Source: Halorubrum trapanicum (GTDB taxonomy: Archaea > Halobacteriota > Halobacteria > Halobacteriales > Haloferacaceae). From it: 64,000 nt of DNA. Under the pieces are notes generated by a model. The model was given only the letters and a program-made list of their open reading frames with translations. It did no database searches and was not told where the DNA came from. The position numbers and the translations under genes are program-made. The stretch is taken from positions 558,001 to 622,000 of the forward strand of contig NZ_AP017569.1 of the NCBI RefSeq assembly GCF_002355655.1, given 5' to 3'. Each line of letters opens with the position of its first letter. The first letter of the stretch is position 1. Of this stretch, positions 1-64,000 are shown piece after piece.

Positions 1-1054
1 CGTCGCGCTCGTCGATGAGCGCCTCCGCACCGCCCGGGGAGAACTGCCGGAACTCCTCCATCATCATCGTCACCACGTCGGTGTCGGTGAGGTCGGCCTC
101 GTCGAGCTCCTCGATCCCGCCGGCCTCGGCGTCGACCTCGCCGCCGGCGAACGCCCCGACCGCGACCGCGAGGACGGCGCCGAAGACCAGGCCGAGGCCG
201 ATGCCGATCCCGAAGCCGCCGATCGCCGTCACGGGGAAGCCGCCGAGGTACGTCGAGACGACGCCGTTCGCGACGCCCGTGACCCCGGCGGCGACGCCGG
301 CGGCCAGTCCGGTGCCCACAGCGGCGTAGAGCCGCTGGTCCGGCGAGAGCGCGAGCGTGCCCACTTGGTCGACGACGACGCCCACGGCGAGCGCGACGAG
401 GACGCCCGCTGCGACGCTCGTCAGGATCGCCGTCGTGATCCCCACCGCGCCGCCGAAGAGGCCGATCGCCGGCCCCGCGAGGATCCCGACGAAGAGCCCG
501 CCGATCACGCCGGCGACGCGCGGGTCGCTGACGCCGAACGCCAGTCCGCCGACGAGCCTGAGCTTCTCCGTGACCGTCATCCGCGCCCAGAAGCGCTGGA
601 TCGTCGTCTGGATGTCGCGGTCGACGAGGGCCACGTCGATGCCGAGCGACTCCGCGAGGTCGACGGCGGCCTTCATGTCCGCCCCCGGCTCGATGTCGAA
701 CCGCTCGCCCAGTTGGGTCTGGACGTACGAGAGCATCCAGTACGCGAGGAACTGGAACACGGTGTTCCCCTTGAGCAGGTCGCCGGCGTCGAGGTCGTCG
801 GGAGTCTCGCCGTTGAGCTGGCGGTAGCGCCCCTCGTCGAGCTCGACGGCGACGACGTCGGGTCGTTCCCGCTCTATCGCCTCCTCAACCTCGTCGACGG
901 ACTGCTCCGACACGTGCGCGGTCCCGACGACCGTGACCCTCCCCTCGCCGGCCGCGTCGCCGCGCGGCGCGCTGTCAAGGTCGCCGCCGTCGGCCCGCGG
1001 GGATCGGTCGGTCGACGGGGGCGCCTCCTCGCTCCCCCGTGACGGCTCTGTCAT
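1..1054 (-). CDS. TraB/GumN-family membrane protein, 3' end cut by window edge
   Basis: The gene reads leftward from an ATG at 1054 and is still open at base 1, so the C-terminus is missing (351 codons visible). After about 38 variable acidic residues comes GTAHVSEQSVDEV, then ERPDVVAVELDEGRY, the TraB (pheromone shutdown) signature; Glu and His in these motifs are the conserved residues of the TraB/GumN/TIKI fold. The second half has several Gly/Ala/Val-rich membrane segments, as in archaeal TraB homologues. Function in archaea is unknown; a membrane-bound hydrolase role is inferred from the family. It is divergent from the regulator at 1183. Confidence 0.85.
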   Translation of the reverse strand, partial: MTEPSRGSEEAPPSTDRSPRADGGDLDSAPRGDAAGEGRVTVVGTAHVSEQSVDEVEEAIERERPDVVAVELDEGRYRQLNGETPDDLDAGDLLKGNTVFQFLAYWMLSYVQTQLGERFDIEPGADMKAAVDLAESLGIDVALVDRDIQTTIQRFWARMTVTEKLRLVGGLAFGVSDPRVAGVIGGLFVGILAGPAIGLFGGAVGITTAILTSVAAGVLVALAVGVVVDQVGTLALSPDQRLYAAVGTGLAAGVAAGVTGVANGVVSTYLGGFPVTAIGGFGIGIGLGLVFGAVLAVAVGAFAGGEVDAEAGGIEELDEADLTDTDVVTMMMEEFRQFSPGGAEALIDERD

Positions 1055-1147
1055 CACCCCTCGTACTCGGTCGCCGCGTTTAGGGTTTGTGAGTCGGTCG
1101 CTGGCTCCGGGCCGCACCCCGACCGTCCGCGCGTTCCCGCCGATCCA

Positions 1148-1160
1148 ACAAATTTGTATT
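1148..1160 (+). promoter_or_regulatory. TATA-like box of the ArsR-type regulator gene
   Basis: The AT-rich stretch ACAAATTTGTATT lies about 25-35 bases before the ATG at 1183, the spacing expected for a leaderless haloarchaeal transcript. It is also a near-palindrome (ACAAATTTGT), so an operator is possible. Confidence 0.5.
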
Positions 1161-1182
1161 CTCACGCGTCTCACGTGTTCGT

Positions 1183-1905
1183 ATGTCCCGGCTGTTGCCC
1201 TCCCTGCCGGACGCGACCCCCGAGGAGCGCGAGCCCCGGGTCGTCGGCGTCGACGACGACGAGGCCGACGACCTCATCGCCGCCCTCGGCTCCGAGACGG
1301 CGCGGGCCATCCTCTCGACGCTCCACGACCGCCCGGCGACGAAGTCCGAGCTCGCCGACGAGGTCGACACCTCGCTCCAGAACGTCCAGTACCACCTCTC
1401 GCGGCTCGACGAGGCCGACCTCGTCGACGTCGTCGACACCGCCTACTCCGAGAAGGGCCGGGAGATGGACGTGTACGCCGCCGCGGACGAACCGCTCGTG
1501 CTGTTCTCGGGCGGCTCCGAGGAGTCGACCGGGATCAAGACCGCGCTCATGCGGCTGCTCGGCGGGTACGGGATCATCGGCCTCGCGGCGGTCGCGGTCC
1601 AGCGCCTGCTCGCGGTCGGGTCGCTCGGCGGCTCGCGGTTCACCGTGCGCTCCGGCGGCGACGCGGGGACGGCCACCACGGCTGGCGGCGACGGGGGCGC
1701 GACGGACGGCGCCGACGGCCCCACGATAGAGAGCGTGCCGGACCAGAACACCGCCGCCGAGAGCGCGGACGGCGCGATCGAGCTCGTCGGCGACCCGCTC
1801 GCGGAGTACGCCGTCTCGCTCGTCGAGCCCGGCGTCGTCTTCTTCGTCGGCGCCGCGGTCGTGTTCACGCTCGCGTGGGCGTACTGGTACCGCGCGTCGA
1901 ACTGA
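1183..1905 (+). CDS. ArsR-like winged-helix regulator with C-terminal membrane segments
   Basis: The 240-residue protein has a winged-helix DNA-binding domain near residues 28-95 (LGSETARAILSTLHDRPATK, then LADEVDTSLQNVQYHLSRL), typical of haloarchaeal ArsR-type regulators. The rest is not a usual effector domain: a hydrophobic segment near 125-145, an acidic Gly/Thr-rich linker, and a terminal hydrophobic helix rich in Trp and Tyr near 215-237. This suggests a membrane-tethered regulator. The ATG at 1183 follows an AT-rich promoter by about 25 bases. The regulated genes are not evident. Confidence 0.8.
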   Translation: MSRLLPSLPDATPEEREPRVVGVDDDEADDLIAALGSETARAILSTLHDRPATKSELADEVDTSLQNVQYHLSRLDEADLVDVVDTAYSEKGREMDVYAAADEPLVLFSGGSEESTGIKTALMRLLGGYGIIGLAAVAVQRLLAVGSLGGSRFTVRSGGDAGTATTAGGDGGATDGADGPTIESVPDQNTAAESADGAIELVGDPLAEYAVSLVEPGVVFFVGAAVVFTLAWAYWYRASN

Positions 1906-2007
1906 GGGACACCGCGCGTCGAACTGAGGGACGCGTGTTCGGACCGGACGCGAGCGAGCGGGCCGCGCGTGGGACAGCTATTCAAGCCGCCGCCACCACG
2001 TTCGCGT

Positions 2008-2475
2008 ATGGAACACGAAGCCGAGGTCGTCGGTGTCGGCGCGGGCTCGGCGCCGAGCGGCGACGTCCCGGCGGTGATCCTCTCCGCGCGCGGCGAGTAC
2101 GTCCCGATATTCGTCAGCGGCGACCAGGCCCGCTCGATCGGACTGGCGCTGGAGGGCGAACCGTTCGACCGACCGCTCACGCACGATCTCCTCGTGGACA
2201 TCCTCACGGAGTTCGGCGGCGCCATCGACCGCGTTCGGGTCGACGACCTCCACGACGGCACCTTCTACGCGAAGGTCGACGCCGAGCGCTACGACGACGG
2301 CGAGCCGGAGCAGTTCGTCTTCGACGCCCGCCCCTCGGACGCGCTCGCGCTCGCCGTGCGCGTCGACTGTCCGATCGTCGTGACCGACGAGGTGATTGAC
2401 GAGGCGGGCCGCTCGCGGGACTCGCTCCGGTTCGGCGACGACGACCCTTCCGAGGACCCCCCTGGGGAGCGCTGA
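2008..2475 (+). CDS. bifunctional nuclease family protein (DUF151)
   Basis: The 155-residue protein matches the DUF151 family: VILSARGEYVPIFVSGDQA near the N-terminus, then LTHDLLVDILTEFGGAIDRV and the family signature ARPSDALALAVRVDCPI. Plant and bacterial members have been reported as RNase/DNase; activity here is inferred. The open frame continues upstream to 1969, but the ATG at 2008 gives the start MEHEAEVVGVG usual for the family. It stands alone between the regulator and the thioesterase, both on the same strand. Confidence 0.85.
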   Translation: MEHEAEVVGVGAGSAPSGDVPAVILSARGEYVPIFVSGDQARSIGLALEGEPFDRPLTHDLLVDILTEFGGAIDRVRVDDLHDGTFYAKVDAERYDDGEPEQFVFDARPSDALALAVRVDCPIVVTDEVIDEAGRSRDSLRFGDDDPSEDPPGER

Positions 2476-2559
2476 GGGGGCGCTTCGGTCTCGGCTTCGC
2501 TTCCCGCTCGGCCGCCGCCGAAGCCGGCCGTTCAAGTCGCCGGCCCTCCCACGACGGGC

Positions 2560-3042
2560 ATGGACGAGACGGCCACGCTCGCCTCCTCGCACACCGAGAT
2601 GACGGAGATGCTGCTCCCGAACGACACGAACAACCTCGGCCGCGCGCTCGGGGGCGCCGTGTTACACTGGATGGACATCTGCGGCGCCATCGCCGGCATG
2701 CGCTTCTCGAACCGACAGGTGGTCACCGCTTCGATGGACCACGTCGACTTCATCGCGCCCATCGAGATGGGCGAGGTCGCCATCATCGAGGGGTACGTGT
2801 TCAACACCGGCCGGACGAGCGTCGACGTGAAGGTCGACGTGCGCGCCGAGAACCCCCGAACGGACGAGACGCGCCGGACGACCACCTCCTACTTCACGTT
2901 CGTCGCGCTCGACGACGACGGCCGCCCGACGCCGGTCCCCGGCCTGGCGTGTCCGACCGAGGACGAGGAAGTCCTCCGCGACGACGCCATGGACGGCCGG
3001 GAGGAGCAGCTGCGGCAGGTCGTCGGCCGGTACGACCTCTGA
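2560..3042 (+). CDS. acyl-CoA thioesterase, hotdog fold
   Basis: The 160-residue protein is a YciA/BFIT-type acyl-CoA thioesterase. Visible features are the N-terminal EMTEMLLPNDTNNLGRALGG, the hotdog helix containing LHWMDICGAIAGMRFS, and the following strand VTASMDHVDFIAPIEMGEV. Asn and Asp in PNDTN and the helix Asp are the usual catalytic region of this group. It hydrolyses acyl-CoA thioesters in the cytoplasm; the preferred chain is not predictable. It faces the DUF123 gene, whose stop is only about 17 bases away. Confidence 0.88.
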   Translation: MDETATLASSHTEMTEMLLPNDTNNLGRALGGAVLHWMDICGAIAGMRFSNRQVVTASMDHVDFIAPIEMGEVAIIEGYVFNTGRTSVDVKVDVRAENPRTDETRRTTTSYFTFVALDDDGRPTPVPGLACPTEDEEVLRDDAMDGREEQLRQVVGRYDL

Positions 3043-3058
3043 GGACGGAGCTCGGGGA

Positions 3059-3562
3059 CTACTCCGCCGAGCCCGCGACGACCTCGACCGTCGCGTCCGG
3101 ATCGCCCGACGACGCGGCCGCCGCCTCGTGCGCCGCCAGCGCGCGCTCCGCGAGGGCGTCGAGCGCCTCGTTGGCGTCGCCGCTGCGCTCGCCCTGATCC
3201 CCGCTCGCGAGATGACTCGGACAGCCGCAGTCGGAGGCGCCGAACCCGTCGACCGGTCCCGGCGGCAGCCGCTCGGCGACCGCGCACTCGACGTCGACGC
3301 CGACGCTGCGGACGACGCGGTCGATCCGCGCCGCCGGGTGGCCGAGCAGGTAGTCGACGTGCCAGTGCCGGGTGTCGTTGTCGCCGCGGGCGGTCCGGCG
3401 GTGCCTGTCGACCCGGGAGAACCCGCCCGCCCCGAGCGCGCTCCCGGTGTAGGCGTACGCGCCGGCAGACAGCCGGTACTCACCGAGCGCGCCCGCCGAC
3501 ACCGTCGTGTCGTCCGTCAGGGCGACGACGAGCGTGTAGCTGCCGCCCGCGGCGTCGCTCAT
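3059..3562 (-). CDS. DUF123 domain protein
   Basis: The 167-residue protein has the full DUF123 core: GSYTLVVALTDDTTVSAGAL, then LGEYRLSAGAYAYTGSALG, RVDRHRR, WHVDYLLGHP and a Cys pair in FGASDCGCPSHL. DUF123 is related to the GIY-YIG nuclease fold and is often fused to endonuclease III or other repair proteins in archaea; here it stands alone with a short Ala-rich tail. Biochemical function is not established. It lies 37 bases downstream of the DCC-type gene on the same strand and may share its transcript. Confidence 0.85.
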   Translation of the reverse strand: MSDAAGGSYTLVVALTDDTTVSAGALGEYRLSAGAYAYTGSALGAGGFSRVDRHRRTARGDNDTRHWHVDYLLGHPAARIDRVVRSVGVDVECAVAERLPPGPVDGFGASDCGCPSHLASGDQGERSGDANEALDALAERALAAHEAAAASSGDPDATVEVVAGSAE

Positions 3563-3599
3563 CGGTCGGTCACCTCGGCTCTCCCCGCCGACGCCCTGC

Positions 3600-4043
3600 T
3601 CACGACAGCGCGGCCGGCGCCTCGTCGGCGGCCGCCCGGAGCGAGCCGACCAGGTCGTTCGCCTCGTCGTCGAGGCGGTAGGTGTCGTGGAAGTCCGCCG
3701 GGTCGCGGCCGCGGCCGGAGAGCGTCCCGACGACGTCGGCGATGCGGTCGTAGTTGTCGCGGACGAGCCCGCCGACGATCCCGGGGGTGCCCGCGCGGTC
3801 GGCCAGCTCCTCGGCGGCCGAGCGCCCGGCGTACACCCGGCGCTCGGCGGGGTCGACGAGCACCATCGCGAACGGGCGCGAGCCGAACTGCGCGTCGAGG
3901 AACGGGCCGACCGGGTCGGCCGCCCACGGGACCGCGACGACGCCGTCGAGCCGGCGGAGCGCGACGGCCGCGACCGAGCAGTACGGGCAGTCGCCGTCGA
4001 AGATCAACACCGGCGCGTCCGCGTCGTCCGGGTCGGTAGGCAT
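3600..4043 (-). CDS. DCC-type thiol-disulfide oxidoreductase family protein (DUF393)
   Basis: The 147-residue protein contains LIFDGDCPYCSVAAVALRR, the DxxCxxC motif that names the DCC/DUF393 family, a thioredoxin-like group. The Cys pair near residues 19-22 would be the redox site; substrate unknown. The C-terminal half has FHDTYRLDDEANDLV. The ATG at 4043 lies shortly after the TATA-like TTTAAGC near 4068-4074 (read on the minus strand), consistent with a leaderless start. Confidence 0.83.
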   Translation of the reverse strand: MPTDPDDADAPVLIFDGDCPYCSVAAVALRRLDGVVAVPWAADPVGPFLDAQFGSRPFAMVLVDPAERRVYAGRSAAEELADRAGTPGIVGGLVRDNYDRIADVVGTLSGRGRDPADFHDTYRLDDEANDLVGSLRAAADEAPAALS

Positions 4044-4168
4044 GTCGAAAAGTAGGGTCTCTATCGGTTTAAGCGGCCCGTCGGCCGAACTCGTTCGGGC
4101 GTCACGGGGGCGCGCGTTCGGCCGTTACGGGGGCGCGGCCGGCGGCTGCGACGCGCCGCCGATCCCGC

Positions 4169-4453
4169 TCAGTGCGAGTGGCCGAGCGCCTCTTCGAGGG
4201 GCTGCCCGAACCGCTCCTCGAACAGCTCCGCGGCCGTCTCCTCCATCTCCGCGATGTCCTCGGGCACGTCGCCCTCGCTGTGGTGGACGATGACGTGCGC
4301 CTGCTGGGCCATCGCCTGGACGATCACGTCGGAGACGACGGCCGTCGCGGGCTCGCCCTGCTCGCTGAGCACGTCGACGAGGCCGGCGGGCAGTTCGAAC
4401 GACTCTTCGTCACCGTCGGGACCGGTGATCGTGTAGGTCTCGGTGTCTCCCAT
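4169..4453 (-). CDS. small conserved haloarchaeal protein beside znu genes
   Basis: The 94-residue acidic protein (start MGDTETYTITGPDGDEESF, end LGHSH) has no Cys. Its middle part, VVSDVIVQAMAQQAHVIVHH, and the terminal His residues could bind metal, but this is inference. I chose the ATG at 4453; the frame has an in-frame ATG eight codons upstream. It follows znuB by 86 bases on the same strand, so it may be read with the zinc importer. I recognise it only as a conserved haloarchaeal protein of unknown function. Confidence 0.72.
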   Translation of the reverse strand: MGDTETYTITGPDGDEESFELPAGLVDVLSEQGEPATAVVSDVIVQAMAQQAHVIVHHSEGDVPEDIAEMEETAAELFEERFGQPLEEALGHSH

Positions 4454-4539
4454 AGGTGTGGGTCGCGGCCGCGACATAAGGGTCTGTGGAAACCGGACGC
4501 GGGCGGGCGTCGGGTCGAAACCGTGCGGACCGATCGGGT

Positions 4540-5598
4540 TCACCCGTGCGCCGAGACGGCCGTCACGGAGGAGCCCGAGCCGACGACGCTCGCGAGGTAC
4601 ACCGCGATGGCCGTGACGACGATCGACCCCCCGGAGGGGAGGCCGAACCCGATCGAGACCGCGAAGCCGCCGAGCACCGACAGCTGGCCGAAGATCACGC
4701 CGAGGTACATCGTCTCCCGGAAGCTCCGGGCGACCTGCGAGGCGGCCGCGACGGGGACGACGAGCATCGCGGCGACGAGGATGACGCCGAGCACCTGCAT
4801 CGCGCCGACGACGACGACCGCGGTCAGCACCACGAGCAGGGTGTTGTAGCCGGTGACGTTCAGCTGCGCGACCCGCGCGGCCTGCTCGTCGAAGGTGATG
4901 AAGAGGAGCTGCTTGTACGTCAGCGCCACGCCGGCGACGACGATCAGGGAGAGCGCGCCCATCAGCCGCGCGCCCTCCGGGGTGACCACCGCGAGGTTCC
5001 CGAACAGGAACCCCTCGACGTTGACCCCGGTGAGCCCGTCGCCGTAGCTGATGATCAGCGTGCCGACCGCGAAGCTCCCGCTGAGCATGATCGCGATCGG
5101 CACGTCGCCGTAGGCCTCGGTGCGCTCGGTGAGCCACTGGACCGCGAGCGCGCCGAGGATGCCGACCGCGAGCGCGACGAGCAGCAGCGACCCGTTCCAC
5201 CCGGTCGAGGAGGTGACGAGGATGCCGAGGGCGACGCCGGCGAACGCCGTGTGCGCGAGCGTCTCGCCGATCAGCGCCATCTCGCGGTGGACGAGGAACG
5301 AGCCGACGAGCGGGGCGACCACCCCGACGAGCACGCCCACCGACATCGACTGCCACATGATCGGGTGCCGGAACACGTTCGTGCCGAACGCGGCGTCCAT
5401 CGCGCGGCCGAGCGAGCGGAACGCGGCGTACAGCTCGCTCGCGACCGGGAGATCCTGCGCCCAGTACAGCAGGAGGAACCCGAGCATGCCGACCGCGACG
5501 ACGCCCGTGATGCCGATTCCGACGAGCTCCGCGGTTCTGCGGCGCCCCCGCCCGCCGCCCGCGCGGTCCCCGTCCTCCTCGGCCGAGTTCCCCGCCAT
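4540..5598 (-). CDS. znuB: zinc/manganese-type ABC transporter permease
   Basis: The 352-residue protein has about eight membrane segments after a charged N-terminal tail and belongs to the ABC-3 family (ZnuB/MntB/TroB). The family pattern is visible in VGSFLVHREMALIGETLAHTAFAGVALG and VGAMQVLGVILVAAMLVVPVAAA. It forms the membrane channel for the metal delivered by the ZnuA-like lipoprotein and is powered by the ATPase encoded next to it. Its ATG shares one base with the ATPase stop (TGATG), indicating translational coupling. Zinc rather than manganese is inferred from the His-rich partners. Confidence 0.93.
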   Translation of the reverse strand: MAGNSAEEDGDRAGGGRGRRRTAELVGIGITGVVAVGMLGFLLLYWAQDLPVASELYAAFRSLGRAMDAAFGTNVFRHPIMWQSMSVGVLVGVVAPLVGSFLVHREMALIGETLAHTAFAGVALGILVTSSTGWNGSLLLVALAVGILGALAVQWLTERTEAYGDVPIAIMLSGSFAVGTLIISYGDGLTGVNVEGFLFGNLAVVTPEGARLMGALSLIVVAGVALTYKQLLFITFDEQAARVAQLNVTGYNTLLVVLTAVVVVGAMQVLGVILVAAMLVVPVAAASQVARSFRETMYLGVIFGQLSVLGGFAVSIGFGLPSGGSIVVTAIAVYLASVVGSGSSVTAVSAHG

Positions 5599-6338
5599 CA
5601 GTGGTGGTGGTGGACGACCTGTCCGGTCGTCCCGTACGCCTCGGCGAGGGCGTCGCTCTCGACGAACGACTCGGTGTCCCCGTGGTGGTACAGCTCGGTG
5701 TTGATACAGGCGATGCGGTTCGCGCGGTCGGTGACGACGCCGATGTCGTGCTCGATGAGGATGATCGTGATACCCTCGTCGTTGAGATCGTCGAGGAGGG
5801 CGTAGAACGCGTCGCGCGACTCGGCGTCGACGCCGACCGTCGGCTCGTCGAGCGCGAGCAGGTCCGCGTCGCTCGCGAGGGCCCGCGCGATGTACGCGCG
5901 CTGCTTCTGCCCGCCGGACAGCTCCGAGACGAGCCGGTCGGTCAGATCACCGATACCCACCGTCTCGATGGCGTCCGCGACGGCGGCGCGGTCGGCGTCC
6001 GAGAGGCGCCCCCGTCCGGCGTGCGCGAACCGGCCCATGGTGACGCACTCGCGGACCGTGACCGGCATCGCGCCGCCGCGGCTCGTCGCCTTCTGTGAGA
6101 CGTAGCCGATCCGACCGCCGTCGTCGAACTCCTCGATCGGGCGCCCGAACAGCTCGACCGACCCCTCGTCCGCCTCGTGGAGACCGAGCATGAGGTGGAG
6201 GAGGGTGGTCTTCCCGGAGCCGTTCGGGCCGACGAGTCCGAGGAAGTCCCCCTCCTCGACGGTGAGGGAGACGTCTCTCACGGCGACGGTATCGCCGTAG
6301 GAGAAGGTTACGCCGTCGAGGTCGACGATTGCGCTCAC
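5598..6338 (-). CDS. znuC: zinc/manganese-type ABC transporter ATPase
   Basis: The 246-residue ATPase has Walker A GPNGSGKT near residues 38-45, Q-loop VSQKATSR, signature LSGGQKQR near 140-147, Walker B DLLALDEP and H-loop LIEHD. It drives import through the permease encoded immediately downstream. The C-terminus ends in four His, which may sense or hold metal (inference). The 100-base gap from znuA contains an AT-rich run about 32-45 bases before the ATG, so a second internal promoter is possible. Confidence 0.94.
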   Translation of the reverse strand: MSAIVDLDGVTFSYGDTVAVRDVSLTVEEGDFLGLVGPNGSGKTTLLHLMLGLHEADEGSVELFGRPIEEFDDGGRIGYVSQKATSRGGAMPVTVRECVTMGRFAHAGRGRLSDADRAAVADAIETVGIGDLTDRLVSELSGGQKQRAYIARALASDADLLALDEPTVGVDAESRDAFYALLDDLNDEGITIILIEHDIGVVTDRANRIACINTELYHHGDTESFVESDALAEAYGTTGQVVHHHH

Positions 6339-6438
6339 TGCGTGTCTCCGATCTGGGGCGGCCGCACGTTTAGCTCTTTTAGTCCGGCGGCGTCGCCGTC
6401 GCCGGGCGGCTCGACGGTCGTCGCGCGGGCCGAACGGC

Positions 6439-7458
6439 TCACTGTGCGCCGAACGCCCGCTCGAAGGCGGGGACGTTGATCTCGGTCATCTGTTCGAGGT
6501 AGCCGTAGCCGGCGTCGTTCCACTCCCGCGTCGTCCCGCCGGCAGGCGTGACGGGGACCGCCTCCGTCGCGTCGCTGTTCTCGACGATCGACTCGGCGAG
6601 CCGGGGCGACTGGAAGCGGTCGTACAGCACGACGTCGATCCCCTCGGCGTCGACGAGTTCGATCGTGTCGGCGATCTCCGACTGCGTCGGCTCGTTCTGC
6701 GGCGAGACGCCGACCGGCGAGCGAAGCCGGAAGCCGTAGCGCGCCTCCAGGTACTGAAACGAGTTGTGGCCCGCGAGCACCGCCACGTCGCGAGTGGCCT
6801 CGTCGGCGATCGACTGGAAGGCCGAGTCGACCGCGTCGAGTTCCGCGGCGTACTCCTCGGCGTTCGCGGCGTACGCGTCGGCGTGGTCCGGGTCCGCCTC
6901 GCCCAGTCCGGTCGCGATCGTGTCGACGATGTCGGCGGCGAACACCGGATCGACCCAGACGTGCGGGTCGTGCTGGCGGTCGTCTTCGTGGGCCCCGTCG
7001 TCGCCCGCGTGATCTCCGCTCCCCTCGTCGTGGCCCACCCCCTCGCCGCCGTGCGAGTGGTCCCAGTCGAGCAGGTCGCCTTCGAGCCCGTCCAGCCCGT
7101 CGATGACGGCGACGGAGTCGTAGTCGCTCTCCAGCGTCGCGGCCAGGTCCTGCGCCCACGAGAACTCCGGGCTGTCGAGGTAGACGAACGCGTCCGTCAC
7201 GGCGACGTCCGCCGCGAGGGTCCCGTCCGGCGTCCACCCGTGACCGAGCTGCCCCACGTCGACCGGGTCCTCGAAGCTCGCGTTCTCGCCCGCGACCTCG
7301 TTCGCCCAGTCGTTGAGGGTGAAGAAGGCGGCGTAGCCGGAGTCGAACCCCTCGGACCCGCCGTCCGCGGCGCCGGAACACCCGGCCAGCGACGCGGCCG
7401 TCCCCGCGACCGCGAGCCCGGCGCCCCGCCGCAGCACCGACCGCCGTGAGTGAGTCAT
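6439..7458 (-). CDS. znuA: zinc-type ABC transporter substrate-binding lipoprotein
   Basis: The 339-residue protein begins with a Tat signal (RRSVLRRG) and a lipobox LAGC with Cys27, so it is exported folded and lipid-anchored. It has the cluster A-I binding-protein fold: a His-rich loop near residues 130-165 (many His with Asp/Glu), then HDPHVWVDP, AGHNSFQYLEARYG and PTQSEIADTIELV. The His-rich loop is the mark of zinc-specific members. It is the first gene of znuA-znuC-znuB and is preceded by an AT-rich control region. Confidence 0.93.
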   Translation of the reverse strand: MTHSRRSVLRRGAGLAVAGTAASLAGCSGAADGGSEGFDSGYAAFFTLNDWANEVAGENASFEDPVDVGQLGHGWTPDGTLAADVAVTDAFVYLDSPEFSWAQDLAATLESDYDSVAVIDGLDGLEGDLLDWDHSHGGEGVGHDEGSGDHAGDDGAHEDDRQHDPHVWVDPVFAADIVDTIATGLGEADPDHADAYAANAEEYAAELDAVDSAFQSIADEATRDVAVLAGHNSFQYLEARYGFRLRSPVGVSPQNEPTQSEIADTIELVDAEGIDVVLYDRFQSPRLAESIVENSDATEAVPVTPAGGTTREWNDAGYGYLEQMTEINVPAFERAFGAQ

Positions 7459-7473
7459 ACCGATCGGTAGCGC

Positions 7474-7551
7474 GGGTTAATAGAAAAAAGCTATTATTTC
7501 ACAACTCTCAATTAATAACTCGGCCGCCGAGAGCGCCCGAGATTAACAACT
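7474..7551 (-). promoter_or_regulatory. AT-rich promoter and possible metal operator of znuA
   Basis: Upstream of znuA (start 7458) is an AT-rich block in otherwise GC-rich DNA. TATA-like runs lie at 7477-7499. Two near-identical motifs, ATTAATAACT at 7511-7520 and ATTAACAACT at 7542-7551, are spaced 31 bases. Such paired sites fit a metal-responsive repressor of the DtxR or Fur type, but no regulator gene lies next to it. Confidence 0.45.
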
Positions 7552-7593
7552 CCGCCCGGTCGCGCGCGGGGAACGGGCCTCGGACCGACCGCC

Positions 7594-8079
7594 TCACTCC
7601 GTGAGGTCGACGACGGTCGCGTCCGCGAGTTCGGCGAGCATCTCGGGGTCGACCGCGAACACCGCGCTCGGCGTCCCGGCGGCACCGTAGACGGTGTCGT
7701 ACTCGGTGAGCGTCGGGTCGAAGACGGTCTGGAGCGCGGCGTCGTGACCGATCGGCGGAACGCCGCCGATGCTCCAGCCGACGACTTCCCGGATCCGGCT
7801 CGGGTCGCCCATCTCGGCGGCGTCGGCGCCGAAGTGACCGGCGACCGCGTCGAGGTCCAGCCGATTCGCGCCGCTCGTGACCGCCGCGACGAGGCCGCCG
7901 TCGCGTTCGCCACCGGCGAGCGAGACGACGATGGTCGACGCGATGGCGCCCGTCTCGCAGCCGACGGCGTCGGCCGCGGCGGCCGCCGTCTCCGTGCCCG
8001 CGTCGAACTCCAGTACCTCGACGTCGACCTCGTACCGATCCCTGGCTCGCTCTTGGAACTCCGCCGCGCGTGGATGCAT
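7594..8079 (-). CDS. YbaK/EbsC-type aminoacyl-tRNA deacylase
   Basis: The 161-residue protein matches the YbaK/ProX editing-domain family. Typical elements are VGCETGAIASTIVVSL, the Ser/Gly-rich AAVTSGANRLDLDAVA, REVVGWSIGGVPPIGHD (family GxxPPxG region), and a C-terminal GTPSAVFAVDPEMLAEL. Family members hydrolyse mischarged Cys-tRNA(Pro) or Ala-tRNA(Pro) in trans; the substrate here is not determined. The start ATG at 8079 gives MHPRAAEFQERA. It is alone between znuA and the SBDS gene. Confidence 0.87.
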   Translation of the reverse strand: MHPRAAEFQERARDRYEVDVEVLEFDAGTETAAAAADAVGCETGAIASTIVVSLAGGERDGGLVAAVTSGANRLDLDAVAGHFGADAAEMGDPSRIREVVGWSIGGVPPIGHDAALQTVFDPTLTEYDTVYGAAGTPSAVFAVDPEMLAELADATVVDLTE

Positions 8080-8159
8080 GCGATCCGAGCCGCGTCCCGC
8101 CGGTATCAACCTCCTGGAGGCGGTGAAGCTGCGTCCGCGGGCCGGCCGTCGGGGGCCCG

Positions 8160-8885
8160 TCAGCGGGTCCGCAGTTCGTCCTTGTCCTTGATCACGCGGG
8201 CGTCGCCCTCTCCCGAGGTGAGTTCGTTGACGAGGTCGTAGAGGTCGTTCTGGAGCCCAGCCGGGAAGGTGAGGACTCCCACCCACGAACCGTCGTTCTG
8301 CCACTCCTCTCGCTCTAAGTCGCCGAACTCGCGGATCTGCGCCTGTCCGGACCCCGCGTAGTCGGCGGGAAGCTGGACCGCCATCGTCACCTCCTCGAAC
8401 CGGATCGGGATCACCGGTCGGAGCGCGTCGAGCGCGTCGTCGACCTGGTTCTCGACCGGCTCCATCGGGTCGATCTGGAAGCCGGCCTCCTCCAAGGCGC
8501 GCTCGATCCGCTCGGGCGGGTGCGGCGAGTCGTCCATCTGCGGGTTCACGGCGTTTCGCGTGATGGTGGTCACGAGCTGGTTGTGCTTCCGCTCTTGCAT
8601 CTCCGCGCGCTGCTCGGCGGTGATCTGGATCTCCCCGCGCTCGACGACCTCGGGGATGATTTCGAGCGGGTCCGTGGTGCCGAAGACCGTCTCTAAGTCC
8701 TCCTCGGCCGGTCGATCGCCCCGCGAGGCGTTCTCGAAGACGTCCTCGGCCGCGATGACCTCTTCGAGGTCCCCCTCGAACTCCCCGCGCTTGATCGCGA
8801 GCGCGGCGTCGGGGTCGATCAGGACCTCGAAGCGCTCCCCGTGTGACTCCAGTCGGGCCGTCACGGCCTCGTCGAGCGATATCAT
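8160..8885 (-). CDS. ribosome maturation protein SBDS
   Basis: The 241-residue protein is archaeal SBDS/Sdo1. The N-terminal FYSH domain has SHGERFEVLIDPDAALAIKR and EDVFENASRGDRPAEEDL; the central domain has ITAEQRAEMQERKHNQLVTT and NPQMDDSPHPPERIERALEE; a ferredoxin-like third domain follows. It assists late maturation of the large ribosomal subunit. The frame continues upstream, but the ATG at 8885 gives the canonical MISLDEAVTARL and lies about 24 bases from a short A-rich box. Confidence 0.95.
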   Translation of the reverse strand: MISLDEAVTARLESHGERFEVLIDPDAALAIKRGEFEGDLEEVIAAEDVFENASRGDRPAEEDLETVFGTTDPLEIIPEVVERGEIQITAEQRAEMQERKHNQLVTTITRNAVNPQMDDSPHPPERIERALEEAGFQIDPMEPVENQVDDALDALRPVIPIRFEEVTMAVQLPADYAGSGQAQIREFGDLEREEWQNDGSWVGVLTFPAGLQNDLYDLVNELTSGEGDARVIKDKDELRTR

Positions 8886-8984
8886 ACCGAACGATACCAC
8901 CCCCGCGGGCAAAAAGCCTCCCGCCGTCACCGGCCGTCACGTCGAATCGGATTGCCGGGGGCCGAGTTCGCGCGCCGCGGCCGA

Positions 8985-9185
8985 CTACTCGGTCGCCGCC
9001 GGCCGCTCGTCGTCCCAGTCCTCGCGGCACGACTCCGAACAGAAGTGTCGGTGGACGACGTCGTCGCCGTCGACCCACGTGACCGTCCGTCGCCCGGTCC
9101 CCAGCGCCGGCTCGCCGCACGCGGCGCAGCTCGGTGCGGACTCCTCGTCGACGTCCTCCTCGAGTTCCGAGGTCGGATCCACCAT
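8985..9185 (-). CDS. small CxxC zinc-binding protein
   Basis: The 66-residue protein (from the ATG at 9185, MVDPTSELEE) carries SCAACGEPALG and later HFCSESCREDW, two Cys-x2/3-Cys knuckles that would hold one zinc. HRHFCSESCREDWD resembles the short treble-clef fingers common in haloarchaeal small proteins. The N-terminus is acidic. No specific function is known; nucleic acid or protein binding is inferred. Confidence 0.75.
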   Translation of the reverse strand: MVDPTSELEEDVDEESAPSCAACGEPALGTGRRTVTWVDGDDVVHRHFCSESCREDWDDERPAATE

Positions 9186-9290
9186 ACCTCCCCGTTCGCC
9201 CGGGGACACTTGAACCCGCGAAGGGCGGCAGTTCTGGCCACGGCTGTGGCTACCGTTCCGGCGGCCCCCGCTCCCGGTGCGTCTCGGCCG

Positions 9291-10697
9291 CTATCGCCGC
9301 GTCCGCGCGTCGCGGTCGGTCGCCTTCAGCGACGGGTGTTTGACGGTCATCTCTCGGTCCGCGCTCGGACCGACGACGGTCCGCTCGCGGCCGTCCGGCC
9401 ACCGCACGTCCACGCGCAGCGGCTCCGCGCTCCCGAGCCCGAAGTGGGCGACCGGCTCCGTCTGACAGAGGCAGCCGCCGCCCGCGTCTATCGTCCGCCG
9501 CTGGACCCCGTCGGCGGTCTCTAAGGTGACGACGGCGCCGCGCGCCGGCGCGCCGTGGCGCGTCGTCGGCCGCACGCGGAGCCAGCCGGCGTCGGGCGCG
9601 TCAGGGTCCCCGTAGGCGGTCACCGGCTGCGCGGCGACCTCGCCGTGGACGACGAGGAGTTCGAGGGCGCCGTCGCCGTCGAGGTCGGCCGCCACCGCGC
9701 CGGTGCCGAACCCGTCCGGCTCCGCGGCCGCGCCGAGGTCGACGGGCTCCCACTCCGGCGGCTCGTCGGGGCGGTCCACGCGCTCGAACAGCCGGTTCTC
9801 GGCGCCGCAGACGTTGAAGAAGAGCTCCTCTCGCCCGTCGTTGTCGAGGTCCGCGGCGACGACCGTCCGGACCGGACCCACGTCGCGGAGCGGATCGGGG
9901 GCCACGTCGTCGTAGCCGCCGTCCGGCGAACAGCGGAGGAGGCGGCTCGGCGCCGACTCGTTGCCGACCGCGAGCGCGAACGTCCCGCCCTCGTCGACGA
10001 GCGCGGCGCCGCGCGTGTCGCCGCCGGGGTCCGAGAGGTCGGGGCCGCCGTCGGTCCGGGCGTAGTGGCCGTCGCGGTTGCTGAACAGCCGGTTCGGCCC
10101 CCCTTCGACGCCCGCGAACAGGTCGCCCTCGCGGGAGCGGTACGGGACCGCGAGCAGCGACCGGCAGCCCCCCTCGACCTCTAAGCCGACCGCCTCGGCC
10201 ATGTCGGTCACCTCGCCGTCGTCGCCCAGCTCGTAGAACGCGAGCGGGGCGGCGTAGCCGGAGACCGCGACGCCGTACCGGCCGGTCCCGAGCCGGTCGA
10301 GGGCGGCGACCGACCGGCCGGCGCGGACGTCGATGCGGTCGGCGTTCACCTCGCGGGCGAAGACGTCCGTCCAGCGGTACCGGTCGGCCTCCAGGCGGCT
10401 CAAGAGGAGGTCGGGGTCGCCGCCGTCGACGCCGCGCGCGCAGTTGTGGACGTACACCTCCTCGCAGCCGTCGGCGTCGAGGTCGGCCGCGCACACCCCC
10501 ATTCCGTGGCGCGTCCCGTCGGCGACGATGCCGCAGGCGGTGTCGGAGAAGCGGTCGTCCTCCCGGGCGTACAGCCGGTTCGGCTCGCCGTAACCGGCGA
10601 CGAAGACGAGCGGCCCGCCGCGGCCGGGCGTCACCGCGACGCCGTACCCCCGCATCGGGCGCGCGTCGTCGACGAGCGCGGACCGCTCCGTGAACAT
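9291..10697 (-). CDS. FG-GAP/ASPIC-UnbV repeat protein without signal peptide
   Basis: The 468-residue protein consists of about six beta-propeller-like repeats with the calcium-loop motif DLDxDGxEE (for example AADLDADGCEEVYV, AADLDNDGREELFF, AADLDGDGALELLV), followed by a C-terminal ASPIC/UnbV domain (GGGCLCQTEPVAHFGLGS, then VDVRWPDGRE). Homologues (CRTAC1/UnbV) are usually secreted; here the start MFTERSALVDDARPMRG has no signal peptide, so it is predicted cytoplasmic unless exported otherwise. Role unknown. Confidence 0.85.
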   Translation of the reverse strand: MFTERSALVDDARPMRGYGVAVTPGRGGPLVFVAGYGEPNRLYAREDDRFSDTACGIVADGTRHGMGVCAADLDADGCEEVYVHNCARGVDGGDPDLLLSRLEADRYRWTDVFAREVNADRIDVRAGRSVAALDRLGTGRYGVAVSGYAAPLAFYELGDDGEVTDMAEAVGLEVEGGCRSLLAVPYRSREGDLFAGVEGGPNRLFSNRDGHYARTDGGPDLSDPGGDTRGAALVDEGGTFALAVGNESAPSRLLRCSPDGGYDDVAPDPLRDVGPVRTVVAADLDNDGREELFFNVCGAENRLFERVDRPDEPPEWEPVDLGAAAEPDGFGTGAVAADLDGDGALELLVVHGEVAAQPVTAYGDPDAPDAGWLRVRPTTRHGAPARGAVVTLETADGVQRRTIDAGGGCLCQTEPVAHFGLGSAEPLRVDVRWPDGRERTVVGPSADREMTVKHPSLKATDRDARTRR

Positions 10698-10778
10698 GGC
10701 CGCCCGTCACCGCTCCGAGAATATGAACGCACGGGTTGGATACGGGCAGCGACCGGCGGGAGGAAATGGACGCCGCGC

Positions 10779-11762
10779 CTACAGGTTCCGTTCGATGTAC
10801 CGGTTCACCCGCGAGATCCGGTCCGCGTCGAACGTCCAGAGGCCGCGCCAGACGCGCGGCTCGGTCTCGACCGCGAGGAGGCCGACGCCCCCCTCGATCC
10901 CCCGGACGAGGTCGCTGTCCGGGTCGCTCTCGGCGGGGTGGGCTCCCTCCGGAGGTCGGTACACCACGAACCAGCTGTCGGTGAAGTCGGGGTCGTCGCC
11001 GGCGTGGACCACCGCGTCGAGGTCCGCCGGGAGCTCGTCCGGCACGCCGTAGAGGTGCGTGTCGACGCCCGTGGCCGAAATCCGCTCGTACACCTCGCGC
11101 GTGCCGACCTCGTCGTCGATGCGCGAGAGCCGCTGGAACGACGAGCGCAGGGTGCCGTCGCCGGCGGTCCACGCCGCCCGCTCGATGAACCGCGAGATGG
11201 TGATCAGGAGCAGCTTCTGTCGGTTCGACTCGGGGTACCCCCGGAGCGTGAACGTCGCGTCGTCGAGGCCGCTTATCACCGAGGGGAGGTCGACGTCCGC
11301 GAGCGACCGGCTCCCGGTGATGTACAGGTCCGAGTTGACGAACAGCACCGCGTCGCCGAGCTCGCCGAGCGTCGAGCCGGCGACCACCTCGTCTCCCTCC
11401 ATGAGCAGCACGAGGTTCTCGATTTCGTCGGGGTCGTCGCCGTCGAAGGGGACGTCGTCGTGGCGGCGCAGCACGTCCACGTCGATCGATGGGACGGCCT
11501 CGCCCGCCCCGTCGACCACGGCGGTCGTCGTCAGCTTCCGGGCGGTCAGCCCGCCCCGTCGGTCGGGACCGGCGATCCCGGCGCCGTCGGTCGCCGGTCG
11601 CTCGGCGTCGCCCGGCGTGACCCGACCGTCGACCACCCGTACTGCGTCGTCGCCGAACGTGTCCACGAGCATGTTCAGGACGGGATCCGGGTCGGTTCGG
11701 TTGACGATGACCACGGAGCGCTCGGGTCCGTCGAAGCGATCGAGAAACTGTTCGAGAGTCAC
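10779..11762 (-). CDS. DICT-domain sensory protein
   Basis: The 327-residue protein starts MTLEQFLDRFDGPERSVVIVN and continues with the DICT core in two parts: VLLMEGDEVVAGSTLGELGD and LFVNSDLYITGSR. DICT domains occur with GGDEF, EAL, HD and two-component proteins and are thought to sense light or small ligands. No kinase or DNA-binding domain is seen; the C-terminal half is a haloarchaeal extension ending RVNRYIERNL. It is likely a standalone signalling protein, partner unknown. Confidence 0.75.
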   Translation of the reverse strand: MTLEQFLDRFDGPERSVVIVNRTDPDPVLNMLVDTFGDDAVRVVDGRVTPGDAERPATDGAGIAGPDRRGGLTARKLTTTAVVDGAGEAVPSIDVDVLRRHDDVPFDGDDPDEIENLVLLMEGDEVVAGSTLGELGDAVLFVNSDLYITGSRSLADVDLPSVISGLDDATFTLRGYPESNRQKLLLITISRFIERAAWTAGDGTLRSSFQRLSRIDDEVGTREVYERISATGVDTHLYGVPDELPADLDAVVHAGDDPDFTDSWFVVYRPPEGAHPAESDPDSDLVRGIEGGVGLLAVETEPRVWRGLWTFDADRISRVNRYIERNL

Positions 11763-11836
11763 GTGGTCCGGAGTCAGCGAGTTCGGTTGATAAGAATTCC
11801 CACTCGGTTATCGGCCCTGAGAACGACCGGCGCCGC

Positions 11837-13432
11837 CTACGCGCCGAGCGCGTCCTCCAGCAGCTGGAGGGGGTGTTCGATCTCGTAGCCGGTGCCGTGT
11901 TCCATCTGCATCGCGCAGGTCGGACACTCCGTCATCCCGACCTCGCCCTCGGCGTCCTCCATGTGTTCGAACATCTCCGCGCCGATCTCCATCGACTTCT
12001 CGTACTTCTCCTCCTTCCAGCCGTAGGTGCCGGAGATGCCCGAACAGGAGTCGCCGACGTCCTCCATCGTCACGCCGTCGACGTCGCGGAACGTCTCGAC
12101 CGCCTGCCGGGAGAGCCCCTGGTTGCGGGCGTGACACGGCGCGTGGTACGCGAACGCGCGCTCGTCGTCGAGCCCGCCGGCCGCGTCGAGTTCGCCCTCT
12201 AAGTCCTCGTGGATCCGGAGGTACTCCAGCGCCTCGAAGGTGTGCTCGGCGAGGTCCTCGATCCCGTGGAGGTCGAACAGCTCGGGGTACTCCTGACGCA
12301 GCGACATCGAGCAGGAGGTACAGGAGGCGATCACGTCGGCGCCCTCGCCGATGGCCTCCACGAGGTTCTCGACGTTCGTCTCGGCGTGGCGGCGCGCGTC
12401 GTCCAACATCCCGTTCGCGAACATCGGCGTGCCCGAACACTTCTGGGGCGGCACCATGACCTCGTAGCCGAAGTGCTCGTAGACGCGGACCATCGCCTTA
12501 CCGACCTCGGGAGTGTTGTAGTTGGAGTAGCAGCCGTGGAAGTACGCCACGCGCTTGTCGGGGTTCTCCACCTGCGCCCCGCCGCGCGCCTTCCACCATT
12601 CGCGGAACGTCTCCGTGGCGAACTCGGGGAAGTCGCGCTCCTTGGGGATCCCCATCACCTTCTCCATCGCCCACCGCGCGGGCCCGAAGTTCATCGCGAA
12701 CGACGCCGTCCGCGGGAACTTGCTCGCGAGGCTCGCCGACGTGCGGTAGTTGGCGAGGATACGGTTCCGAATGTACTCGACGGAGAGCTTCTCCATCTGC
12801 CGCTCGACGAACTGCCCGCGCGCCTCGTTGTGCATCTGCGAGAGCGGCACGGAGGAGGGACAGGCGTCGTCGCAGCGCATACAGTTCGAGCAGGAGGTGA
12901 TCGACTCGTCGATGTCGTGGTCGTCCTTCCGCTTGAGCCGCCACTGCTCGGGGCCCTGGAACTTCGGGCCGGGGAACTCGTCGTCGACCTCCGCCACCGG
13001 ACAGGAGGTGTCGCAGCTCGTACACTTGTAACAGGAGTCGGCCCCCTCGCGGAGGTCGAGGTCGCCGCCCGGGAACACGTCGACCGGGTCGTACGCGTCC
13101 GGATCGAGCTCGGTCGAGTCGGTTCCGCCGGTCGCGCTCTCGCCCCCGCCCGACGCGCTCTCGACGCCGCCGTCGGTGGCGGCGCGCTCCGCGGCGCCGA
13201 CGGCGTCCGCGTCCGAGGCCGCCTCCGCGCCGCCGTCCGGGACCTCCCCGTCGTCGGGGACGAATATCGACGGCTGCTCGTCGCGTCCGGCCTCGGGGAC
13301 GCCGGGAGTCGGCTCACCGCAGCCGCAGCCTCCGGAGCCGGCGTTCTCTCCGCCCCCGTCGCGCCAGCCGCTCGGTTCGCTCGTCCCGTTCGAATCCCCC
13401 GCGTCGCCGTCGTCCTCGGTGTGTCGTGTCAT
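11837..13432 (-). CDS. glpC: anaerobic glycerol-3-phosphate dehydrogenase subunit C
   Basis: The 531-residue iron-sulfur subunit passes electrons from GlpAB towards the quinone pool. Two [4Fe-4S] motifs are visible: CYKCTSCDTSCP (134-145) and CSNCMRCDDACP (181-192). Two CCG cysteine domains follow, with HGCYSNYNTPEVGKAM and CSGTPMFANG, then APCHARNQGLSR and DSCSGISGTYG. The first about 120 residues are an acidic low-complexity extension with GSGGCGCGEP, absent from bacterial GlpC (about 400 residues). The ATG at 13432 overlaps the glpB stop by four bases (ATGA). Confidence 0.95.
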   Translation of the reverse strand: MTRHTEDDGDAGDSNGTSEPSGWRDGGGENAGSGGCGCGEPTPGVPEAGRDEQPSIFVPDDGEVPDGGAEAASDADAVGAAERAATDGGVESASGGGESATGGTDSTELDPDAYDPVDVFPGGDLDLREGADSCYKCTSCDTSCPVAEVDDEFPGPKFQGPEQWRLKRKDDHDIDESITSCSNCMRCDDACPSSVPLSQMHNEARGQFVERQMEKLSVEYIRNRILANYRTSASLASKFPRTASFAMNFGPARWAMEKVMGIPKERDFPEFATETFREWWKARGGAQVENPDKRVAYFHGCYSNYNTPEVGKAMVRVYEHFGYEVMVPPQKCSGTPMFANGMLDDARRHAETNVENLVEAIGEGADVIASCTSCSMSLRQEYPELFDLHGIEDLAEHTFEALEYLRIHEDLEGELDAAGGLDDERAFAYHAPCHARNQGLSRQAVETFRDVDGVTMEDVGDSCSGISGTYGWKEEKYEKSMEIGAEMFEHMEDAEGEVGMTECPTCAMQMEHGTGYEIEHPLQLLEDALGA

Positions 13433-14808
13433 TGGTTCGCCTCCGTCGCCGCCTGCCGCCCGGCCACGAGGCCGGTCGCGAGCGACACCCCGCTCGCGGA
13501 CTTCTCTCTCGCCGCGTCCGCCCCGCCGACGACGCCGCCGGCCGCGAACACGTTCTCGTACTCTACCGCCCCGTCGGCGTCCGTGGGCCGACACCGCTCG
13601 TCGGGCCGGACGCCGAAGCGCGCGTACGGCTGGTCGCCGAACGCGTCGTCGACGAACCACTCGTACCGGTCGTCGGGCTGTTCGACGTGGAGGTCGAACA
13701 CCGGCTCCCGGACGCCCTCGCGGTCGGAGTCGAGCCCCTTCCCGACGAGGCCGCCGGTCGCCAGCACGAACGCGTCCGCGCCGTACGGCGCCGTCCGCCC
13801 CTTCCGGTCGACCGCGACCGCCTCGACCCGGCCGTCGCTCGCGGACTCGACGCCGACCACGGGGTTGCCGGTCTCGAACCGGACGCCCTCGGCGTCGAGC
13901 GCGTCGAACAGCCGGTCCTCCAGGCGGAGGCCGGGGAGGCTCGGCGGGCCCATCGGAATCTCGAAGACGTCGGCGCCGAGGCGGTCGGCGAGCTCCGCGC
14001 GGACCTCGTCGCCCTCGTCGTCGCCGAGGAACGCCGGGAAGCCGACGCGCTCGACGCGGTCGACGCCGCCCGACTCGTCGACCACGTCGTGGAGGTGCGG
14101 CGAGACCGCCTTCGCGAGCGCCTCGCGGGCCGGCGTGCCGTCTATCTCCTCGTCGTGGTCGAGCGCCTTCGCGAGCCGAGTGATCTTCGCGTCGGCGCGG
14201 AACGCCTCGGCGAACTCCACCTCGGCGCCGGCGACGTCAAACGGGACGCCCGCGGCCTCCAGCCGCCCCGCGAACGCGCGCGCGTCGTACTCCGTGAGCG
14301 ACCGGAAGCCGACGACCAGCATCGGCCGGTCGTCGCTGGCGAGTCCGGCCTCGGCGGCCGCGGGGTACCGCGCCGTCGGCTTCACCGCGCCGCCGAACGT
14401 CGGTACGAGCGCGTTGCGGTCGGTGTGGCCGCCGCGGTACGCGTCGCCGACGAGGTCGTCGAACAGGTCGAGCCCCTCGCGGAGCGCGTCGGCGCCGACG
14501 ACCCGGTAGGGATGGCTCTCGGGGAGCCGGTCGATCCCCTCGAACGGGTCCGCGAGCGGCCCCTCCGGGTCGGGCCACTCGTCGGGGTCGAGCTCGCGGC
14601 CGGCGGTCGGCGGCCCGTCGCGCAGCGGCTTCGCGGGCTCGGTCGCCGGGACGTAGCCGAGCGCGTCGATCAGTCCCGAGGCCTGCCGCAGCGTGCTCGC
14701 CTTGTGGGAGACGAGCCGCACGTCCGCGCCCTCGCGGGCCGCCGACACCGCCGCCGTGACCGCGGCGAGGCCGCCGCCGACCACGAGGACGTCGCTGGTT
14801 ATCGCCAT
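13429..14808 (-). CDS. glpB: anaerobic glycerol-3-phosphate dehydrogenase subunit B
   Basis: The 459-residue flavoprotein subunit opens with an FAD-binding beta-alpha-beta (VLVVGGGLAAVTAAVSAAREG) and has the GlpB pattern FEIPMGPPSLPGLRLEDRL, then FVLATGGLVGKGL and AAGGVVGGADAAREKSASG near the C-terminus. It works with GlpA and GlpC to oxidise sn-glycerol 3-phosphate to dihydroxyacetone phosphate at the membrane. Its start shares one base with the glpA stop (TGATG) and its stop overlaps the glpC start, so the three are one translationally coupled operon. Confidence 0.95.
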   Translation of the reverse strand: MAITSDVLVVGGGLAAVTAAVSAAREGADVRLVSHKASTLRQASGLIDALGYVPATEPAKPLRDGPPTAGRELDPDEWPDPEGPLADPFEGIDRLPESHPYRVVGADALREGLDLFDDLVGDAYRGGHTDRNALVPTFGGAVKPTARYPAAAEAGLASDDRPMLVVGFRSLTEYDARAFAGRLEAAGVPFDVAGAEVEFAEAFRADAKITRLAKALDHDEEIDGTPAREALAKAVSPHLHDVVDESGGVDRVERVGFPAFLGDDEGDEVRAELADRLGADVFEIPMGPPSLPGLRLEDRLFDALDAEGVRFETGNPVVGVESASDGRVEAVAVDRKGRTAPYGADAFVLATGGLVGKGLDSDREGVREPVFDLHVEQPDDRYEWFVDDAFGDQPYARFGVRPDERCRPTDADGAVEYENVFAAGGVVGGADAAREKSASGVSLATGLVAGRQAATEANQ

Positions 14809-16613
14809 CAGCGCCCCCCGTCGGTGGTCGCGTCGTCATCTGCGCGACCCCCGTCGGTGGCCGCGTCGTCATCTGCGCGACCCCCGTCGGTGGCCGCGGT
14901 CCCCGCTTCTCCTCCCGAACCGTCGGCGTCGGCCGCACCATCGTCGGCGCCCGCGTCGAACGCAGCGAAGTCGACCTCGCCGTCGAGGTTCGCGGGGTCG
15001 CCGTCGCGGTTCATCGTCGTCGCGTGGAGCATGTGGTTCAGCATCGCCTGCGAGAGCTGCTCGCCCCACAGCGCGTGGCGCTGACCCTTCCACCGCTCCT
15101 GATACAGCTCGTCCTCGGCGTCGCGGACGACCGGCTCGGGATACTCCTCGGCCAGCTCCGCGGCGATCCGGTGCGTACAGAAGCCGCCCTGGCAGTTCCC
15201 CATCGAGGCGCGGGTCCGCAGGCGGACCGCGTTGAGGTCGGAGCCGGCCTCGCCGATCGCGTCCTGAACTTCGGCGCGCGTCACGCTCTCGCAGTTACAG
15301 ACGATCGGGTTCGGGTCGTACTCGTCGAGCACGTCGTCGGCCCGGGAGCCGAGCCGCTGGCCCGAGCGCCGTGCGACCGGCGAGCGGAGGCCGAACTCGT
15401 CCATCAGCTCCTCCATGCGCGCCTCGCTCTCCGAGCCCGGCAGCGGCGCCTCGGCGGTGTCGCAGGTCGCCTCGTGGCCGAGCGTCTCGCAGACGTGGTC
15501 CGAGATGGACTCGGCCATCATCCGGTAGGTGGTGAGCTTCCCGCCGACGATGGTGGTCATCCCCGGGAGGTCGTCGCGGTCGCCGTGGTCGAGGAGGAAG
15601 TAGTCGCGCGTGATGTCCGTCGGGTCCTCGGTGCCCGTTCCCGGGGGCTCGTAGAGGGGGCGGACGCCCCAGAACGAGCGGAGCGTCCGGGCGTCTTCGA
15701 GGGCGGGCACGAGCTCCGAGAGCGTCTCGATCATCAGGTCGACCTCCCACTCCTCCTCGGGGTAGTCCTCGGGGTCGTCGACCTCCTCGTCGGTCGTACC
15801 GAGGATACAGGCCGTCTCGTGGGGGACGATGATGTCTGCGTCGCCCTTCGGCCGGCACCGGTTGATCACGGTGTCGACCTGCCGGGTGTTCATCACCGTC
15901 ATCACGCCCTTCGAGGGGCGGACCTCCACGTCGACGCCGGCCATCTCGCCGACGTTGCCCGCCCACGCGCCGGTCGCGTTGACCACGTGGCGCGCGCGGA
16001 TCTCCTCGGTCGTCCCGGGCTCGCGATGGACGCGTTTCCCGGGGCCGGTCTCGTGTTCGATCTCGACGCCGACGACCTCGCCGTCCTCGACGAGCACGTC
16101 GGTCACCGGGGCGTGCGTCTCGACCCGCGCGCCGTGCTCGCGGGCGTCGGCGGCGTTGGAGACGCAGAGGCGGAAGGGGTCGACCGCGCCGTCGGGTAAG
16201 GCGATCGCCTTCTCCACGTCGCGCGCGAGGTACGGCTCGCGGCGCCGCGCCTCCTCGCCGTCGATCACCTCGACCGGGATGTCACACGCCTTACACCCCT
16301 CCAGCTTCTCCTGGAAGTACTCCTCGGAGTCCTCCGGTCGCTTGACGAACAGCCCGCCGGTCTCCTCGACGCAGTGACCCGCGATGTCGCGGAGGACCAT
16401 GTTCTCCTCGATACACTCCTTCGCGCTCTTCCGGTCCGAGACCGCGTAGCGGCCCCCGCTGTGGAGGAGGCCGTGCATCCGTCCGGTCGTGCCGTGCGTC
16501 AGGTTCCCCTTCTCGACGAGGACCGTATCGAGCCCGCGCCGCGCCAGGTCCCTGACGACGCCGCACCCCGTCGACCCCCCACCGACGACGACGACGTCCA
16601 CTTGTCTGTCCAT
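14808..16613 (-). CDS. glpA: anaerobic glycerol-3-phosphate dehydrogenase subunit A
   Basis: The 601-residue catalytic subunit has the FAD motif [20 protein letters not shown], the family [19 protein letters not shown] and a C-terminal BFD-like [2Fe-2S] region ([12 protein letters not shown], then MGNCQGGFC). It oxidises glycerol 3-phosphate, the product of GlpK encoded divergently. The ATG at 16613 ([10 protein letters not shown]) is preferred over an upstream in-frame start. The last about 50 residues are a low-complexity Ala/Asp/Gly tail ending in repeats of [10 protein letters not shown], from a 33-bp DNA repeat. Confidence 0.96.
14817..14898. repeat. 33-bp tandem repeat inside the glpA 3' end
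   Basis: A 33-bp unit containing TCGGTGG and GTCGTCATCTGCGCGA recurs with the TCGGTGG core at 14821, 14854 and 14887. Because 33 is a multiple of three it adds the peptide [11 protein letters not shown] in frame at the GlpA C-terminus. It looks like recent slippage expansion of a non-essential tail. Confidence 0.85.
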
Positions 16614-16993
16614 GCGAGGCCCTTGGACCACGACCACTTTACTTTACCTCCCGAGGCGTCCTACCCATAACTATCAGGGTCATTCAAGTAGTGTAATCGC
16701 TGTCGGTGCCGGTGCGTTTATATACTATACTTTTTCACTCCCGCCGGCATCCGGATTTTAACAGGAAGATTATTATGGTAGTACATTATGTTCACGATTG
16801 GCGTGGTAGCTTCCGTGAAGATATGTCGCGGCGGCGTCGATACGCCTCGCGGCCGCCTCGGGTCGGCTCCGGACGGGTCTGACCGAGCGGACGCGCGACG
16901 CGACAGCGGACGCGGCGTCGGGATCGCTCTCGACGGCGAGTGCGACCCGGCCACCGCCGCGCACGGACCAGCGCCACAGGAGGGATCCACAAC
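16614..16993. promoter_or_regulatory. divergent control region between glpABC and glpK
   Basis: This 380-base region has an AT-rich left half in otherwise GC-rich DNA. A strong TATA-like run, TTTATATACTATACTTTTT, lies at 16713-16731 and can serve either direction. Further AT-rich boxes lie at 16757-16793. From about 16810 to 16978 the DNA is GC-rich, so glpK would have a leader of roughly 200 bases, ending with GGAGG at 16979-16983 before the ATG at 16994. glpA would also have a leader if the central TATA is used. GlpR-type regulation is known in Haloferax; no regulator gene is in this window. Confidence 0.55.
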
Positions 16994-18532
16994 ATGACAC
17001 AGTACGTCGGTGCGATAGACCAGGGGACGACCGGCACCCGATTCATGGTGTTCGACCATGAGGGCCAGGTCGTCGCGAACGCCTACGAACAGCACGAACA
17101 GATCTACCCGAACCCGGGCTGGGTCGAACACGACCCGATGGAGATCTGGGAGAACACCCAGCAGGTCGTCCTCGACGGCCTCGCGGACGCCGGGCTGGAG
17201 GCGGACCAGCTCGAAGCGATCGGCATCACCAACCAGCGCGAGACGACCATCGTCTGGGACAAAGACTCCGGGCGACCGGTCCACAACGCCCTCGTGTGGC
17301 AGGACCGGCGGACGACCGACCGCGTCGAGGAGCTCCAGGAGGCGGACAAGATCGAGGAGATCCGCGAGAAGACCGGCCTCGAGGCCGACGCGTACTTCTC
17401 CGCGACCAAGACCGAGTGGATCCTCGACAACGCGGAGCCGCTCAAGATGCAGAGTTCCCGCGGGGGCGACCTCCGCGACCGCGCCCGCGCCGGCGAGCTG
17501 GTGATGGGCACCATCGACTCGTGGCTCATCTACAACCTGACGGGCAACCACATCACTGACGTCACCAACGCCTCCCGGACGATGCTGTACAACATCCGGG
17601 ACCTGGAGTGGGACGACGAGCTGCTCGACGAGTTCGACGTACCGAAGGAGATGGTGCCCGAGGTGCGCCCCTCCTCAGACGAGGACTACTACGGTCACAC
17701 GGACCCCGACGGCTTCCTCGGCGAGGAGGTGCCCGTCGCGGGCGCGCTCGGCGACCAGCAGGCCGCGCTGTTCGGCCAGACCTGTTTCGACGAGGGCGAC
17801 GCGAAGAACACCTACGGCACGGGCTCCTTTTACCTGATGAACACGGGCAACGAGGCCGTCGAGTCCGACCACGGGCTCCTCACCACGATCGGCTTCCAGA
17901 TGTCCGGCGAGCCCGTCCAGTACGCGCTGGAAGGCTCGATCTTCATCACCGGCGCCGCGATCGAGTGGCTCGAGGACGTCGACCTGATCAACAACGCGGC
18001 CCAGACCGCGGAGCTGGCGCGCTCGGTCGACTCGACCGACGGCGTCTACATGGTCCCGGCGTTCACGGGCCTCGGCGCCCCGCACTGGGACGGCCGCGCC
18101 CGCGGCACCATCGTCGGGATGACCCGCGGCACGAGCAAGGAGCACATCGTGCGGGCGACGCTCGAATCGATCGCCTACCAGACCCGCGACATCGCCGAGG
18201 CCATGGAGGCCGACTCCGGCGTGGAGACGACGAGCCTCCGCGTCGACGGCGGCGCGGTGAAGAACAACTTCCTCTGTCAGCTCCAGTCCGACATCATCCA
18301 GACCGAGATCGCGCGGCCTGAGGTCGACGAGACGACCGCGCTCGGCTCGGCGTACGCCGCCGGGCTCGCGGTCGGCTACTGGGACAACGTCGACGAGCTG
18401 CGCGACAACTGGCAGATCGACCGCGAGTTCACGCCCGAGAAGGACCAGGCGGAGGTCGACAAGCTGTACAGCCGCTGGGACGACGCGGTCGAGCGCTCGA
18501 AGAACTGGGCGATCGACGAGGAGGACGAGTAA
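16994..18532 (+). CDS. glpK: glycerol kinase
   Basis: The 512-residue FGGY kinase phosphorylates glycerol to glycerol 3-phosphate with ATP. Visible motifs are YVGAIDQGTTGTRFMVFDH (phosphate 1), NPGWVEHDPMEIW, ALVWQDRRT, GALGDQQAALFGQTC (phosphate 2) and LRVDGGAVKNNFLCQ (adenosine). The ATG at 16994 follows a GGAGG ribosome-binding sequence at 16979-16983, unusual among the mostly leaderless genes here. The frame extends upstream without this N-terminus. The stop is directly followed by the ATG of the permease gene, so both form one operon. Confidence 0.97.
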   Translation: MTQYVGAIDQGTTGTRFMVFDHEGQVVANAYEQHEQIYPNPGWVEHDPMEIWENTQQVVLDGLADAGLEADQLEAIGITNQRETTIVWDKDSGRPVHNALVWQDRRTTDRVEELQEADKIEEIREKTGLEADAYFSATKTEWILDNAEPLKMQSSRGGDLRDRARAGELVMGTIDSWLIYNLTGNHITDVTNASRTMLYNIRDLEWDDELLDEFDVPKEMVPEVRPSSDEDYYGHTDPDGFLGEEVPVAGALGDQQAALFGQTCFDEGDAKNTYGTGSFYLMNTGNEAVESDHGLLTTIGFQMSGEPVQYALEGSIFITGAAIEWLEDVDLINNAAQTAELARSVDSTDGVYMVPAFTGLGAPHWDGRARGTIVGMTRGTSKEHIVRATLESIAYQTRDIAEAMEADSGVETTSLRVDGGAVKNNFLCQLQSDIIQTEIARPEVDETTALGSAYAAGLAVGYWDNVDELRDNWQIDREFTPEKDQAEVDKLYSRWDDAVERSKNWAIDEEDE

Positions 18533-19669
18533 ATGAACGAGCTCCTCCTCCAGATCCCGGTCCTCGGGATCGAGGTCAAGCTGTTCGTCATGCTGCTCAT
18601 CACCGCGCTGGCGGGCGGCGCGTTCGGGGCCGCGATCGGCGCGCTCCCGGCGTTCATCTTCACCGGGTTCGTCGTCTTCCTCGGCGAGGGTATCGGCATC
18701 CTTCAGCGACAGATCGGCGCGATCGAAGGCATCCCCGCGGGCGAGCTCGCCGCGGGCATCACCGGCGTCATCGGGTTCGGTGCCATAACCGGCCCGCACA
18801 TCGCGTTCGCGGGCGGCGTCGCCGCCTCGGCGTACGCGGGCAAGAAGTACCCCGACATGAACCCCGCCGACGGCGGATATCACTTCGGGAAGGACATCAC
18901 GTACGCGTTCGGCACGAAGCCGGACATCCTCGCCGTCGGGGCCGTCTTCGGCGTGATCGGGATGCTGCTCACCCGCGTGCTGAACGGCGTCTTCATCAAC
19001 GTCATCGGGATGACGCCGCCGACCGACTTCATCGCGGTGTCGGTGTTCGCGACCGCGTTCCTCGCCCGCCCGGTGTTCGGCTACCCGATCGTCGGGAAGC
19101 CGGCCGGGAAGGGGCTGCTCGACATGTCGCCGTTCGAGCGCGGCGACATGCATCCGCAGGCCGACGGCGGTCCGGAAGAGCACGCCGGCCGGCCGGCGAC
19201 CGAGCCGTGGCTCCCCCACCAGTACAAGTGGTCCGGCGTCGCCGCCATCGGCCTCGTCGGCGGTATCCTCGGCGGGTACATCTACCTCCAGACGGGGAGC
19301 ATCTTCCTCGGCTACGGCATCTCGGCGATCAGCCTGCTGTTCCTGAACCTCGGCGTCGAGAAGATCCCGGTGACACACCACATCACCCTGCTCGGCTCCG
19401 TCGGCGCCGTGATCGGCGTCGGCGCGTTCGGGGACATCGGCGCGGTGACGCCGCTCGCGTCGGTCGGGACGAGCGGCGCCGTCGTCGCGCTGCTTGCCGG
19501 CGGCGTCCTCGGGGCCCTCAGCGGCCTCGTCGGCGAGGTCACCCAGCGGCTGTTCTACTCGCACTCAGGGACCCACGTGGACCCCCCGGCGATGGCCATC
19601 GCGATCATGATGCTCGTCGTGGGCGTCCTCGCCATCCTCGGCATCCTGCCGAACGCCGGGTACCTCTGA
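18533..19669 (+). CDS. integral membrane protein, putative glycerol transporter (haloarchaeal GlpX)
   Basis: The 378-residue protein has about nine hydrophobic segments rich in Gly/Ala, with a cytoplasmic or extracellular loop of charged and His residues near 205-230 (ending PWLPHQYKWSG). It begins directly after the glpK stop (TAA then ATG, no gap). The same gene order exists in Haloferax, where the membrane gene after glpK is called glpX and is suggested to take up glycerol; it is not the bacterial GlpX phosphatase nor the aquaporin-type GlpF. Transport is inferred from context. Confidence 0.75.
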   Translation: MNELLLQIPVLGIEVKLFVMLLITALAGGAFGAAIGALPAFIFTGFVVFLGEGIGILQRQIGAIEGIPAGELAAGITGVIGFGAITGPHIAFAGGVAASAYAGKKYPDMNPADGGYHFGKDITYAFGTKPDILAVGAVFGVIGMLLTRVLNGVFINVIGMTPPTDFIAVSVFATAFLARPVFGYPIVGKPAGKGLLDMSPFERGDMHPQADGGPEEHAGRPATEPWLPHQYKWSGVAAIGLVGGILGGYIYLQTGSIFLGYGISAISLLFLNLGVEKIPVTHHITLLGSVGAVIGVGAFGDIGAVTPLASVGTSGAVVALLAGGVLGALSGLVGEVTQRLFYSHSGTHVDPPAMAIAIMMLVVGVLAILGILPNAGYL

Positions 19670-19678
19670 GACCGCTCG

Positions 19679-19706
19679 CGGGAGCCGACGCCGCGTCGGC
19701 TCTCCC
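19679..19706 (+). terminator. possible hairpin terminator after the glpK operon
   Basis: A strong inverted repeat, GGGAGCCGACGC then CGTCGGCTCTCCC, begins ten bases after the permease stop. No T-run follows, so termination is only suggested. The remaining gap up to 19980 (about 275 bases) is GC-rich with no convincing gene. Confidence 0.35.
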
Positions 19707-19980
19707 GTAGCGGCCTGGGACCGTTCCGCACGCGAGACACCCTCCGACCAAGCCGCCGGATACCAATGAGACCAGACCGGACACGCGAACGCCGAGGCGC
19801 TCGGTTCGAGAGCGACGGCCGTCGCTCGGCCGGCGTCGCCGCCGCTCGCGGCCGCTCCGTCGCTCCCGACGCACCCGCCGGTCCCGACGCCCCTGCCGCC
19901 GACGCCGGTCCCGACCGCGATCGACCGCGCACCGACTCCGCTTCGTGCCAGTTTTGTTCGGCTGTCTCGGAGGGTCGGCC

Positions 19981-21153
19981 GTGAACATCGACGACCGGAT
20001 CGAACGGCGGCTCGGCTACGACGCCGGCATGAGCGTTCTCGCCGACTTCGAAGCCGTCTCACCGGTCAGACACGTCGACTCGCCGGTCGGCCGCGGCCCG
20101 GCGATAGAGCGGCTCCTCGACGTGTTCGAGCCCGCCTTCTCCGGCTCGCTCCCGCCGAGCGTCTACGTGTACGGCCCGAAGGGGAGCGGGAAGTCGGCGG
20201 TCGTCTCCGCGCTGTTCGACCGGCTGGCGAGCCACAGCGGTCCGCGGCGCGCCATCCAGACGACGACGCGGGCGGTCGAGCCGACGATCCCCGGGTTCGT
20301 CTACGTCGACGCTCGGAAGGCGTCGACCCGATTCCGGCTGTACCACGCGATGCTGGCCGCGATGAGCGACGACCCCGTCCCGGACCACGGGATCGGGACC
20401 GAGGAGCTGGCCGACTCGCTGCGCGACGCGATGCGCACGGGCCCCGACCTCGTCGTCGCGGTCGACCACACGAACGAGACCGAGACGCCGACGGCGGCGA
20501 CGCTGATCGACTGGCTGAACGACGTTGGCGATCGGGTCACGCCGGCCTGTATCGGCCGCGACCCGCCGGACGCGATCGACTGGGAGCCCGAGACGACCGT
20601 CGAGTTCGCGAAGTACCGCCGGCACGTGCTCGTCGAGCTGCTGACGAGCCGGTGTTCGACCGGGCTCGGCCGCGAAGCGCTCTCGCACGACCAGATCCGC
20701 GAGATCGTCGAGTGGGCCGCGGGCGACGCCCACGACGCGCTCGCCGCCGTAATGGGCGCGGCGGTCAACGCGGAGCGGGTGGGGGCGTCGACGGTCCGCT
20801 CCGGCGATGTCGACGCCGGTATCGACGGCGTGCCCCGCCCCTGCGTCGCGCTGGGGCGGGTGCTGGCGCTCCCCGAGAGCCGCCAGCGCCTCCTCTACGA
20901 GCTCGCCGGGCTCTCCGAGGAGGAGCGGTCGACGGTCGGCGTGGCGACCGAGGCCATCGCCGCCCGCCCGGGCGTCGACCTCTCGGCGTCGACGGTGCGG
21001 CGCGTGCTCTACGAGCTGGCCGACGCCGGCCTGCTCGAACGCGTCACCGTCCATCAGAGCGACGGCAAGGGGCGCCCCCCGAGCCGGCTCGTGCCGCTGT
21101 TCCCGACGGTCGTTTTCCGCGAGCTGTTCGAGCGACGCGTCCGGACCGGGTAG
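19981..21153 (+). CDS. divergent Orc1/Cdc6-family AAA ATPase
   Basis: The 390-residue protein has the Orc1/Cdc6 layout: VGRGPAIERLLDVFEPAFSG, Walker A GPKGSGKS (65-72), AAA lid, and a C-terminal winged helix (ARPGVDLSASTVRRVLYELA). Walker B reads LVVAVDH (157-163): the usual Asp-Glu is Asp-His, so ATP hydrolysis may be impaired. The GTG start at 19981 is chosen because GGAGGG lies about six bases upstream; the ATG at 20029 is the alternative. Initiator function is doubtful: no origin-type repeats were seen beside it. Confidence 0.8.
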   Translation: MNIDDRIERRLGYDAGMSVLADFEAVSPVRHVDSPVGRGPAIERLLDVFEPAFSGSLPPSVYVYGPKGSGKSAVVSALFDRLASHSGPRRAIQTTTRAVEPTIPGFVYVDARKASTRFRLYHAMLAAMSDDPVPDHGIGTEELADSLRDAMRTGPDLVVAVDHTNETETPTAATLIDWLNDVGDRVTPACIGRDPPDAIDWEPETTVEFAKYRRHVLVELLTSRCSTGLGREALSHDQIREIVEWAAGDAHDALAAVMGAAVNAERVGASTVRSGDVDAGIDGVPRPCVALGRVLALPESRQRLLYELAGLSEEERSTVGVATEAIAARPGVDLSASTVRRVLYELADAGLLERVTVHQSDGKGRPPSRLVPLFPTVVFRELFERRVRTG

Positions 21154-21228
21154 CGGCCAAAGGGGGCGACCCAACCGGATCAACAGCAGCGATACGTTTT
21201 TTAAAGGACGTAAGTGACAGCGGCAATT

Positions 21229-21830
21229 GCTTATAAATGGACGCGGTGGCGTGTGCCTGCGAGTGGCCGCCACCGGCGGCCGCGAGTCAGCACGCGCGAG
21301 GGAGTCGGTCGCCGAGCGAAGCGACGGCGACCGACGAGGCTGGGGAGGCGTGAGGTCGGTTGCGGTGCGTTCCCGCGAGCGAAGCGAGCGGGAACACGGA
21401 AGTCGCAGCCCGCGCAGCGAAGCGAGCAGGAACGTCTTCCGGTGGGGTGGGACTCAAAGGGGCAGCCGCGAGGACGAAGCACGGCGACGTAAGCACCGCA
21501 GGAACGAGCGAAGCGAGTGACGAGGAGCGTGGTTCGAGACGCCTTCGGCGTCTCGTCATCCCGAAAATCGGAGATTTTCGGGCGACAGCGAGCCGCGCGA
21601 GTCCTCGCGGCTGGGGCTTTGGAGGTGTTCGTCGCAGACCCCAAATCAACTATTTATAAGCGAGCGGCTGGGTCTTTGGAGATGTTCATCGTAGACCCCA
21701 AATCAACCATTTATAAGCGAGCGGCTGGGGCTTTGGAGGTGTTTGCCGCCGATCTGCCAGCAACTATTTATAAATAAGCGACTGGGACTTTAGCAACGTT
21801 TGTCGCGAATTCACGATCTACTTATAAAAA
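21229..21830 (+). repeat. dispersed structured repeat, copy A (candidate non-coding RNA)
   Basis: This copy fills the gap between the Orc1/Cdc6 gene and the phosphatase. In order: TATA-like CTTATAAA (21230-21237), a conserved GCGGTGGCG block (21243), hairpin 1 (21304-21314 pairs with 21325-21335, 11 bp), a copy-specific hairpin (21369-21376 with 21388-21395), the conserved block GGGTGGGACTCAAAGGGG (21446-21463), the long terminal stem (21464-21476 with 21601-21613, 13 bp) enclosing two short hairpins with TTC and GGA loops, then a 57-bp unit array. Stems are kept although sequence differs from the other copies. No convincing protein is encoded. Confidence 0.8.
21608..21830 (+). repeat. 57-bp tandem units with TATA-like boxes, copy A array
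   Basis: Units start at 21608, 21665, 21722 and 21779 (the last truncated). Each opens with CGGCTGGG or similar, has CTTTGGAGGTGTTC, and carries TTTATAA near unit position 46, so TATA-like boxes recur every 57 bases. The last box lies about 85 bases before the phosphatase ATG. Confidence 0.9.
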
Positions 21831-21906
21831 CCATCCAGTCGCTCCCTCGAGGTACCAGAGCCGATCGAACGGAAGACAGTTGTCGCCGAGTCGTCGACTC
21901 GCGGGT

Positions 21907-22587
21907 ATGGTTCCGCCCCTCGCGCTCGACATCGACGGCACGCTGACGACGCCGACCGGTCGGATCGACCCGCGAGCCTTCGAGCTGCTGCCGGACTGGG
22001 ACGCGCCGATAGTCTTCGCCACCGGGAAGGCGTTCCCGTACCCGGTCGCGCTCGCGCACTTCCTCGGCCGCGAGGAGACGGTGATCGCGGAGAACGGGGG
22101 CGTCGCGTACGTCGACGGCGAGACGACGCTCGTCGGCGACCCGGACGCAGCCCGGGCCGTCGTCGAGGCGTTCCGCGAGCGCGGCGGCGAGGTCGGCTGG
22201 GGCGACGGCGACACGGTGAACCGCTGGCGCGAGACGGAGGTCGCGGTCTCGCCCGACGCCGACGAGGCCCTGCTCCGCGAGGTCGCCGCGGCCGTCGACG
22301 ACGTGGAGGTCGTCGACACCGGCTACGCCTTCCACGTCAAGTCGACGGGCGTGAGCAAGGGGCGGGCGCTCCGCGTCGTCGCCGACGCGCTCGGTCTCGC
22401 GGCCGACGAGTTCGTCGCGGTCGGCGACAGCGAGAACGACGTCTCGACGTTCGGCGTCGCCGGCGAGTCCTACGCGGTCGCCAACGCGGACGCCGCCGCG
22501 CGCGAGGCCGCCGACGCGGTGCTCGACGAGGGGTTCATGGACGGGACGGTCTCGGTGCTCGAAAGACTGCGCGAGCGCGGCGAGTAG
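21907..22587 (+). CDS. phosphoglycolate phosphatase, archaeal HAD family
   Basis: The 226-residue protein is an archaeal Cof-type HAD phosphatase (TA0175-like). Motif I is LALDIDGTLTTPTG, motif II IVFATGKAF, motif III Lys in VKSTGVSKGRAL, and motif IV VAVGDSENDVSTF. These are the residues for phospho-aspartate chemistry with magnesium. Family members hydrolyse 2-phosphoglycolate; the substrate is inferred. The ATG at 21907 (MVPPLALDID) is preferred over an upstream in-frame start because the family begins just before motif I. Confidence 0.9.
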   Translation: MVPPLALDIDGTLTTPTGRIDPRAFELLPDWDAPIVFATGKAFPYPVALAHFLGREETVIAENGGVAYVDGETTLVGDPDAARAVVEAFRERGGEVGWGDGDTVNRWRETEVAVSPDADEALLREVAAAVDDVEVVDTGYAFHVKSTGVSKGRALRVVADALGLAADEFVAVGDSENDVSTFGVAGESYAVANADAAAREAADAVLDEGFMDGTVSVLERLRERGE

Positions 22588-22607
22588 GCGCGGCGTCTTC
22601 TTCCCGC

Positions 22608-22892
22608 TCACTCCCCGCCGTAGGGGTACCGCGCCGTCGCCCCGCACTCCAGGCAGCGGACGACCACGCGACCGGGTCGCGTCCGGACGCGGCTCGTCCT
22701 TCCGGGCCGGAGGTAGACGGCGCAGTCGTCGCAGGCGCGCCTGGAGAGCTCGGAGGGAACGCCACAGCGGTTGCGCTCGGCGATGCGGCGGGCGCGGGCG
22801 ACGTACTCGCGGGCGCGGTCGTACTCGTCGTCGACGACCGCCTCGCGGGCGAGGGCGAACAGCCGCTCGATCCGCTCCGACGGGATGCCCAT
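22608..22892 (-). CDS. rnp4: ribonuclease P protein component 4
   Basis: The 94-residue protein is archaeal Rpp21/Rnp4, a protein cofactor of RNase P, which removes tRNA 5' leaders. It has the N-terminal helical part (RIERLFALAREAVVDDEYDR, then EYVARARRIAERN) and a zinc ribbon with two Cys pairs (RRACDDC and RCLECGATARY). Its short length fits the family. It ends 21 bases from the stop of the phosphatase gene, which converges on it. Confidence 0.93.
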   Translation of the reverse strand: MGIPSERIERLFALAREAVVDDEYDRAREYVARARRIAERNRCGVPSELSRRACDDCAVYLRPGRTSRVRTRPGRVVVRCLECGATARYPYGGE

Positions 22893-22986
22893 GTCACGGA
22901 GGGCGGCGCGCGGCGGCAAAGAGGTTGTTATCCGGAGCGGTCGATCCCGCGGGGCCCTCCGTTCAGACGTTCCGCGAGCGGCGCCG

Positions 22987-23304
22987 TCAGGACTCGCGCC
23001 ACTTGTGGCCGCACTCGACGCAGGTGAACAATCGGACCTCGTAGGAGCCCCCCGGCTTCGGCAGCATCTCGTAGCGGGCCCGGTCGCCGTCGCAGCCGTC
23101 CGCCGGACAGGGCTCCCGCGTCGTCTCGGCGGAGCCGTCCGTCGCGTCGGCCACGGCGGGCGCCCCGTCGTCCCGTTGCGCGTCCCGCGTCGCCATCGCC
23201 GCCTCGTCTCCCGAGTCACGCGGCTCCTCGCTGTCGCAGGAGCGACACACCCACGCGTCCCCCTTGGCGTACATCGTCGACCCGCACTCGTCACAGAACC
23301 GCAT
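22987..23304 (-). CDS. transcription factor S-like protein (TFIIS/RPB9-related)
   Basis: The 105-residue protein has an N-terminal zinc ribbon (MRFCDECGSTMYAKGD, WVCRSCDSEEPRDS), an acidic linker and a C-terminal ribbon (CPADGCDGDRARYEM, TCVECGHKWRES), as in archaeal TFS, which rescues stalled RNA polymerase. In the C-terminal hairpin the acidic Asp-Glu needed to stimulate transcript cleavage aligns with Gly86-Ser87, so it may not cleave. It could be an RPB9-like or paralogous factor. It lies divergent from the Trm112-like gene. Confidence 0.88.
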   Translation of the reverse strand: MRFCDECGSTMYAKGDAWVCRSCDSEEPRDSGDEAAMATRDAQRDDGAPAVADATDGSAETTREPCPADGCDGDRARYEMLPKPGGSYEVRLFTCVECGHKWRES

Positions 23305-23362
23305 AAAACCGACGTACGCGGACGGGTGACAAATACGTTAGCTTCCGAGCCGCCGCGACCCG

Positions 23363-23376
23363 CACGCTTTTTTATC
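23363..23376 (+). promoter_or_regulatory. TATA box of the Trm112-like gene
   Basis: The run CGCTTTTTTATCGG ends about 22-27 bases before the ATG at 23398, the spacing of a leaderless promoter. Confidence 0.6.
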
Positions 23377-23397
23377 GGTCCAACCCAACCGAGCGGT

Positions 23398-23592
23398 ATG
23401 AAGGAATCCCTGATGGACGTGATCTGCTGTCCGCTCGACAAGGCGGCCCTCGAACTCGACGTCGACGACGCGGACGACGAGGAGATCCTCGCCGGGACGC
23501 TCACCTGTACGGAGTGCGGCGAGACGTACCCCATCGAGGACGGGATCCCGAACCTCCTCCCGCCGGACATGCGCGAAGAGGCCGCGGCGTAG
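23398..23592 (+). CDS. Trm112-like methyltransferase activator
   Basis: The 64-residue protein MKESLMDVICCPLDKAALEL has the Trm112 zinc-ribbon pattern: the Cys pair in CCPLD, TCTECGETYPIEDGIPNLLP at the C-terminal half. In Haloferax and eukaryotes Trm112 binds and activates several RNA and protein methyltransferases. The length is right for archaeal members. It follows a clear TATA box and is too short to be noticed easily. Confidence 0.9.
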   Translation: MKESLMDVICCPLDKAALELDVDDADDEEILAGTLTCTECGETYPIEDGIPNLLPPDMREEAAA

Positions 23593-23696
23593 CGGACCGC
23601 GATCGACCGGCCGCCGCGGAACGAGTCGCTCCCGCGCGCCCTCGGAAGCCCTCACTCGTGTGAATCTTTTTTTAGTACGGGGTCGTGGTCCCACCC

Positions 23697-24278
23697 GTGC
23701 CGACACTCGACGTCGAACTGAACGGGGAGGCGGTCCACGACATCGACGCCCCGGACTCGTTCGTCACCGACGGCCCGTTCCCGGTCGTGCTCGAGAACAG
23801 CGGGCGCTCGACGCACGTCCACCTCCACTTCGACGACGAGCTCGACCGGGTGGCCGCGCTCGACGAGGGGAACCACTTCGTCGCCGACGAGGCCACCCGC
23901 CACGTCCACGTCTCGACGGCCGCCGTCGACGAGGCCGTTCGCGGCAAACTGAAGATCGTCACCGGCTACGGGTCGAACACGACGTACGTCGACGTTCGGG
24001 TCGACCCGTCGCCCGAGGCCCCCGAGGAGGCGGTCGCCGTCGACGAGGAGCTCTCCGCCTCTCCGGAGCGCACGCCGGAGCCGCCGGCCCGACAGCGCGC
24101 GGTGAACGGCCTCGACCGCCTGGTACAGCGCGGCGGGGTCGCGGGCGCGGTCTTCGGGCTGGTCGCGGTCGGCGTCGCGGTCGCGGTCGCGGTCGCCGTC
24201 GACAGCGCCGTCGTCTGGCTCGCGGTCGGGCTCGCGCTGATGGTCGCGTTCGGCGCGGCGCTGCTCGCGCTGACGTGA
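23697..24278 (+). CDS. haloarchaeal protein with beta-rich domain and membrane tail
   Basis: The 193-residue protein begins VPTLDVELNGEAVHDIDAPD and has a beta-rich domain (PFPVVLENSGRSTHVHLHFD, ATRHVHVSTAAVDE, GYGSNTTYVDVRV), a Pro/Glu linker, then two C-terminal membrane helices near 145-193. The domain resembles an immunoglobulin-like or cupredoxin-like sandwich; function unknown. I chose the GTG at 23697 because a T-rich box at 23666-23674 lies about 27 bases upstream; a GTG four codons earlier is possible. Confidence 0.72.
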   Translation: MPTLDVELNGEAVHDIDAPDSFVTDGPFPVVLENSGRSTHVHLHFDDELDRVAALDEGNHFVADEATRHVHVSTAAVDEAVRGKLKIVTGYGSNTTYVDVRVDPSPEAPEEAVAVDEELSASPERTPEPPARQRAVNGLDRLVQRGGVAGAVFGLVAVGVAVAVAVAVDSAVVWLAVGLALMVAFGAALLALT

Positions 24279-24347
24279 GGCGACGGGCGTGTCCGCCCCG
24301 CGGCCTCCGCCGGCTCGACTCCGCTGTTTCCAGCGGCTCGTCCCTCT

Positions 24348-24412
24348 CGTCTCGCACCCCCCGTCTCGCACCCCCCGTCTCGCACCCCCCGTCTCGCACC
24401 CCCCGTCTCGCT
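24348..24412. repeat. 14-bp tandem repeat, 4.5 copies
   Basis: The unit CGTCTCGCACCCCC starts at 24348, 24362, 24376, 24390 and partly at 24404. It lies between the membrane-tailed gene and the small gene at 24456, upstream of its TATA box. It is probably a slippage array; no role can be seen. Confidence 0.95.
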
Positions 24413-24424
24413 CCGGATCCGCGC

Positions 24425-24433
24425 GCTTTTAAC
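24425..24433 (+). promoter_or_regulatory. TATA box of the small SH3-like gene
   Basis: CTTTTAACC lies about 27 bases before the ATG at 24456, the usual leaderless spacing. Confidence 0.6.
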
Positions 24434-24455
24434 CGTCCCACCGGAACGAGACGCC

Positions 24456-24644
24456 ATGAGCTTCGAGAAGGAAGACGAGGTCGTGCTCCACGACAAACAC
24501 AGCGAGTACGACGGCGAGACGGGGACGATTACGCAGGTGATGGAGACGATGTTCGGCGACGCGACGTACACGGTCAGCTTCGAGGATGGCCAGGAGACGG
24601 GCGTCCCGGAGGACGCGCTCGACGCCGTCGAGAGCGAGGAGTAA
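24456..24644 (+). CDS. small SH3-like protein (DUF1918-like)
   Basis: The 62-residue acidic protein MSFEKEDEVVLHDKHSEYDG, then GTITQVMETMFGDATYTVSF, reads as one SH3/KOW-like beta barrel as found in short DUF1918-type proteins. Its partner is unknown. The gene ends 21 bases before the RNA-binding protein gene on the same strand and may be cotranscribed with it. Confidence 0.75.
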   Translation: MSFEKEDEVVLHDKHSEYDGETGTITQVMETMFGDATYTVSFEDGQETGVPEDALDAVESEE

Positions 24645-24665
24645 CGCCGCCCCCACTCGTACCGC

Positions 24666-25103
24666 ATGCCGAAAGTCCCCTTCCACTACGTCGACCTCCG
24701 CGCGTTCTCGTACGCCACTGAGGACGTGAAACGCGTCGAGCAGGCGCTGTTCTCCCTGCTGCCCGACGACGTCGAGCTCGAACGCGTCGAGAACGTGGGG
24801 CATCACGGGGACCGGATCGTCGTCCTCTCGGCGCGCGTCGAGCGGGCCGACGAGATGCGACACGTGCTCGACCGGCTCTCCGAGCTGGAGGACCTCGACC
24901 GCGTTCTCGACGAGCTCGACGAGCGCGTCGACGACAACTGCGCGCTGTTCCTCCGCCTCGACAAGCAGGCGGCGTTCCGCGACGAGGTCCGGCTCGGCCC
25001 GGGGCTCACCGTCCGCACGAAGGTGGAGGCGTACCCGGCGAAAAAGGAGAAGGCGGTCGCGAACGCCCGCGAGACGCTCTCGCGGCTCGCGGACGAGGAC
25101 TGA
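24666..25103 (+). CDS. RNA-binding protein, archaeal exosome-associated family (COG1325-like)
   Basis: The 145-residue protein matches the archaeal family typified by VPFHYVDLRAFSYATEDVKRV at the N-terminus and VENVGHHGDRIVVLSARVE in the middle, ending in LRLDKQAAFRDEVRLGPG. It is described in comparative work as linked to exosome and RNA-processing genes. No catalytic motif is seen. RNA binding is inferred from the family. Confidence 0.82.
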   Translation: MPKVPFHYVDLRAFSYATEDVKRVEQALFSLLPDDVELERVENVGHHGDRIVVLSARVERADEMRHVLDRLSELEDLDRVLDELDERVDDNCALFLRLDKQAAFRDEVRLGPGLTVRTKVEAYPAKKEKAVANARETLSRLADED

Positions 25104-25227
25104 GCGCGCCCGACCGCACCCGCGTGCGGTCGACCGCCGACGGCCGCGCGAGGCCGCGCTCTCCCGGTCGCGTGTCCGGCCCGCACCCGCGGCGTGACTT
25201 TTTCACCCGCCCCGTCGATGTCCGGCT

Positions 25228-26676
25228 ATGAGCGATCCGTTCGTGGTCGTCGGCGCCGACGCGGCGGGGTTGAGCGCGGCCAGCAAGTTCCGGCGCGAGG
25301 CGCCCGACCGCGAGGTCGTCGTCTTCGAGAAGGGCCGGTGGATCTCGTACGCCTACTGCGGGATGCCGTACTTCATCGCGGGCTACGTCGACCGCATGTC
25401 GAACCTCCTCTCGCTGTCGCCGAGCGACGTCGACGAGCGGGGGATCGACCTCCGTCGGGGTAGCGAGGTCGTCGCCGTCGACCCCGACGCGAAGCGCGTC
25501 ACCGTCGAGACGGCCGACGGCGACCGCTTCGAGCAGGCGTACGGCGACCTGCTCGTCGCCACCGGCGCGCGCGCGACGACCGGTCCCTTCGACGTGCGCG
25601 GCGTCGACGGCGCGTTCACGCTCCACGACATGGACGCGGCCGCCGCCATCGACGCGTACGTCGCCGATCCGGACGCCTACGACCCCGAGCGCGCGGACGT
25701 GAGCGCGGTCGACCGCGAGCGCGTCGAGCGCAACGCCGCGATGCCGGCGCCCGAGACCGCCGCGGTCGTCGGCGGCGGGTACGTCGGCGTCGAGGTCGCG
25801 GAGGCGCTGACCGAGCGCGGGCTGGACGTCCACGTGTTCCACCGCTCCGGCCACCTCCTCTCGCCGTTCGGCGAGACTGTCGGGAACCGCGTCGAGGCGG
25901 CCCTCGAAGCCGAGGACGTCACGGTTCACACCGACTCGCCGGTCGAGGCGCTCGTCGGCGACGACCGGATCGAGGCGGTCGAGGTCGGGGGCGACCTCGA
26001 CGGGACCGTTCCCGAGCGCTTCCCGGTCGATATGGCCGTCGTCGGCGTCGGCATCCGGCCGAACACCGACCTCCTCGACGGCACCGGCGTCGACCTCGGA
26101 CCGGGCGACGCGGTCCGCGTCGACGACCGCGGCCGCACCAGCCTCCCGGACGTGTACGCCGCGGGCGACTGCGCGACCGCCCGCCACGCGGTGACCGGAG
26201 AGCCCGACTGGCTCCCGCTCGGCCTCACCGCGAACCGTGCCGGGCGCGCCATCGGTGCGACCGTCGCCGGCGACCCGACGCCCGTCGGCGACATCGCGGG
26301 CACCGCGGCCGTGAAGGCGTTCGACGCCGAGGCCGCCCGTGTCGGGCTACTCGACCCCGAGAAGGCCGAGGCGGCCGGCTTCGACCCGGTGGACGAGACG
26401 GTGACCGCCGGCTCGCGCTCCGGCTACTACCCGGGCGCGGCCGAAACCGACGTGACCCTCGTCGCCGACCGGGACACCGGGCGTCTGCTCGGCGGGAGCA
26501 TCGTCGGCACCGACCGGGCCGCGGTCCGGATCGACACGCTCGCGACCGCGATCGAGGCGGACATGACCGTCCCCGAGGTCGAGCGCTTGGACCTCGCGTA
26601 CGCGCCGCCGTTCAGTCCGGTGTGGGACCCGATACTCGTCGCCGCGAAGGTGCTGAACGGGAAGCTCAACGAGTGA
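25228..26676 (+). CDS. FAD-dependent pyridine nucleotide-disulfide oxidoreductase, CoA-disulfide reductase-like
   Basis: The 482-residue protein has an N-terminal FAD fold (VVVGADAAGLSAASKFRR), the single redox Cys44 in YAYCGMPYF as in CoA-disulfide reductase and NADH oxidase, a central NAD(P) site (AAVVGGGYVGVEVAEALTER), the FAD closing motif VYAAGDCATARH and the C-terminal dimerisation domain. It would reduce a low-molecular-weight disulfide or oxygen with NAD(P)H in the cytoplasm. Substrate cannot be decided; gamma-glutamylcysteine ligase is encoded 3 kb away. Confidence 0.87.
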   Translation: MSDPFVVVGADAAGLSAASKFRREAPDREVVVFEKGRWISYAYCGMPYFIAGYVDRMSNLLSLSPSDVDERGIDLRRGSEVVAVDPDAKRVTVETADGDRFEQAYGDLLVATGARATTGPFDVRGVDGAFTLHDMDAAAAIDAYVADPDAYDPERADVSAVDRERVERNAAMPAPETAAVVGGGYVGVEVAEALTERGLDVHVFHRSGHLLSPFGETVGNRVEAALEAEDVTVHTDSPVEALVGDDRIEAVEVGGDLDGTVPERFPVDMAVVGVGIRPNTDLLDGTGVDLGPGDAVRVDDRGRTSLPDVYAAGDCATARHAVTGEPDWLPLGLTANRAGRAIGATVAGDPTPVGDIAGTAAVKAFDAEAARVGLLDPEKAEAAGFDPVDETVTAGSRSGYYPGAAETDVTLVADRDTGRLLGGSIVGTDRAAVRIDTLATAIEADMTVPEVERLDLAYAPPFSPVWDPILVAAKVLNGKLNE

Positions 26677-26695
26677 GGCGGTTCGGGTCGCGACG

Positions 26696-27181
26696 CTACC
26701 GCGACGCGGCGATCCGCGAGAGGAGGAAGCCGACGACCGCCGACGCGGCGCCCACCGCGACCGCGACCGCGCCGGCGAGCGCCAGCGGGGCCGTGAACGC
26801 GGCGGCGGCCGGGGCGCCGGCCGCGAGCGGGAGGAGGTACGGCTCCGGTCCGAGCTCCCGAAGCAGCGTCCCCGCGAACGGTCCGTAGGCGAGCAGTATC
26901 GCCGGGAACGCGCCGCCGCCGGTCGCGGCGAACGCGACCGCGCCGATCGCCGTCACCGCGGCGAGGACGCCGGTGGTCTGCGCGCTTCCGACGCCGGCCG
27001 CGGCCGTCACGTCGAACGCGACGTACGACAGCGCGAGGCCGACCGCGCTCCACACCGTCGCCCGCTCGAATCCGGTCTCGCCGAGGGCTATCCGTCGGAG
27101 CGCCGCGCGTCGAGACGCGGCCGCGCCGCCGTCGCTCGCGCCGTCCGCCGTTCGCTCGTCGCTCGCGTCGTCGCCCGTCAT
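26696..27181 (-). CDS. hypothetical membrane protein downstream of coaD
   Basis: The 161-residue protein has a polar N-terminal tail of about 40 residues (rich in Ala, Asp, Ser) and four hydrophobic segments, with LGPEPYLLPLAAGAPAAAAF between the second and third or third and fourth. No family recognised. Its ATG overlaps the coaD stop by four bases (ATGA), so it is translationally coupled to the CoA gene; a functional link is not implied. Confidence 0.7.
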   Translation of the reverse strand: MTGDDASDERTADGASDGGAAASRRAALRRIALGETGFERATVWSAVGLALSYVAFDVTAAAGVGSAQTTGVLAAVTAIGAVAFAATGGGAFPAILLAYGPFAGTLLRELGPEPYLLPLAAGAPAAAAFTAPLALAGAVAVAVGAASAVVGFLLSRIAASR

Positions 27182-27672
27182 TCCGGTCGCGTCGCGCCCC
27201 GCCCCTCGCGGTCGGGGGTGAGGTTACCGTGTTCGTCGATCTCGCCCGCGACGATCCGCGTCGAGGAGATGCGCTCGCCGTCCTCGGCGATCACGTGGTC
27301 GACGACGACCAGATCGAGCGGGTCGCGGCCGCGCTCGGCGCGGATCTCGTTGATCCGCTCGCCGCCGGCCTTCGTCTCGGGGGAGACGATCAGCGCGTCG
27401 AACTCCGGTTCGACCGCGATGCCGGTCGGCTCCGTCAGTTCGCGGATCTCGTACTCGCGCCCGTGCGCTTCGGCCCGCGGGGCCAGCTCCGCCTCCAGGT
27501 CGCGCTCGCGCCGGTCGTAGGGGCGGACGTACCGCTCGACGTGTCGGGTCTCCGGCGCCAAGTCGTCGGAGGTGAGCCCGACCGTGACGTCACCCAGCTC
27601 GAACGCCCGTTCGAACAGCTTGCGGTGGCCGTCGTGAACGGGATCGAACGTACCCCCCAGCGCGACGTTCAT
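27178..27672 (-). CDS. coaD: phosphopantetheine adenylyltransferase, archaeal type
   Basis: The 164-residue nucleotidyltransferase has GGTFDPVHDGHRKLFERAF, with the ATP-binding HxGH variant HDGH, LTSDDLAPETRHVERYVRPY and the C-terminal ISSTRIVAGEID. It transfers AMP from ATP to 4'-phosphopantetheine to make dephospho-CoA, the penultimate step of CoA synthesis. Its stop overlaps the start of the downstream membrane gene. A TATA-like TTTTAAG lies at 27697-27703, about 27-30 bases before the start. Confidence 0.93.
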   Translation of the reverse strand: MNVALGGTFDPVHDGHRKLFERAFELGDVTVGLTSDDLAPETRHVERYVRPYDRRERDLEAELAPRAEAHGREYEIRELTEPTGIAVEPEFDALIVSPETKAGGERINEIRAERGRDPLDLVVVDHVIAEDGERISSTRIVAGEIDEHGNLTPDREGRGATRPE

Positions 27673-27747
27673 GCCTCTCCGTTGCGCGGGTCGAACTTAA
27701 AACGTCCCGAACCGCGGTCGGGCGGTGCGCGGTCGGTGCCGGCCGAA

Positions 27748-28389
27748 TCAGTTCGTCGGCTCGTCGCCGTCCGCGTCGTCACCGTCCGCGTCGTCGTCAC
27801 TGTCCGCTTCGTCGCCTCCGGTGTCTTCGCCGCCTTCGGCTTCATCTCCGTCAGATGCCTCGTCGTCGACGCCGTCGCCGTCCTCGCCGTCGACGGATAT
27901 CTGGACCGGTTCGGTGTCGCCGTCGGGCGACTCGCCGCCGAGCCGGCGGTCGAGGTTGAAGACGGCGTTCAGCTCGGCCTGGACGTCGCCGACGACGGTG
28001 CGGACCAGTTCGCTCGGCGCGATGGCCTCGTACTCGTAGGGGTTGTTGCCCGCCCCCTCCGCCTTCCGCTTGCCGCGCTCGACGGTCCCCTCGTCGTGGA
28101 GCTCGGCGAGCGCCTCGCGGACGGTGCTGGGGTACAGCCCCGTGCCGTCGGCGACCTCGTCGCTCGTGCTGTGGGGGTTATCGCGGAGGTAGACGTAGAT
28201 GCGCGCGCGGGTCTCGGTGTCGAGCAGCCACGCGAGCAGGTCGACGACGTTGTCGTCGAACCCCTTCACCGCCCTGTCCGCGCCCTCGCCGAGCCGCTCT
28301 TTCGTCTTCCGAAGCTCCTCGCGGGTCCGGTCCGTCGGCGACTCCTCCGGGTCGTCTCCCGGCTCGGTCGGTGAATCGTCCGTGGTCAT
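27748..28389 (-). CDS. winged-helix regulator with long acidic tail
   Basis: The 213-residue protein has a coiled N-terminal part (REELRKTKERLGEGADRAV), a winged helix near 55-110 (TRARIYVYLRDNPHSTSDEV, then GLYPSTVREALAELHDEGTV) and a wing with GKRKAEGAGNNPYEYEAI. The last about 60 residues are almost only Asp, Glu, Gly and Ala. It is a TrmB/ArsR-like haloarchaeal regulator; targets are not evident. The frame of the acidic tail has no break, so the tail is real coding sequence. Confidence 0.83.
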   Translation of the reverse strand: MTTDDSPTEPGDDPEESPTDRTREELRKTKERLGEGADRAVKGFDDNVVDLLAWLLDTETRARIYVYLRDNPHSTSDEVADGTGLYPSTVREALAELHDEGTVERGKRKAEGAGNNPYEYEAIAPSELVRTVVGDVQAELNAVFNLDRRLGGESPDGDTEPVQISVDGEDGDGVDDEASDGDEAEGGEDTGGDEADSDDDADGDDADGDEPTN

Positions 28390-28484
28390 GCCGGAAACTG
28401 GGGGCTACGCGGCCAAAAGCGTTTCTCGTCGCTTTCGTTCCGACGGAACTCCCGGGAGCGCCCCAGAGGCGTTCGATTCCGGGG

Positions 28485-29564
28485 TTAGGGGCTCACGAGG
28501 AGGTCCGAACGCAGCGCGTCGGCGCCCTCCTCGTCGCGGATCCGGCGCTGGCGCGCGGCGCCGCTCTCCGCCTCGTACACCTCGCGGATACCGTCGACGC
28601 CGAGCCGGTCGCACTCCGCCGCGACGACCTCGCCGAGCGCGGTCGTCCCCTCGCCGTCGCGGTCGACGAACGCGGCCTCGTGGCCGTGACGGATCGCGCG
28701 CCACTTGTTCTCGTCGAGCAGCTCGCGGCGCAGCGTCGACGGCGACTCGCCGTCCTCGTACCGCTCGGCGTAGTCGACGACCAGCGCGCGGACGTACTCG
28801 GCGAGCGCGAGCGTGACCTCGGGGTCGCGCTGCGCGTCGGGCGCGCGAACCTCCACCGTGCCGTGGCCCGTGTGGGGGCGCACGTCGAACCACAGCTCGC
28901 CGCGGTCCGCGATGGAGTCCGTCTCGACCATCCGGCGTTCGTACCGCTGGAACGCGTCGAAGTCGTCGAACGCCGAGGGGATCCCGGTGTTCGGGAGGTT
29001 CTCGAACACCTTCGCGCGGGCCGAGGCGAGTCCGGTGTCGAACCCGTTCCAGAACGGGGAGTTCGCGGACAAGGCGAGCAGCACCGGGCAGTGCCACCGC
29101 AGGCGGTTCGCGACCCAGACGGCCTTGTCCGCGTCGTCGACGCCGACGTGGACGTGGAGCCCCGCGGTCGTGTTCCGGTGTTGCGGGTACTGGATCCGGT
29201 CCAGCTGGGCCTGATACCGCGGCTTCCGAACGTGGTCGAGCTCGCGCCACTTCGCCGCCGGGTGGAGGCCCGCGGCCGCGATCTGATACCCGTCCGCGGC
29301 GGCGTGGTCGACGAGCGCCTCGCGGACCGTCGCGAGCGCGTCCGCGGCGTTCGCCGGGTCCTCGATCAGTTCCGTCTGCGCCTCGATGGTACACTCGAAC
29401 AGCTCGTGGTCGAACCCCTCCGGCACCGCCGCTGGCGGGTCGCGGCCGTACACGAGGTCGTCGGTCCCGGACGTGGGATTGCCGTCGGCATCGACGATGT
29501 AGAACTCCTCCTCGATGCCGAGCGTCCCCATCCGGGAGAACGCGTCCCGCGAACCGAGTTCCAT
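28485..29564 (-). CDS. gshA: glutamate-cysteine ligase
   Basis: The 359-residue protein is GCS2-type gamma-glutamylcysteine ligase: [55 protein letters not shown], and [20 protein letters not shown]. It joins glutamate and cysteine with ATP. Halobacteria use gamma-glutamylcysteine itself as the main thiol and lack glutathione synthetase, so this is the last step of the pathway here. It follows an AT-rich box TCTTATATGG at 29589-29598 on the same strand. Confidence 0.94.
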
Positions 29565-29644
29565 TACGCCTCCGTTCCGCCCGCGCGGTCTTATATGGAT
29601 TGGAACCCGAAACGGAGCGCCGGTCTCGCGAGCGACTGCTTAAA

Positions 29645-30985
29645 TTAGTCGTCGAGCTCCTCGGCGACGGAGTCCGGAACCGCGTCCGGGCCGCCGGCCG
29701 CGGCGTCGGCGATGTCCGCCTCCTCCGGGCTTTCGGCCTCCGACGCGAACTCGGGGTCGAACAGCCGGAGCGCGGTCCGGATCGTCTCCCAGTCGTCCTC
29801 GCCCGCGGCGTCGCGGAGCGAGCGCGTCGGCGCCGCGAGCAGCTGGCCGACGAGGGCGTCGGCCAGGTCCGCGACCGTCTCGCGCTGCTCGTCGGTCAGG
29901 TCGCCCTGCGCCTCCAGCTTCGACATCGCGCGGTCGAGCTCGCGGGCCTTCACCTGGTCCGCGCCGGCGTACATCGCCGAGATCGCGTCGTCGGCGCGCT
30001 TCCGCTTGTACGCCTCCAGGATGCGGTCGAGCTCCTCGTCGATGATCGACTCGACCTTCCGGGCCTCCTCCGCGCGGCTCTCGCGGGTCCGCCGGGTGAC
30101 GTCCTCGAGGTCGTCGATGTCGTAGACGGTGACACCCTCGCGGGCGCCCGCCGCGGGGTCGACGTCGCGCGGCTGCGCGATGTCGATACAGACGAGCCGC
30201 CCCGCGCCGTCGACGTACGAGGGGTGGACGACCAGATCCGGGCTCCCGGTCGCGGTGACGACGAGGTCGGCGTCGGGGATGATCGCGGGGAGGTCCGCGA
30301 GCGACACCGCCTCCGCGGGGGTGTCGACCTCCTCGACGACGAACTCCGCGTGCGGCACCGTGCGGTTGGCGACGACGATCTCCGAGACGGCGGTGTCGTC
30401 GAGCGTTCGAGCGGCGAGCGTTCCCATCTCGCCGGCGCCGACGACGACGGCCGTCCCGTCTGTCAGGTCGATCTCGCCGGCCGCGAGCCGGACGGCCGCG
30501 GAGCCGAGCGAGACGACCCCCTCGTTGATCTCGGTCTCCGTCCGCGCGCGCTCGCCGACGTGGAGCGCCTTCGTCACGGCGTCCTTGAGGACGGGGCCGA
30601 TCCCGCCCGCGGACTTCGACTCCTCGTAGGCCTCCCGCAGCTGGCCGATGATCTGGTCCTCGCCGAGCACGAGCGACTCCAGCCCGGAGGCGACCCGCAT
30701 CAGGTGTTCTAAGCTCTCCTCGTGGTCGAGGCGGCGGACCGCGCCGGCGCGCACCTCCGGCGCGAACGTCGACAGCGCCGTCGCCCCGTCGACGGTCCGG
30801 TCCGTGACGACGTACGCCTCCGAGCGGTTACACGTCTGGACCGCGAACGCCTCCTCGACTCCTTCGCGCGCGAGCAGGTCGGAGACGGTCGCGCGGACGC
30901 CGTCGCCGCCGGCGGCCTCGATCTCGTCGACGGTCGCGTCGGCGTGGGCGACGCTCGCGCCGGCGATCGCACCCGTCTCTCTCAT
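29645..30985 (-). CDS. hemA: glutamyl-tRNA reductase
   Basis: The 446-residue enzyme reduces glutamyl-tRNA(Glu) to glutamate-1-semialdehyde with NADPH, the first committed step of tetrapyrrole synthesis. The catalytic Cys52 sits in VQTCNRSEAYV; the family ESLVLGEDQIIGQLREAYE and the NADPH motif VVGAGEMGTLAARTL are present. The ATG at 30985 overlaps the stop of the siroheme-synthase gene by four bases (ATGA). The C-terminal 50 residues are an acidic haloarchaeal tail. Confidence 0.95.
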   Translation of the reverse strand: MRETGAIAGASVAHADATVDEIEAAGGDGVRATVSDLLAREGVEEAFAVQTCNRSEAYVVTDRTVDGATALSTFAPEVRAGAVRRLDHEESLEHLMRVASGLESLVLGEDQIIGQLREAYEESKSAGGIGPVLKDAVTKALHVGERARTETEINEGVVSLGSAAVRLAAGEIDLTDGTAVVVGAGEMGTLAARTLDDTAVSEIVVANRTVPHAEFVVEEVDTPAEAVSLADLPAIIPDADLVVTATGSPDLVVHPSYVDGAGRLVCIDIAQPRDVDPAAGAREGVTVYDIDDLEDVTRRTRESRAEEARKVESIIDEELDRILEAYKRKRADDAISAMYAGADQVKARELDRAMSKLEAQGDLTDEQRETVADLADALVGQLLAAPTRSLRDAAGEDDWETIRTALRLFDPEFASEAESPEEADIADAAAGGPDAVPDSVAEELDD

Positions 30986-31680
30986 CGGTCGAGTACCTCC
31001 TCGATCACGGTGTCGGCCTCTTGCCGTCCGTTGGATCTCCCCTTTTGTAAACCCTTCCAAACCCCCCGGGATCTGACAACGCGCCGGACCGCTTCCCGCC
31101 GCGTTTCGGGGTCGACACCCTCCGATTTCAGCTCCTCGCGGATCTCCCCCGAGAGCGCAGCCATCTCGCCGGCCCCCTCGATCTCGGCCTCGATCCGCTC
31201 CCGGAGCGCCTTCGCCAAGGCGGGGCTCGTGCCCCCCGTCGAGAGCGCCACGGTCACCGGCTCGTCCTCGACCGTCGCGGGCACCACGACGCTGCCCGGA
31301 TCGCGGCCGCCGGAGACGTCCGTCCGGTTGACTAAGATTCCCCGATCGAGCGCCGCGGCCTCGACGGCGGCGTTGACCGCGGCGTCGTCGGTCGCCGCGA
31401 CCGCGAGCGCCGGGTCGAGCCGGTCGAGCCAGTCGGGAATCTCGTCCGTGTCCGGAGCGGCGCGGACCAGTTCGACCGGCGGCCCGTCCGCACCGTCGCC
31501 GTCCGCGCGCCCGTCCGCCTCGCGCCCGTCCGCGAGCGAGCGCAGCCGCTCGTCAAACTCGGGGCTGACGACGACGATCCGGCCCGCCTCGTCGAACCCG
31601 GCAGCCTTTCGCGCCCCCACGGAACCGCCGCCGAAGACGGCGACCGTCTCGCCCGCGAGGTCGTGGTACAGCGGAGTCAC
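30982..31680 (-). CDS. precorrin-2 dehydrogenase / siroheme synthase N-terminal type
   Basis: The 232-residue protein has an NAD-binding fold VAVFGGGSVGARKAAGF, VNRTDVSGGRDPGSVVVPA, and VALSTGGTSPALAKALRERI, the signature of the CysG N-terminal/Met8/SirC family. It oxidises precorrin-2 to sirohydrochlorin. It sits between the siroheme decarboxylase and hemA, overlapping both by four bases. An Asp/Gly-rich insert near residues 53-66 is haloarchaeal. Chelatase activity is uncertain. Confidence 0.93.
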   Translation of the reverse strand: MTPLYHDLAGETVAVFGGGSVGARKAAGFDEAGRIVVVSPEFDERLRSLADGREADGRADGDGADGPPVELVRAAPDTDEIPDWLDRLDPALAVAATDDAAVNAAVEAAALDRGILVNRTDVSGGRDPGSVVVPATVEDEPVTVALSTGGTSPALAKALRERIEAEIEGAGEMAALSGEIREELKSEGVDPETRREAVRRVVRSRGVWKGLQKGRSNGRQEADTVIEEVLDR

Positions 31681-32762
31681 GCCGTGTTGCTGTCCGCCCG
31701 GTCCGCGATGCGGATCCCGGTCTTCTTCAGGATACGCGTCGAGAACAGCGTGTCCCAGTCGTCGGCGCCGACGTCCCAGTACTCGTCCATCAGCTCCCGC
31801 ACCTCCGCGATCCGGCGCTCGCTCTCCGCCTCGGTGCGGCCGTGCGTCATCGCGAAGAAGTTGTACTCCCAGACGCCGGCGTGGCGCGGCCGCTCGTAGC
31901 AGTGCGTGACGAAGTCCAAGTCAGCGACGGCGGGGCCGACCTCGTCTAAGACCTCCTCGGGCACGTTCCAGACCGTCATCCCGTTCTCCGTGTAGCCGAG
32001 CGCGTAGTGGTTCGGGATGACGCCGACGCGGCGCACCTTCCCCTCCCGCTCGAACCGCTTGACCGTCTCGATCACCCACCCGACGTCGGCGCCGATCGCG
32101 GCCGCGACGTCCGCGTACGGGGTCTCCGTCACCGGGAGCCCGCCCTGGATCTCGACGATCAGGTCGCGCTCGTCGGGGGTGAGCGTCTCCCGGTCGCTCG
32201 GTTCCACGGTGGGCCCGAGGTCCGACAGGTCCACGTCGCCGTCGGGGACCGGTCCGTCGACGAGGAACTTCGCGCCGACGTGGAACTCCCGGAGCTTCGG
32301 GAGGTTGTACGTCTCCTGGCCCGTCGCGGCCTCGATCTCTTCGAGCACCTCCTCGACGCGGTCGCTCCCGTCCTTGTCGGGGTCCGGGTGGTCGGCGACG
32401 CTCACCACGAACCACATGTTGAGGTGGGGGTGCTCCCGCTCGTAGTTGTGCGCCACCGCGGTGAACTCGTTGACGGTCTCCGCGATCTCGTCGTAGCGGT
32501 CCTCGGGGGCGTGCATCGCCACGAGCGACGCCGCGCCGCCGATCTCCTCGGCGTTGACGAGCGCGCCGAACCGCGAGAGGATTCCCTCCTCGTCGAGTTC
32601 GCGGACGCGCTCGCAGAGCTCCGGGCCCGTCACGTCGACGCCGCGCTCCGCGAGCGCGGCCGCCGCGGCGTCGAAGGGCCGTTCCGCGACCGGGAACCCG
32701 CCCTGGAACGCGTTGATGATCGCGCGGTCGAGCGCCGTCAGATCCGCGTCGACCTCTCGCAT
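31677..32762 (-). CDS. siroheme decarboxylase, AhbA-AhbB type fused
   Basis: The 361-residue protein carries two Lrp/AsnC-like halves. The first begins LDRAIINAFQGGFPVAERPF and contains RFGALVNAEEIGG and NYEREHPHLNMWFV; the second begins ERDLIVEIQGGLPVTETPY and contains RRVGVIPNHYALGY and HCYERPRHAGVWEYNFFAM. In many archaea AhbA and AhbB are separate; here they are one chain. It decarboxylates siroheme to didecarboxysiroheme in the alternative heme pathway. It is the first gene of a coupled operon with sirC-like and hemA genes. Confidence 0.92.
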   Translation of the reverse strand: MREVDADLTALDRAIINAFQGGFPVAERPFDAAAAALAERGVDVTGPELCERVRELDEEGILSRFGALVNAEEIGGAASLVAMHAPEDRYDEIAETVNEFTAVAHNYEREHPHLNMWFVVSVADHPDPDKDGSDRVEEVLEEIEAATGQETYNLPKLREFHVGAKFLVDGPVPDGDVDLSDLGPTVEPSDRETLTPDERDLIVEIQGGLPVTETPYADVAAAIGADVGWVIETVKRFEREGKVRRVGVIPNHYALGYTENGMTVWNVPEEVLDEVGPAVADLDFVTHCYERPRHAGVWEYNFFAMTHGRTEAESERRIAEVRELMDEYWDVGADDWDTLFSTRILKKTGIRIADRADSNTA

Positions 32763-32850
32763 GGCGCGACCTCGGGACCGAGCGAGAATAAGCGGTTCGG
32801 CCTGACGCCGCTGTCCGCCGGCGACGACCGTCGACCGCCGCGGCCCTCAC

Positions 32851-33318
32851 TCAGCCGTCCACGTCGCGGGCGATGTCCGCGAGCGACGACCGCGGGCTCC
32901 GATTCGCGTCGTACACGGTCCGCTCGCCGGGGACCCGGAGCCCGTACAGCTCGCCGGGCACCACGACGTCGAGGACGACGCTGTCGCCCGGCTCCCGGCC
33001 GTTCGCGTCGAGCCACTCGACCAACCGGTTCGTCCCCTCGCTCGCCTCGCGCGCGAGCCGCCGGTTGTCGAACGCGCCGCGGAGGAGCCGCCCCCGCGAG
33101 TCGCTCGCGACCCGCGCGTGGCGCTCCTCGCGGTCGATCGCGACCCGGATCAGGTCCCCCTGGCTCACGCCGAGCGCGTCGCAGGTCCCGGACTCGACGC
33201 GGCCGTCGAGCGCGTCGTCGTCGGGGAGCCTGACGCAGGGGCGGCGAGTGCCGCCGCTCCGGGCGAGCGAGACGCGGATCGAAGAGACGTCCTCGCCGTC
33301 GGAGGGAACGCGAGGCAT
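32851..33318 (-). CDS. conserved haloarchaeal protein, function unknown
   Basis: The 155-residue protein (start MPRVPSDGEDVSSIRVSLAR at the ATG 33318) contains LRLPDDDALDG-like strands, SQGDLIRVAIDREERHARVA and PGDSVVLDVVVPGELYGLRV, which suggests a small beta-barrel, possibly AbrB-like or similar, with no recognised motif. It lies ten bases downstream of S6e on the same strand and is probably cotranscribed with it. A link to translation is only by position. Confidence 0.75.
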   Translation of the reverse strand: MPRVPSDGEDVSSIRVSLARSGGTRRPCVRLPDDDALDGRVESGTCDALGVSQGDLIRVAIDREERHARVASDSRGRLLRGAFDNRRLAREASEGTNRLVEWLDANGREPGDSVVLDVVVPGELYGLRVPGERTVYDANRSPRSSLADIARDVDG

Positions 33319-33328
33319 CGCGGCGTCG

Positions 33329-33736
33329 TTACTCGTCGGCCTCGTCGCCATCCGCGTCGCCCTCGCCGAGCGCGGCCGCCACGTCGCCCTCGCCGTCGAC
33401 GACGCTCGCGTTGATCTGCGCGACGTCGTCGTCGATCTCGCGGCCGCGGACGGTGATGCGCTTGCGCTCGCCCTCTCGGGACGGCTCGAAGCCCACGCCG
33501 CCCTCCAAGAGGAGCTCCTTCAGGCGCGTGCCGGAGACGTCCTCGCGCATCGGGCGCCCGGTCTCGTCGGAGCCGCCGGTGAGCTCGATGGTGTGCTCGG
33601 AGAGTCCGACGGCGTCGCCGCCGATCTCGTCGCCGAGTTCGCGACCGAGGAATCGGTTGGCGTCCTGTCCGTCGACCTCTCGCTGGAACGTCTCGCCGGT
33701 CTCGGGGTCGGCGACGACGACTTTGAATTCGGCCAT
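33329..33736 (-). CDS. rps6e: 30S ribosomal protein S6e
   Basis: The 135-residue protein starts MAEFKVVVADPETGETFQRE and has the S6e pattern FLGRELGDEIGGDAVGL, ELTGGSDETGRPMREDVSG, then GVGFEPSREGERKRITVRG. It is a component of the small ribosomal subunit. The ATG at 33736 is chosen over an upstream in-frame one by family length; TTTTTATGCG about 27 bases upstream gives a leaderless promoter. The C-terminal acidic tail is usual in haloarchaea. Confidence 0.96.
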   Translation of the reverse strand: MAEFKVVVADPETGETFQREVDGQDANRFLGRELGDEIGGDAVGLSEHTIELTGGSDETGRPMREDVSGTRLKELLLEGGVGFEPSREGERKRITVRGREIDDDVAQINASVVDGEGDVAAALGEGDADGDEADE

Positions 33737-33802
33737 GCGCGAACCCAGTCCCCCGCGCATAAAAAGCACGTCGAAACGTCGGAACCGCGGGCCGCGACGC
33801 GC

Positions 33803-34531
33803 TCAGGCGTCTTCCCCGTCGACGCGGACGATCTCGCGCTCGCCGTCGCCCCACGGCCCGTCGACGAGCGCGGCCTCGACGGCGCGGGCGACGGCGGTCG
33901 GGTCGTCCGGGGCGCCGGCGCCGGCGACGCTCCCGACCGAGTCCGGGTCGAACGCCACGTCGAGCGCGTCGTAGACGGGTTCGGTGACCCGCGCGATCGG
34001 CTCGGGGTCGGCCGCCGAGACGACGAGGACCCCCGCGACGAGCGCCGCGTCGGCGCGGACGCGCTGGGCGAGGCCCGCGACCTTGCCGCCGACAGAGGCA
34101 TCAGTTCTGCCCGCGATCCGAAGCGAGTGGTCCCCCGGACAGAACGCGGCCCGCGGCTCTCCCCGGACCACGTCGGCGCCGAGGTCGCTGAGCGCGTCGC
34201 GGAGCGTCTCGGTCGCGGTCTCGTACCGCGAGTCGATCGACCCGCGGCCGTCGCCGGTCGGCACCGCGACGCCGAACGAGAGCGTCGACCCCGTGTACGC
34301 GACCGCGCGCCCGCCGACGTCGCGTTCGAGGGGCGGGAACCCCGCCTCCTCGGCCGCCCGCTTCGCCGCCTCGAACCCGGGCTCGCGGGCGTCGCGCCGA
34401 CCGAACGCGACCTGTCGCGGCGGCGCGGTCACGCGCACGGCCGGGACGCCGTCCGCGGCGGACGCGAGCAGGTCCGCCGTCGGCTCGCGGTCCGCGGCGG
34501 GCGTCTCGAACCCGCCCCTGTACACGCGCAT
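33803..34531 (-). CDS. lipoate/biotin protein ligase family protein
   Basis: The 242-residue protein has the LplA/BirA-type fold: PPRQVAFGRRDAREPGFEAA, DVGGRAVAYTGSTLSFGVAV, a short acceptor region RAAFCPGDHSLRIAGR and KVAGLAQRVRADAALVAGVL. These match the ligase pattern RRxGGRxVxHxxxxLxxS and KxxGxxQxxxxxxxLxHG in degenerate form. It probably transfers a lipoyl or octanoyl group, but the strict catalytic Lys context is weak, so substrate is uncertain. The ATG at 34531 is preferred over upstream ones. Confidence 0.8.
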   Translation of the reverse strand: MRVYRGGFETPAADREPTADLLASAADGVPAVRVTAPPRQVAFGRRDAREPGFEAAKRAAEEAGFPPLERDVGGRAVAYTGSTLSFGVAVPTGDGRGSIDSRYETATETLRDALSDLGADVVRGEPRAAFCPGDHSLRIAGRTDASVGGKVAGLAQRVRADAALVAGVLVVSAADPEPIARVTEPVYDALDVAFDPDSVGSVAGAGAPDDPTAVARAVEAALVDGPWGDGEREIVRVDGEDA

Positions 34532-34676
34532 GCCGAATCTGACGACGGGGGCGTACAAGCCCTTTGCGTCGGGAGCGGTCGCCCGTCGGCGCGCTGCGAG
34601 CCCCGGAGACGAGGCGGCCCGCCGGCCGGCGCGTGACACAACAGTTTTGTCGACCCTGGAAGTGGTTCAGGTATCG

Positions 34677-36353
34677 ATGAGCGACCTCGGCGCGCTGCCG
34701 GTCCAAGCGTACCTGACCGCCTGCCTGCTGGCGGGAGGCATCGGGCTCTGGCTCGGCCGGGTCGCGTGGCGCGAGCGCGACGAGCCCGGCGGGATCGAGG
34801 TCGCCCTCTACCTGCTGTGCGGCGGCGGCGTCTCCCTCCTGTACGCGCTCCGCGTCGCCGCGCCCGGCGAGGTCGCGATGACGGTCGCGCTCAACCTGGC
34901 GACGCCGCTCATGGGCGCGTTACCCGTCCTCTGGATCCTCTTCGCCTTCGCGTTCACCGGGCACGACCGCTGGCGGACGGAGAACCGGATCGTCGCGCTC
35001 TCGACCCCGGCGTTCGTCTGGGTCCTCCTCGCGTGGTCGAGCGGCACCCACGGGCTGGCCCGGCGCTCGATCGCCCCCGTCGTCGACGGCCCGTTCACGC
35101 TGCTCGGGTACGGGCTCGGCCCCGTCGGGGGCGCGTTCGTCCTCCTCGCGTACGGGCTGTGTATCGCCGGCGCGCTCCTCGTCGTCGACCTCTACGAGCG
35201 GACCGGGAACCGCTACCGCCTCCAGACGTTCGTCGTGCTGCTCGGCACGCTGTTCCCGTTCCTGGCTGGCATCGCAACCTTCGTCGACGTCGGGAGCTAC
35301 GCGCACCTCTCGTGGCTGCCGACCGCGTTCGTGATCCACGGCGTGTTCCTCTACGGCACCGTCTTCTGGCTCGGCACGCTCGACGCCGCGGTCGTCGCGC
35401 GCGACACCGCCGTCGAGGTGATGCAAGACCCCGTCATCGTCTCCGGTTCCGACGGCCGCATCCGCGACCTCAATCCCGCCGCCGAGGCGATCCTCCCGCC
35501 GGACGCGGTCGGCTCGTCGCTGTCGGAGGCGTTCCCGCGCCTGGAGGTCGGCGACGAACACCCGATCGCCATCGGCGACCGCCGGTTCGACATCCAGGAG
35601 AACCCGATAACCGACCCCCGCGGGACCGACCGCGGGCACGTCTTCCTGCTGCGCGACGTCACAGCGCGCGAGCGGCGGCAGACCGAGCTCGAGCGCCGGG
35701 AGGCCGAGCTCGAACGGCAGAACGAGCGGCTCGAGGAGTTCGCCGGCGTGGTCTCGCACGACCTCCGGAACCCCCTCGCCGCCGCCTCGGCGGCCGTCGA
35801 ACTGGCCCGCCAGCGCGGCGACGACCCGGACGGCGCCCTAGAGCGGGCGGCGAACGCCCACGAGCGGATGGACGACATGATCGAGGGGCTGCTCGCGCTG
35901 GCGACGGCGGGGGAGACGGTCGACGACCTCGACCGCGTCTCGCTGGACGGCACGGTCAGACGGGTCTGGTCCCGGCTGGAGACCGCGGAGGCGACGCTGA
36001 CCGTCGAGGGCGACGCGACCGCGCTGGCCGACCGCGACCGCCTCGAACAGCTGGTCTCGAACCTGTTCCGCAACGCGGTCGATCACGCGGGCGAGGACGT
36101 CGCCGTCACCGTCACGGTCTCGACGGACGGCGACGCCGTCTCGCTCGCGGTCGGCGACGACGGCCCCGGGATCCCGGCCGACGAGCGCGAGCGCGTCACC
36201 GAGCGCGGCGTGTCGCTCGGCGGCGGCACGGGGCTGGGGCTCGCCATCGTCGGCGACATCGTCGAGGCGCACGGGTGGTCGCTCTCGGTCGCCGAGTCCG
36301 ACGCCGGCGGCGCGCGCTTCGTGATCGAGGGGATGGAGGCGGCGGAGTCGTGA
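34677..36353 (+). CDS. sensor histidine kinase with seven-helix N-terminal region and PAS domain
   Basis: The 558-residue protein has about seven membrane helices in residues 5-230 (histidine kinase N-terminal 7TM type), a PAS domain near 240-325 (VMQDPVIVSGSDGRIRDLNP), a coiled coil, a HisKA box with His361 in VSHDLRNPLAAAS and a HATPase domain with NLFRNAVDHAG, GDDGPGIPADER and GGGTGLGLAIV. It autophosphorylates in response to an unknown signal; no response regulator is next to it. Its stop overlaps the GTG start of the M23-like gene. Confidence 0.92.
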   Translation: MSDLGALPVQAYLTACLLAGGIGLWLGRVAWRERDEPGGIEVALYLLCGGGVSLLYALRVAAPGEVAMTVALNLATPLMGALPVLWILFAFAFTGHDRWRTENRIVALSTPAFVWVLLAWSSGTHGLARRSIAPVVDGPFTLLGYGLGPVGGAFVLLAYGLCIAGALLVVDLYERTGNRYRLQTFVVLLGTLFPFLAGIATFVDVGSYAHLSWLPTAFVIHGVFLYGTVFWLGTLDAAVVARDTAVEVMQDPVIVSGSDGRIRDLNPAAEAILPPDAVGSSLSEAFPRLEVGDEHPIAIGDRRFDIQENPITDPRGTDRGHVFLLRDVTARERRQTELERREAELERQNERLEEFAGVVSHDLRNPLAAASAAVELARQRGDDPDGALERAANAHERMDDMIEGLLALATAGETVDDLDRVSLDGTVRRVWSRLETAEATLTVEGDATALADRDRLEQLVSNLFRNAVDHAGEDVAVTVTVSTDGDAVSLAVGDDGPGIPADERERVTERGVSLGGGTGLGLAIVGDIVEAHGWSLSVAESDAGGARFVIEGMEAAES

Positions 36354-37342
36354 CCGAACCGCGGACCGAGGGGCTCGACCCGTCGAACGCGACCGTCGCG
36401 CTCCCCGCCGACGTCGTCGAACACTACGAGAAGTTCTCGCGGTTCAACTCCCCGTACCCCGCCCACGACCGCGGGCGGGCGGTCGACCTGTACCCCGGCG
36501 ACGGCGTCGGGCACTCCCCGGTCGCCGGGGTCGTCCGCGAGGTCCGGACCGTCGGCTGCCCCGACCGTCCGTACGCGGCCGCCGAGGACCACCTGATCGT
36601 CGTCGACCTCGACGGCGAGTGGTGCGCCGGCGCCCCCGCCGGCACCGTCGCGCGGATCCTCCACGTGATCCCCGAGGTGAAACCGGGCGACCGGGTCGCC
36701 GTCGGCGACGCGCTCGGCCCGACGACCCGCTCCGGCTTCTTCGGCCAGTGGGTCGACGACCACGTCCACCTCGGGTTCCGCCCGCCGAACGCGAATCCCC
36801 TCCGCGCGAGCGGGTCGCTCCCGGTCGACGTCGACGCGCCCGTCGAACCGGTCGCGTGGGACGGGACCGGGACCGTCGTCGAGCGGGGTCCGACCCACGT
36901 CGTTCTCGACGGCCCGCGCCGCGCGGGCTCGGGTCGGTCCGGTTCTGGCCCGTCGTTCGCTGCGCTCGCGAGCGACGAGGGAGTCCCCCTCGACGGCGGG
37001 CTGACGCACTACGCGGGCGGCGGGACGTTCGAGGCAGAGGGTCGGAAGCGCGTATCGGGCGACGCGGCGCGCGCGGCGGACGGGACGACGCTGTCGCTCT
37101 TCGAGACCGAGATCGGAACGGTCCGAGCCAGCGACACGGACGCCGGAGCGCCCGGTGTCGAGTGGGCGCCGGTCGACGTCCTCGCGAACGGCGAGCGCGT
37201 GACCGGCCTGTCGCTGTTCGCGGCGCGTGGGGACCGGTTCGGGGTCAAGGTCGTCTGTCCCGAACGTGAGTTCGCAATCGGCGAGTCGGTGAGGGTCGAC
37301 GTCGTCCCGAGCGACGACCCGATCCGGCTCGGCGTCGGGTGA
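36350..37342 (+). CDS. M23/LytM-like domain protein, GTG start
   Basis: The 330-residue protein begins at a GTG inside the kinase stop (GTGA overlap). Residues about 30-170 resemble a LytM/M23 fold: PAHDRGRAVDLYPGDGVG then HSPVAGVVREV matches the H-x-G-x-D strand, VKPGDRVAVGDALGPTTRSG the biotinyl-like turn, and DDHVHLGFRPP the HxH strand. No signal peptide is seen. Archaea lack murein, so it is unlikely to be a murein hydrolase; the rest (residues 180-330) is unassigned beta-rich sequence. Confidence 0.7.
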   Translation: MTEPRTEGLDPSNATVALPADVVEHYEKFSRFNSPYPAHDRGRAVDLYPGDGVGHSPVAGVVREVRTVGCPDRPYAAAEDHLIVVDLDGEWCAGAPAGTVARILHVIPEVKPGDRVAVGDALGPTTRSGFFGQWVDDHVHLGFRPPNANPLRASGSLPVDVDAPVEPVAWDGTGTVVERGPTHVVLDGPRRAGSGRSGSGPSFAALASDEGVPLDGGLTHYAGGGTFEAEGRKRVSGDAARAADGTTLSLFETEIGTVRASDTDAGAPGVEWAPVDVLANGERVTGLSLFAARGDRFGVKVVCPEREFAIGESVRVDVVPSDDPIRLGVG

Positions 37343-37417
37343 GCGAGATCGTCAATCGGCGGCCGGTTGTCTCGCGTTTCCGGGGGGTACAAACCGTCCC
37401 GGGATATTCCCCGGAAC

Positions 37418-37915
37418 ATGGACCGCACGGAGATCGCGGCGATGGATCCGCTCCCCGACGGGGCGACGGAGTTCGTCAGGCGGAAGCTGGAGGACGATCA
37501 CGGCTACCTCTCGTGGCTGAACACGAGGGTGGAGACGATCGAGCGCGGCCGCGTCGTCCTCTCGATCCCCTTCGACGAGAAGCTCACCAACGCCGACGGC
37601 CGGACGATCCACGGCGGCGTCGCGGCGACGCTGATCGACACGGCCGGCGGCGTCGCCCAGCGCACGACGTTCGAGGACCCGCTCGACGGCGGCGTCGCGA
37701 CGGTGAACCTCAACGCGAACTACCTCCGCCCCGCGAACGGCGACCTCCGCGCGGAGGCCGAGGTGGTGCGGGCCGGCGGCTCGATCGGCGTCAGCGAGAT
37801 GACCGTCACCACCGCCGGGAACGGTGGCGAAGGGGCCCCGGGAGACGACGAGAGCGACGGCGACCGCTCGGAGGTCGTCGTCGGTCAGGGGTCGTTCCGG
37901 CTGTTCCGCGAGTAG
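37418..37915 (+). CDS. PaaI-type hotdog thioesterase
   Basis: The 165-residue protein has LTNADGRTIHGGVAATLIDT, the PaaI/4HBT HGG motif in which the Gly and following Asp are catalytic, then NLNANYLRPANGDLRAEAEV. It hydrolyses an acyl- or aryl-CoA. A short Asp/Gly-rich insert precedes the C-terminal strand VVVGQGSFRLFRE. The ATG at 37418 is chosen because upstream codons are not family sequence. Its last 31 bases overlap the convergent moeA-type gene. Confidence 0.87.
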   Translation: MDRTEIAAMDPLPDGATEFVRRKLEDDHGYLSWLNTRVETIERGRVVLSIPFDEKLTNADGRTIHGGVAATLIDTAGGVAQRTTFEDPLDGGVATVNLNANYLRPANGDLRAEAEVVRAGGSIGVSEMTVTTAGNGGEGAPGDDESDGDRSEVVVGQGSFRLFRE

Positions 37916-39897
37916 CCCGGGAGGCCGGCGAGGATCGCGTCGAGGGCGGCCTCGTCGTCGCCGCCCCCGTCTCGACCGTCCAGTGCCGCCGCCAGCGCCG
38001 CGACCGGCCCGCGGTCGATGCGGTCGGTGGCCGCCCGCACGACGACCGACTGCTCGCCGAGCGGAACGAACCCGCAGCCGAGCCGCTCGGCCGTCTCGCG
38101 GAGGCCGAGCCCGGCGTCGGCGTCGCCGGCGACGACCGCGCGGACCGGGCTCTCGAACCCCTTCGCGGTCCGCTCGTAGCCGTCGATCTCCTCGGCAAGT
38201 TCGCGGCGGTCGGCGTCGCGCCCGTCCGCGCGGTCGTCGAGCGCGGCGTCGAGGCTGCGCCGGAGCCCCGAGACGGTCGGACGGTTCCGGAACCGGAGGT
38301 CGCGGTCGACGAGGTCCCCGAGCCCCTCGATCCCCTCGGGGTTACCCGACGGAACGGCGAGCCCCCACTCGCGGGTCCAGCCGCCGAGTTCCGCGGCGTC
38401 GACGTCGCGGTCGGTCGGCCCCGCGGTCACCGCCACGTCGGGGACGCCGTCGCGGAGTCGGCGGAGCCCCTCGCGCGAGCCGACGGCGAGGTAGCGGGGG
38501 TTGTCGAGCCGGTCGAGCAGGCGGTTGAGCGCGGGGTCGTCCTCGCCGACGCCGAGCAGGGTCGGCGGGCGCACGTCCGGCGAGAACAGGTCGACGGAGA
38601 CCGTCTCGCCGACGTCGAGGTACTCCGTGTCAGGGTCGACCGCGACGACGCCGTCCGCCTCGACGAGGCTCGTGGTCGCGCCCGACCCCTTGTCGACCGG
38701 GTAGACGAGCGGGCGGTCGTCGCCCCCCTCCGTCGCGGCCTCGTCGAGGTCGAGCAGGCCGACCGGCATCAGCCGGAGGCGGCCCTCGGCGTACCGCTCC
38801 TCGACGCCCATCCGGCCCTCGACGGTCGCCGTCGCCGGCTCGGGCTGCCCGGCGGCCTCGCGGATCGCGGGCGCGACGAACGTCCGGAAGATGGTGAGCG
38901 CCGACACCGGGTAGCCGGGAAGGCCGATGTATGCGGACTCGCTCCCACGGGAGTCGTCCGCCTCTTCGGTACGGTCCAGCCGCCCGACGAGCATCGGCTT
39001 GCCGGGCTTGACGGCGACACCGTGGAGGAGCAGTTCGCCGCGCGCCTCTATCACGCGGTAGATGACGTCGACCGCGCTCGCCGAGGTCGACCCCGAGGAG
39101 AGAACGAGGTCGCACTCGTCGGCCGCCCGGCGGAGCAGGCGTTCCATCTCCTCGTAGTCGTCGCCGGCGTGCGGGTACAGCACCGGCTCGCCGCCCGCCT
39201 CCTCGACGCCGGCCGCGATCGTCGTCGAGTTCACGTCGTATATCTCGCCGCGGTCCGGGTCGAGTTCGTCGCCCGGCCGCACGAGCTCGTCGCCCGTCGA
39301 GACGATGCCGACGCGCGGGCGCCCCTCGACCGGGACCTCGTCGACGCCGAGCGCCGAAAGCAGGCCGATCTCGCGGGGCGTCAGCCGCGTTCCCGGACCG
39401 AGCGCGCGGGCGCCGGCCGCGATGTCCGTCCCCGCGGTCATCACGTTGTCGCCCGGCGCGACCGAGGTTCGGAACGCGATCCGCGGGGAGCCCTCAGTGT
39501 CGCCGTGGCCCTCGCCGACCTCGTCCGTCCGCTCGACCATCACGACCGCGTCCGCGCCGTCGGGCATCACCGCGCCCGTCGATATCTCGGCGCAGGTGCC
39601 CGGTTCGACCGTCACGTCTGGCGCCGCGCCCGCGTGGACCGCGCCGACGAGGTCGAGCTCGGCGGGGTCGGCCTCGTCCGCGCCGAAGGTGTCGCGGGCC
39701 CGAACCGCGTAGCCGTCCATCGAGGCGCGGTCGAAGCCGGGCACGTCGATGGCGGCGTCGATCCGCTCGGCGAGGACGCGCCCGCGGGCCTCCCGCAGCG
39801 GGACCGTCTCGGGCGCCGGCGAGAGGTCGAGCGACGCGATCGCTTCTCGCGCGGCCTCCGGCGTCGCGAGGTCGCGGAACTCCTTGCGGTCGCTCAT
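37885..39897 (-). CDS. MoeA-type molybdopterin enzyme fused to a periplasmic-binding-protein-like domain
   Basis: The 670-residue protein has the four MoeA domains in residues 1-405: DVPGFDRASMDGYAVRARDT, GAVMPDGADAVVMVERTDEV, RPRVGIVSTGDELVRPGDEL, LSSGSTSASAVDVIYRVI and VAVKPGKPMLVG. Residues about 420-660 form a LysR/PBP-like domain (NRLLDRLDNPRYLAVGSREG, ESPVRAVVAGDADAGLGLRE, CGFVPLGEQSVVVRA), which resembles substrate-binding parts of molybdate regulators. It inserts molybdenum into molybdopterin. Start overlaps the second moeA stop. Confidence 0.92.
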   Translation of the reverse strand: MSDRKEFRDLATPEAAREAIASLDLSPAPETVPLREARGRVLAERIDAAIDVPGFDRASMDGYAVRARDTFGADEADPAELDLVGAVHAGAAPDVTVEPGTCAEISTGAVMPDGADAVVMVERTDEVGEGHGDTEGSPRIAFRTSVAPGDNVMTAGTDIAAGARALGPGTRLTPREIGLLSALGVDEVPVEGRPRVGIVSTGDELVRPGDELDPDRGEIYDVNSTTIAAGVEEAGGEPVLYPHAGDDYEEMERLLRRAADECDLVLSSGSTSASAVDVIYRVIEARGELLLHGVAVKPGKPMLVGRLDRTEEADDSRGSESAYIGLPGYPVSALTIFRTFVAPAIREAAGQPEPATATVEGRMGVEERYAEGRLRLMPVGLLDLDEAATEGGDDRPLVYPVDKGSGATTSLVEADGVVAVDPDTEYLDVGETVSVDLFSPDVRPPTLLGVGEDDPALNRLLDRLDNPRYLAVGSREGLRRLRDGVPDVAVTAGPTDRDVDAAELGGWTREWGLAVPSGNPEGIEGLGDLVDRDLRFRNRPTVSGLRRSLDAALDDRADGRDADRRELAEEIDGYERTAKGFESPVRAVVAGDADAGLGLRETAERLGCGFVPLGEQSVVVRAATDRIDRGPVAALAAALDGRDGGGDDEAALDAILAGLPGYSRNSRNDP

Positions 39898-41183
39898 TCG
39901 GTCACCTCCCAGAGTTCGACGTCGACCGCCTCGCCCGCGTCGAGTCCCTCCCGCGGCTCGGGGACGACGACCCAGCCGTCGGCGAGCGCGACGCTTGAGA
40001 GGATACCGGAGCCGCTCGCGCGCGTCGGCGTCGCGGTCGGGAGCGCGTCGGCGCTCTCGTCGTCGTCTCCGTCGCTCTCGTCGGCTTCCCCGTCGGTTTC
40101 GTCGTCCGACTCCGAGAGCGTCACCCGCGCGAACGTCCGCACGCCGGGCTCGCTCGCGACCTTCCGGGCGAGCGTCGCGCGCCGCGTCGGGAACGGCTCG
40201 GCGTCGGTCCCGGCCGCGCGTTTCAGGGCGGGCCGGAGGAACTGCGCCGCGTTGACGATACACGCGACCGGATAGCCCGGGAGCGAGACGATCGGCGTCC
40301 CCTCGGCCGCCCCGAGGCAGACCGGGTGGCCGGGCTTCAGGGCGACGCCGTGGACCAGCACCTCGCCGAGGCCGTCGACGACCTCGGGGATCAAGTCCCG
40401 CTCGCCCACCGAGGAGCCGCCGGTGGTGACGACCACGTCGGCGTCGAGGTCGGCCGCGACCGCCTCCCGGAGCGCCTCCGGGTCGTCGGTGACCACGTCG
40501 CGGTAGCGCGCCTCGCCGCCCCAGCGCTCGACGAGCCGCGAGACCGTGAGCCCGTTCGTCTCGATCACCTCGCCCGGGCCGGGGTCGGACTCGACTAACT
40601 CCTCGCCGGTCGGAATGACGGCGACCTCGGGCGGCTCGCGGACCGAGACGCGGTCGAGGCCGACCGAGCGCAGGAGCCCGAGGTCGGAGGGGCGCAGGAC
40701 GTGGCCGGGCTCGTACAGCCGCTGGCCGTCGGCGACGTCCTCGCCGGCCTCGCCGACGTTCTCGCCGGTCGCGACCGCGTCGAACACCTCCACCTCGTCG
40801 CCGACCTCCTCGACTTGTTCGATCATCACGACCGCGTCCGCGCCCTCGGGCACCGCGCTGCCGGTGTGGACGCGGGCGGCCTCGCCGGGCGTGACCGCGT
40901 CGGCCTCGGCCTCGGCGGACTTCGCCGCGAGGACCGCGGGCGAGCGGTCGCCCGCGCCGAAGGTGTCGCTGGCGCGGACCGCGTACCCGTCCATCGCGGC
41001 GCGATCGTACCCCGGCACCGGCGCGGGCGCGTCGATCGGTTCGGCGACGACGCGGCCGTCCGCCGCCTCGACCGGGACCGACTCCGTCCGGTCGTGGGGC
41101 GTGACGGCGTCGAGCAGCGTCGCCCTCGCGTCCGCGACCCGGGTCCGCCGCTTGAACCCGGACTCGCGTCTGTCGTGGCTCAT
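39894..41183 (-). CDS. moeA: molybdopterin molybdotransferase MoeA
   Basis: The 429-residue protein is a standard-length MoeA: VPGYDRAAMDGYAVRASDTF, GSAVPEGADAVVMIEQVEEV, PEVAVIPTGEELVESDPGPG, VVTTGGSSVGERDLIPEVV and HGVALKPGHPVCLGAAEG. An acidic insert (near 365-385) is haloarchaeal. It releases AMP from MPT-AMP while inserting molybdate or tungstate. Its stop overlaps the ATG of the fused paralogue by four bases (ATGA), so the two are coupled and may act together. Confidence 0.94.
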   Translation of the reverse strand: MSHDRRESGFKRRTRVADARATLLDAVTPHDRTESVPVEAADGRVVAEPIDAPAPVPGYDRAAMDGYAVRASDTFGAGDRSPAVLAAKSAEAEADAVTPGEAARVHTGSAVPEGADAVVMIEQVEEVGDEVEVFDAVATGENVGEAGEDVADGQRLYEPGHVLRPSDLGLLRSVGLDRVSVREPPEVAVIPTGEELVESDPGPGEVIETNGLTVSRLVERWGGEARYRDVVTDDPEALREAVAADLDADVVVTTGGSSVGERDLIPEVVDGLGEVLVHGVALKPGHPVCLGAAEGTPIVSLPGYPVACIVNAAQFLRPALKRAAGTDAEPFPTRRATLARKVASEPGVRTFARVTLSESDDETDGEADESDGDDDESADALPTATPTRASGSGILSSVALADGWVVVPEPREGLDAGEAVDVELWEVTE

Positions 41184-41251
41184 GGGAATCCATTCGCGGC
41201 CGCGGGCAAAAACCCCGTTCTCCGCGGGCGCCGCGCCTCGGTCTCGGTTCC

Positions 41252-42178
41252 TCAGGCGAACCAGGAGAGGAGCCGCCGGGTGCGGTGAACCGACTGAAGC
41301 GCGGCGACCTTCGCGGCGACGGCGCCGTCGACCGCGGTCCGCTTGGTGGCTCGCGCGCCGCGGGCCGCGCCGGTTCGCGCGTAGTACGCAGACCGGCGCC
41401 CGGCCGCGCCGACGTAGTGTTTCGCGGCCATCCGGATCGGCGCGCGGCGCCCCTCGACGGTCGTCGTGCCGCGGCGGATCGCCGCCAGCACGTCGTCGGC
41501 GGTGACCTCATGAACGGACTCGGCGCCCTCGACCGTCAGCTCCGTGAACGCCCGGCCGACGTACTGGAGGTGGTGCGCGTCGCTCGCGGCGATTCCGGGG
41601 TAGCCGTGTTCGGCAGCGAAGCGCCGCGCGCGACGGTTCCGGTACCCCGTGAACAGCCACGCGTTGAACACCTCGATCGCGTCGACTTCGGCGACCGGCG
41701 CGGCGGGGTCCGGATTCGGGTCCGGGTCCGTTTCGACCTCTCCGGCTTCGGGGGCGCCGTCCGCCGCGACGGGCTCGTCCGCGTCCGCGTCCGGCCCGGG
41801 CGTCGGGATGTTGCGCTGGCGGACGCCGTGGCGCGAGCGCTGGAACGGGTGCGGGACGACGGCGACCCCGCCGCGGTCGCGGATCCAGCTGACCGTCTCG
41901 GCGTAGGGGCGGCCGCGGGGCGGCATCCGCTCGACGCCGATCGCCAGCAGGTGGCCGTGCGCGGTCGACACCTCCACGCCGGGGATGCCGATCAGCCCGT
42001 ACTCGGGCGCGATCTCGGCCGCTCGCTTCGACTCCCGGATCACGTCGTGGTCGGTGATGACGACCGCGTCGAGCCCGATCTCGGCCGCGTGTTCGAGAAT
42101 CAGCTCGACCGGCTCGTGGCCGTCGTAGCTCCCCTCGGAGTGGACGTGCGGGTCGATGCTGACGGTGACGCGGGACAC
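41252..42178 (-). CDS. PHP-domain phosphoesterase
   Basis: The 308-residue protein has PHP motifs: SIDPHVHSEGSYDGHEP, VITDHDVIRESKRAAE, IPGVEVSTAHGHLLAIGV, VVPHPFQRSRHGVR, and PGIAASDAHHLQYVGRAF. These His and Asp residues hold two or three metals for phosphoester hydrolysis. A Pro/Asp-rich insert follows VVPHPFQ. The substrate is unknown. It follows an AT-rich box ATATATAAATG at 42200-42210, about 27 bases before the start. Confidence 0.87.
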   Translation of the reverse strand: MSRVTVSIDPHVHSEGSYDGHEPVELILEHAAEIGLDAVVITDHDVIRESKRAAEIAPEYGLIGIPGVEVSTAHGHLLAIGVERMPPRGRPYAETVSWIRDRGGVAVVPHPFQRSRHGVRQRNIPTPGPDADADEPVAADGAPEAGEVETDPDPNPDPAAPVAEVDAIEVFNAWLFTGYRNRRARRFAAEHGYPGIAASDAHHLQYVGRAFTELTVEGAESVHEVTADDVLAAIRRGTTTVEGRRAPIRMAAKHYVGAAGRRSAYYARTGAARGARATKRTAVDGAVAAKVAALQSVHRTRRLLSWFA

Positions 42179-42199
42179 GCCCGAACTACGCGGCGGGAG

Positions 42200-42210
42200 A
42201 TATATAAATG
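42200..42210 (-). promoter_or_regulatory. TATA box of the PHP-domain gene
   Basis: ATATATAAATG lies about 22-32 bases upstream (on the minus strand) of the ATG at 42178, the normal distance for a leaderless haloarchaeal promoter. Confidence 0.6.
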
Positions 42211-42256
42211 GGCGAGCGACGGCCGTCGGACAAGTCGGGAAATCGATTCGCGACCG

Positions 42257-42733
42257 CTTATAAATAACAGGCGGTGGCGCGCGCCTGCGAGGCCGCCCCG
42301 CGGCCGAGCAGCGTCGCGCGAGGGAGTCAGTCGCCGGAGCGGAGCGACGGCGACTGACGAGGCTGGGGAGGCGTGAGGTGCTGTGCGGAGCGGTGCGGGG
42401 TGGGACTCAAAGGGGCAGTCGCGAGGCGGGCGCAGGCGACGTAAGCACTGGAGGGAGCGAACGGAGTGAGCGACCGAAGCGCGCAGCGAGCGTGCGCCCG
42501 CCTCGCGACTGGGGCTTTGGAAGTGTTCGCCGTCGATCCGTTGTCAGCCATTTATAAGCGAGCAACTGGGCATTTGGAAGTGTTCGCCGTCGATCCGTTG
42601 TCAGCCATTTATAAGCGAGCAACTGGGCATTTGGCGGTGTTCGCCGTCGATCCGTAGTCAGCCATTTATAAGTGAGCGACTGAGGCGGTGGCGGTGTAAT
42701 CCGCCGACCCGTCATCGGCTATTTATAAGCGAA
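42257..42733 (+). repeat. dispersed structured repeat, copy B (candidate non-coding RNA)
   Basis: This copy fills the gap between the divergent and convergent flanking genes. Order: TATA-like CTTATAAATA (42257-42266), GCGGTGGCGC block (42271), hairpin 1 (42326-42336 with 42348-42358, 11 bp), GACGAGGCTGGGGAGG frame, TGGGACTCAAAGGGG (42401-42415), terminal stem (42416-42434 with 42493-42511, 19 bp perfect), then 57-bp units. In the terminal stem the fourth pair is U-A where copies A and D have C-G. The TATA box lies about 15-25 bases before the conserved block. Confidence 0.82.
42506..42733 (+). repeat. 57-bp tandem units with TATA-like boxes, copy B array
   Basis: Four full units start at 42506, 42563, 42620 and 42677. 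Units 1-3 differ by few bases (opening CGACTGGGGC or CAACTGGGCA); unit 4 is diverged. Each ends with TTTATAAG near position 46-53. The array stops 17 bases before the end of the converging gene. Confidence 0.92.
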
Positions 42734-42749
42734 TGGAGCCACGGCCGAT

Positions 42750-43703
42750 TCAGCCGAACAGTCCCTTGATCTTGTCGACGACCGAGCCGTCCTCGTCCTC
42801 CGACTCGGCCTCCTTCCGCTGCTGTTCGCGAAGCTCGCGGAGCTTCGCGGCCTGGTCGTCGGTGCCCTGCCCGCTATCGGTCTTCGCCTCACCGCCCTGG
42901 AGACCTTTTAACTCCGACACCGCGTCGTTGACTGTGCCGGAGGTCGTCCGCGTCTCGGTCGCGGACCCGGCGAGCTTCTCGGTATCGACGTCGGCCTCGT
43001 CGACCGCGCTCGTGTTCAGCTCCAGCCGGCGCGTCTCGGAGCGCTCGACGCCGCCCCACGTCAGCTCCGCGTCCTCCAGCTCGCGCTCGATGTCCGCGCG
43101 GACCGACTCCTCGGTGACCTCCTCGCCGCCGGCCCCCGACGCTCCCGAACCCGACGCGCCCCCCGCGTCCGCGGCGCCGCCTCCGGTGCCCGTACCGCCC
43201 GCCGCGCCGCTCGCGACCGCGCCGCCCGTCGCGCGCTCGACCCGGTGGGCGACCAGGGCGCCGCCGGTCGCGCCGATGACCGCCACCAGCCCGAGCGTGT
43301 ACAGGGCGACGATCTGCGCGCTGTAGTCGGGGTTGACGACGACGTTCCAGTTGTGCGGGTACGCCCAGGTGAACGCGCCCGTCCCGACGAGCGTGACCGC
43401 GATCCCGGCGCCCGCGAGGTACAGCATCCGCCGGTCCACCGGCAGGAGGACGACGATGCCGAAAAGCAGCGCCGGGAGGCCGACCGCGCCCGCGACCGCG
43501 GCGACCTCTTGGACCGCGTACGTCGAGAGCGCGGTCGGGTCGAGCGTCGCGCTGTAGAGGAACACGACGACCCCGATCACTCCGAGCGCGATGCCGGCGA
43601 AGAACAGCCCGAAGCCGGCGTACACGTCGATCGTCCGGTCCGGGTCGCCGACGTAGCGACGGTAGTACTCGATGAGGACGTTCTCGGCGTCCGCTTCGCT
43701 CAT
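42750..43703 (-). CDS. haloarchaeal membrane protein with acidic cytosolic tail
   Basis: The 317-residue protein begins MSEADAENVLIEYYRRYVGD, followed by four membrane helices (residues about 27-170) and a Gly/Ala-rich linker. The C-terminal third is charged and helical (VRADIERELEDAELTWGGVE, then AAKLRELREQQRKEAESEDE) and ends VVDKIKGLFG. It is a conserved haloarchaeal protein of unknown function, sometimes called permease without proof. The ATG at 43703 is supported by a nearby AT-rich box. Confidence 0.78.
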   Translation of the reverse strand: MSEADAENVLIEYYRRYVGDPDRTIDVYAGFGLFFAGIALGVIGVVVFLYSATLDPTALSTYAVQEVAAVAGAVGLPALLFGIVVLLPVDRRMLYLAGAGIAVTLVGTGAFTWAYPHNWNVVVNPDYSAQIVALYTLGLVAVIGATGGALVAHRVERATGGAVASGAAGGTGTGGGAADAGGASGSGASGAGGEEVTEESVRADIERELEDAELTWGGVERSETRRLELNTSAVDEADVDTEKLAGSATETRTTSGTVNDAVSELKGLQGGEAKTDSGQGTDDQAAKLRELREQQRKEAESEDEDGSVVDKIKGLFG

Positions 43704-43834
43704 ATCCGAACGTTTCCGCCGAGTGTAATGACTGTTACCCCGGCCGCGCGGTCGGGGCACGCCGTTCGCGACCGAACTGCTCACCCGACCCGTGCGTTTT
43801 TCACCGCGGGCGACGAGGTTCCACGCGAGAATCC

Positions 43835-44011
43835 GTGTCGCACGAGTGCCCCCGCTGCGGCGCCGAGCTGTCGTCGCTGTCGCTCGGGGCCGCCACCGCC
43901 GTCGCCTGCGACGACTGCGGCTACGCCGACGTCGAGGCCGACCACTCCGGCGAGCCGGAGTTCGCCGAGAGCTGGGCGGACGCGCTCGCGCGCTTCGAGG
44001 AGAACCGGTAG
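43835..44011 (+). CDS. 58-residue zinc-ribbon protein, GTG start
   Basis: A short gene with GTG start at 43835: the protein reads VSHECPRCGAELSSLSLGAA, then VACDDCGYADVE, two CxxC knuckles 17 residues apart forming one zinc ribbon, and an acidic tail ending ARFEENR. The T-rich box CGTTTTTCACC (43795-43805) lies about 30-40 bases upstream. Small single-ribbon proteins of this kind are common in haloarchaea; function unknown. It precedes the acidic SAP-like gene by 32 bases on the same strand. Confidence 0.75.
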   Translation: MSHECPRCGAELSSLSLGAATAVACDDCGYADVEADHSGEPEFAESWADALARFEENR

Positions 44012-44043
44012 CCGCCCGAGGCACAGCCCCCCCGATCCACACC

Positions 44044-44793
44044 ATGCCAACGCTCGACATCACCGACGACCACGCGGACCGGATCGAAGCGCTCCGCGAG
44101 GAGCTGGCCGCGGCCCACGCGGGCCCGTACGCCTCCGTCGACCGCGAGGACGCGCTCGCGTACCTGCTCGACCTCGCGGACGCCGTCGACGACCCCGACC
44201 GCGTCGCGGCGCCGGCGAGCGACGGCGGCGACGAGACGACCGACGCCGTGGGCGACGCGGCGGCGGCCGGCGCGGCGGCGGCCGACGCGGCCCCGTTCGA
44301 CCGCGACCGCGCCCGCGAACTCCTCGCGGCGCGGAACAGACGGCACGGCGACCCCGACCCGGACGACCCGATGGACCTGTCCGACGTCGCCGCCGCGTTC
44401 GACGTCACCGGGCGCAGCGAGATGACGAAAGACGAGCTCGTCGACGCGATCCTCGACGCCGCCGAGGCGCTGGCCGCCGACCCGTTCGCGCGCGTCGACG
44501 TCGACCTCGACGCGGCCGAGTCCGCGAATGAGCCGGTCGGAGACGACGCCGCCAACGAAGACGACTCGGTCGAGGACGAAGCGAGCGAAGGTGACACCGG
44601 TGGGGACACTACCGGAAGCGACGACGGCGGCGCCGGCCAGCTGGACGCGATGATGAGCCTCCTCGACACCCACGGCGACAAGTGGCGGGAGGCGGACGGC
44701 GACGCGCGGTACGAGGTCGACCTCCCGGACGGGGGCGTCGAGACGGCGCGGACGAAAGACGACGTGCGCGCGCTGCTGTTCAAGAACTACTGA
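44044..44793 (+). CDS. acidic protein with SAP-like helix motif
   Basis: The 249-residue protein has an N-terminal helical region (DDHADRIEALREELAAAHAG, DREDALAYLLDLADAV), a low-complexity Ala/Asp linker, a central SAP-like segment (FDVTGRSEMTKDELVDAILD) and a C-terminal HGDKWREADGDARYEVDLPD. Function unknown; SAP-like segments bind DNA or RNA in other proteins, here only suggestive. It probably forms a transcription unit with the genes on either side. Confidence 0.72.
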   Translation: MPTLDITDDHADRIEALREELAAAHAGPYASVDREDALAYLLDLADAVDDPDRVAAPASDGGDETTDAVGDAAAAGAAAADAAPFDRDRARELLAARNRRHGDPDPDDPMDLSDVAAAFDVTGRSEMTKDELVDAILDAAEALAADPFARVDVDLDAAESANEPVGDDAANEDDSVEDEASEGDTGGDTTGSDDGGAGQLDAMMSLLDTHGDKWREADGDARYEVDLPDGGVETARTKDDVRALLFKNY

Positions 44794-44811
44794 CGACGAC
44801 CACACAGACCC

Positions 44812-45186
44812 ATGGGATTCATCGACGCGGTCCGCGCGTGGCTCTTCGGCGCGGACGACGAGGCGGACGACGCGGCCGAACCGGGCGGCGAGGCCGGCGA
44901 ACCGGGCGGCGAGGCTGACGCAGGCGACGCCGACGAACCGGGCGGGGACACGACCGACGGCGACGAGCCCGACGGGCTCGACCCCGCGGCCGCCACCGAG
45001 ACGCGAACCGCGACCGCCACCGACGACGCGGTCGACGCGCTCCGCGACGTCCGGAGGTCGCACGAGACGGCCGACTCGCAGGAGAAAGACGACGGGAACC
45101 CCGCGGGAGCGTCAGACGACGACCGCACGCGGCCGCCGGACGACGACCGCCCGAAGTCGTCCGGCGACGACGGTACCAACCGTTAG
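44812..45186 (+). CDS. short acidic low-complexity protein
   Basis: The 124-residue protein starts MGFIDAVRAWLFGADDEADD, with one amphipathic N-terminal helix, then repeats of EPGGEAGEPGGEADAG and a charged tail DDRTRPPDDDRPKSSGDDG. No domain recognised. It begins 18 bases after the previous stop and uses haloarchaeal codon habits, so it is probably expressed; it could be an intrinsically disordered protein. Confidence is moderate as low-complexity GC-rich frames stay open by chance. Confidence 0.55.
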   Translation: MGFIDAVRAWLFGADDEADDAAEPGGEAGEPGGEADAGDADEPGGDTTDGDEPDGLDPAAATETRTATATDDAVDALRDVRRSHETADSQEKDDGNPAGASDDDRTRPPDDDRPKSSGDDGTNR

Positions 45187-45210
45187 GTGCCCGGAGGCGA
45201 ACAAGGGAGT

Positions 45211-45732
45211 ATGACAGACGCGGACGCGCCCGGCGGCGCCGGCGAGTTTCAGGACCTCGAGGACCTCCCCGAGGACCCGACCGATCGGGAGTACGTGGAG
45301 CGAACCATCAGGCTCTCCGAGGAGGCGGTGGAGGCCGGCAACACGCCGTTCGGCGCGCTGCTCGTCGTCGACGGCGAGGTCGTCGGCGAGGCGCGCAACG
45401 AGACGCGGACCGAGGGCGACGTGGCGGCGCACCCCGAGCTGACGCTCGCGCGCTGGGCCGCGCGCGAACTCGACGCCGACGAGCTCGCGGACTGTACGAT
45501 GTACGCCAGCACGGAGCCGTGTCCGATGTGCGCGACCGCGATCCACTACGCGGGGATCGGGCGGGTCGTCTTCGGCGTCGACGGCGAGACGCTCGGCGAA
45601 CTCTCCGGCGACGTGGTGCCGATCCCCCTCGAAGAGGTGATCCGGCGCGCCGACGGCGACACGACCGTCGAGGGCCCGATCGCCGTCGACGCCGCGATGG
45701 CGGTCCACGACGACTTCTTCCGCGAGCCGTGA
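45211..45732 (+). CDS. nucleoside/cytidine deaminase-family protein
   Basis: The 173-residue zinc deaminase has GNTPFGALLVVDGEVVGEAR, then AAHPELTLARWAARELDADE and STEPCPMCATAIHYAGIGRV. The motif is HPE-x(n)-PCPMC; most members have HAE, but the Glu needed for proton transfer is present. Length and C-terminal helix suggest the guanine deaminase/nucleoside deaminase branch rather than the tRNA enzyme TadA. Its stop overlaps the PfkB kinase start (GTGA), so both act on one transcript. Confidence 0.87.
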   Translation: MTDADAPGGAGEFQDLEDLPEDPTDREYVERTIRLSEEAVEAGNTPFGALLVVDGEVVGEARNETRTEGDVAAHPELTLARWAARELDADELADCTMYASTEPCPMCATAIHYAGIGRVVFGVDGETLGELSGDVVPIPLEEVIRRADGDTTVEGPIAVDAAMAVHDDFFREP

Positions 45733-46919
45733 CGACCGGATCGAACACCAGGTCAGGATCGGGGCCCGACGCCGGGGCCGAGGCGGAGCCCGACGACGGT
45801 ATCCGCGGCGACGGCATCCGCGACGACGGCACCCCCGCGGTCCTCTCCGTCGGCGCCGCGGCCATCGACGAGTGGTACGCGATCAGCAACCTCCCCGAGC
45901 CGGACGGCGGCGCGTTCGCTCACGAGGTGACCTCCGCGTTCGGCGGCGTCGGCGCGAACGTCGCGGTCGCGCTCGACCGCCTCGGGCGCGACGCCGGCCT
46001 CGTCAGCCGCGTCGGCGACGACGAGTACGGCCGGCGCGCGCTGGCGTACCTCGACGAGACCGGCGTCGACGGGACCCACGTCGCGGTCGGCGACGACCCC
46101 CACACGCGCTCGCTCATCCTCCGCGACCCCGACGGGGAGCGCGCCATCGTCACCGCGGGCGAGAGCTTCCGCGGCCTCCGGCTCGGCGACGACGCGCTCG
46201 CGGCGATGGCCGACGCCGACGCCGTCTTCCTCACCGCCTACGCCCCCGACCGCGCGGCGCGGCGGGTGCTCGACCGCGTCGAGTCGCTCCGGGAGAGCGC
46301 GGCCGACTCGGGCGCAACCCCGCCCGCGCTGATCTTCGACCTCTCCGGGTCCGTCGAGGAGCTGGTCGGACGCGGGACGGAACCGGCGACGATCCACCGG
46401 TTCCTCCACCGGGCCGACCTGTTCGTCGCCGACGGGGTCGCCGCCCCGGCGTTCTTCGGCTCGGCGAAGGCGGCGGTCGGGCGGATCGCGGACGCGCAGC
46501 GCCGAGCGGTCGCGTCCGACGCGGGATCCGACGCGGCGTCCGCATCGCGGTCGCGACGCGGGCCGACGTGGCCTCGCGCCGTCCTCACGCACGGCGCGGA
46601 CGGGATGACGGCGGTCGCCGGCGGCGAGGCGACCGAGTTCGACGCGTTCGACGTCGAGACGGTCGACGCGACCGGCGCCGGCGACGCGTTCACCGCCGGG
46701 CTGATCGACCGGTGGATCGCGGGACGGTCACCGGAGGCGTCCGGGGAGCCGGACGGCGACGGCGACCGCGACGGCGGCCGCGACGAGGTCGCCTCCGGCG
46801 TCAGGTTCGCGGCCGCGGTCGCGGCGATCAACTGTACGAGCCGGTTCACGCAGCCGGGGCTCCCGACGCGGTGCGAGGTCGAGTCGTTCCTCGCGGAGCG
46901 CGGGTTCGGGACCGACTGA
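45729..46919 (+). CDS. PfkB-family carbohydrate or nucleoside kinase, GTG start
   Basis: The 396-residue kinase has AFGGVGANVAVALDRLGRD, the N-terminal PfkB signature, and VETVDATGAGDAFTAGLIDR, the C-terminal signature with the catalytic Asp of GAGD. The GTG start overlaps the deaminase stop. An N-terminal 45-residue extension and two Asp/Gly/Ala-rich inserts are haloarchaeal. With the upstream deaminase and the facing BtpA-like gene, a nucleoside or sugar salvage route is plausible; the substrate is not deducible. Confidence 0.88.
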   Translation: MTTGSNTRSGSGPDAGAEAEPDDGIRGDGIRDDGTPAVLSVGAAAIDEWYAISNLPEPDGGAFAHEVTSAFGGVGANVAVALDRLGRDAGLVSRVGDDEYGRRALAYLDETGVDGTHVAVGDDPHTRSLILRDPDGERAIVTAGESFRGLRLGDDALAAMADADAVFLTAYAPDRAARRVLDRVESLRESAADSGATPPALIFDLSGSVEELVGRGTEPATIHRFLHRADLFVADGVAAPAFFGSAKAAVGRIADAQRRAVASDAGSDAASASRSRRGPTWPRAVLTHGADGMTAVAGGEATEFDAFDVETVDATGAGDAFTAGLIDRWIAGRSPEASGEPDGDGDRDGGRDEVASGVRFAAAVAAINCTSRFTQPGLPTRCEVESFLAERGFGTD

Positions 46920-46948
46920 AATCGACGAACGGAACGGAGCCGACGAGG

Positions 46949-47776
46949 TCACCGCACCGCGTCGGCGGCCGCGACGAGGTCCGCAACGCGGTCGGCGTCG
47001 ACCGGGGCCGTCGTCTCGCCGCCGTCCTTGAGCGCGGTGCCGACGATGGCGCCATCCGCGACGCCGAGCAGGTCGGCGACCGTCTCCGGCGTGACGCCGC
47101 TGCCGACGAGGACGGGCGTGTCGAGGCCGTGGCGGTCGCGCTCGGCGACGACCGCTTCCAGCGCGTCCGCGTCGACCGCCTCGCCGGTCCCGGGTCCGGA
47201 GGCGATGACGGCGTCGGCGAGGCCGCGCTCGGCCGTGTCTGCGAACGACTCGGCGGTGTATCCCGCCGGGGTCAGCGGCGCGGAGTGTTTCACGTCGGTG
47301 TCGGCGAAGACGCCGACGTCGACGCCGAGGCGGTCGCGGAGGCGGAGCGTCTCGTGGGCGCGCCCTTGGACGATCCCCTGGTCGGTCACCCGGGCGCCGG
47401 TGTGGACGTTCACGCGGACGAAGTCGGCGCCGACCGCGGCGGCGACCGAGAGCGCGGCCTCGGCGTCGTTTCTGAGGACGTTGATCCCGAGCGGGAGGTC
47501 CGTCTCGTCGGCGACCGCGGTCGCGGCGCGCGTCACGCCCGCGACGACGTGGGGCGGGACCTCGTCGGGGTAGAACGGCGCGTCGCCGAAGTTCTCGATC
47601 ACGATCCCGTCGACGCCGCCGCGGTCGAGCGCCCGCGCGTCGCTCGCGGCCCGGTCGACCGCCGCGCGCATCGCCTCGCGCCCGTCGTCGGGCGCTCGCG
47701 GGGCCCCGGGGAGCGGCGGGAGGTGGACCATGCCGAGCAGCGGCGCGGCCGTGCCGAAGGTGGACTCGAACTCCAT
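46949..47776 (-). CDS. BtpA/SgcQ-family TIM-barrel protein
   Basis: The 275-residue protein has the BtpA pattern: LLGMVHLPPLPGAPRAPDDG, GGVDGIVIENFGDAPFYPDE, DLPLGINVLRNDAEAAL, GADFVRVNVHTGARVTDQG, and VLVGSGVTPETVADLLG. BtpA of cyanobacteria affects photosystem I stability, but haloarchaea are non-photosynthetic in that sense; SgcQ members lie in sugar operons, so a sugar- or nucleoside-phosphate enzyme is likely. It faces the PfkB kinase gene with a 29-base gap. Confidence 0.88.
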   Translation of the reverse strand: MEFESTFGTAAPLLGMVHLPPLPGAPRAPDDGREAMRAAVDRAASDARALDRGGVDGIVIENFGDAPFYPDEVPPHVVAGVTRAATAVADETDLPLGINVLRNDAEAALSVAAAVGADFVRVNVHTGARVTDQGIVQGRAHETLRLRDRLGVDVGVFADTDVKHSAPLTPAGYTAESFADTAERGLADAVIASGPGTGEAVDADALEAVVAERDRHGLDTPVLVGSGVTPETVADLLGVADGAIVGTALKDGGETTAPVDADRVADLVAAADAVR

Positions 47777-47853
47777 CGATGGGGCCGAGGAGACGGCCCG
47801 ACATAAGCCTCCCCACAGCGTTTAGGCGCCCCCGGCGCGTTGCTCCGACCGAG

Positions 47854-48318
47854 ATGGGAATCGACGCCACGGAGCCCGGCGACGGCGACGTGACGCTCGT
47901 CTTCTCGCTCGGCGCCGCGCGGTCGCTCGCTGACCCGGCCGCGGCGTTCGCCGACGCGCGCCGGTGGAGCCGCCACGTCGGCATCGTCGCGAACGAGGCG
48001 GATCAGGTCGCGGCGTTCGCCCGCGACCACGGGGTCGACAACGACTACGCGCTCACGAGCTGGGACAAGTGGGGGACGCTCGCGGACGTCCGCGAGGAGA
48101 GCGCCGCCCCGCGGTACGTGTTCGTCGGCACCACCCGCGCGGACGAGCGCGTCGCGACCGAGACCGGCTACGAGTTCCTGCGGGTCGACGAGGCCGCCGA
48201 GAAGGCCGGCTGGGAGCTCTCGGAGCCGGGAGCGGCGGAGCCTGACGCGGAGGGCGACGACGGACGACTCGCCCGGCTCCGCCGGACGGTCCGCGACGCG
48301 CTCTCGCGGCTCCGGTGA
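47854..48318 (+). CDS. conserved haloarchaeal protein of unknown function
   Basis: The 154-residue protein starts [20 protein letters not shown] and contains [39 protein letters not shown] and [20 protein letters not shown], alternating strands and helices as in a small Rossmann-like fold. No catalytic motif stands out. The ATG at 47854 follows the TATA-like CGTTTAGG (47818-47825) at about -30. The last third is acidic and Arg-rich. Confidence 0.75.
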
Positions 48319-48395
48319 GCTCCGGACTCTCGCTCGTCGGGAGCGGCGGGGTCCGCCCGCGGAAGGTACAAACCGCTCGTCGCCCAAAGTGGGGT

Positions 48396-48743
48396 ATGTC
48401 CTCACCGCTCGCGGACGAGCCTGTCGAACCGGCCGGCGACGACGCGGAGCCGCTCGACGCCGACGAGTGCGCCGACTACCTCGACGACCTGGGCGACGCG
48501 TGGGAAGTCGTCGACGACCACCACTTGGAGGCGAGCTACGAGTTCCCCGACTTCGAGACCGCGCTGGCGTTCACGAACGACGTGGGCGAGCTCGCCGAGC
48601 AGGAGTGGCACCACCCGGACATCGCGCTGTCGTGGGGCGAGGTCGGGGTCGAGATGTGGAGCCACGAGGTCGGCGGCCTGACGCGCGCCGACTTCGTGAT
48701 GGCGGCGCGGATGGACCGCCTGTACGCCGACTACGACGCGTGA
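48396..48743 (+). CDS. pterin-4a-carbinolamine dehydratase
   Basis: The 115-residue protein has the PCD signature [18 protein letters not shown] then [13 protein letters not shown]; the three His of the catalytic site are visible. The N-terminal half ([20 protein letters not shown]) is a typical PCD opening. It dehydrates 4a-hydroxy-tetrahydrobiopterin, or may act in a moonlighting role. The ATG at 48396 is preferred because upstream codons are not family sequence. Confidence 0.92.
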
Positions 48744-48777
48744 CCGGAGGGGGCTCGACCTGACGCATCAACGAACG

Positions 48778-48789
48778 GCTTTAAACCTC
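48778..48789 (+). promoter_or_regulatory. TATA box of the PUA-like gene
   Basis: GGCTTTAAACCT lies about 21-32 bases before the ATG at 48810. Confidence 0.6.
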
Positions 48790-48809
48790 TGCCGGCGAAA
48801 CGACGGGTA

Positions 48810-49292
48810 ATGAGCGAGAACGTCTTCCTGGTCCCGATAGACCCGGAGAACTTCGACCGAACGGTCCGGTCCCCCGTCGACCTCACCGACTACCCGGACC
48901 GCCCGGAGCCACTCGCGGACCTCGACGAGGCCCGCCTGTGGGCCGTCGACGACGACAGCGGCAACGGCTCGACGTTCGAGAAGATGGCGGCGGGCGACCT
49001 CCTGCTGTTCTACGCGGACGACGAGTACGTCGCGACCGGCCGCGTCGGCGAGGCGTTCGCGGACGACGACCGCTGGGCGAGCGGCACGTTCTGGACCGCG
49101 TTCCCGACCACGCGGGTGTACACGGTCACCGACTTCAGCGCCGTCTCCGCGCCCAAGCGCGCCGTCAACCGCATCTTCGATTACTCGTCGTCGTACACGC
49201 CCGGCTTCATGCGCGTCGCGGACAGTCGGGTGAACACGGACCTCTCGTCGATCGAGTCCGCGCTGGAACACTACACGAAGCGAAACGCCTGA
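48810..49292 (+). CDS. EVE/PUA-like domain protein
   Basis: The 160-residue protein starts MSENVFLVPIDPENFDRTVR, then LWAVDDDSGNGSTFEKMAAG, DLLLFYADDEYVATGRVGEA, and AFPTTRVYTVTDF. The order (short strands, Lys in EKMAAGD, GRVGEA, FWTAFP) resembles PUA-superfamily EVE domains, which bind modified bases and often accompany nucleases; here no nuclease domain is fused. C-terminal SAVSAPKRAVNRIFDYSSSY is unassigned. It has its own TATA box; the identification is tentative. Confidence 0.6.
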   Translation: MSENVFLVPIDPENFDRTVRSPVDLTDYPDRPEPLADLDEARLWAVDDDSGNGSTFEKMAAGDLLLFYADDEYVATGRVGEAFADDDRWASGTFWTAFPTTRVYTVTDFSAVSAPKRAVNRIFDYSSSYTPGFMRVADSRVNTDLSSIESALEHYTKRNA

Positions 49293-49318
49293 GTTCGGCG
49301 GCCGCGCGCGGCGCTTTT

Positions 49319-50233
49319 TCAGTTCTCGACCGCGCCGACGAGCGACACGTACGCGGGTTCGTACGCCGCCGCCACGCGATCGGGAGCGCCGCGAACCTCG
49401 CCGGACAGCGCCGGCAACGGTTCGGTCGCGAGCGGTTCGATCATCTCCGTCACCGCGTCGACGTGCTCCTCGCGGGACCCCTCGCGCGGGCTCCCGGCGG
49501 CGACGGCCCGGGCCTTCGCGTAGCGGTCGCCCGCGTAGATCCGCGCGCGGCCGGGGTCGACGACGGCGACGGCGTCCGGCGCGACCGGCCCGTCGCGGGG
49601 GAGCGTCCCGGCGACGTCGGCGTACGACTCGACGACTCGCGGGACCGGGGTGCGCGCGACCCGTCCCGCGAGCCGTTCGATCGCGGGGAGGTGCGCCTCG
49701 GCCATCACCTCGTTGAACTCGGGGACGTCGCTCACGCGAGTCGCGTCCGCGAGCGGGAGGCGCTCGGTCAGTTCGCTCGGGAGCAGTCCAGCCTCCTCGG
49801 CCGCGCCGTTGACGACGAACCGCGTGCCGGAGTCGGTCGTCACGCGGTCGCAGAGGAAGGTGCGGTCGGCGTCGCCGAGCATTCCGGTCCGGCCGGGCGT
49901 CGGCTTCCAGAGCCGGTGAACGGGGTTGATCGACTCGGGCGTGACCGCCGAGGGCGACGGGGACTCGTCGTCGACCGTCGCCAGCACGCGGGTGTTCGCG
50001 GCCGCGAGCGTGCGTGCGTCCTTCCCGTACAGCCGGCCCGCGTCCGTCGCGACCCGGTAGTCGTCGTGGTCGAACCAGAAGTCGTTGCCCGCGCGGGGCT
50101 TGACGCCGACCGCGTCGCCCGCCTGCTCGGCGAGGTGTGCGACCAGCCCCGCGGAGAAGGTGGTCTTCCCGGCGTCGACGCGCGCGCCGCCGGCGACGAG
50201 GTAGACCGGCGGATCGGAGGCGTCCCCGGTCAC
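49319..50233 (-). CDS. P-loop ATPase, BioD/CobQ-like, GTG start
   Basis: The 304-residue protein begins at a GTG overlapping the upstream stop (GTGA) and has the P-loop VYLVAGGARVDAGKTTFSAG near residues 12-25, in which the loop opens with Gly-Ala rather than one Gly. Further: VGVKPRAGNDFWFDHDDY, then FNEVMAEAHLPAIERLAG and VDPGRARIYAGDRY. The fold recalls the DUF1611/BioD class of ATP-dependent ligases or chaperone ATPases. Substrate unknown; it is conserved in haloarchaea. Confidence 0.78.
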   Translation of the reverse strand: MTGDASDPPVYLVAGGARVDAGKTTFSAGLVAHLAEQAGDAVGVKPRAGNDFWFDHDDYRVATDAGRLYGKDARTLAAANTRVLATVDDESPSPSAVTPESINPVHRLWKPTPGRTGMLGDADRTFLCDRVTTDSGTRFVVNGAAEEAGLLPSELTERLPLADATRVSDVPEFNEVMAEAHLPAIERLAGRVARTPVPRVVESYADVAGTLPRDGPVAPDAVAVVDPGRARIYAGDRYAKARAVAAGSPREGSREEHVDAVTEMIEPLATEPLPALSGEVRGAPDRVAAAYEPAYVSLVGAVEN

Positions 50234-50544
50234 GCGGACTCGTCGGCGTCGGTCGCCTCGCTGTCGTCCGGAGCGGCGTGCTCCGCGAGCCCGTAGTACC
50301 CCGGGCCGTCCTCGCTCAGCGGCTCGGCGACGACCATCTCCTCGGCGTGGACCATCACCCACGGGACCGCCCAGTCGACGAGGACGGCCTCGGTGTCGGG
50401 GTCGACCTCGGCGTCCGGCTCTAACCCCTGAAGCAGGCGACCGATCTCGGGGATGGTGTACATCTGATCCGGTTCGAACAGCTCCGCGGGCTCGTAGAAG
50501 TCGCACGGGTAGGTGGCGTCGAACGCCGACTTCGGTTCGGGCAT
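50230..50544 (-). CDS. small haloarchaeal protein coupled to the P-loop ATPase
   Basis: The 104-residue acidic protein starts MPEPKSAFDATYPCDFYEPA, with DQMYTIPEIGRLLQGLEPDA and VLVDWAVPWVMVHAEEMVVA, ending in an Asp/Ala tail. It is a conserved haloarchaeal family of unknown role (likely DUF5827). Its stop overlaps the ATPase start by four bases, so the two are coupled and may form a complex. Upstream lies repeat copy C with no intervening gene. Confidence 0.76.
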   Translation of the reverse strand: MPEPKSAFDATYPCDFYEPAELFEPDQMYTIPEIGRLLQGLEPDAEVDPDTEAVLVDWAVPWVMVHAEEMVVAEPLSEDGPGYYGLAEHAAPDDSEATDADESA

Positions 50545-50618
50545 GCGCGAGGCTACGCGACCGCGTCCGTAAACGCTGCCGATACGGACCGAATTGAGTT
50601 AACGACACTCAGTACGAC

Positions 50619-51132
50619 GCGGTGGCGCGTGCCGGTGAGCGGCCAGCAGGCCGCGAACCGCACGCGCGAGGGAGTCGCGGCCGCTTTTAAGCGGCCGCGA
50701 CGAGGCTGGGGAGGTGAGAGGTGCCGTGCGGAGCGGTGCGGGGTGGGACTCAAAGGGGCAGTCGCGAGGGCGGCGTAGGCGTTCACGAGAGCGGAGCTCT
50801 CGTGAGCCAATCAGAACGCTTCGCGTTCTGATGACGACGCAAGCACCGCAGCGAAGGAGCGTCAGCGACTGAGCGAGGAGCGCAGCGAGTGTACGCCGCC
50901 CTCGCGGCTGGGGCTTTGGAGGTGTGTTCCGCCAATCAGCAATCAACTATTTATAAACGAGCGGCTGGGGCTTTGGAGGTGTTCTCCGCCGGTCCGCAGT
51001 CAACTATTTATAAACGAGCGGCTGGGGATTTGGCGGTGTATTCCGCCGGTCCGTAGTCGATCGTTTATGAGTAGACGGGCGGAGATGTGGAGATGTTCAC
51101 CGCTGACCCATCGGGAACCGTTTATAAATCAA
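50619..51132 (+). repeat. dispersed structured repeat, copy C (candidate non-coding RNA)
   Basis: This copy lies between the small acidic gene and superoxide dismutase. Order: GCGGTGGCGCGTGCC (50619), hairpin 1 rebuilt as GTCGCGGCCGC with GCGGCCGCGAC (50674-50684 with 50691-50701) around TTTTAA, the frame GACGAGGCTGGGGAGG, TGGGACTCAAAGGGG (50744-50758), terminal stem (50759-50777 with 50892-50910, 19 positions, one U-G), two hairpins with GGA and TTC loops inside, then 57-bp units. No canonical TATA box precedes it, unlike A and B. Confidence 0.82.
50905..51132 (+). repeat. 57-bp tandem units with TATA-like boxes, copy C array
   Basis: Four units start at 50905, 50962, 51019 and 51076. Units 1-2 carry ATTTATAAACGAG; unit 3 has a decayed box (TTTATGA) and unit 4 has TTTATAAATC. 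The period is 57 throughout, as in copies A and B. The next 88 bases before the sod stop at 51221 hold nothing I can identify. Confidence 0.92.
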
Positions 51133-51220
51133 TCAGCCTGAACGGAGCAGTCACTAACCGCGTGGCGTCCTGCGAAAAAACCCGGATCTCGACGCGCGTA
51201 ACGCGTCCCGAGGGACGCGC

Positions 51221-51820
51221 TTACTCGAACAGCTCGACGGCCTGCTCGTAGCGGGACGACGGCTCCTGCCAGTCGACGACCTCGAAGAAGTTGTCGACGA
51301 ACTCGCCGCGGGCCGGGCCGTAGTCGTGGTAGTAGGAGTGCTCCCAGACGTCCAGCGCGAGGATCGGGTGGCCGCCCCAGATCGCGCCCTGGTCGTGCTT
51401 GTCGACCACGACGTTGCGGAGCTGGTTCGAGAACGTGTCGTACACCAGCAGCGCCCAGCCGCTCGCGTTGCCCGCAGCGGCTTCGAACTCGCCCTTCCAG
51501 GCCTCGTACGAGCCGAAGTCCTCCTCGATGCGGTCCGCGAGCGCGCCCTCGGGCTCGTCGCCGCCCTCCGGCGACATGTTCTGCCAGAACAGGTCGTGGA
51601 GGATGTGGCCCGAGGAGTTGTGGGTCACGTTGCGGATGGCGCCGGCCGACGAAGAGAAGTCGTGGTTCTCACGGTTCTCTTCGAGCGTCTCTTCGGCCGA
51701 GTTCCAGCCGTTGACGTACCCCTGGTGGTGGGTGTCGTGATGCCATTCGAGCACCTGCTCGGAGATGTGCGGCTCAAGCGCGTCGTAGTCGTACGGCAGC
51801 GGATCGAGTTCGTAGCTCAT
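51221..51820 (-). CDS. sod: superoxide dismutase, Mn/Fe family
   Basis: The 199-residue enzyme has YELDPLPYDYDALEPHISEQ, LEWHHDTHHQGYVNGWNSAE (first ligand His27 and the second-sphere HH), NSSGHILHDLFWQNMSP, and LALDVWEHSYYHDYGPARGE with the C-terminal Asp and His ligands. It converts superoxide to hydrogen peroxide and oxygen; Mn is usual in haloarchaea but Fe is not excluded. An AT-rich run ATTATCTTTAAC read on the minus strand lies upstream. It needs no signal peptide. Confidence 0.96.
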   Translation of the reverse strand: MSYELDPLPYDYDALEPHISEQVLEWHHDTHHQGYVNGWNSAEETLEENRENHDFSSSAGAIRNVTHNSSGHILHDLFWQNMSPEGGDEPEGALADRIEEDFGSYEAWKGEFEAAAGNASGWALLVYDTFSNQLRNVVVDKHDQGAIWGGHPILALDVWEHSYYHDYGPARGEFVDNFFEVVDWQEPSSRYEQAVELFE

Positions 51821-52099
51821 GCTTGTATCACCTACCACGAACATGTGTCGGAACGCTGTTAAAGATAATGCGGCACGCGCTACCACGGGTCACCGGACGC
51901 GAGTGTTATCGGGTGTACGCGACCGTCACCGGTGGTGTTGCGGTTCGGGCCTCGAACCCGACCGATCGCGGTGCCGACCGAAATCGACGGACGCCACGTA
52001 CTGATAACCACATTCGGTTTCGCGACCGATCAAGATTCGGGTCGCTCCCTGATTCGAATCACAGCTACCGCTCTCCGCTCACCAGCGTTCGCGGAGAAG

Positions 52100-52183
52100 C
52101 GGTGGGACTGGGATTCGAACCCAGGAAGCCGTGAGGCTACCTGCTTTCAAGGCAGGCGCAATGGGCCACTCTGCCATCCCACC
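52100..52183 (-). tRNA. tRNA-Ser (anticodon UGA)
   Basis: On the minus strand the 84-base sequence starts GGTGGGA and ends TCCCACC plus discriminator G. The anticodon stem-loop is CCTGC, loop CTTGAAA, GCAGG, with anticodon TGA. A long variable arm (GTAGCCTCACGGCTTC region) and the T-loop GGTTCGAATCCC confirm a class II serine tRNA. CCA is not encoded. The gap 51821-52099 between sod and this gene holds only promoter-like sequence for sod. Confidence 0.95.
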
Positions 52184-52261
52184 ACACGTCACCGCTCGGC
52201 GTCGGTCGACTAAGTGGTGTCGGATCCGACGAACTCGACCGCACCGCCCGGCACCGACCGA

Positions 52262-53017
52262 TCAGTCTCGAACCAGCCGCTGCTCCCCGTCTTCGACGAC
52301 CACGTCCAGTCCCTTCTCGTGGACGAACGCGGCCGTGTAGTCCGGCACCACGCGCTCGGCGGCGAACCGCGCCCGGAGGTTCGGCACCACGTCGAGCAGG
52401 TCCTCGCCGGTCTCCAGCGAGGGCGACGGCTCGACGAAGTCGACCGAGCGGTCAGCGTCGCGCCCGCGCTCCGCGAGCGTCGGCAGCGCGGGCGCCTCGA
52501 ACGCGCCGTCGAAGTCGATCGGCTCGGTGAAGCCCGCGTAGTACGCCCGGCCGTTCGACGAGGGCCCGAGGACGACCTCGGTCGTCCGCAGCTTCATCGC
52601 CGCGGAGTCGACGATCGTCCGCGAGAGCAGCGGCGCGGTGGGGGTGACGACCGCGACGGAGTCGGCGCCCTCCTCGCGCAGCAGGTGCGTGACGGTGTTG
52701 CCGGCGCGCGCGCCGAACGAGGAGCCGACCTGCCGCTCGAAGCGGACCTCGTCGGTGCCGCCGAGGGTGTCCGCGACCAGCGTCCGCAGCTCCGCCTCCG
52801 GGCTCGTCTCGGTCCGGTACTCGGCGGGGAGGTCCTCCTCGTCGGGATAGTTGACGAGGAGCTCGCCGCCCGAGCGCTCGACCGCGAGGACGGCGTCGCG
52901 GAACTGCGCCTCGTAGAGGTCGGCCGCCTCGGCGGGCGACAGCGGCGTCGACTCGGCGATCGCGGTTCCGACGAGCCCCTCGCGGGGCGGGTTCGCCAGC
53001 AGGGCGACGACGGTCAT
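52262..53017 (-). CDS. DUF2064-like glycosyltransferase-family protein
   Basis: The 251-residue protein follows the DUF2064 (TIGR04282) plan: a nucleotide-binding start MTVVALLANPPREGLVGTAI, then LSPAEAADLYEAQFRDAVLA, a central VAVVTPTAPLLSRTIVDSAA and VVLGPSSNGRAYYAGF, where bacterial members have GPxxDGGYY. The Asp-Gly-Gly is replaced by Asn-Gly-Arg, so sugar-nucleotide catalysis is doubtful. Function unknown; context (tRNA upstream, Idi downstream) does not explain it. Confidence 0.68.
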   Translation of the reverse strand: MTVVALLANPPREGLVGTAIAESTPLSPAEAADLYEAQFRDAVLAVERSGGELLVNYPDEEDLPAEYRTETSPEAELRTLVADTLGGTDEVRFERQVGSSFGARAGNTVTHLLREEGADSVAVVTPTAPLLSRTIVDSAAMKLRTTEVVLGPSSNGRAYYAGFTEPIDFDGAFEAPALPTLAERGRDADRSVDFVEPSPSLETGEDLLDVVPNLRARFAAERVVPDYTAAFVHEKGLDVVVEDGEQRLVRD

Positions 53018-53119
53018 ACCGGAACGCGGCGCGGGAGCGCCTTCAACTCGCTGCTTCGGTTCGGAGGGAGACCGACGGCGGCACGGACCTGCTCGGCCGG
53101 GGTGCGCCGGTTCGACCGC

Positions 53120-53734
53120 TCAGGAGAAGTCGCGCCGCATCGCGATCTCGAACCACGGGCAGAGGCGGAGCTGCCGGTACAGCGCGGGGTTCTCGTGGAG
53201 GTGGTCGTAGTCGGCCCACAGCATGCCGCCGATCTCCTCCTCGTCCGGGTCGAGCGAGGTGTCGTCGAGGGTGACCTTCAGCACCGCGCACACCTCCCAC
53301 TCGACGCCCTCGTTGGGGTAGTAGCGCTTGTACTCGAACTTGTCCGTCACGCGGAGGTCGTCGTACTGGTCCGGCGAGATGCCGAGCTCCTCTTCGAGGC
53401 GCTGCTCGGTGGCCTCCTCCTGGGACTGCCCCTCGACGGGGTGAGAGGCGACCGTGCCGTCCCAGTGGCCGTCCCACAGGCGCTTGGTCGGCGCGCGCTG
53501 GGCCAGCAGGATCCGGCCGTCGGTGTCGAAGACGAGGCAGGTGAACGCGCGGTGGCGGATCCCGTCGCCGGTGTGCGCGTCGAGCCGGTTCACCGTGCCC
53601 TGCGCGACGTCGTCGGGGTCGACGGCGATGACGTCCTGAAGCGCGTTCTCGTGGTCCGTGTCGCTCGCGTCGCCCGTCTCGCTCGCGCCGTCGCCGGCGG
53701 CGTCCCCCGGTGCGGCCGCGTCTTCGGAACTCAT
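53120..53734 (-). CDS. idi: isopentenyl-diphosphate delta-isomerase, type I-like (Nudix)
   Basis: The 204-residue protein has HRAFTCLVFDTDGRILLAQR, LWDGHWDGTVASHPVEGQSQ (residues 86-105), LEEELGI and EWEVCAVL with the metal Glu residues 146 and 148. It should isomerise IPP and DMAPP for archaeal lipid and carotenoid synthesis. The catalytic Cys67 of the E. coli enzyme aligns with Ala96, so chemistry may differ. The ATG at 53734 is chosen; upstream codons are not family sequence. Confidence 0.82.
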   Translation of the reverse strand: MSSEDAAAPGDAAGDGASETGDASDTDHENALQDVIAVDPDDVAQGTVNRLDAHTGDGIRHRAFTCLVFDTDGRILLAQRAPTKRLWDGHWDGTVASHPVEGQSQEEATEQRLEEELGISPDQYDDLRVTDKFEYKRYYPNEGVEWEVCAVLKVTLDDTSLDPDEEEIGGMLWADYDHLHENPALYRQLRLCPWFEIAMRRDFS

Positions 53735-53894
53735 GCGCGATACGTCGCGGACCAGGGCTAATAAGGGTTCGATACGGCGTCCGTTCACACCCCCGCCGAC
53801 GCTCCCGTCCGTCACCGCCGACGCTCCCGTTCGCGCGCCCCGACGGCGCGTCCGTTGGCGCCGGTCGCCGGTCCGCCCGCACCGCCCGTGCTTC

Positions 53895-53906
53895 GACGCT
53901 CTTAAC
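53895..53906 (+). promoter_or_regulatory. TATA box of the AAA ATPase gene
   Basis: CGACGCTCTTAAC ends about 25-30 bases before the ATG at 53932, as in neighbouring leaderless genes. The 197-base gap between idi and this gene otherwise holds only GC-rich sequence. Confidence 0.5.
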
Positions 53907-53931
53907 CGCGTCCCGGCGCTACTTCGCGCGG

Positions 53932-55407
53932 ATGAGTGACCCGGCGCTCGACGTCGTCGAGTTCGTGTTGACGACGCACTTCTACACGCAGGACCGCGAC
54001 CTCGACGAGAACGACCTGCCGCCCCGATTCCGGCAGGTGTTCTGGTCGGCCGACGCCGCCGACGACGCCCCCGGCGGCGTGGAGCGACCGCTCAAGGCGA
54101 CCGACGAGACCACCCGCACCGCCACCGGCGTCGAGCGGCCGTGGGACGCGGTCTCCGACCTCCTCTTCACCCAACGCACGGAGTTCTCCGGCGAGATCTC
54201 TCTGACCCAGCCGGCGATGGGGCTGGAGTGGTACCGCGACCGCGCGGGCGACGACCGGATCGCCGGGAACCCGACGCTCGTCGCCGCGATGGAGGCCGCG
54301 GAGGACCTGACGGCGCCGGTGACCCGCGAGGAGGCCCGAGACGACGTGCGGCCGGTCCAGGCCGACCGCGTCTGGATCGACGCGCTGCTCTCCGAGTACT
54401 TCGACGAGGACGAGGACGGCGAGATGCTCGACCTCGTCAACGTCCGCGCCCCCGAGGAGATCGAGACGACGCTGGCCGACCTCGTGCTGACCGGCGACCA
54501 AGAGGGCGAGATCCAGAAGATCGTCAAGGCGATCGAACACCGCGAGTACCTCGCGGAGATCGGCCTCCGCGAGATCGGCAAGCTGCTGTTCGTCGGCCCG
54601 CCCGGGACCGGGAAGACGACCGTGTCGCGCGCGCTCGCCCACGAGCTCGGGCTCCCGTTCGTCGAGGTGAAGCTCTCGATGATCACGAGCCAGTACCTCG
54701 GCGAGACGTCGAAGAACGTCGAGAAGAGCTTCGAGGTCGCGAAGCGGCTCTCGCCGTGTATCCTCTTCATCGACGAGTTCGACTCGGTGGCGAAGACCCG
54801 CCGCTCGGACGAGCACGCAGCCCTGAAGCGCGCGGTCAACACCCTGCTGAAGTCGATCGACGAGGTGTCGCTCGTGCGCGACGAGGTCCTCCTCATCGGC
54901 GCGACGAACCACCCGGACCAGCTCGACGCCGCCGCGTGGCGCCGGTTCGACGAGATCGTCAACTTCCCCAAGCCGGACCGCGACATGCGCGCGGACATCC
55001 TCCGCGTGGTGACCAAGGAGATGAAGATCGCCGACTTCGACCCCGAGGAGGTCGCCGACCGGACCAGCGGGCTCACCGGCTCCGACCTCCGGATGGTGCT
55101 CCGGGAGGCCGTCCTCGGCGCCCTCACCGAGGACCGGATGACGATCACGCAGGCGGACGTGATGGAGGCCGTCGAGGACTTCGAGGAGCGCGACAACCTC
55201 AAGAACATGGACATGATCGACGGGGAGGGCGCCGAGGTCCTCGGCGAGACGGGGTCGAACGACGCCCACGACCACGGCGAGGAAGGTGGTCACGACCACG
55301 GCGATCACGATCACAGCGACCACGACCACGGCGGAGAGGGTGGCCACGACGAGGACTCCCCGGACCCGACCCGCGGCGCCGAACCGCAGGGACGGACGCA
55401 GGACTGA
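53932..55407 (+). CDS. AAA-family ATPase with His-rich C-terminal tail
   Basis: The 491-residue protein has an N-terminal region of about 180 residues with no recognised domain (FVLTTHFYTQDRDLDENDLP, WDAVSDLLFTQRTEFSGEI), a classic AAA module (Walker A GPPGTGKTT 222-230, Walker B ILFIDEFD with Asp281-Glu282, LIGATNHPDQLD, AAWRRFDE) and a 50-residue tail with about a dozen His in HDHGDHDHSDHDHG. It could be a membrane-free remodelling enzyme; the tail may bind metal. No partner is coded nearby. Confidence 0.9.
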   Translation: MSDPALDVVEFVLTTHFYTQDRDLDENDLPPRFRQVFWSADAADDAPGGVERPLKATDETTRTATGVERPWDAVSDLLFTQRTEFSGEISLTQPAMGLEWYRDRAGDDRIAGNPTLVAAMEAAEDLTAPVTREEARDDVRPVQADRVWIDALLSEYFDEDEDGEMLDLVNVRAPEEIETTLADLVLTGDQEGEIQKIVKAIEHREYLAEIGLREIGKLLFVGPPGTGKTTVSRALAHELGLPFVEVKLSMITSQYLGETSKNVEKSFEVAKRLSPCILFIDEFDSVAKTRRSDEHAALKRAVNTLLKSIDEVSLVRDEVLLIGATNHPDQLDAAAWRRFDEIVNFPKPDRDMRADILRVVTKEMKIADFDPEEVADRTSGLTGSDLRMVLREAVLGALTEDRMTITQADVMEAVEDFEERDNLKNMDMIDGEGAEVLGETGSNDAHDHGEEGGHDHGDHDHSDHDHGGEGGHDEDSPDPTRGAEPQGRTQD

Positions 55408-55424
55408 GGCAAACGACCAAATTC

Positions 55425-55760
55425 CTCGACATCGATCGACACGAACACCGCCGAAGCCCCAGCCGCTCGGCAATACAGCTCTATTTATAAGCGGCCGATC
55501 GACACGAACACCGCCGAAGCCCCAGCCGCGAGGCGGGCGTACACTCGCTGTGGTCCTCGTCACTCGCTCCGCTCGTTCCTGCGGTCCTTGCGTCGTCTAC
55601 GCCCGCCTCGCGGCTGCCCCTTCGGATCCCACCCCGCACCGCTCCGCCCAGCACCTCACCCCTCCCCAGCCTCGTCAGTCGCCTCCGCTTCGCTCCGGCG
55701 ACTGACTCCCTCGCGCGGTGCTGCTCGGCCGCAAGGCGGCCTCGCAGGCACGCGCCACGG
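55425..55760 (-). repeat. dispersed structured repeat, copy D, inverted (candidate non-coding RNA)
   Basis: Read on the minus strand from 55760: GTGGCGCGTGCCTGCGAGG, hairpin 1 (55706-55697 with 55683-55674, 10 bp), GACGAGGCTGGGGAGG, GTGGGATCCGAAGGGG (ACTC-to-ATCC change), terminal stem (55616-55598 with 55541-55523, 19 bp perfect), then a decayed array of two units with a 63-base first spacing and one TTATAAAT box. It ends about 17 bases from the AAA ATPase stop. The 57-base periodicity is lost here. Confidence 0.8.
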
Positions 55761-55798
55761 TACCGCAGATCGGCTGTCTCTTTCTCTGTACCGACCGA

Positions 55799-56374
55799 TC
55801 ACCGTCGAACGCCCACGACCGTGTAGCCGAACCCGCGGTCGACGATCCGCGGGTCGAGCCCGGCGTCGTCCATCGCGGCCGCGAGATCAGCGGGCGCTCG
55901 GAACTGCGAGTCCATCCCGATCGCGTGTTCGCCGGCGACCAGCAGTCGCCCGAGCGGGTGGTCCGGATTAAAATCGCGGACGACGAGCGCGCCGCCGGGC
56001 GCGAGCACGCGCGCCACCTCCGCGAGCGCGGCGTCCTGGTCCGGGAGGTGGTGGAACGCGTCGACGACCGTCACCGCGTCGACGCTCGCGTCGCGGAACG
56101 GAAGCCGTCCCGCGTCGGCCGCGAGCCCCGCGAGCCCGCGGCCGCGACGCGCCCGCGAGAGCATCCCGACGGAGGCGTCGACGACCGTGATCTCCGGACC
56201 GGTCAGCGCGGCCGCCGCGCGCCCCGTGCCGCCGCCGACGTCGAGGAGGCGCTCGATCGGCCGCGCGGCGTGGTCGAGGCCGGCCGCCAGCGCCTCGCCG
56301 TCCGCCGGCGGCATCGCGAGGTCGTACAGCGGCGCCACCCGGTCGAAAAAGTCGACGTCCCCGACTCCGTACAT
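55799..56374 (-). CDS. class I SAM-dependent methyltransferase, UbiE/MenG-like
   Basis: The 191-residue protein has FFDRVAPLYDLAM, then motif I LLDVGGGTGRAAAAL, VVDASVGMLSRARRG, LPFRDASVDAVTVVDAFHHL and RVLAPGGALVVRDF. The pattern is that of UbiE/MenG-type quinone methyltransferases, although small-molecule specificity is not fixed. It is divergent from the acetyltransferase gene. Initiation at 56374 gives MYGVGDVDFFDRV. Confidence 0.85.
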   Translation of the reverse strand: MYGVGDVDFFDRVAPLYDLAMPPADGEALAAGLDHAARPIERLLDVGGGTGRAAAALTGPEITVVDASVGMLSRARRGRGLAGLAADAGRLPFRDASVDAVTVVDAFHHLPDQDAALAEVARVLAPGGALVVRDFNPDHPLGRLLVAGEHAIGMDSQFRAPADLAAAMDDAGLDPRIVDRGFGYTVVGVRR

Positions 56375-56444
56375 GGAGGAGACGAGCGCCGCGAGCGATA
56401 AAGAGCCACCGCCCTATTTACCTTCTCGCCGACGTACGCCGCCC

Positions 56445-57083
56445 ATGGAGTACGCGCTCGTGTGTCCGCCCGACGAGGGGGAGACCCTCCGCCTCGACTA
56501 CCGGGCGTTCGCGTACGCCGGCAAGTTCGTCGTCGGCGCGCCGGGGAAGTCGGTGATCCGGACGCCGGACGGGCGCCCGGCCGCGCCGGACTGGGAGCCG
56601 GCCGAGCCGCTGCCGGACACGGTCGACCCCGACGCGTTCGACGAGGACGTGATCGCGGCCGTCTCCTTCTCGCCCGACCGGACCGACCCGGCCTGCTGTC
56701 GGCTGCGGTACGTCACGGTCCACGCCGCGCGGCGCGGGGAGGGGATCGGCCCGCGGCTGATCGGCGAGACGGTCGCCGACCTCGCCGTCGCGGGCTTCGA
56801 GCGCGTGAAGATCGCCGTGAACAACCCGTTCGCGTACGAGGCGTGCCACAAGTGCGGCTTCGCGTACACCGGCGAGCGCACGGGGATCGCCGAGCTCGAA
56901 CTGGAGCGCCCCGCGGCGACGCCCGCCGACGCGGACCCGGAGCGGTACCGCGAGGGACTGGCGGCGTTCCGCGAGACCGACGGGGAACTGAGCCGGGCGG
57001 AGCGCCGCTTCGTCGCCGAGCGGCTGGAGCGCGGGCCGCCGTCGGTCGGCGACGCGGCGGGGAGCGAAGACGGGTCCGGTTGA
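56445..57083 (+). CDS. GNAT-family N-acetyltransferase
   Basis: The 212-residue protein has a variable N-terminal third (LRLDYRAFAYAGKFVVGAPG), then the GNAT acetyl-CoA motif YVTVHAARRGEGIGPRLIGE, which carries the R/QxxGxG/A-like RGEGIG, and the C-terminal PFAYEACHKCGFAYTGERTG with a Cys pair. It acetylates an unidentified amine. An AT-rich CCTATTTACC at 56414-56423 lies about 25 bases upstream. The TspO-like gene faces it, only five bases away at the stop. Confidence 0.85.
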   Translation: MEYALVCPPDEGETLRLDYRAFAYAGKFVVGAPGKSVIRTPDGRPAAPDWEPAEPLPDTVDPDAFDEDVIAAVSFSPDRTDPACCRLRYVTVHAARRGEGIGPRLIGETVADLAVAGFERVKIAVNNPFAYEACHKCGFAYTGERTGIAELELERPAATPADADPERYREGLAAFRETDGELSRAERRFVAERLERGPPSVGDAAGSEDGSG

Positions 57084-57088
57084 GCCGC

Positions 57089-57601
57089 TTAGTTGAGCGT
57101 CCAGATCGCGTAGTTGAGCGCGGTCGCGAAGCAGACCCACGCGAGGTAGGGGACGAGCAGCGCCGCGGCGCGGCGGTCGACGCGGTCGAAGGCCCGGATC
57201 GTCGCGACGACCAAGGGGAGGAGGACGACGAGGACGGCGAGCCCGAGGTCGGGGCGTTCGAGCCCCCAGAAGACCGGCGACCACGCGACGTTGACGGCGA
57301 GCTGAACGCCGAACAGCGCGAGCGCGGTCCGGACGCGTCCCGCCGACGCTCCCCCGTCGCGGCCGGCGAGGTAGACGAGGGCGGCCGCCGCACCGAGTAA
57401 CGCGTACAGGATCGGCCAGACGACGCCGAACGCCCACCCCGGCGGGTAGAAGGAGGGCAGTTCCAGCGACGCGAACCAGGCGCTCTGGGTGGTCGTGAAG
57501 GGGACGCCGAGCGCGCCGATCAGGTTGACCGCGATCGCCGCGCCGGCGATGAGGAGGGCGTCCCGGCGGTCGAGGAGTCGGGAGGTCGCGGTCGTCGCCA
57601 T
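57089..57601 (-). CDS. TspO/MBR-family membrane protein
   Basis: The 170-residue protein has five hydrophobic helices, an N-terminal IGALGVPFTTTQSAWFASLE, the family LPSFYPPGWAFGVVWPILYA and VNVAWSPVFWGLERP, matching TspO/CrtK. It binds porphyrins or sterol-like ligands in other organisms; in haloarchaea carotenoid or light-related roles are possible. The stop lies next to the acetyltransferase stop, converging. Start at 57601 is preferred by family length. Confidence 0.93.
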   Translation of the reverse strand: MATTATSRLLDRRDALLIAGAAIAVNLIGALGVPFTTTQSAWFASLELPSFYPPGWAFGVVWPILYALLGAAAALVYLAGRDGGASAGRVRTALALFGVQLAVNVAWSPVFWGLERPDLGLAVLVVLLPLVVATIRAFDRVDRRAAALLVPYLAWVCFATALNYAIWTLN

Positions 57602-57634
57602 GGGTCTCGTTCGCGAGGAGCGGTGTTAAATCCG

Positions 57635-58651
57635 TCAGATCGCGTCGTAGTCCTCGCGGAACGTCTCCAGCGTGGCCGCGAGCACGCCGATCACGATGGG
57701 GCCGACGAAGAGGCCGGTGAACCCGACCGAGTAGATGCCGCCGAACACGCCCAGCAGGATGATTGCCGGGTTCAGGTGCGCCTGCTGGTCGATGACGAGC
57801 GGGCGGGCGTAGTTATCGACCATCGCGATCACCGCCACGCCGTAGACGGCGAGGAAGATCCCGGCGGTCACCTGGTCGACGACCACGAGGTACGCGGCCG
57901 CCGGCCCCCACACGAAGAAGGCGCCGATGAGCGGCAACAGCGCCAACACCGCCATCACGAACGTCCAGAACACCACGTTCGGGATCCCGGCGGCCCACAG
58001 CCCGAACCCCGCGACCAGCGCCTGGAGGAGCGCGACCGAGATGTGGCCGATGACGACGCCGCGGGTCATCACGTCGACGCGGTCGACGAGGTCGGCGGTC
58101 ACGTCGGACGGCAGCGGGCTCGTCGCCCGGATCCACTCGACGAACGCCGGCCCGTCGATGAGCGTGTAGTACACCAGAAACAGCGCGAGCGACAGCCCGA
58201 CCGACGCCCGGATCGCCGTGTTCAACACGCCGCTGAACCCGCCGAAAAGCGTCTGCACGAGGATCTCGCCGGCGGTCTGGAGGAGGTCGCCGACCTCCGG
58301 GTCCTGTCCCGTGATCGCCGCGATCTCGGCCTCGATGGCGGCGACGTCTATCCCCGTTTCGCCGGCCGCGATCGCGGTGAGGTCGCGGACGAACACCCAC
58401 GTGATGTACGCGAGCGGGAGGATGACGGCGACGATCGAAGAGAGGATGAGGATCAGCGCCGACAGCATCTGGCCGAACCGGTTCGAGACGCGCTTCCGGA
58501 GCCAGCGGGTGAGCCGCCGGTGGAACGGGTAGAGGATGAAGGCGAGGATCGCCGAGGCGATCACGTACTCGACGAACGGCAGGATGACGAAGAGAGTCAG
58601 AAGCGCCACCGACCCCATGAGGAGGAGCAGGAACGATTGCCCGCGGTTCAT
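57635..58651 (-). CDS. AI-2E family transporter (YdiK/PerM-type permease)
   Basis: The 338-residue protein has about eight membrane helices: VALLTLFVILPFVEYVIASA, FHRRLTRWLRKRVSNRFGQM, VILPLAYITWVFVRDL, a soluble loop, then ALVAGFGLWAAGIPNVVFWT, LALLPLIGAFFVWGPAAAYL and FVGPIVIGVLAATLE. These are the marks of the AI-2E/PerM family, whose actual substrates are unknown. The ATG at 58651 (MNRGQSFLLLL) is chosen over one 15 codons upstream. It follows the TspO gene region on the same strand. Confidence 0.9.
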   Translation of the reverse strand: MNRGQSFLLLLMGSVALLTLFVILPFVEYVIASAILAFILYPFHRRLTRWLRKRVSNRFGQMLSALILILSSIVAVILPLAYITWVFVRDLTAIAAGETGIDVAAIEAEIAAITGQDPEVGDLLQTAGEILVQTLFGGFSGVLNTAIRASVGLSLALFLVYYTLIDGPAFVEWIRATSPLPSDVTADLVDRVDVMTRGVVIGHISVALLQALVAGFGLWAAGIPNVVFWTFVMAVLALLPLIGAFFVWGPAAAYLVVVDQVTAGIFLAVYGVAVIAMVDNYARPLVIDQQAHLNPAIILLGVFGGIYSVGFTGLFVGPIVIGVLAATLETFREDYDAI

Positions 58652-58758
58652 GGGTCCCCGTCTCCCCGGCGGAGTATAAAGTGGGCGGCGGGCCACCCTA
58701 ATCGCCGACGCGGCTGCCGGACGCAGACTGAGATGTATTTAAAAAGCGTCGACCGCGC

Positions 58759-59355
58759 TCAGGCGCTCGCCTCGTCCTCGTCGAGGCCGGGCGCGGTCGC
58801 GGCGTCGACCTCGTCCGGCTCCTCCGTGTCGCCGCCGACGACCGTCTCCCCGTCGTCGGTCTCGACGTACACGTCGTCCGCGAAGCCGGCCAGCGCGTTC
58901 TCGTACTCGGGCTCGTCGAGCTTCGCGGGCGTCTCCGGCGCCTCGACGATCCCCTCCGGCGGGCGGAACTCGCCCAGCGGGTCGTCGATCGTGATCCCGT
59001 GTTCCGAGAAGAACGACTCGTACCGGCGGTAGTGCGCCTCTAACTCGTCGCCCGGGATCTCCATCATCTCCGTCCACCCGTGGTTGAAGAAGTCGAAGTT
59101 CGCCTGGACGTGGGTGATCTCGCGGGCCTCGGCCTCCGGGAAGCCGGCCTCTAGGGCGGCGACGTAGGTGTCCATCGTCGCGTCGAAGAAGCTGTCGAGG
59201 TGGTCGCGGCGCTCCTCGCGCCGGTCCTCGTCCGCCTTGTTGAGGAAGATGCTCGTGTGGAGGTCGACGAGCTTGTCGTTGGCGACGTCGCCGACCACCG
59301 GCGTGGTCAACGCCTTCTTGGCGGCCCAGTGGCGGATGTTCTGCCGGATTTTCAT
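58759..59355 (-). CDS. conserved haloarchaeal protein, DUF6149-like
   Basis: The 198-residue protein begins MKIRQNIRHWAAKKALTTPV and is mostly alpha-helical: DKLVDLHTSIFLNKADEDRR, RRDHLDSFFDATMDTYVAAL, AREITHVQANFDFFNHGWTE, with a C-terminal acidic tail. It carries no recognised motif; I am fairly sure it is a haloarchaea-specific family. It stands alone between the permease gene and the DUF1684 gene, with divergent promoter DNA upstream at 59356-59552. Confidence 0.75.
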   Translation of the reverse strand: MKIRQNIRHWAAKKALTTPVVGDVANDKLVDLHTSIFLNKADEDRREERRDHLDSFFDATMDTYVAALEAGFPEAEAREITHVQANFDFFNHGWTEMMEIPGDELEAHYRRYESFFSEHGITIDDPLGEFRPPEGIVEAPETPAKLDEPEYENALAGFADDVYVETDDGETVVGGDTEEPDEVDAATAPGLDEDEASA

Positions 59356-59552
59356 ACGCGCTGTTGGGCCGGGACGCTCTTGAATGTGTGGCGTCGGGAC
59401 CGCGGCGCCCGTACGCGCTCCCGCCGCGAGCGGGCGGCGCGTGTGCTCGTGCGAGATGGTTCCGTCGGGATCGTGTTCGTGTCGGGACCGTGTGCGACGC
59501 CGACCGCACCGCGGAACTGTTATTGCGCTCAACGAACAATATTGTGGTAGCC

Positions 59553-60131
59553 ATGGAACCGAAAGAGGCGGACGACGACTGGGCGGCGCAGGTGGAGGCG
59601 CAGCGGGAGGCGAAGATCGAGCAGTTCCGTGACTCGGCGCGGTCGCCGCTGCCGGCCTCGATGCGGGGCGACGCGTTCCCCGGGCTGGCGTACTTCGACC
59701 CTGACCCGGCGTACCGGTTCGAGCTTCCGATCCACGAGCACGACGAGAAAGAGACCGTGACCGTCGAGACGACCGCCGACGGCGAGCAGACGTACCGCCG
59801 GTGGGGGGAGTTCCGGTTCGAGGTCGACGGCGAGGCGGCGACGGTTCAGGCGTACCGCCCGGCCGACGGCGCGGACCGCTTCTGGGTGCCGTTCCGCGAC
59901 GCGACCAGCGGCGAGGCGACGTACGGCGCGGGCCGATACCTCGACTTGGAGCCCGACCGGGACCGCGTCGACGGCGAGTGGATCGTGGACTTCAATCACG
60001 CGTACAACCCGACCTGCGCGTACAACCACGCGTACGAGTGCCCGCTCGTTCCGACGGAGAACTGGCTCGACGTCGCGATCGAGGCGGGCGAGAAGGACTT
60101 CCCGGCGGAGCCGGCGGGCGCGGACCACTGA
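59553..60131 (+). CDS. DUF1684 domain protein
   Basis: The 192-residue protein begins MEPKEADDDWAAQVEAQREA and has LPASMRGDAFPGLAYFDPDP, TYRRWGEFRFEVDGEAATVQ, FWVPFRDATSGEATYGAGRY, then DFNHAYNPTCAYNHAYECPL and PTENWLDVAIEAGEKDF. The Asn-His-Ala-Tyr-Asn-Pro-x-Cys cluster with conserved aromatic residues is the family signature; function unknown, possibly enzymatic. It is preceded by the AT-rich AACAATATTGT (59536-59546), a palindrome possible for a repressor. Confidence 0.85.
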   Translation: MEPKEADDDWAAQVEAQREAKIEQFRDSARSPLPASMRGDAFPGLAYFDPDPAYRFELPIHEHDEKETVTVETTADGEQTYRRWGEFRFEVDGEAATVQAYRPADGADRFWVPFRDATSGEATYGAGRYLDLEPDRDRVDGEWIVDFNHAYNPTCAYNHAYECPLVPTENWLDVAIEAGEKDFPAEPAGADH

Positions 60132-60274
60132 CCGGGCACGGACCACTGACCGGACGGGAGAATTCCACCGCGCGGGGCGGATCGGAGCCCGATCCTCGAC
60201 GCGGGTGAGGGGAGTTCTCACGCCCCGAGACGCGGATGACAACCCACATTAACCATGAATCCGAACGGCCGGCT

Positions 60275-61513
60275 ATGAGCGATTCGTACGTGATCATCGG
60301 TGACGGTATCGCGGGCGCGTCCGCGGCCGAGACGCTGCGCGAGGAAGCGCCCGACGCCGAGATCACGGTTCTCACGGACGAGGGTGAGTCCCTCTACAAC
60401 CGGATCCTGATCAAGGAGTACGCGAAGGGGAAGCTCCCCGAGGCCCCGATTTCGATCCACGAAGAGAGCTGGTACGACGACCACGACGTCGACCTGCGAC
60501 TCAACACCGTCGTCGTCGACATCGACGTCGACGAGGACGCGGTACACACCCACGAGGGCGAGACGTTCGAGTACGACTCCCTCCTGCTCGCGGTCGGCGG
60601 CACGCCCCAGCAGCTCCCGGTCGGGAACGCGGACGCCGACGGGATCCACCACTTCTGGACGTTCCAGGACGCTCGCAAGATCAAAGAGAGCGTCGAGGGC
60701 GCGGAGAAGGGCGTCATCGTCGGCGCCGGGCTGCTCGGCATCGACTTCGCGGCCATCTGCGGCGCGCAGGACGTCGAGGCGAAGTACCTGATGCGCGGCG
60801 ACAACTGGTGGCGCTACGCGCTCTCCGAGGAGGGCGCGGAGATCATGCACGAGGCGATGCGCGAGCGCGGCGTCGAGCCCGTCTTCGGCTCCGGTGTGGA
60901 CCACTTCGAGGTCGACGACGACGGCTGCGTCGAGGCCGCGGTCGACCCGAACGGCGAGCGCTACGAGTGCGACTTCGCGGGCGTCGCCATCGGGCTGAAC
61001 TTCAACACCGAGTTCGTCGAGGACACGCCGCTGGAGCTCGACGACGGCATCGTCGTCGACGAGTTCATGCGCACCAACGTCGACAACGTGTACGCCGCGG
61101 GCGACATCACCACGTTCAACGACCTGATCCTCGGCGAGCGCGCGAAGAACGGCTCGTGGGGGTCGGCCAAGGAGCAGGGGACGATCGCCGCCCGCAACAT
61201 GGTCGAGTACGGCAGCGAGGCGTTCGAGTGGGTCTCCTCGTACTCGATCACCCACTTCGACTTCCCGTTCCTCTCCTTCGGCCACCCGACGCTCGGCGAC
61301 GAGTCGGTTGAGGCGACCACCGCCGAGGGGGAGTGGCGCCGCGTCGCGCTGAAGGACGGCAAGGTGGTCGGCGGGGTGCTCATCGGCGACCTCTCGCCGC
61401 AGTCCGCGTTCAAGCAGCTGATGCGCGAGGGGCGCGACGTGAGCGACCAGACGGACCGGCTCATGGAGCCCGGCTTCTCGGTCGACGACCTGGCGGCCCC
61501 GACCGAGCAGTAG
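60275..61513 (+). CDS. NAD(P)/FAD-dependent oxidoreductase, rubredoxin/nitrite reductase-like
   Basis: The 412-residue protein has N-terminal FAD motif YVIIGDGIAGASAAETLREE, an ESLYNRILIKEYAKGKLPEA segment, the NAD(P) motif GVIVGAGLLGIDFAAICGAQ and the FAD-closing VYAAGDITTFNDLI. It resembles the reductase subunit of NirB-type or rubredoxin reductases, transferring electrons to a small acceptor not encoded here. The ATG at 60275 is chosen over an upstream in-frame ATG because the FAD motif begins two residues later. Confidence 0.88.
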   Translation: MSDSYVIIGDGIAGASAAETLREEAPDAEITVLTDEGESLYNRILIKEYAKGKLPEAPISIHEESWYDDHDVDLRLNTVVVDIDVDEDAVHTHEGETFEYDSLLLAVGGTPQQLPVGNADADGIHHFWTFQDARKIKESVEGAEKGVIVGAGLLGIDFAAICGAQDVEAKYLMRGDNWWRYALSEEGAEIMHEAMRERGVEPVFGSGVDHFEVDDDGCVEAAVDPNGERYECDFAGVAIGLNFNTEFVEDTPLELDDGIVVDEFMRTNVDNVYAAGDITTFNDLILGERAKNGSWGSAKEQGTIAARNMVEYGSEAFEWVSSYSITHFDFPFLSFGHPTLGDESVEATTAEGEWRRVALKDGKVVGGVLIGDLSPQSAFKQLMREGRDVSDQTDRLMEPGFSVDDLAAPTEQ

Positions 61514-61585
61514 TCCGCCGACCCCGGCCCCGTCTCGGGGGGCGCCGCTCCCGGCGACGGACTCGCGGCCAGCGACGTGCCACGG

Positions 61586-61596
61586 TGCTTTTCACG
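61586..61596 (+). promoter_or_regulatory. TATA-like box of the PAS kinase gene
   Basis: TGCTTTTCACG lies about 23-33 bases before the ATG at 61619; an additional TTTATA directly precedes the ATG but is too close for a leaderless promoter. Confidence 0.45.
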
Positions 61597-61618
61597 GTCG
61601 ACGCGCTATCTCGTTTAT

Positions 61619-63802
61619 ATGTCACCCGGATCGCAAGGGCCTCCGGCCGGCTTCTTCGCCTCCTTCGTCGAGGGGTGTTCCGATCCGGTCGTCTCCGTCG
61701 ACCGGGAGGGGACGGTCGTCTACGCGAACCCCGCCACCGAGGCGGTTCTCGGGTACGACCCCGAAGACCTCCGCGGCCGCGACCTCGCCTCCCTCGTGGC
61801 CTCGGAGGCCGCGGACGGACGCGCCCGATCGGTCCGCGAGCGGTTCGCGCGGGTCGAGGGGCTCGACGACTGCGGGAGCTTCTCCGTTCCCGTCCGCCAC
61901 GCGAACGGGCACACCGTGACCTTCTCCGTCCGATTCCACGAACACGCCACCGGAGGCGACGGAAGCGGCGGCGTCCCCGACGGGGCGACCGGCGACCGCG
62001 ACGCCGTCTACACGGGGATCTTTCGCGACGGCGTCGACGAAGCCGGCGGAGAGACGCTGGAGACGTTCCGCAACCTCGTCGAACACGCCGGCCACGCCAT
62101 CTACATCACCGACGTCGACGGGACGATCGAGTACGTCAACCCGGCGTTCACCGACCATACTGGCTACGAGTCCGAGGAGGTCCTCGGCGAGACCCCGGAG
62201 ATACTCAACTCCGGCGAGATGCCGGACGAGTACTTCGACGCGCTGTGGTCGACCCTGCTGGACGGCGAGGTGTGGGAGGAGGAGATAATCGACCGACGGC
62301 GAGACGGCGAGCCGTACCGCGCCCACCAGACGATCGCGCCCGTGATCGGCGACGACGGCGAGGTGTCCCGGTTCGTCGCGATCCAGACGGACGTCACGGC
62401 GCGGAAGGCGGCGATGGGGCAGCTGAAACAGTACCGGGACATCGTCGAGCGGCTCGACGACCCCGTCCTCCTCCAGAACCGCGACGGGGAGTTCGAGCTG
62501 TTGAACGAGGCCGTAAGCGAGTTCGCTGGCGTCGACCGCGAGGCGCTGTACGGGACCGACGAGTTCGCGTTCATGGACGCGGAGACGGCGGGCGAGGTCG
62601 ACGAGCGCCGCCAGAGCGTGCTCGACGCCGAGGAGATGGCCGAGTACGAGGTCTCGCCGACGTTTCCGGAGACCGATCGGGAGGCGACGTTCAGCACGCA
62701 GCGGTACCCCTACTACGACGCCGACGGCGACCTCGCCGGCACCTTCGCCATCTGTCGGAACGTCACCGACCGCAAGGAGCGCGAACTGGAGTTGGAGCGG
62801 TACGAGCGCGCGATCAACGGCGCGACGGACCTCATCGCGGCGGTCGACCGCGACGGGCGGCTCCTGTTCGCGAACCCGCAGTACCGCGAGTACCACGGGC
62901 TCGAGGACCGCGACGTGACGGAACTGACGCTCGCCGACGTGGTCCCGGCCGACGGCTACGAGGACGTCGAGCGACAGGTGGAGCGCGCGCTCCGGGACGA
63001 GTCGGTGGAGTACCGGACGACGCGGACGCACCCGACCCGCGGCAGGCGGACGTTCGACGTTCGGTACTACCCGCTCGGAGGCCCGGACGACGGGGAGCCC
63101 GCCGGGGTCGTCGGCGTGCTTCGGGACGTGACGGACAGCGAGAACCGCGCGCGACAGCTTCGGGTCGTCGACCGGGTCCTCCAGCACAACCTCCGGAACG
63201 CGCTGACGGTCGTCCGCGGGCGGGCGGAACAGATCGCGGCGGGCGCCGCCGACCCCGCGGACGCGGCCGGGTACATCGTGTCGCGGGCGGACGACCTCTT
63301 GGAGACGAGCGAGAAGGCCCACCACATCACCGAGATACTGAGCGACGCGCCGGAGACCGAACCCGTCGACGTCGGGCGCGTCGCCCGACAGGTGGTCGAG
63401 GCGCGGACGACGGAGTTCCCGAACGCGACGATCGAGGCGTCGGTGCCGGACGACGGGGTCGCGACGGCGTCCGCGACGACCTGGCTCTCCCGGGCGATAG
63501 ACGAGCTGGTCCGGAACGCGGTCGAACACCACGACCGCGACCGGCCGACGGTCGTGGTGTCGGTCGAGGCCCGCTCCGACGCGATCGAGGTCCGCGTCGA
63601 GGACGACGGGCCGGGGCTGACCGGCATGAACCGAGACGTCCTCGTCGACGGGACGGCGGTCGACGCGCTGTACCACGGCAGCGGCCTCGGGCTCTGGCTC
63701 GTCTACTGGGTCGTTCAGCAGTCGGGCGGCGCCGCGGCGGTCGCGGACGCGGAGCCCCGCGGCACCGTAGTGACGCTTACCTTCCCCCGAGCCGACGACT
63801 GA
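61619..63802 (+). CDS. multi-PAS sensor histidine kinase
   Basis: The 727-residue cytosolic kinase has four PAS/PAC-type regions: PVVSVDREGTVVYANPATEA (near 20-140), YITDVDGTIEYVNPAFTDHT (145-270), PVLLQNRDGEFELLNEAVSE (275-395) and LIAAVDRDGRLLFANPQYRE (400-515). His523 lies in QHNLRNALTVVRG, the haloarchaeal H-box, followed by the ATPase domain with ELVRNAVEHHDRDRP and EDDGPGLTGMNR. No transmembrane helix or partner regulator is coded next to it. The signal is unknown. Confidence 0.94.
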   Translation: MSPGSQGPPAGFFASFVEGCSDPVVSVDREGTVVYANPATEAVLGYDPEDLRGRDLASLVASEAADGRARSVRERFARVEGLDDCGSFSVPVRHANGHTVTFSVRFHEHATGGDGSGGVPDGATGDRDAVYTGIFRDGVDEAGGETLETFRNLVEHAGHAIYITDVDGTIEYVNPAFTDHTGYESEEVLGETPEILNSGEMPDEYFDALWSTLLDGEVWEEEIIDRRRDGEPYRAHQTIAPVIGDDGEVSRFVAIQTDVTARKAAMGQLKQYRDIVERLDDPVLLQNRDGEFELLNEAVSEFAGVDREALYGTDEFAFMDAETAGEVDERRQSVLDAEEMAEYEVSPTFPETDREATFSTQRYPYYDADGDLAGTFAICRNVTDRKERELELERYERAINGATDLIAAVDRDGRLLFANPQYREYHGLEDRDVTELTLADVVPADGYEDVERQVERALRDESVEYRTTRTHPTRGRRTFDVRYYPLGGPDDGEPAGVVGVLRDVTDSENRARQLRVVDRVLQHNLRNALTVVRGRAEQIAAGAADPADAAGYIVSRADDLLETSEKAHHITEILSDAPETEPVDVGRVARQVVEARTTEFPNATIEASVPDDGVATASATTWLSRAIDELVRNAVEHHDRDRPTVVVSVEARSDAIEVRVEDDGPGLTGMNRDVLVDGTAVDALYHGSGLGLWLVYWVVQQSGGAAAVADAEPRGTVVTLTFPRADD

Positions 63803-63864
63803 ACCGCCGCCGTCGCGTTCGCGGGCCGAACGAACCGAACCGGGGCGACGCCCGCCGCGAAACG

Positions 63865-63874
63865 CTTATGATTA
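63865..63874 (+). promoter_or_regulatory. TATA box of the cut-off gene
   Basis: CTTATGATTA lies about 21-30 bases before the ATG at 63895. Confidence 0.55.
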
Positions 63875-63894
63875 ATCGTGTTATATGCTATCAT

Positions 63895-64000
63895 ATGTCA
63901 CTTAGAGACACCGGGCGACGGCTGCGGCTCCGACGCACCGGCCGCGTTCCGGCGGACGCGCGGGTTCGTCACTACGACGAACTGGACGACGACGAGCAGG
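63895..64000 (+). CDS. unknown protein, cut by window edge
   Basis: Only 35 codons are inside the window: MSLRDTGRRLRLRRTGRVPA then RVRHYDELDDDEQ. It is Arg-rich at the start, then acidic. It starts after a fair TATA box (63865-63874) with leaderless spacing and no other frame opens here, so a gene is likely; no family can be named from this fragment. Confidence 0.55.
   Translation, partial: MSLRDTGRRLRLRRTGRVPADARVRHYDELDDDEQ

Follow-up and report, generated by a model that had tools for sequence, protein, structure and literature searches.

A mobile transcription factor S paralogue of haloarchaea that lacks the catalytic acidic pair

In TFS and TFIIS, two carboxylates are delivered by the tip of a hairpin into the active site of RNA polymerase. 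Factors of RNA polymerase are normally inherited vertically. The DNA analysed here, a stretch of 64,000 nucleotides from Halorubrum trapanicum that is referred to as the window, carries a gene for a TFS-like protein in which an earlier note, made from the sequence, had found the acidic dipeptide missing. The locus raises the questions of what a TFS-like protein without these residues may do at the polymerase, and of how its gene came to lie at this position. The features of the gene and its surroundings are collected in Table 1.

Table 1. Features of the TFS-like gene and its surroundings in the window
Feature	Position	Strand	Basis and remarks
Coding sequence of the TFS paralogue, cleavage-dead	22987-23304	-	105 aa, ATG start; open reading frame, profile matches and alignment A1
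N-terminal zinc ribbon core, residues 1-24, Cys4/7/20/23	23233-23304	-	profile match, alignment A1
C-terminal zinc ribbon, residues 66-105, Cys66/71/95/98	22990-23109	-	alignment A1, conservation count
Hairpin tip P82-K83-P84-G85-G86-S87-Y88-E89-V90-R91, in place of the catalytic Asp-Glu tip	23032-23061	-	alignment, comparison of copies
Promoter-like block of about 60 bp upstream of the gene, which it accompanies in relatives	23305-23365	-	window copy degenerate
Gene-bearing stretch without counterpart in 12 other Halorubrum genomes	22936-23354		ends of the insertion approximate

The TFS-like protein and its hairpin tip

The protein encoded in the window keeps all eight zinc cysteines (residues 4, 7, 20, 23, 66, 71, 95 and 98), and both zinc ribbons are intact, as the earlier note had stated. 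It resembles archaeal TFS (TIGR01384) in its two linker-joined Cys4 zinc ribbons, which are a feature of TFS, in its length, and in the N-ribbon and the body of the C-ribbon. In alignment A1, which comprises 40 sequences, the N-ribbon, the C-ribbon body and the C-terminal CGHKWRE segment are of the haloarchaeal TFS type. The differences from archaeal TFS are Gly-Ser in place of Asp-Glu, a hairpin that is one residue shorter, a profile score below the cut-off, and a gene that is mobile and patchy in its occurrence. Residues 1-31 matched the Pfam model Zn_ribbon_RPB9 with 43.3 bits, above the cut-off of 25.2, while the NCBIfam model TFS_arch (TIGR01384) aligned residues 2-104 with 39.3 bits against a cut-off of 64.75. 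The latter cut-off is not a clean divider, because a Halorarius TFS with Asp-Glu scores 63.9 bits and also falls below it. An AlphaFold model of the protein has two ribbons and a hairpin with strands at residues 75-81 and 90-95; strong structural inference from this model was dropped because it is too weak at the tip (pLDDT 63 for the tip block) and in the domain arrangement (pTM 0.39).

The haloarchaeal catalytic tip in A1 reads R-A-A-D-E-S-E-T-R-F, and the corresponding residues of the window protein are K83-P84-G85-G86-S87-Y88-E89-V90-R91-L92, the part ahead of K83 being shorter by one residue. G86 occupies the column of the catalytic Asp and S87 that of the Glu, and the hairpin is one column shorter than that of TFS-A and is without Asp-Glu. 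The loss of the acidic dipeptide is confirmed by this alignment, as is the placement of Gly86-Ser87 at the acidic positions in the earlier note; the catalytic motif in haloarchaea is ADE, however, and not GDE as had been supposed there.

The tip was compared among 165 copies of the gene that are distinct by protein and 200-bp flanks and that were picked by the motif YE[VF]R, a choice by which variants at these residues would be missed. The sequence PKPGGSYEVR was found in 161 copies, PKPGGSYEFR in two, and PEPRGSYEVR and PKPGGAYEVR in one each, and none of the 165 has an acidic pair at the tip. E89 is not a substitute for the lost pair, because it is conserved in the window type and in catalytic TFS alike. 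When 173 distinct proteins of 98-112 aa were sorted by type, none was left unclassified.

Among 164 distinct coding sequences, residues 82-91 of the tip have 0.3% non-consensus residues against 10.6% for the whole protein, while silent variation in the tip codons (11.7%) is similar to that overall (10.3%). When two N-terminally broken copies were dropped, the values for non-consensus residues were 0.31% and 10.27% (162 sequences). Since the tip is near-invariant in spite of the usual silent variation of its codons, the new tip has not decayed and is under strong selection at the protein level. The median pairwise dN/dS for the whole protein is 0.22 (83 sequences), and the value between the window copy and its nearest relative is about 0.15.

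A search of the same genome returned two further TFS genes, both of which encode Asp-Glu and exceed the TFS_arch cut-off. The protein of C1:202697, which is of the TFS-A type, is 46% identical to the window protein and has the tip RAADESETRFF (77.7 bits), and that of C1:2204161 is 31% identical and has the tip GAADEPPTRFF (74.9 bits). The suggestion that haloarchaeal TFS may work differently is ruled out by these two genes, which answer twice over the question of the earlier note whether a second TFS with the acidic pair is present; haloarchaeal TFS is therefore not simply different in mechanism. A TFS-A match was found in all 30 carrier genomes searched (E 1e-24 or better), and the acidic pair is held by all 32 TFS-A partners compared, that of the window genome included. 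The product of the second gene (L003, G000:C1:2204161-2204478) is a divergent TFS whose tip, ADEPPTRFFKC, contains the acidic pair. A second TFS match is frequent in relatives too, and two such sequences were inspected.

Insertion, distribution and descent of the gene

The gene in the window lies between genes that we take, from their sequences, to encode an RNase P component 4-like protein (rnp4) and a Trm112-like protein, and it is an insertion of a net length of about 360 bp. Fourteen Halorubrum genomes, drawn from 52 with a match, were aligned at this position. The insertion is present in the window genome and in H. sodomense and is absent from the other 12, in which the intergenic segment of 184-252 bp contains a short unalignable spacer, compared to 566 bp in the window. 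Four genomes without an insertion at this site (G102, G176, G201 and G206) carry a copy of the gene elsewhere. The gene for the cleavage-dead TFS has thus been inserted at this position. Directly downstream of it on the same strand, at 94 bp, follows the gene for the RNase P component 4-like protein (22608-22892, minus strand), into which read-through from the inserted gene is possible.

In an all-against-all comparison of ORFs from 80 loci (the best 80 of 86 relatives from a pattern scan), no neighbour family was shared by more than 9 loci; ORFs overlapping the gene, which include antisense and out-of-frame artefacts, were set aside. Six annotated plasmid regions, from 25 matching records, likewise have no neighbour in common, and a conserved operon or a defence-island partner is unsupported by these two comparisons of neighbours. 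The gene moves alone, as a solitary gene. Similarity between loci typically starts 45 to 70 bp upstream and stops within about 25 bp past the stop codon, and in a few loci it extends to about -215 and +370. The upstream part includes a promoter-like block at about -45 with the consensus CGGAAGTTAACACATATATCCG. Of the 165 copies, 139 differ from this consensus at no more than 6 of 22 positions and the window copy differs at 7; a control stretch never fell below 9 mismatches. In 65 of the 165 copies, CGGA and TCCG arms surround the TATA-like block about 45 to 24 bases before the start, and these arms are a possible operator. Downstream of the gene, some units (L053:4320-4690) have decayed remains of what looks like a small membrane protein, of which L252 has an intact version.

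Among 391 genomes of the class, every one of which has some TFS match, 130 have full-length matches of the window type (135 among the matches listed, E 3e-43 or better). Five genomes have two copies, and the listed copy in G102 has a frameshift near the C-terminus. Within Halorubrum, 15 of 46 genomes have a full-length match and one more has a partial match. In a phylum-wide sample of 246 genomes, a fragment of the C-ribbon matched 17 genomes at E 1e-8, of which 16 have the window type and one (G036) has ordinary TFS alone; all 17, a statement that covers the matching genomes alone, belong to the same order or are closer. The window-type clade is confined to haloarchaea in the samples searched. 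A near-invariant, cleavage-dead TFS that moves alone is accordingly found in a third of the sampled haloarchaeal genomes.

The copies sit at unrelated sites, on chromosomes as well as plasmids. Matches were obtained in 25 plasmid records, 18 of which have a window-type copy of 73-79% identity, annotated as 'DNA-directed RNA polymerase subunit M', 'DNA-directed RNA polymerase' or 'RPA12/RPB9/RPC11 RNA polymerase family protein'. A search of 50,697 phage records at E 0.01 gave no match to the window protein, nor did a scan of viral contigs with short peptide patterns of it, by which close relatives alone are detectable; a virus- or phage-borne gene is unsupported by these searches. Frame-broken copies occur in several genomes (L116, L120, L127 and L130), so that loss follows gain. 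The plasmid pNRC200 of Halobacterium salinarum (L269) has an N-terminal fragment only, with residues 1-52 matched, among transposases.

A tree of 121 proteins, which has few columns for its number of rows and is without Sulfolobales rows, places all 77 window-type rows on one side of one branch (SH-aLRT 100). Window-type proteins form a single clade. The catalytic TFS-A rows need two changes in this tree and fall into two groups, and the row nearest to the window clade is the TFS-A of Halorarius, with a placement support of just 64. The N-terminally broken copy L115, which was extended upstream in frame for the tree, has a long branch and still falls in the window clade. The cleavage-dead paralogue is likely to have arisen once in haloarchaea, with TFS as the likely parent family. 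A window-type gene and a catalytic TFS gene stand in tandem in Halorarius (L111:4001-4724) and in G130 (L118:2218-2925), which suggests an origin by tandem duplication, and these tandems are likely to be a relic of the founding duplication.

Silent divergence was compared with that of TFS-A from the same genomes (32 genomes, 15 genera). Between genera the median is 0.279 against 0.482 for TFS-A, or about 0.6 times as much, and it is lower than that of TFS-A in 429 of 440 pairs, which are non-independent; within genera it is 0.252 against 0.322 and lower in 40 of 56 pairs. A looser count, which takes every pair with a non-Halorubrum genome and includes some pairs of the same genus, gave lower values in 443 of 460. 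The gene is patchy in its distribution and has been transferred horizontally.

Transposon ends around the gene

Mobile insertion cassette is the term for a transposase-free, IS-ended unit that carries cargo. At a threshold of up to 4 mismatches in each end and agreement in 6 or more of the 8 duplication bases, five of the 165 copies (L057, L062, L063, L084 and L379) lie between a pair of such ends. L062 and L063 probably go back to a single insertion, which leaves four independent cases, and L379 has a weak left end. With shuffled ends, 30 trials yielded 0.03 pairs on average and never more than 1. The unit around the gene in L057 measures 628 bp, its inverted ends being identical over 13 bases (GGCTCTGTTGAAA) and its flanks being GACGAAAT and GATAAAAT; that in L084 measures 837 bp and is flanked by AAAAAGGA and AAAAAGTG. 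Units of these sizes are too small for a transposase beside the gene. The other 160 copies, that of the window included, have no end pair at this threshold, and an exact target duplication around the gene was found in none of the 165, the best being 7 of 8 bases (L062) and the other four pairs having 6 of 8. Single ends with at most 2 mismatches numbered 19 (11 outward, 8 inward) against a shuffled mean of 0.5 and a maximum of 6. At 3 mismatches, 19 outward and 7 inward ends were counted in 107 copies, against shuffled totals of 0 to 9.

The IS5-type end itself, CTGTATCTCGCACG followed by TTTCAACAGAGCC at near-fixed spacing, is real: of 292 genomes, 17 have it, at 20 places altogether, and a reversed control matched none among the genomes listed. 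A left end is in reach for 11 of the 20 places, and five of these 11 have exact 8-bp duplications and other cargo; at least one of the others (L276) has a transposase-like ORF. The five (L271, L279, L282, L287 and L288) are mini-transposons with IS5 ends, exact 8-bp target duplications and ordinary cargo genes. We take the cargo of two of them, at different sites, to be a transporter-like protein of 334 aa, and that of the others to be two membrane proteins (99 and 217 aa) and a hydrolase-like protein (285 aa). An intact IS5-family element of 1569 bp with an exact 8-bp duplication, ATACGAAG, lies close to a copy of the gene, at a distance of about half a kilobase (L053:4841-6409); it has the cassette-type terminal repeat, and its transposase belongs to the IS5 family (206.8 bits, cut-off 140). 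An IS6 identity of the inverted ends was found to be wrong, as this element with such ends encodes an IS5-family transposase. The sequence TGTATCTCGCACG was ruled out as the terminal repeat and is a subterminal part of the IS5-type ends.

Carriage of the gene as cargo between IS5-type transposon ends is therefore partly shown, for a few copies, and transposition of the cassette type is a supported yet incomplete explanation of its movement. A MITE of the ISH2 type, about 520 bp long and with an ORF that is not a transposase gene, has been described (PMC3119063). The few units found here are like MITEs of this type with an ORF, and like mobile insertion cassettes, in being transposase-free with IS-type inverted ends, and are unlike ISH2-type MITEs in that the ends are IS5-family-like, with the terminal repeat GGCTCTGTTGAAATCC, and in that the cargo is an RNA polymerase factor.

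The possible role of the protein at the polymerase

The reading that we favour, with moderate confidence, is that of a mobile, cleavage-dead TFS paralogue that binds the polymerase and either antagonises TFS or slows the polymerase. Since the parts for docking are kept and mainly the tip and the linker are changed, competition with TFS together with a brake on the polymerase would be the simplest reading, and because the acids are replaced by a near-invariant tip in a gene that hops by itself, the protein probably binds the polymerase to restrain it and not to cut RNA. The N-ribbon and the linker would dock the protein on RNA polymerase, and the C-ribbon would enter the secondary channel or funnel as that of TFS does. 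The protein would then compete with catalytic TFS, and its tip, having no carboxylates, would be unable to support RNA cleavage. Instead, the Lys-Pro-Gly-Gly-Ser-Tyr tip would modulate the active site, so that transcription is slowed, or polymerases that have paused or backtracked are held. For the host or the element the protein may serve as a conditional brake, for instance during stress or infection, and the gene would spread as a solitary, self-promoted unit. That the tip is fixed speaks for a specific contact and against mere loss, and the prediction is that the Lys-Pro-Gly-Gly-Ser-Tyr hairpin makes a specific contact in the polymerase funnel.

According to the available text of PMC5715097, replacement of both acids of TFS1 by alanine leaves no cleavage and impairs processivity, and a swap of the hairpin tip alone turns TFS1 into an inhibitor. 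TFS4 has a shortened hairpin tip with two to three lysines, and inhibitory activity is absent from the TFS4-AAA mutant (PMC5715097). TFS4 is located in the funnel, where the trigger loop is displaced (PMC8448823). The window protein is like the RNA polymerase inhibitor TFS4 of Sulfolobus in being a TFS paralogue in which the acids are lost and the hairpin tip is shortened. It is unlike TFS4 in having no lysine cluster (the tip has one lysine, K83, and not two to three), in being encoded by a solitary mobile gene for which virus induction is not known, and in its separate origin, the window clade lying beside or within haloarchaeal TFS-A in the tree without Sulfolobales rows. Inhibition is not implied by the fold alone, because the tip has one lysine and TFS4-AAA is inactive as an inhibitor. 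A polymerase-binding inhibitor, one of the possibilities raised by the earlier note, appears to be the most likely mechanism, although the defining lysine tip of TFS4 is absent. If this is true, the protein would be, besides Sulfolobus TFS4, another cleavage factor that was repurposed, independently and with a different tip and mobile inheritance.

Independent multiplication of tfs-like genes in Halobacteria is described in PMC5715097, and the window clade may be among these genes. The diversification of TFS is reviewed in PMC7289017, the available text of which makes no mention of a window-type protein, and no study of such a protein was found among the papers listed for rpoM, polymerase subunit M and the TFS paralogues of haloarchaea, a search in which subscription journals are mostly uncovered.

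A wider proposal, which we put forward tentatively, joins the protein to its carriage: a mobile cargo module of promoter and polymerase-binding antagonist between IS5-type ends would alter the way in which a new host handles pausing and backtracking, and could be an antiviral transcription brake or a device that helps the element.

The earlier note had also considered an RPB9-like subunit, which would bind stably to the jaw or lobe and tune elongation or fidelity without inhibition, as RPB9 does in RNA polymerase II. The best PDB sequence matches of the window protein are RPC10/C11 and RPB9, and RPB9-type subunits of Pol I, Pol III and Pol IV take the top ranks for its model in Foldseek, where TFS4 (7oqy_Y) is at rank 17 (E 3.9e-3). 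The two-ribbon architecture without cleavage acids is shared with RPB9, which is also without cleavage activity (PMC5715097), and more generally the RPB9/RPA12/RPC11 subunits have two ribbons. Such matches reflect shared ancestry, however, and are not decisive on function. Unlike these subunits, the window type is not universal in its lineage and is additional to two TFS genes of its own genome; a mobile gene in 130 of 391 genomes is not a constant component of the polymerase and fits a constitutive subunit poorly, and the near-invariant tip indicates action at a specific contact. An accessory subunit of this kind is considered unlikely.

Slightly less probable is a global shut-off factor of the TFS4 type, normally silent and induced by virus or stress, which would halt RNA polymerase and growth. 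The architecture, the lost acids and the hairpin that is one residue shorter in A1 are matching, and the gene is patchy in the manner of a defence gene, for which TFS4 itself is the precedent (PMC5715097, PMC8448823). The lysine cluster is absent, however, and the NCBIfam TFS4 model TransFacS4 gives 28.4 bits against a cut-off of 120. The upstream block, conserved with 6 or fewer mismatches in 22 positions by 139 of the 165 copies, resembles an ordinary TATA promoter and therefore does not suggest tight silence.

It is very improbable that the protein has left RNA polymerase and that its zinc ribbons serve another contact with nucleic acid or protein: the fixed tip is wholly unlike that of TFS, but the N-ribbon, the C-ribbon body and the CGHKWRE segment are still of the haloarchaeal TFS type, and the nearest branch is TFS-A, with a support of only 64. 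The least credible explanation is a selfish passenger without host function that is sustained by transposition alone and decays in place, as a solitary mobile gene with broken copies (L116, L120, L127, L130) and an N-terminal fragment on H. salinarum plasmids might suggest, since the dN/dS of 0.22, the near-invariant tip with its silent variation and the conserved promoter-like block indicate that the encoded protein matters.
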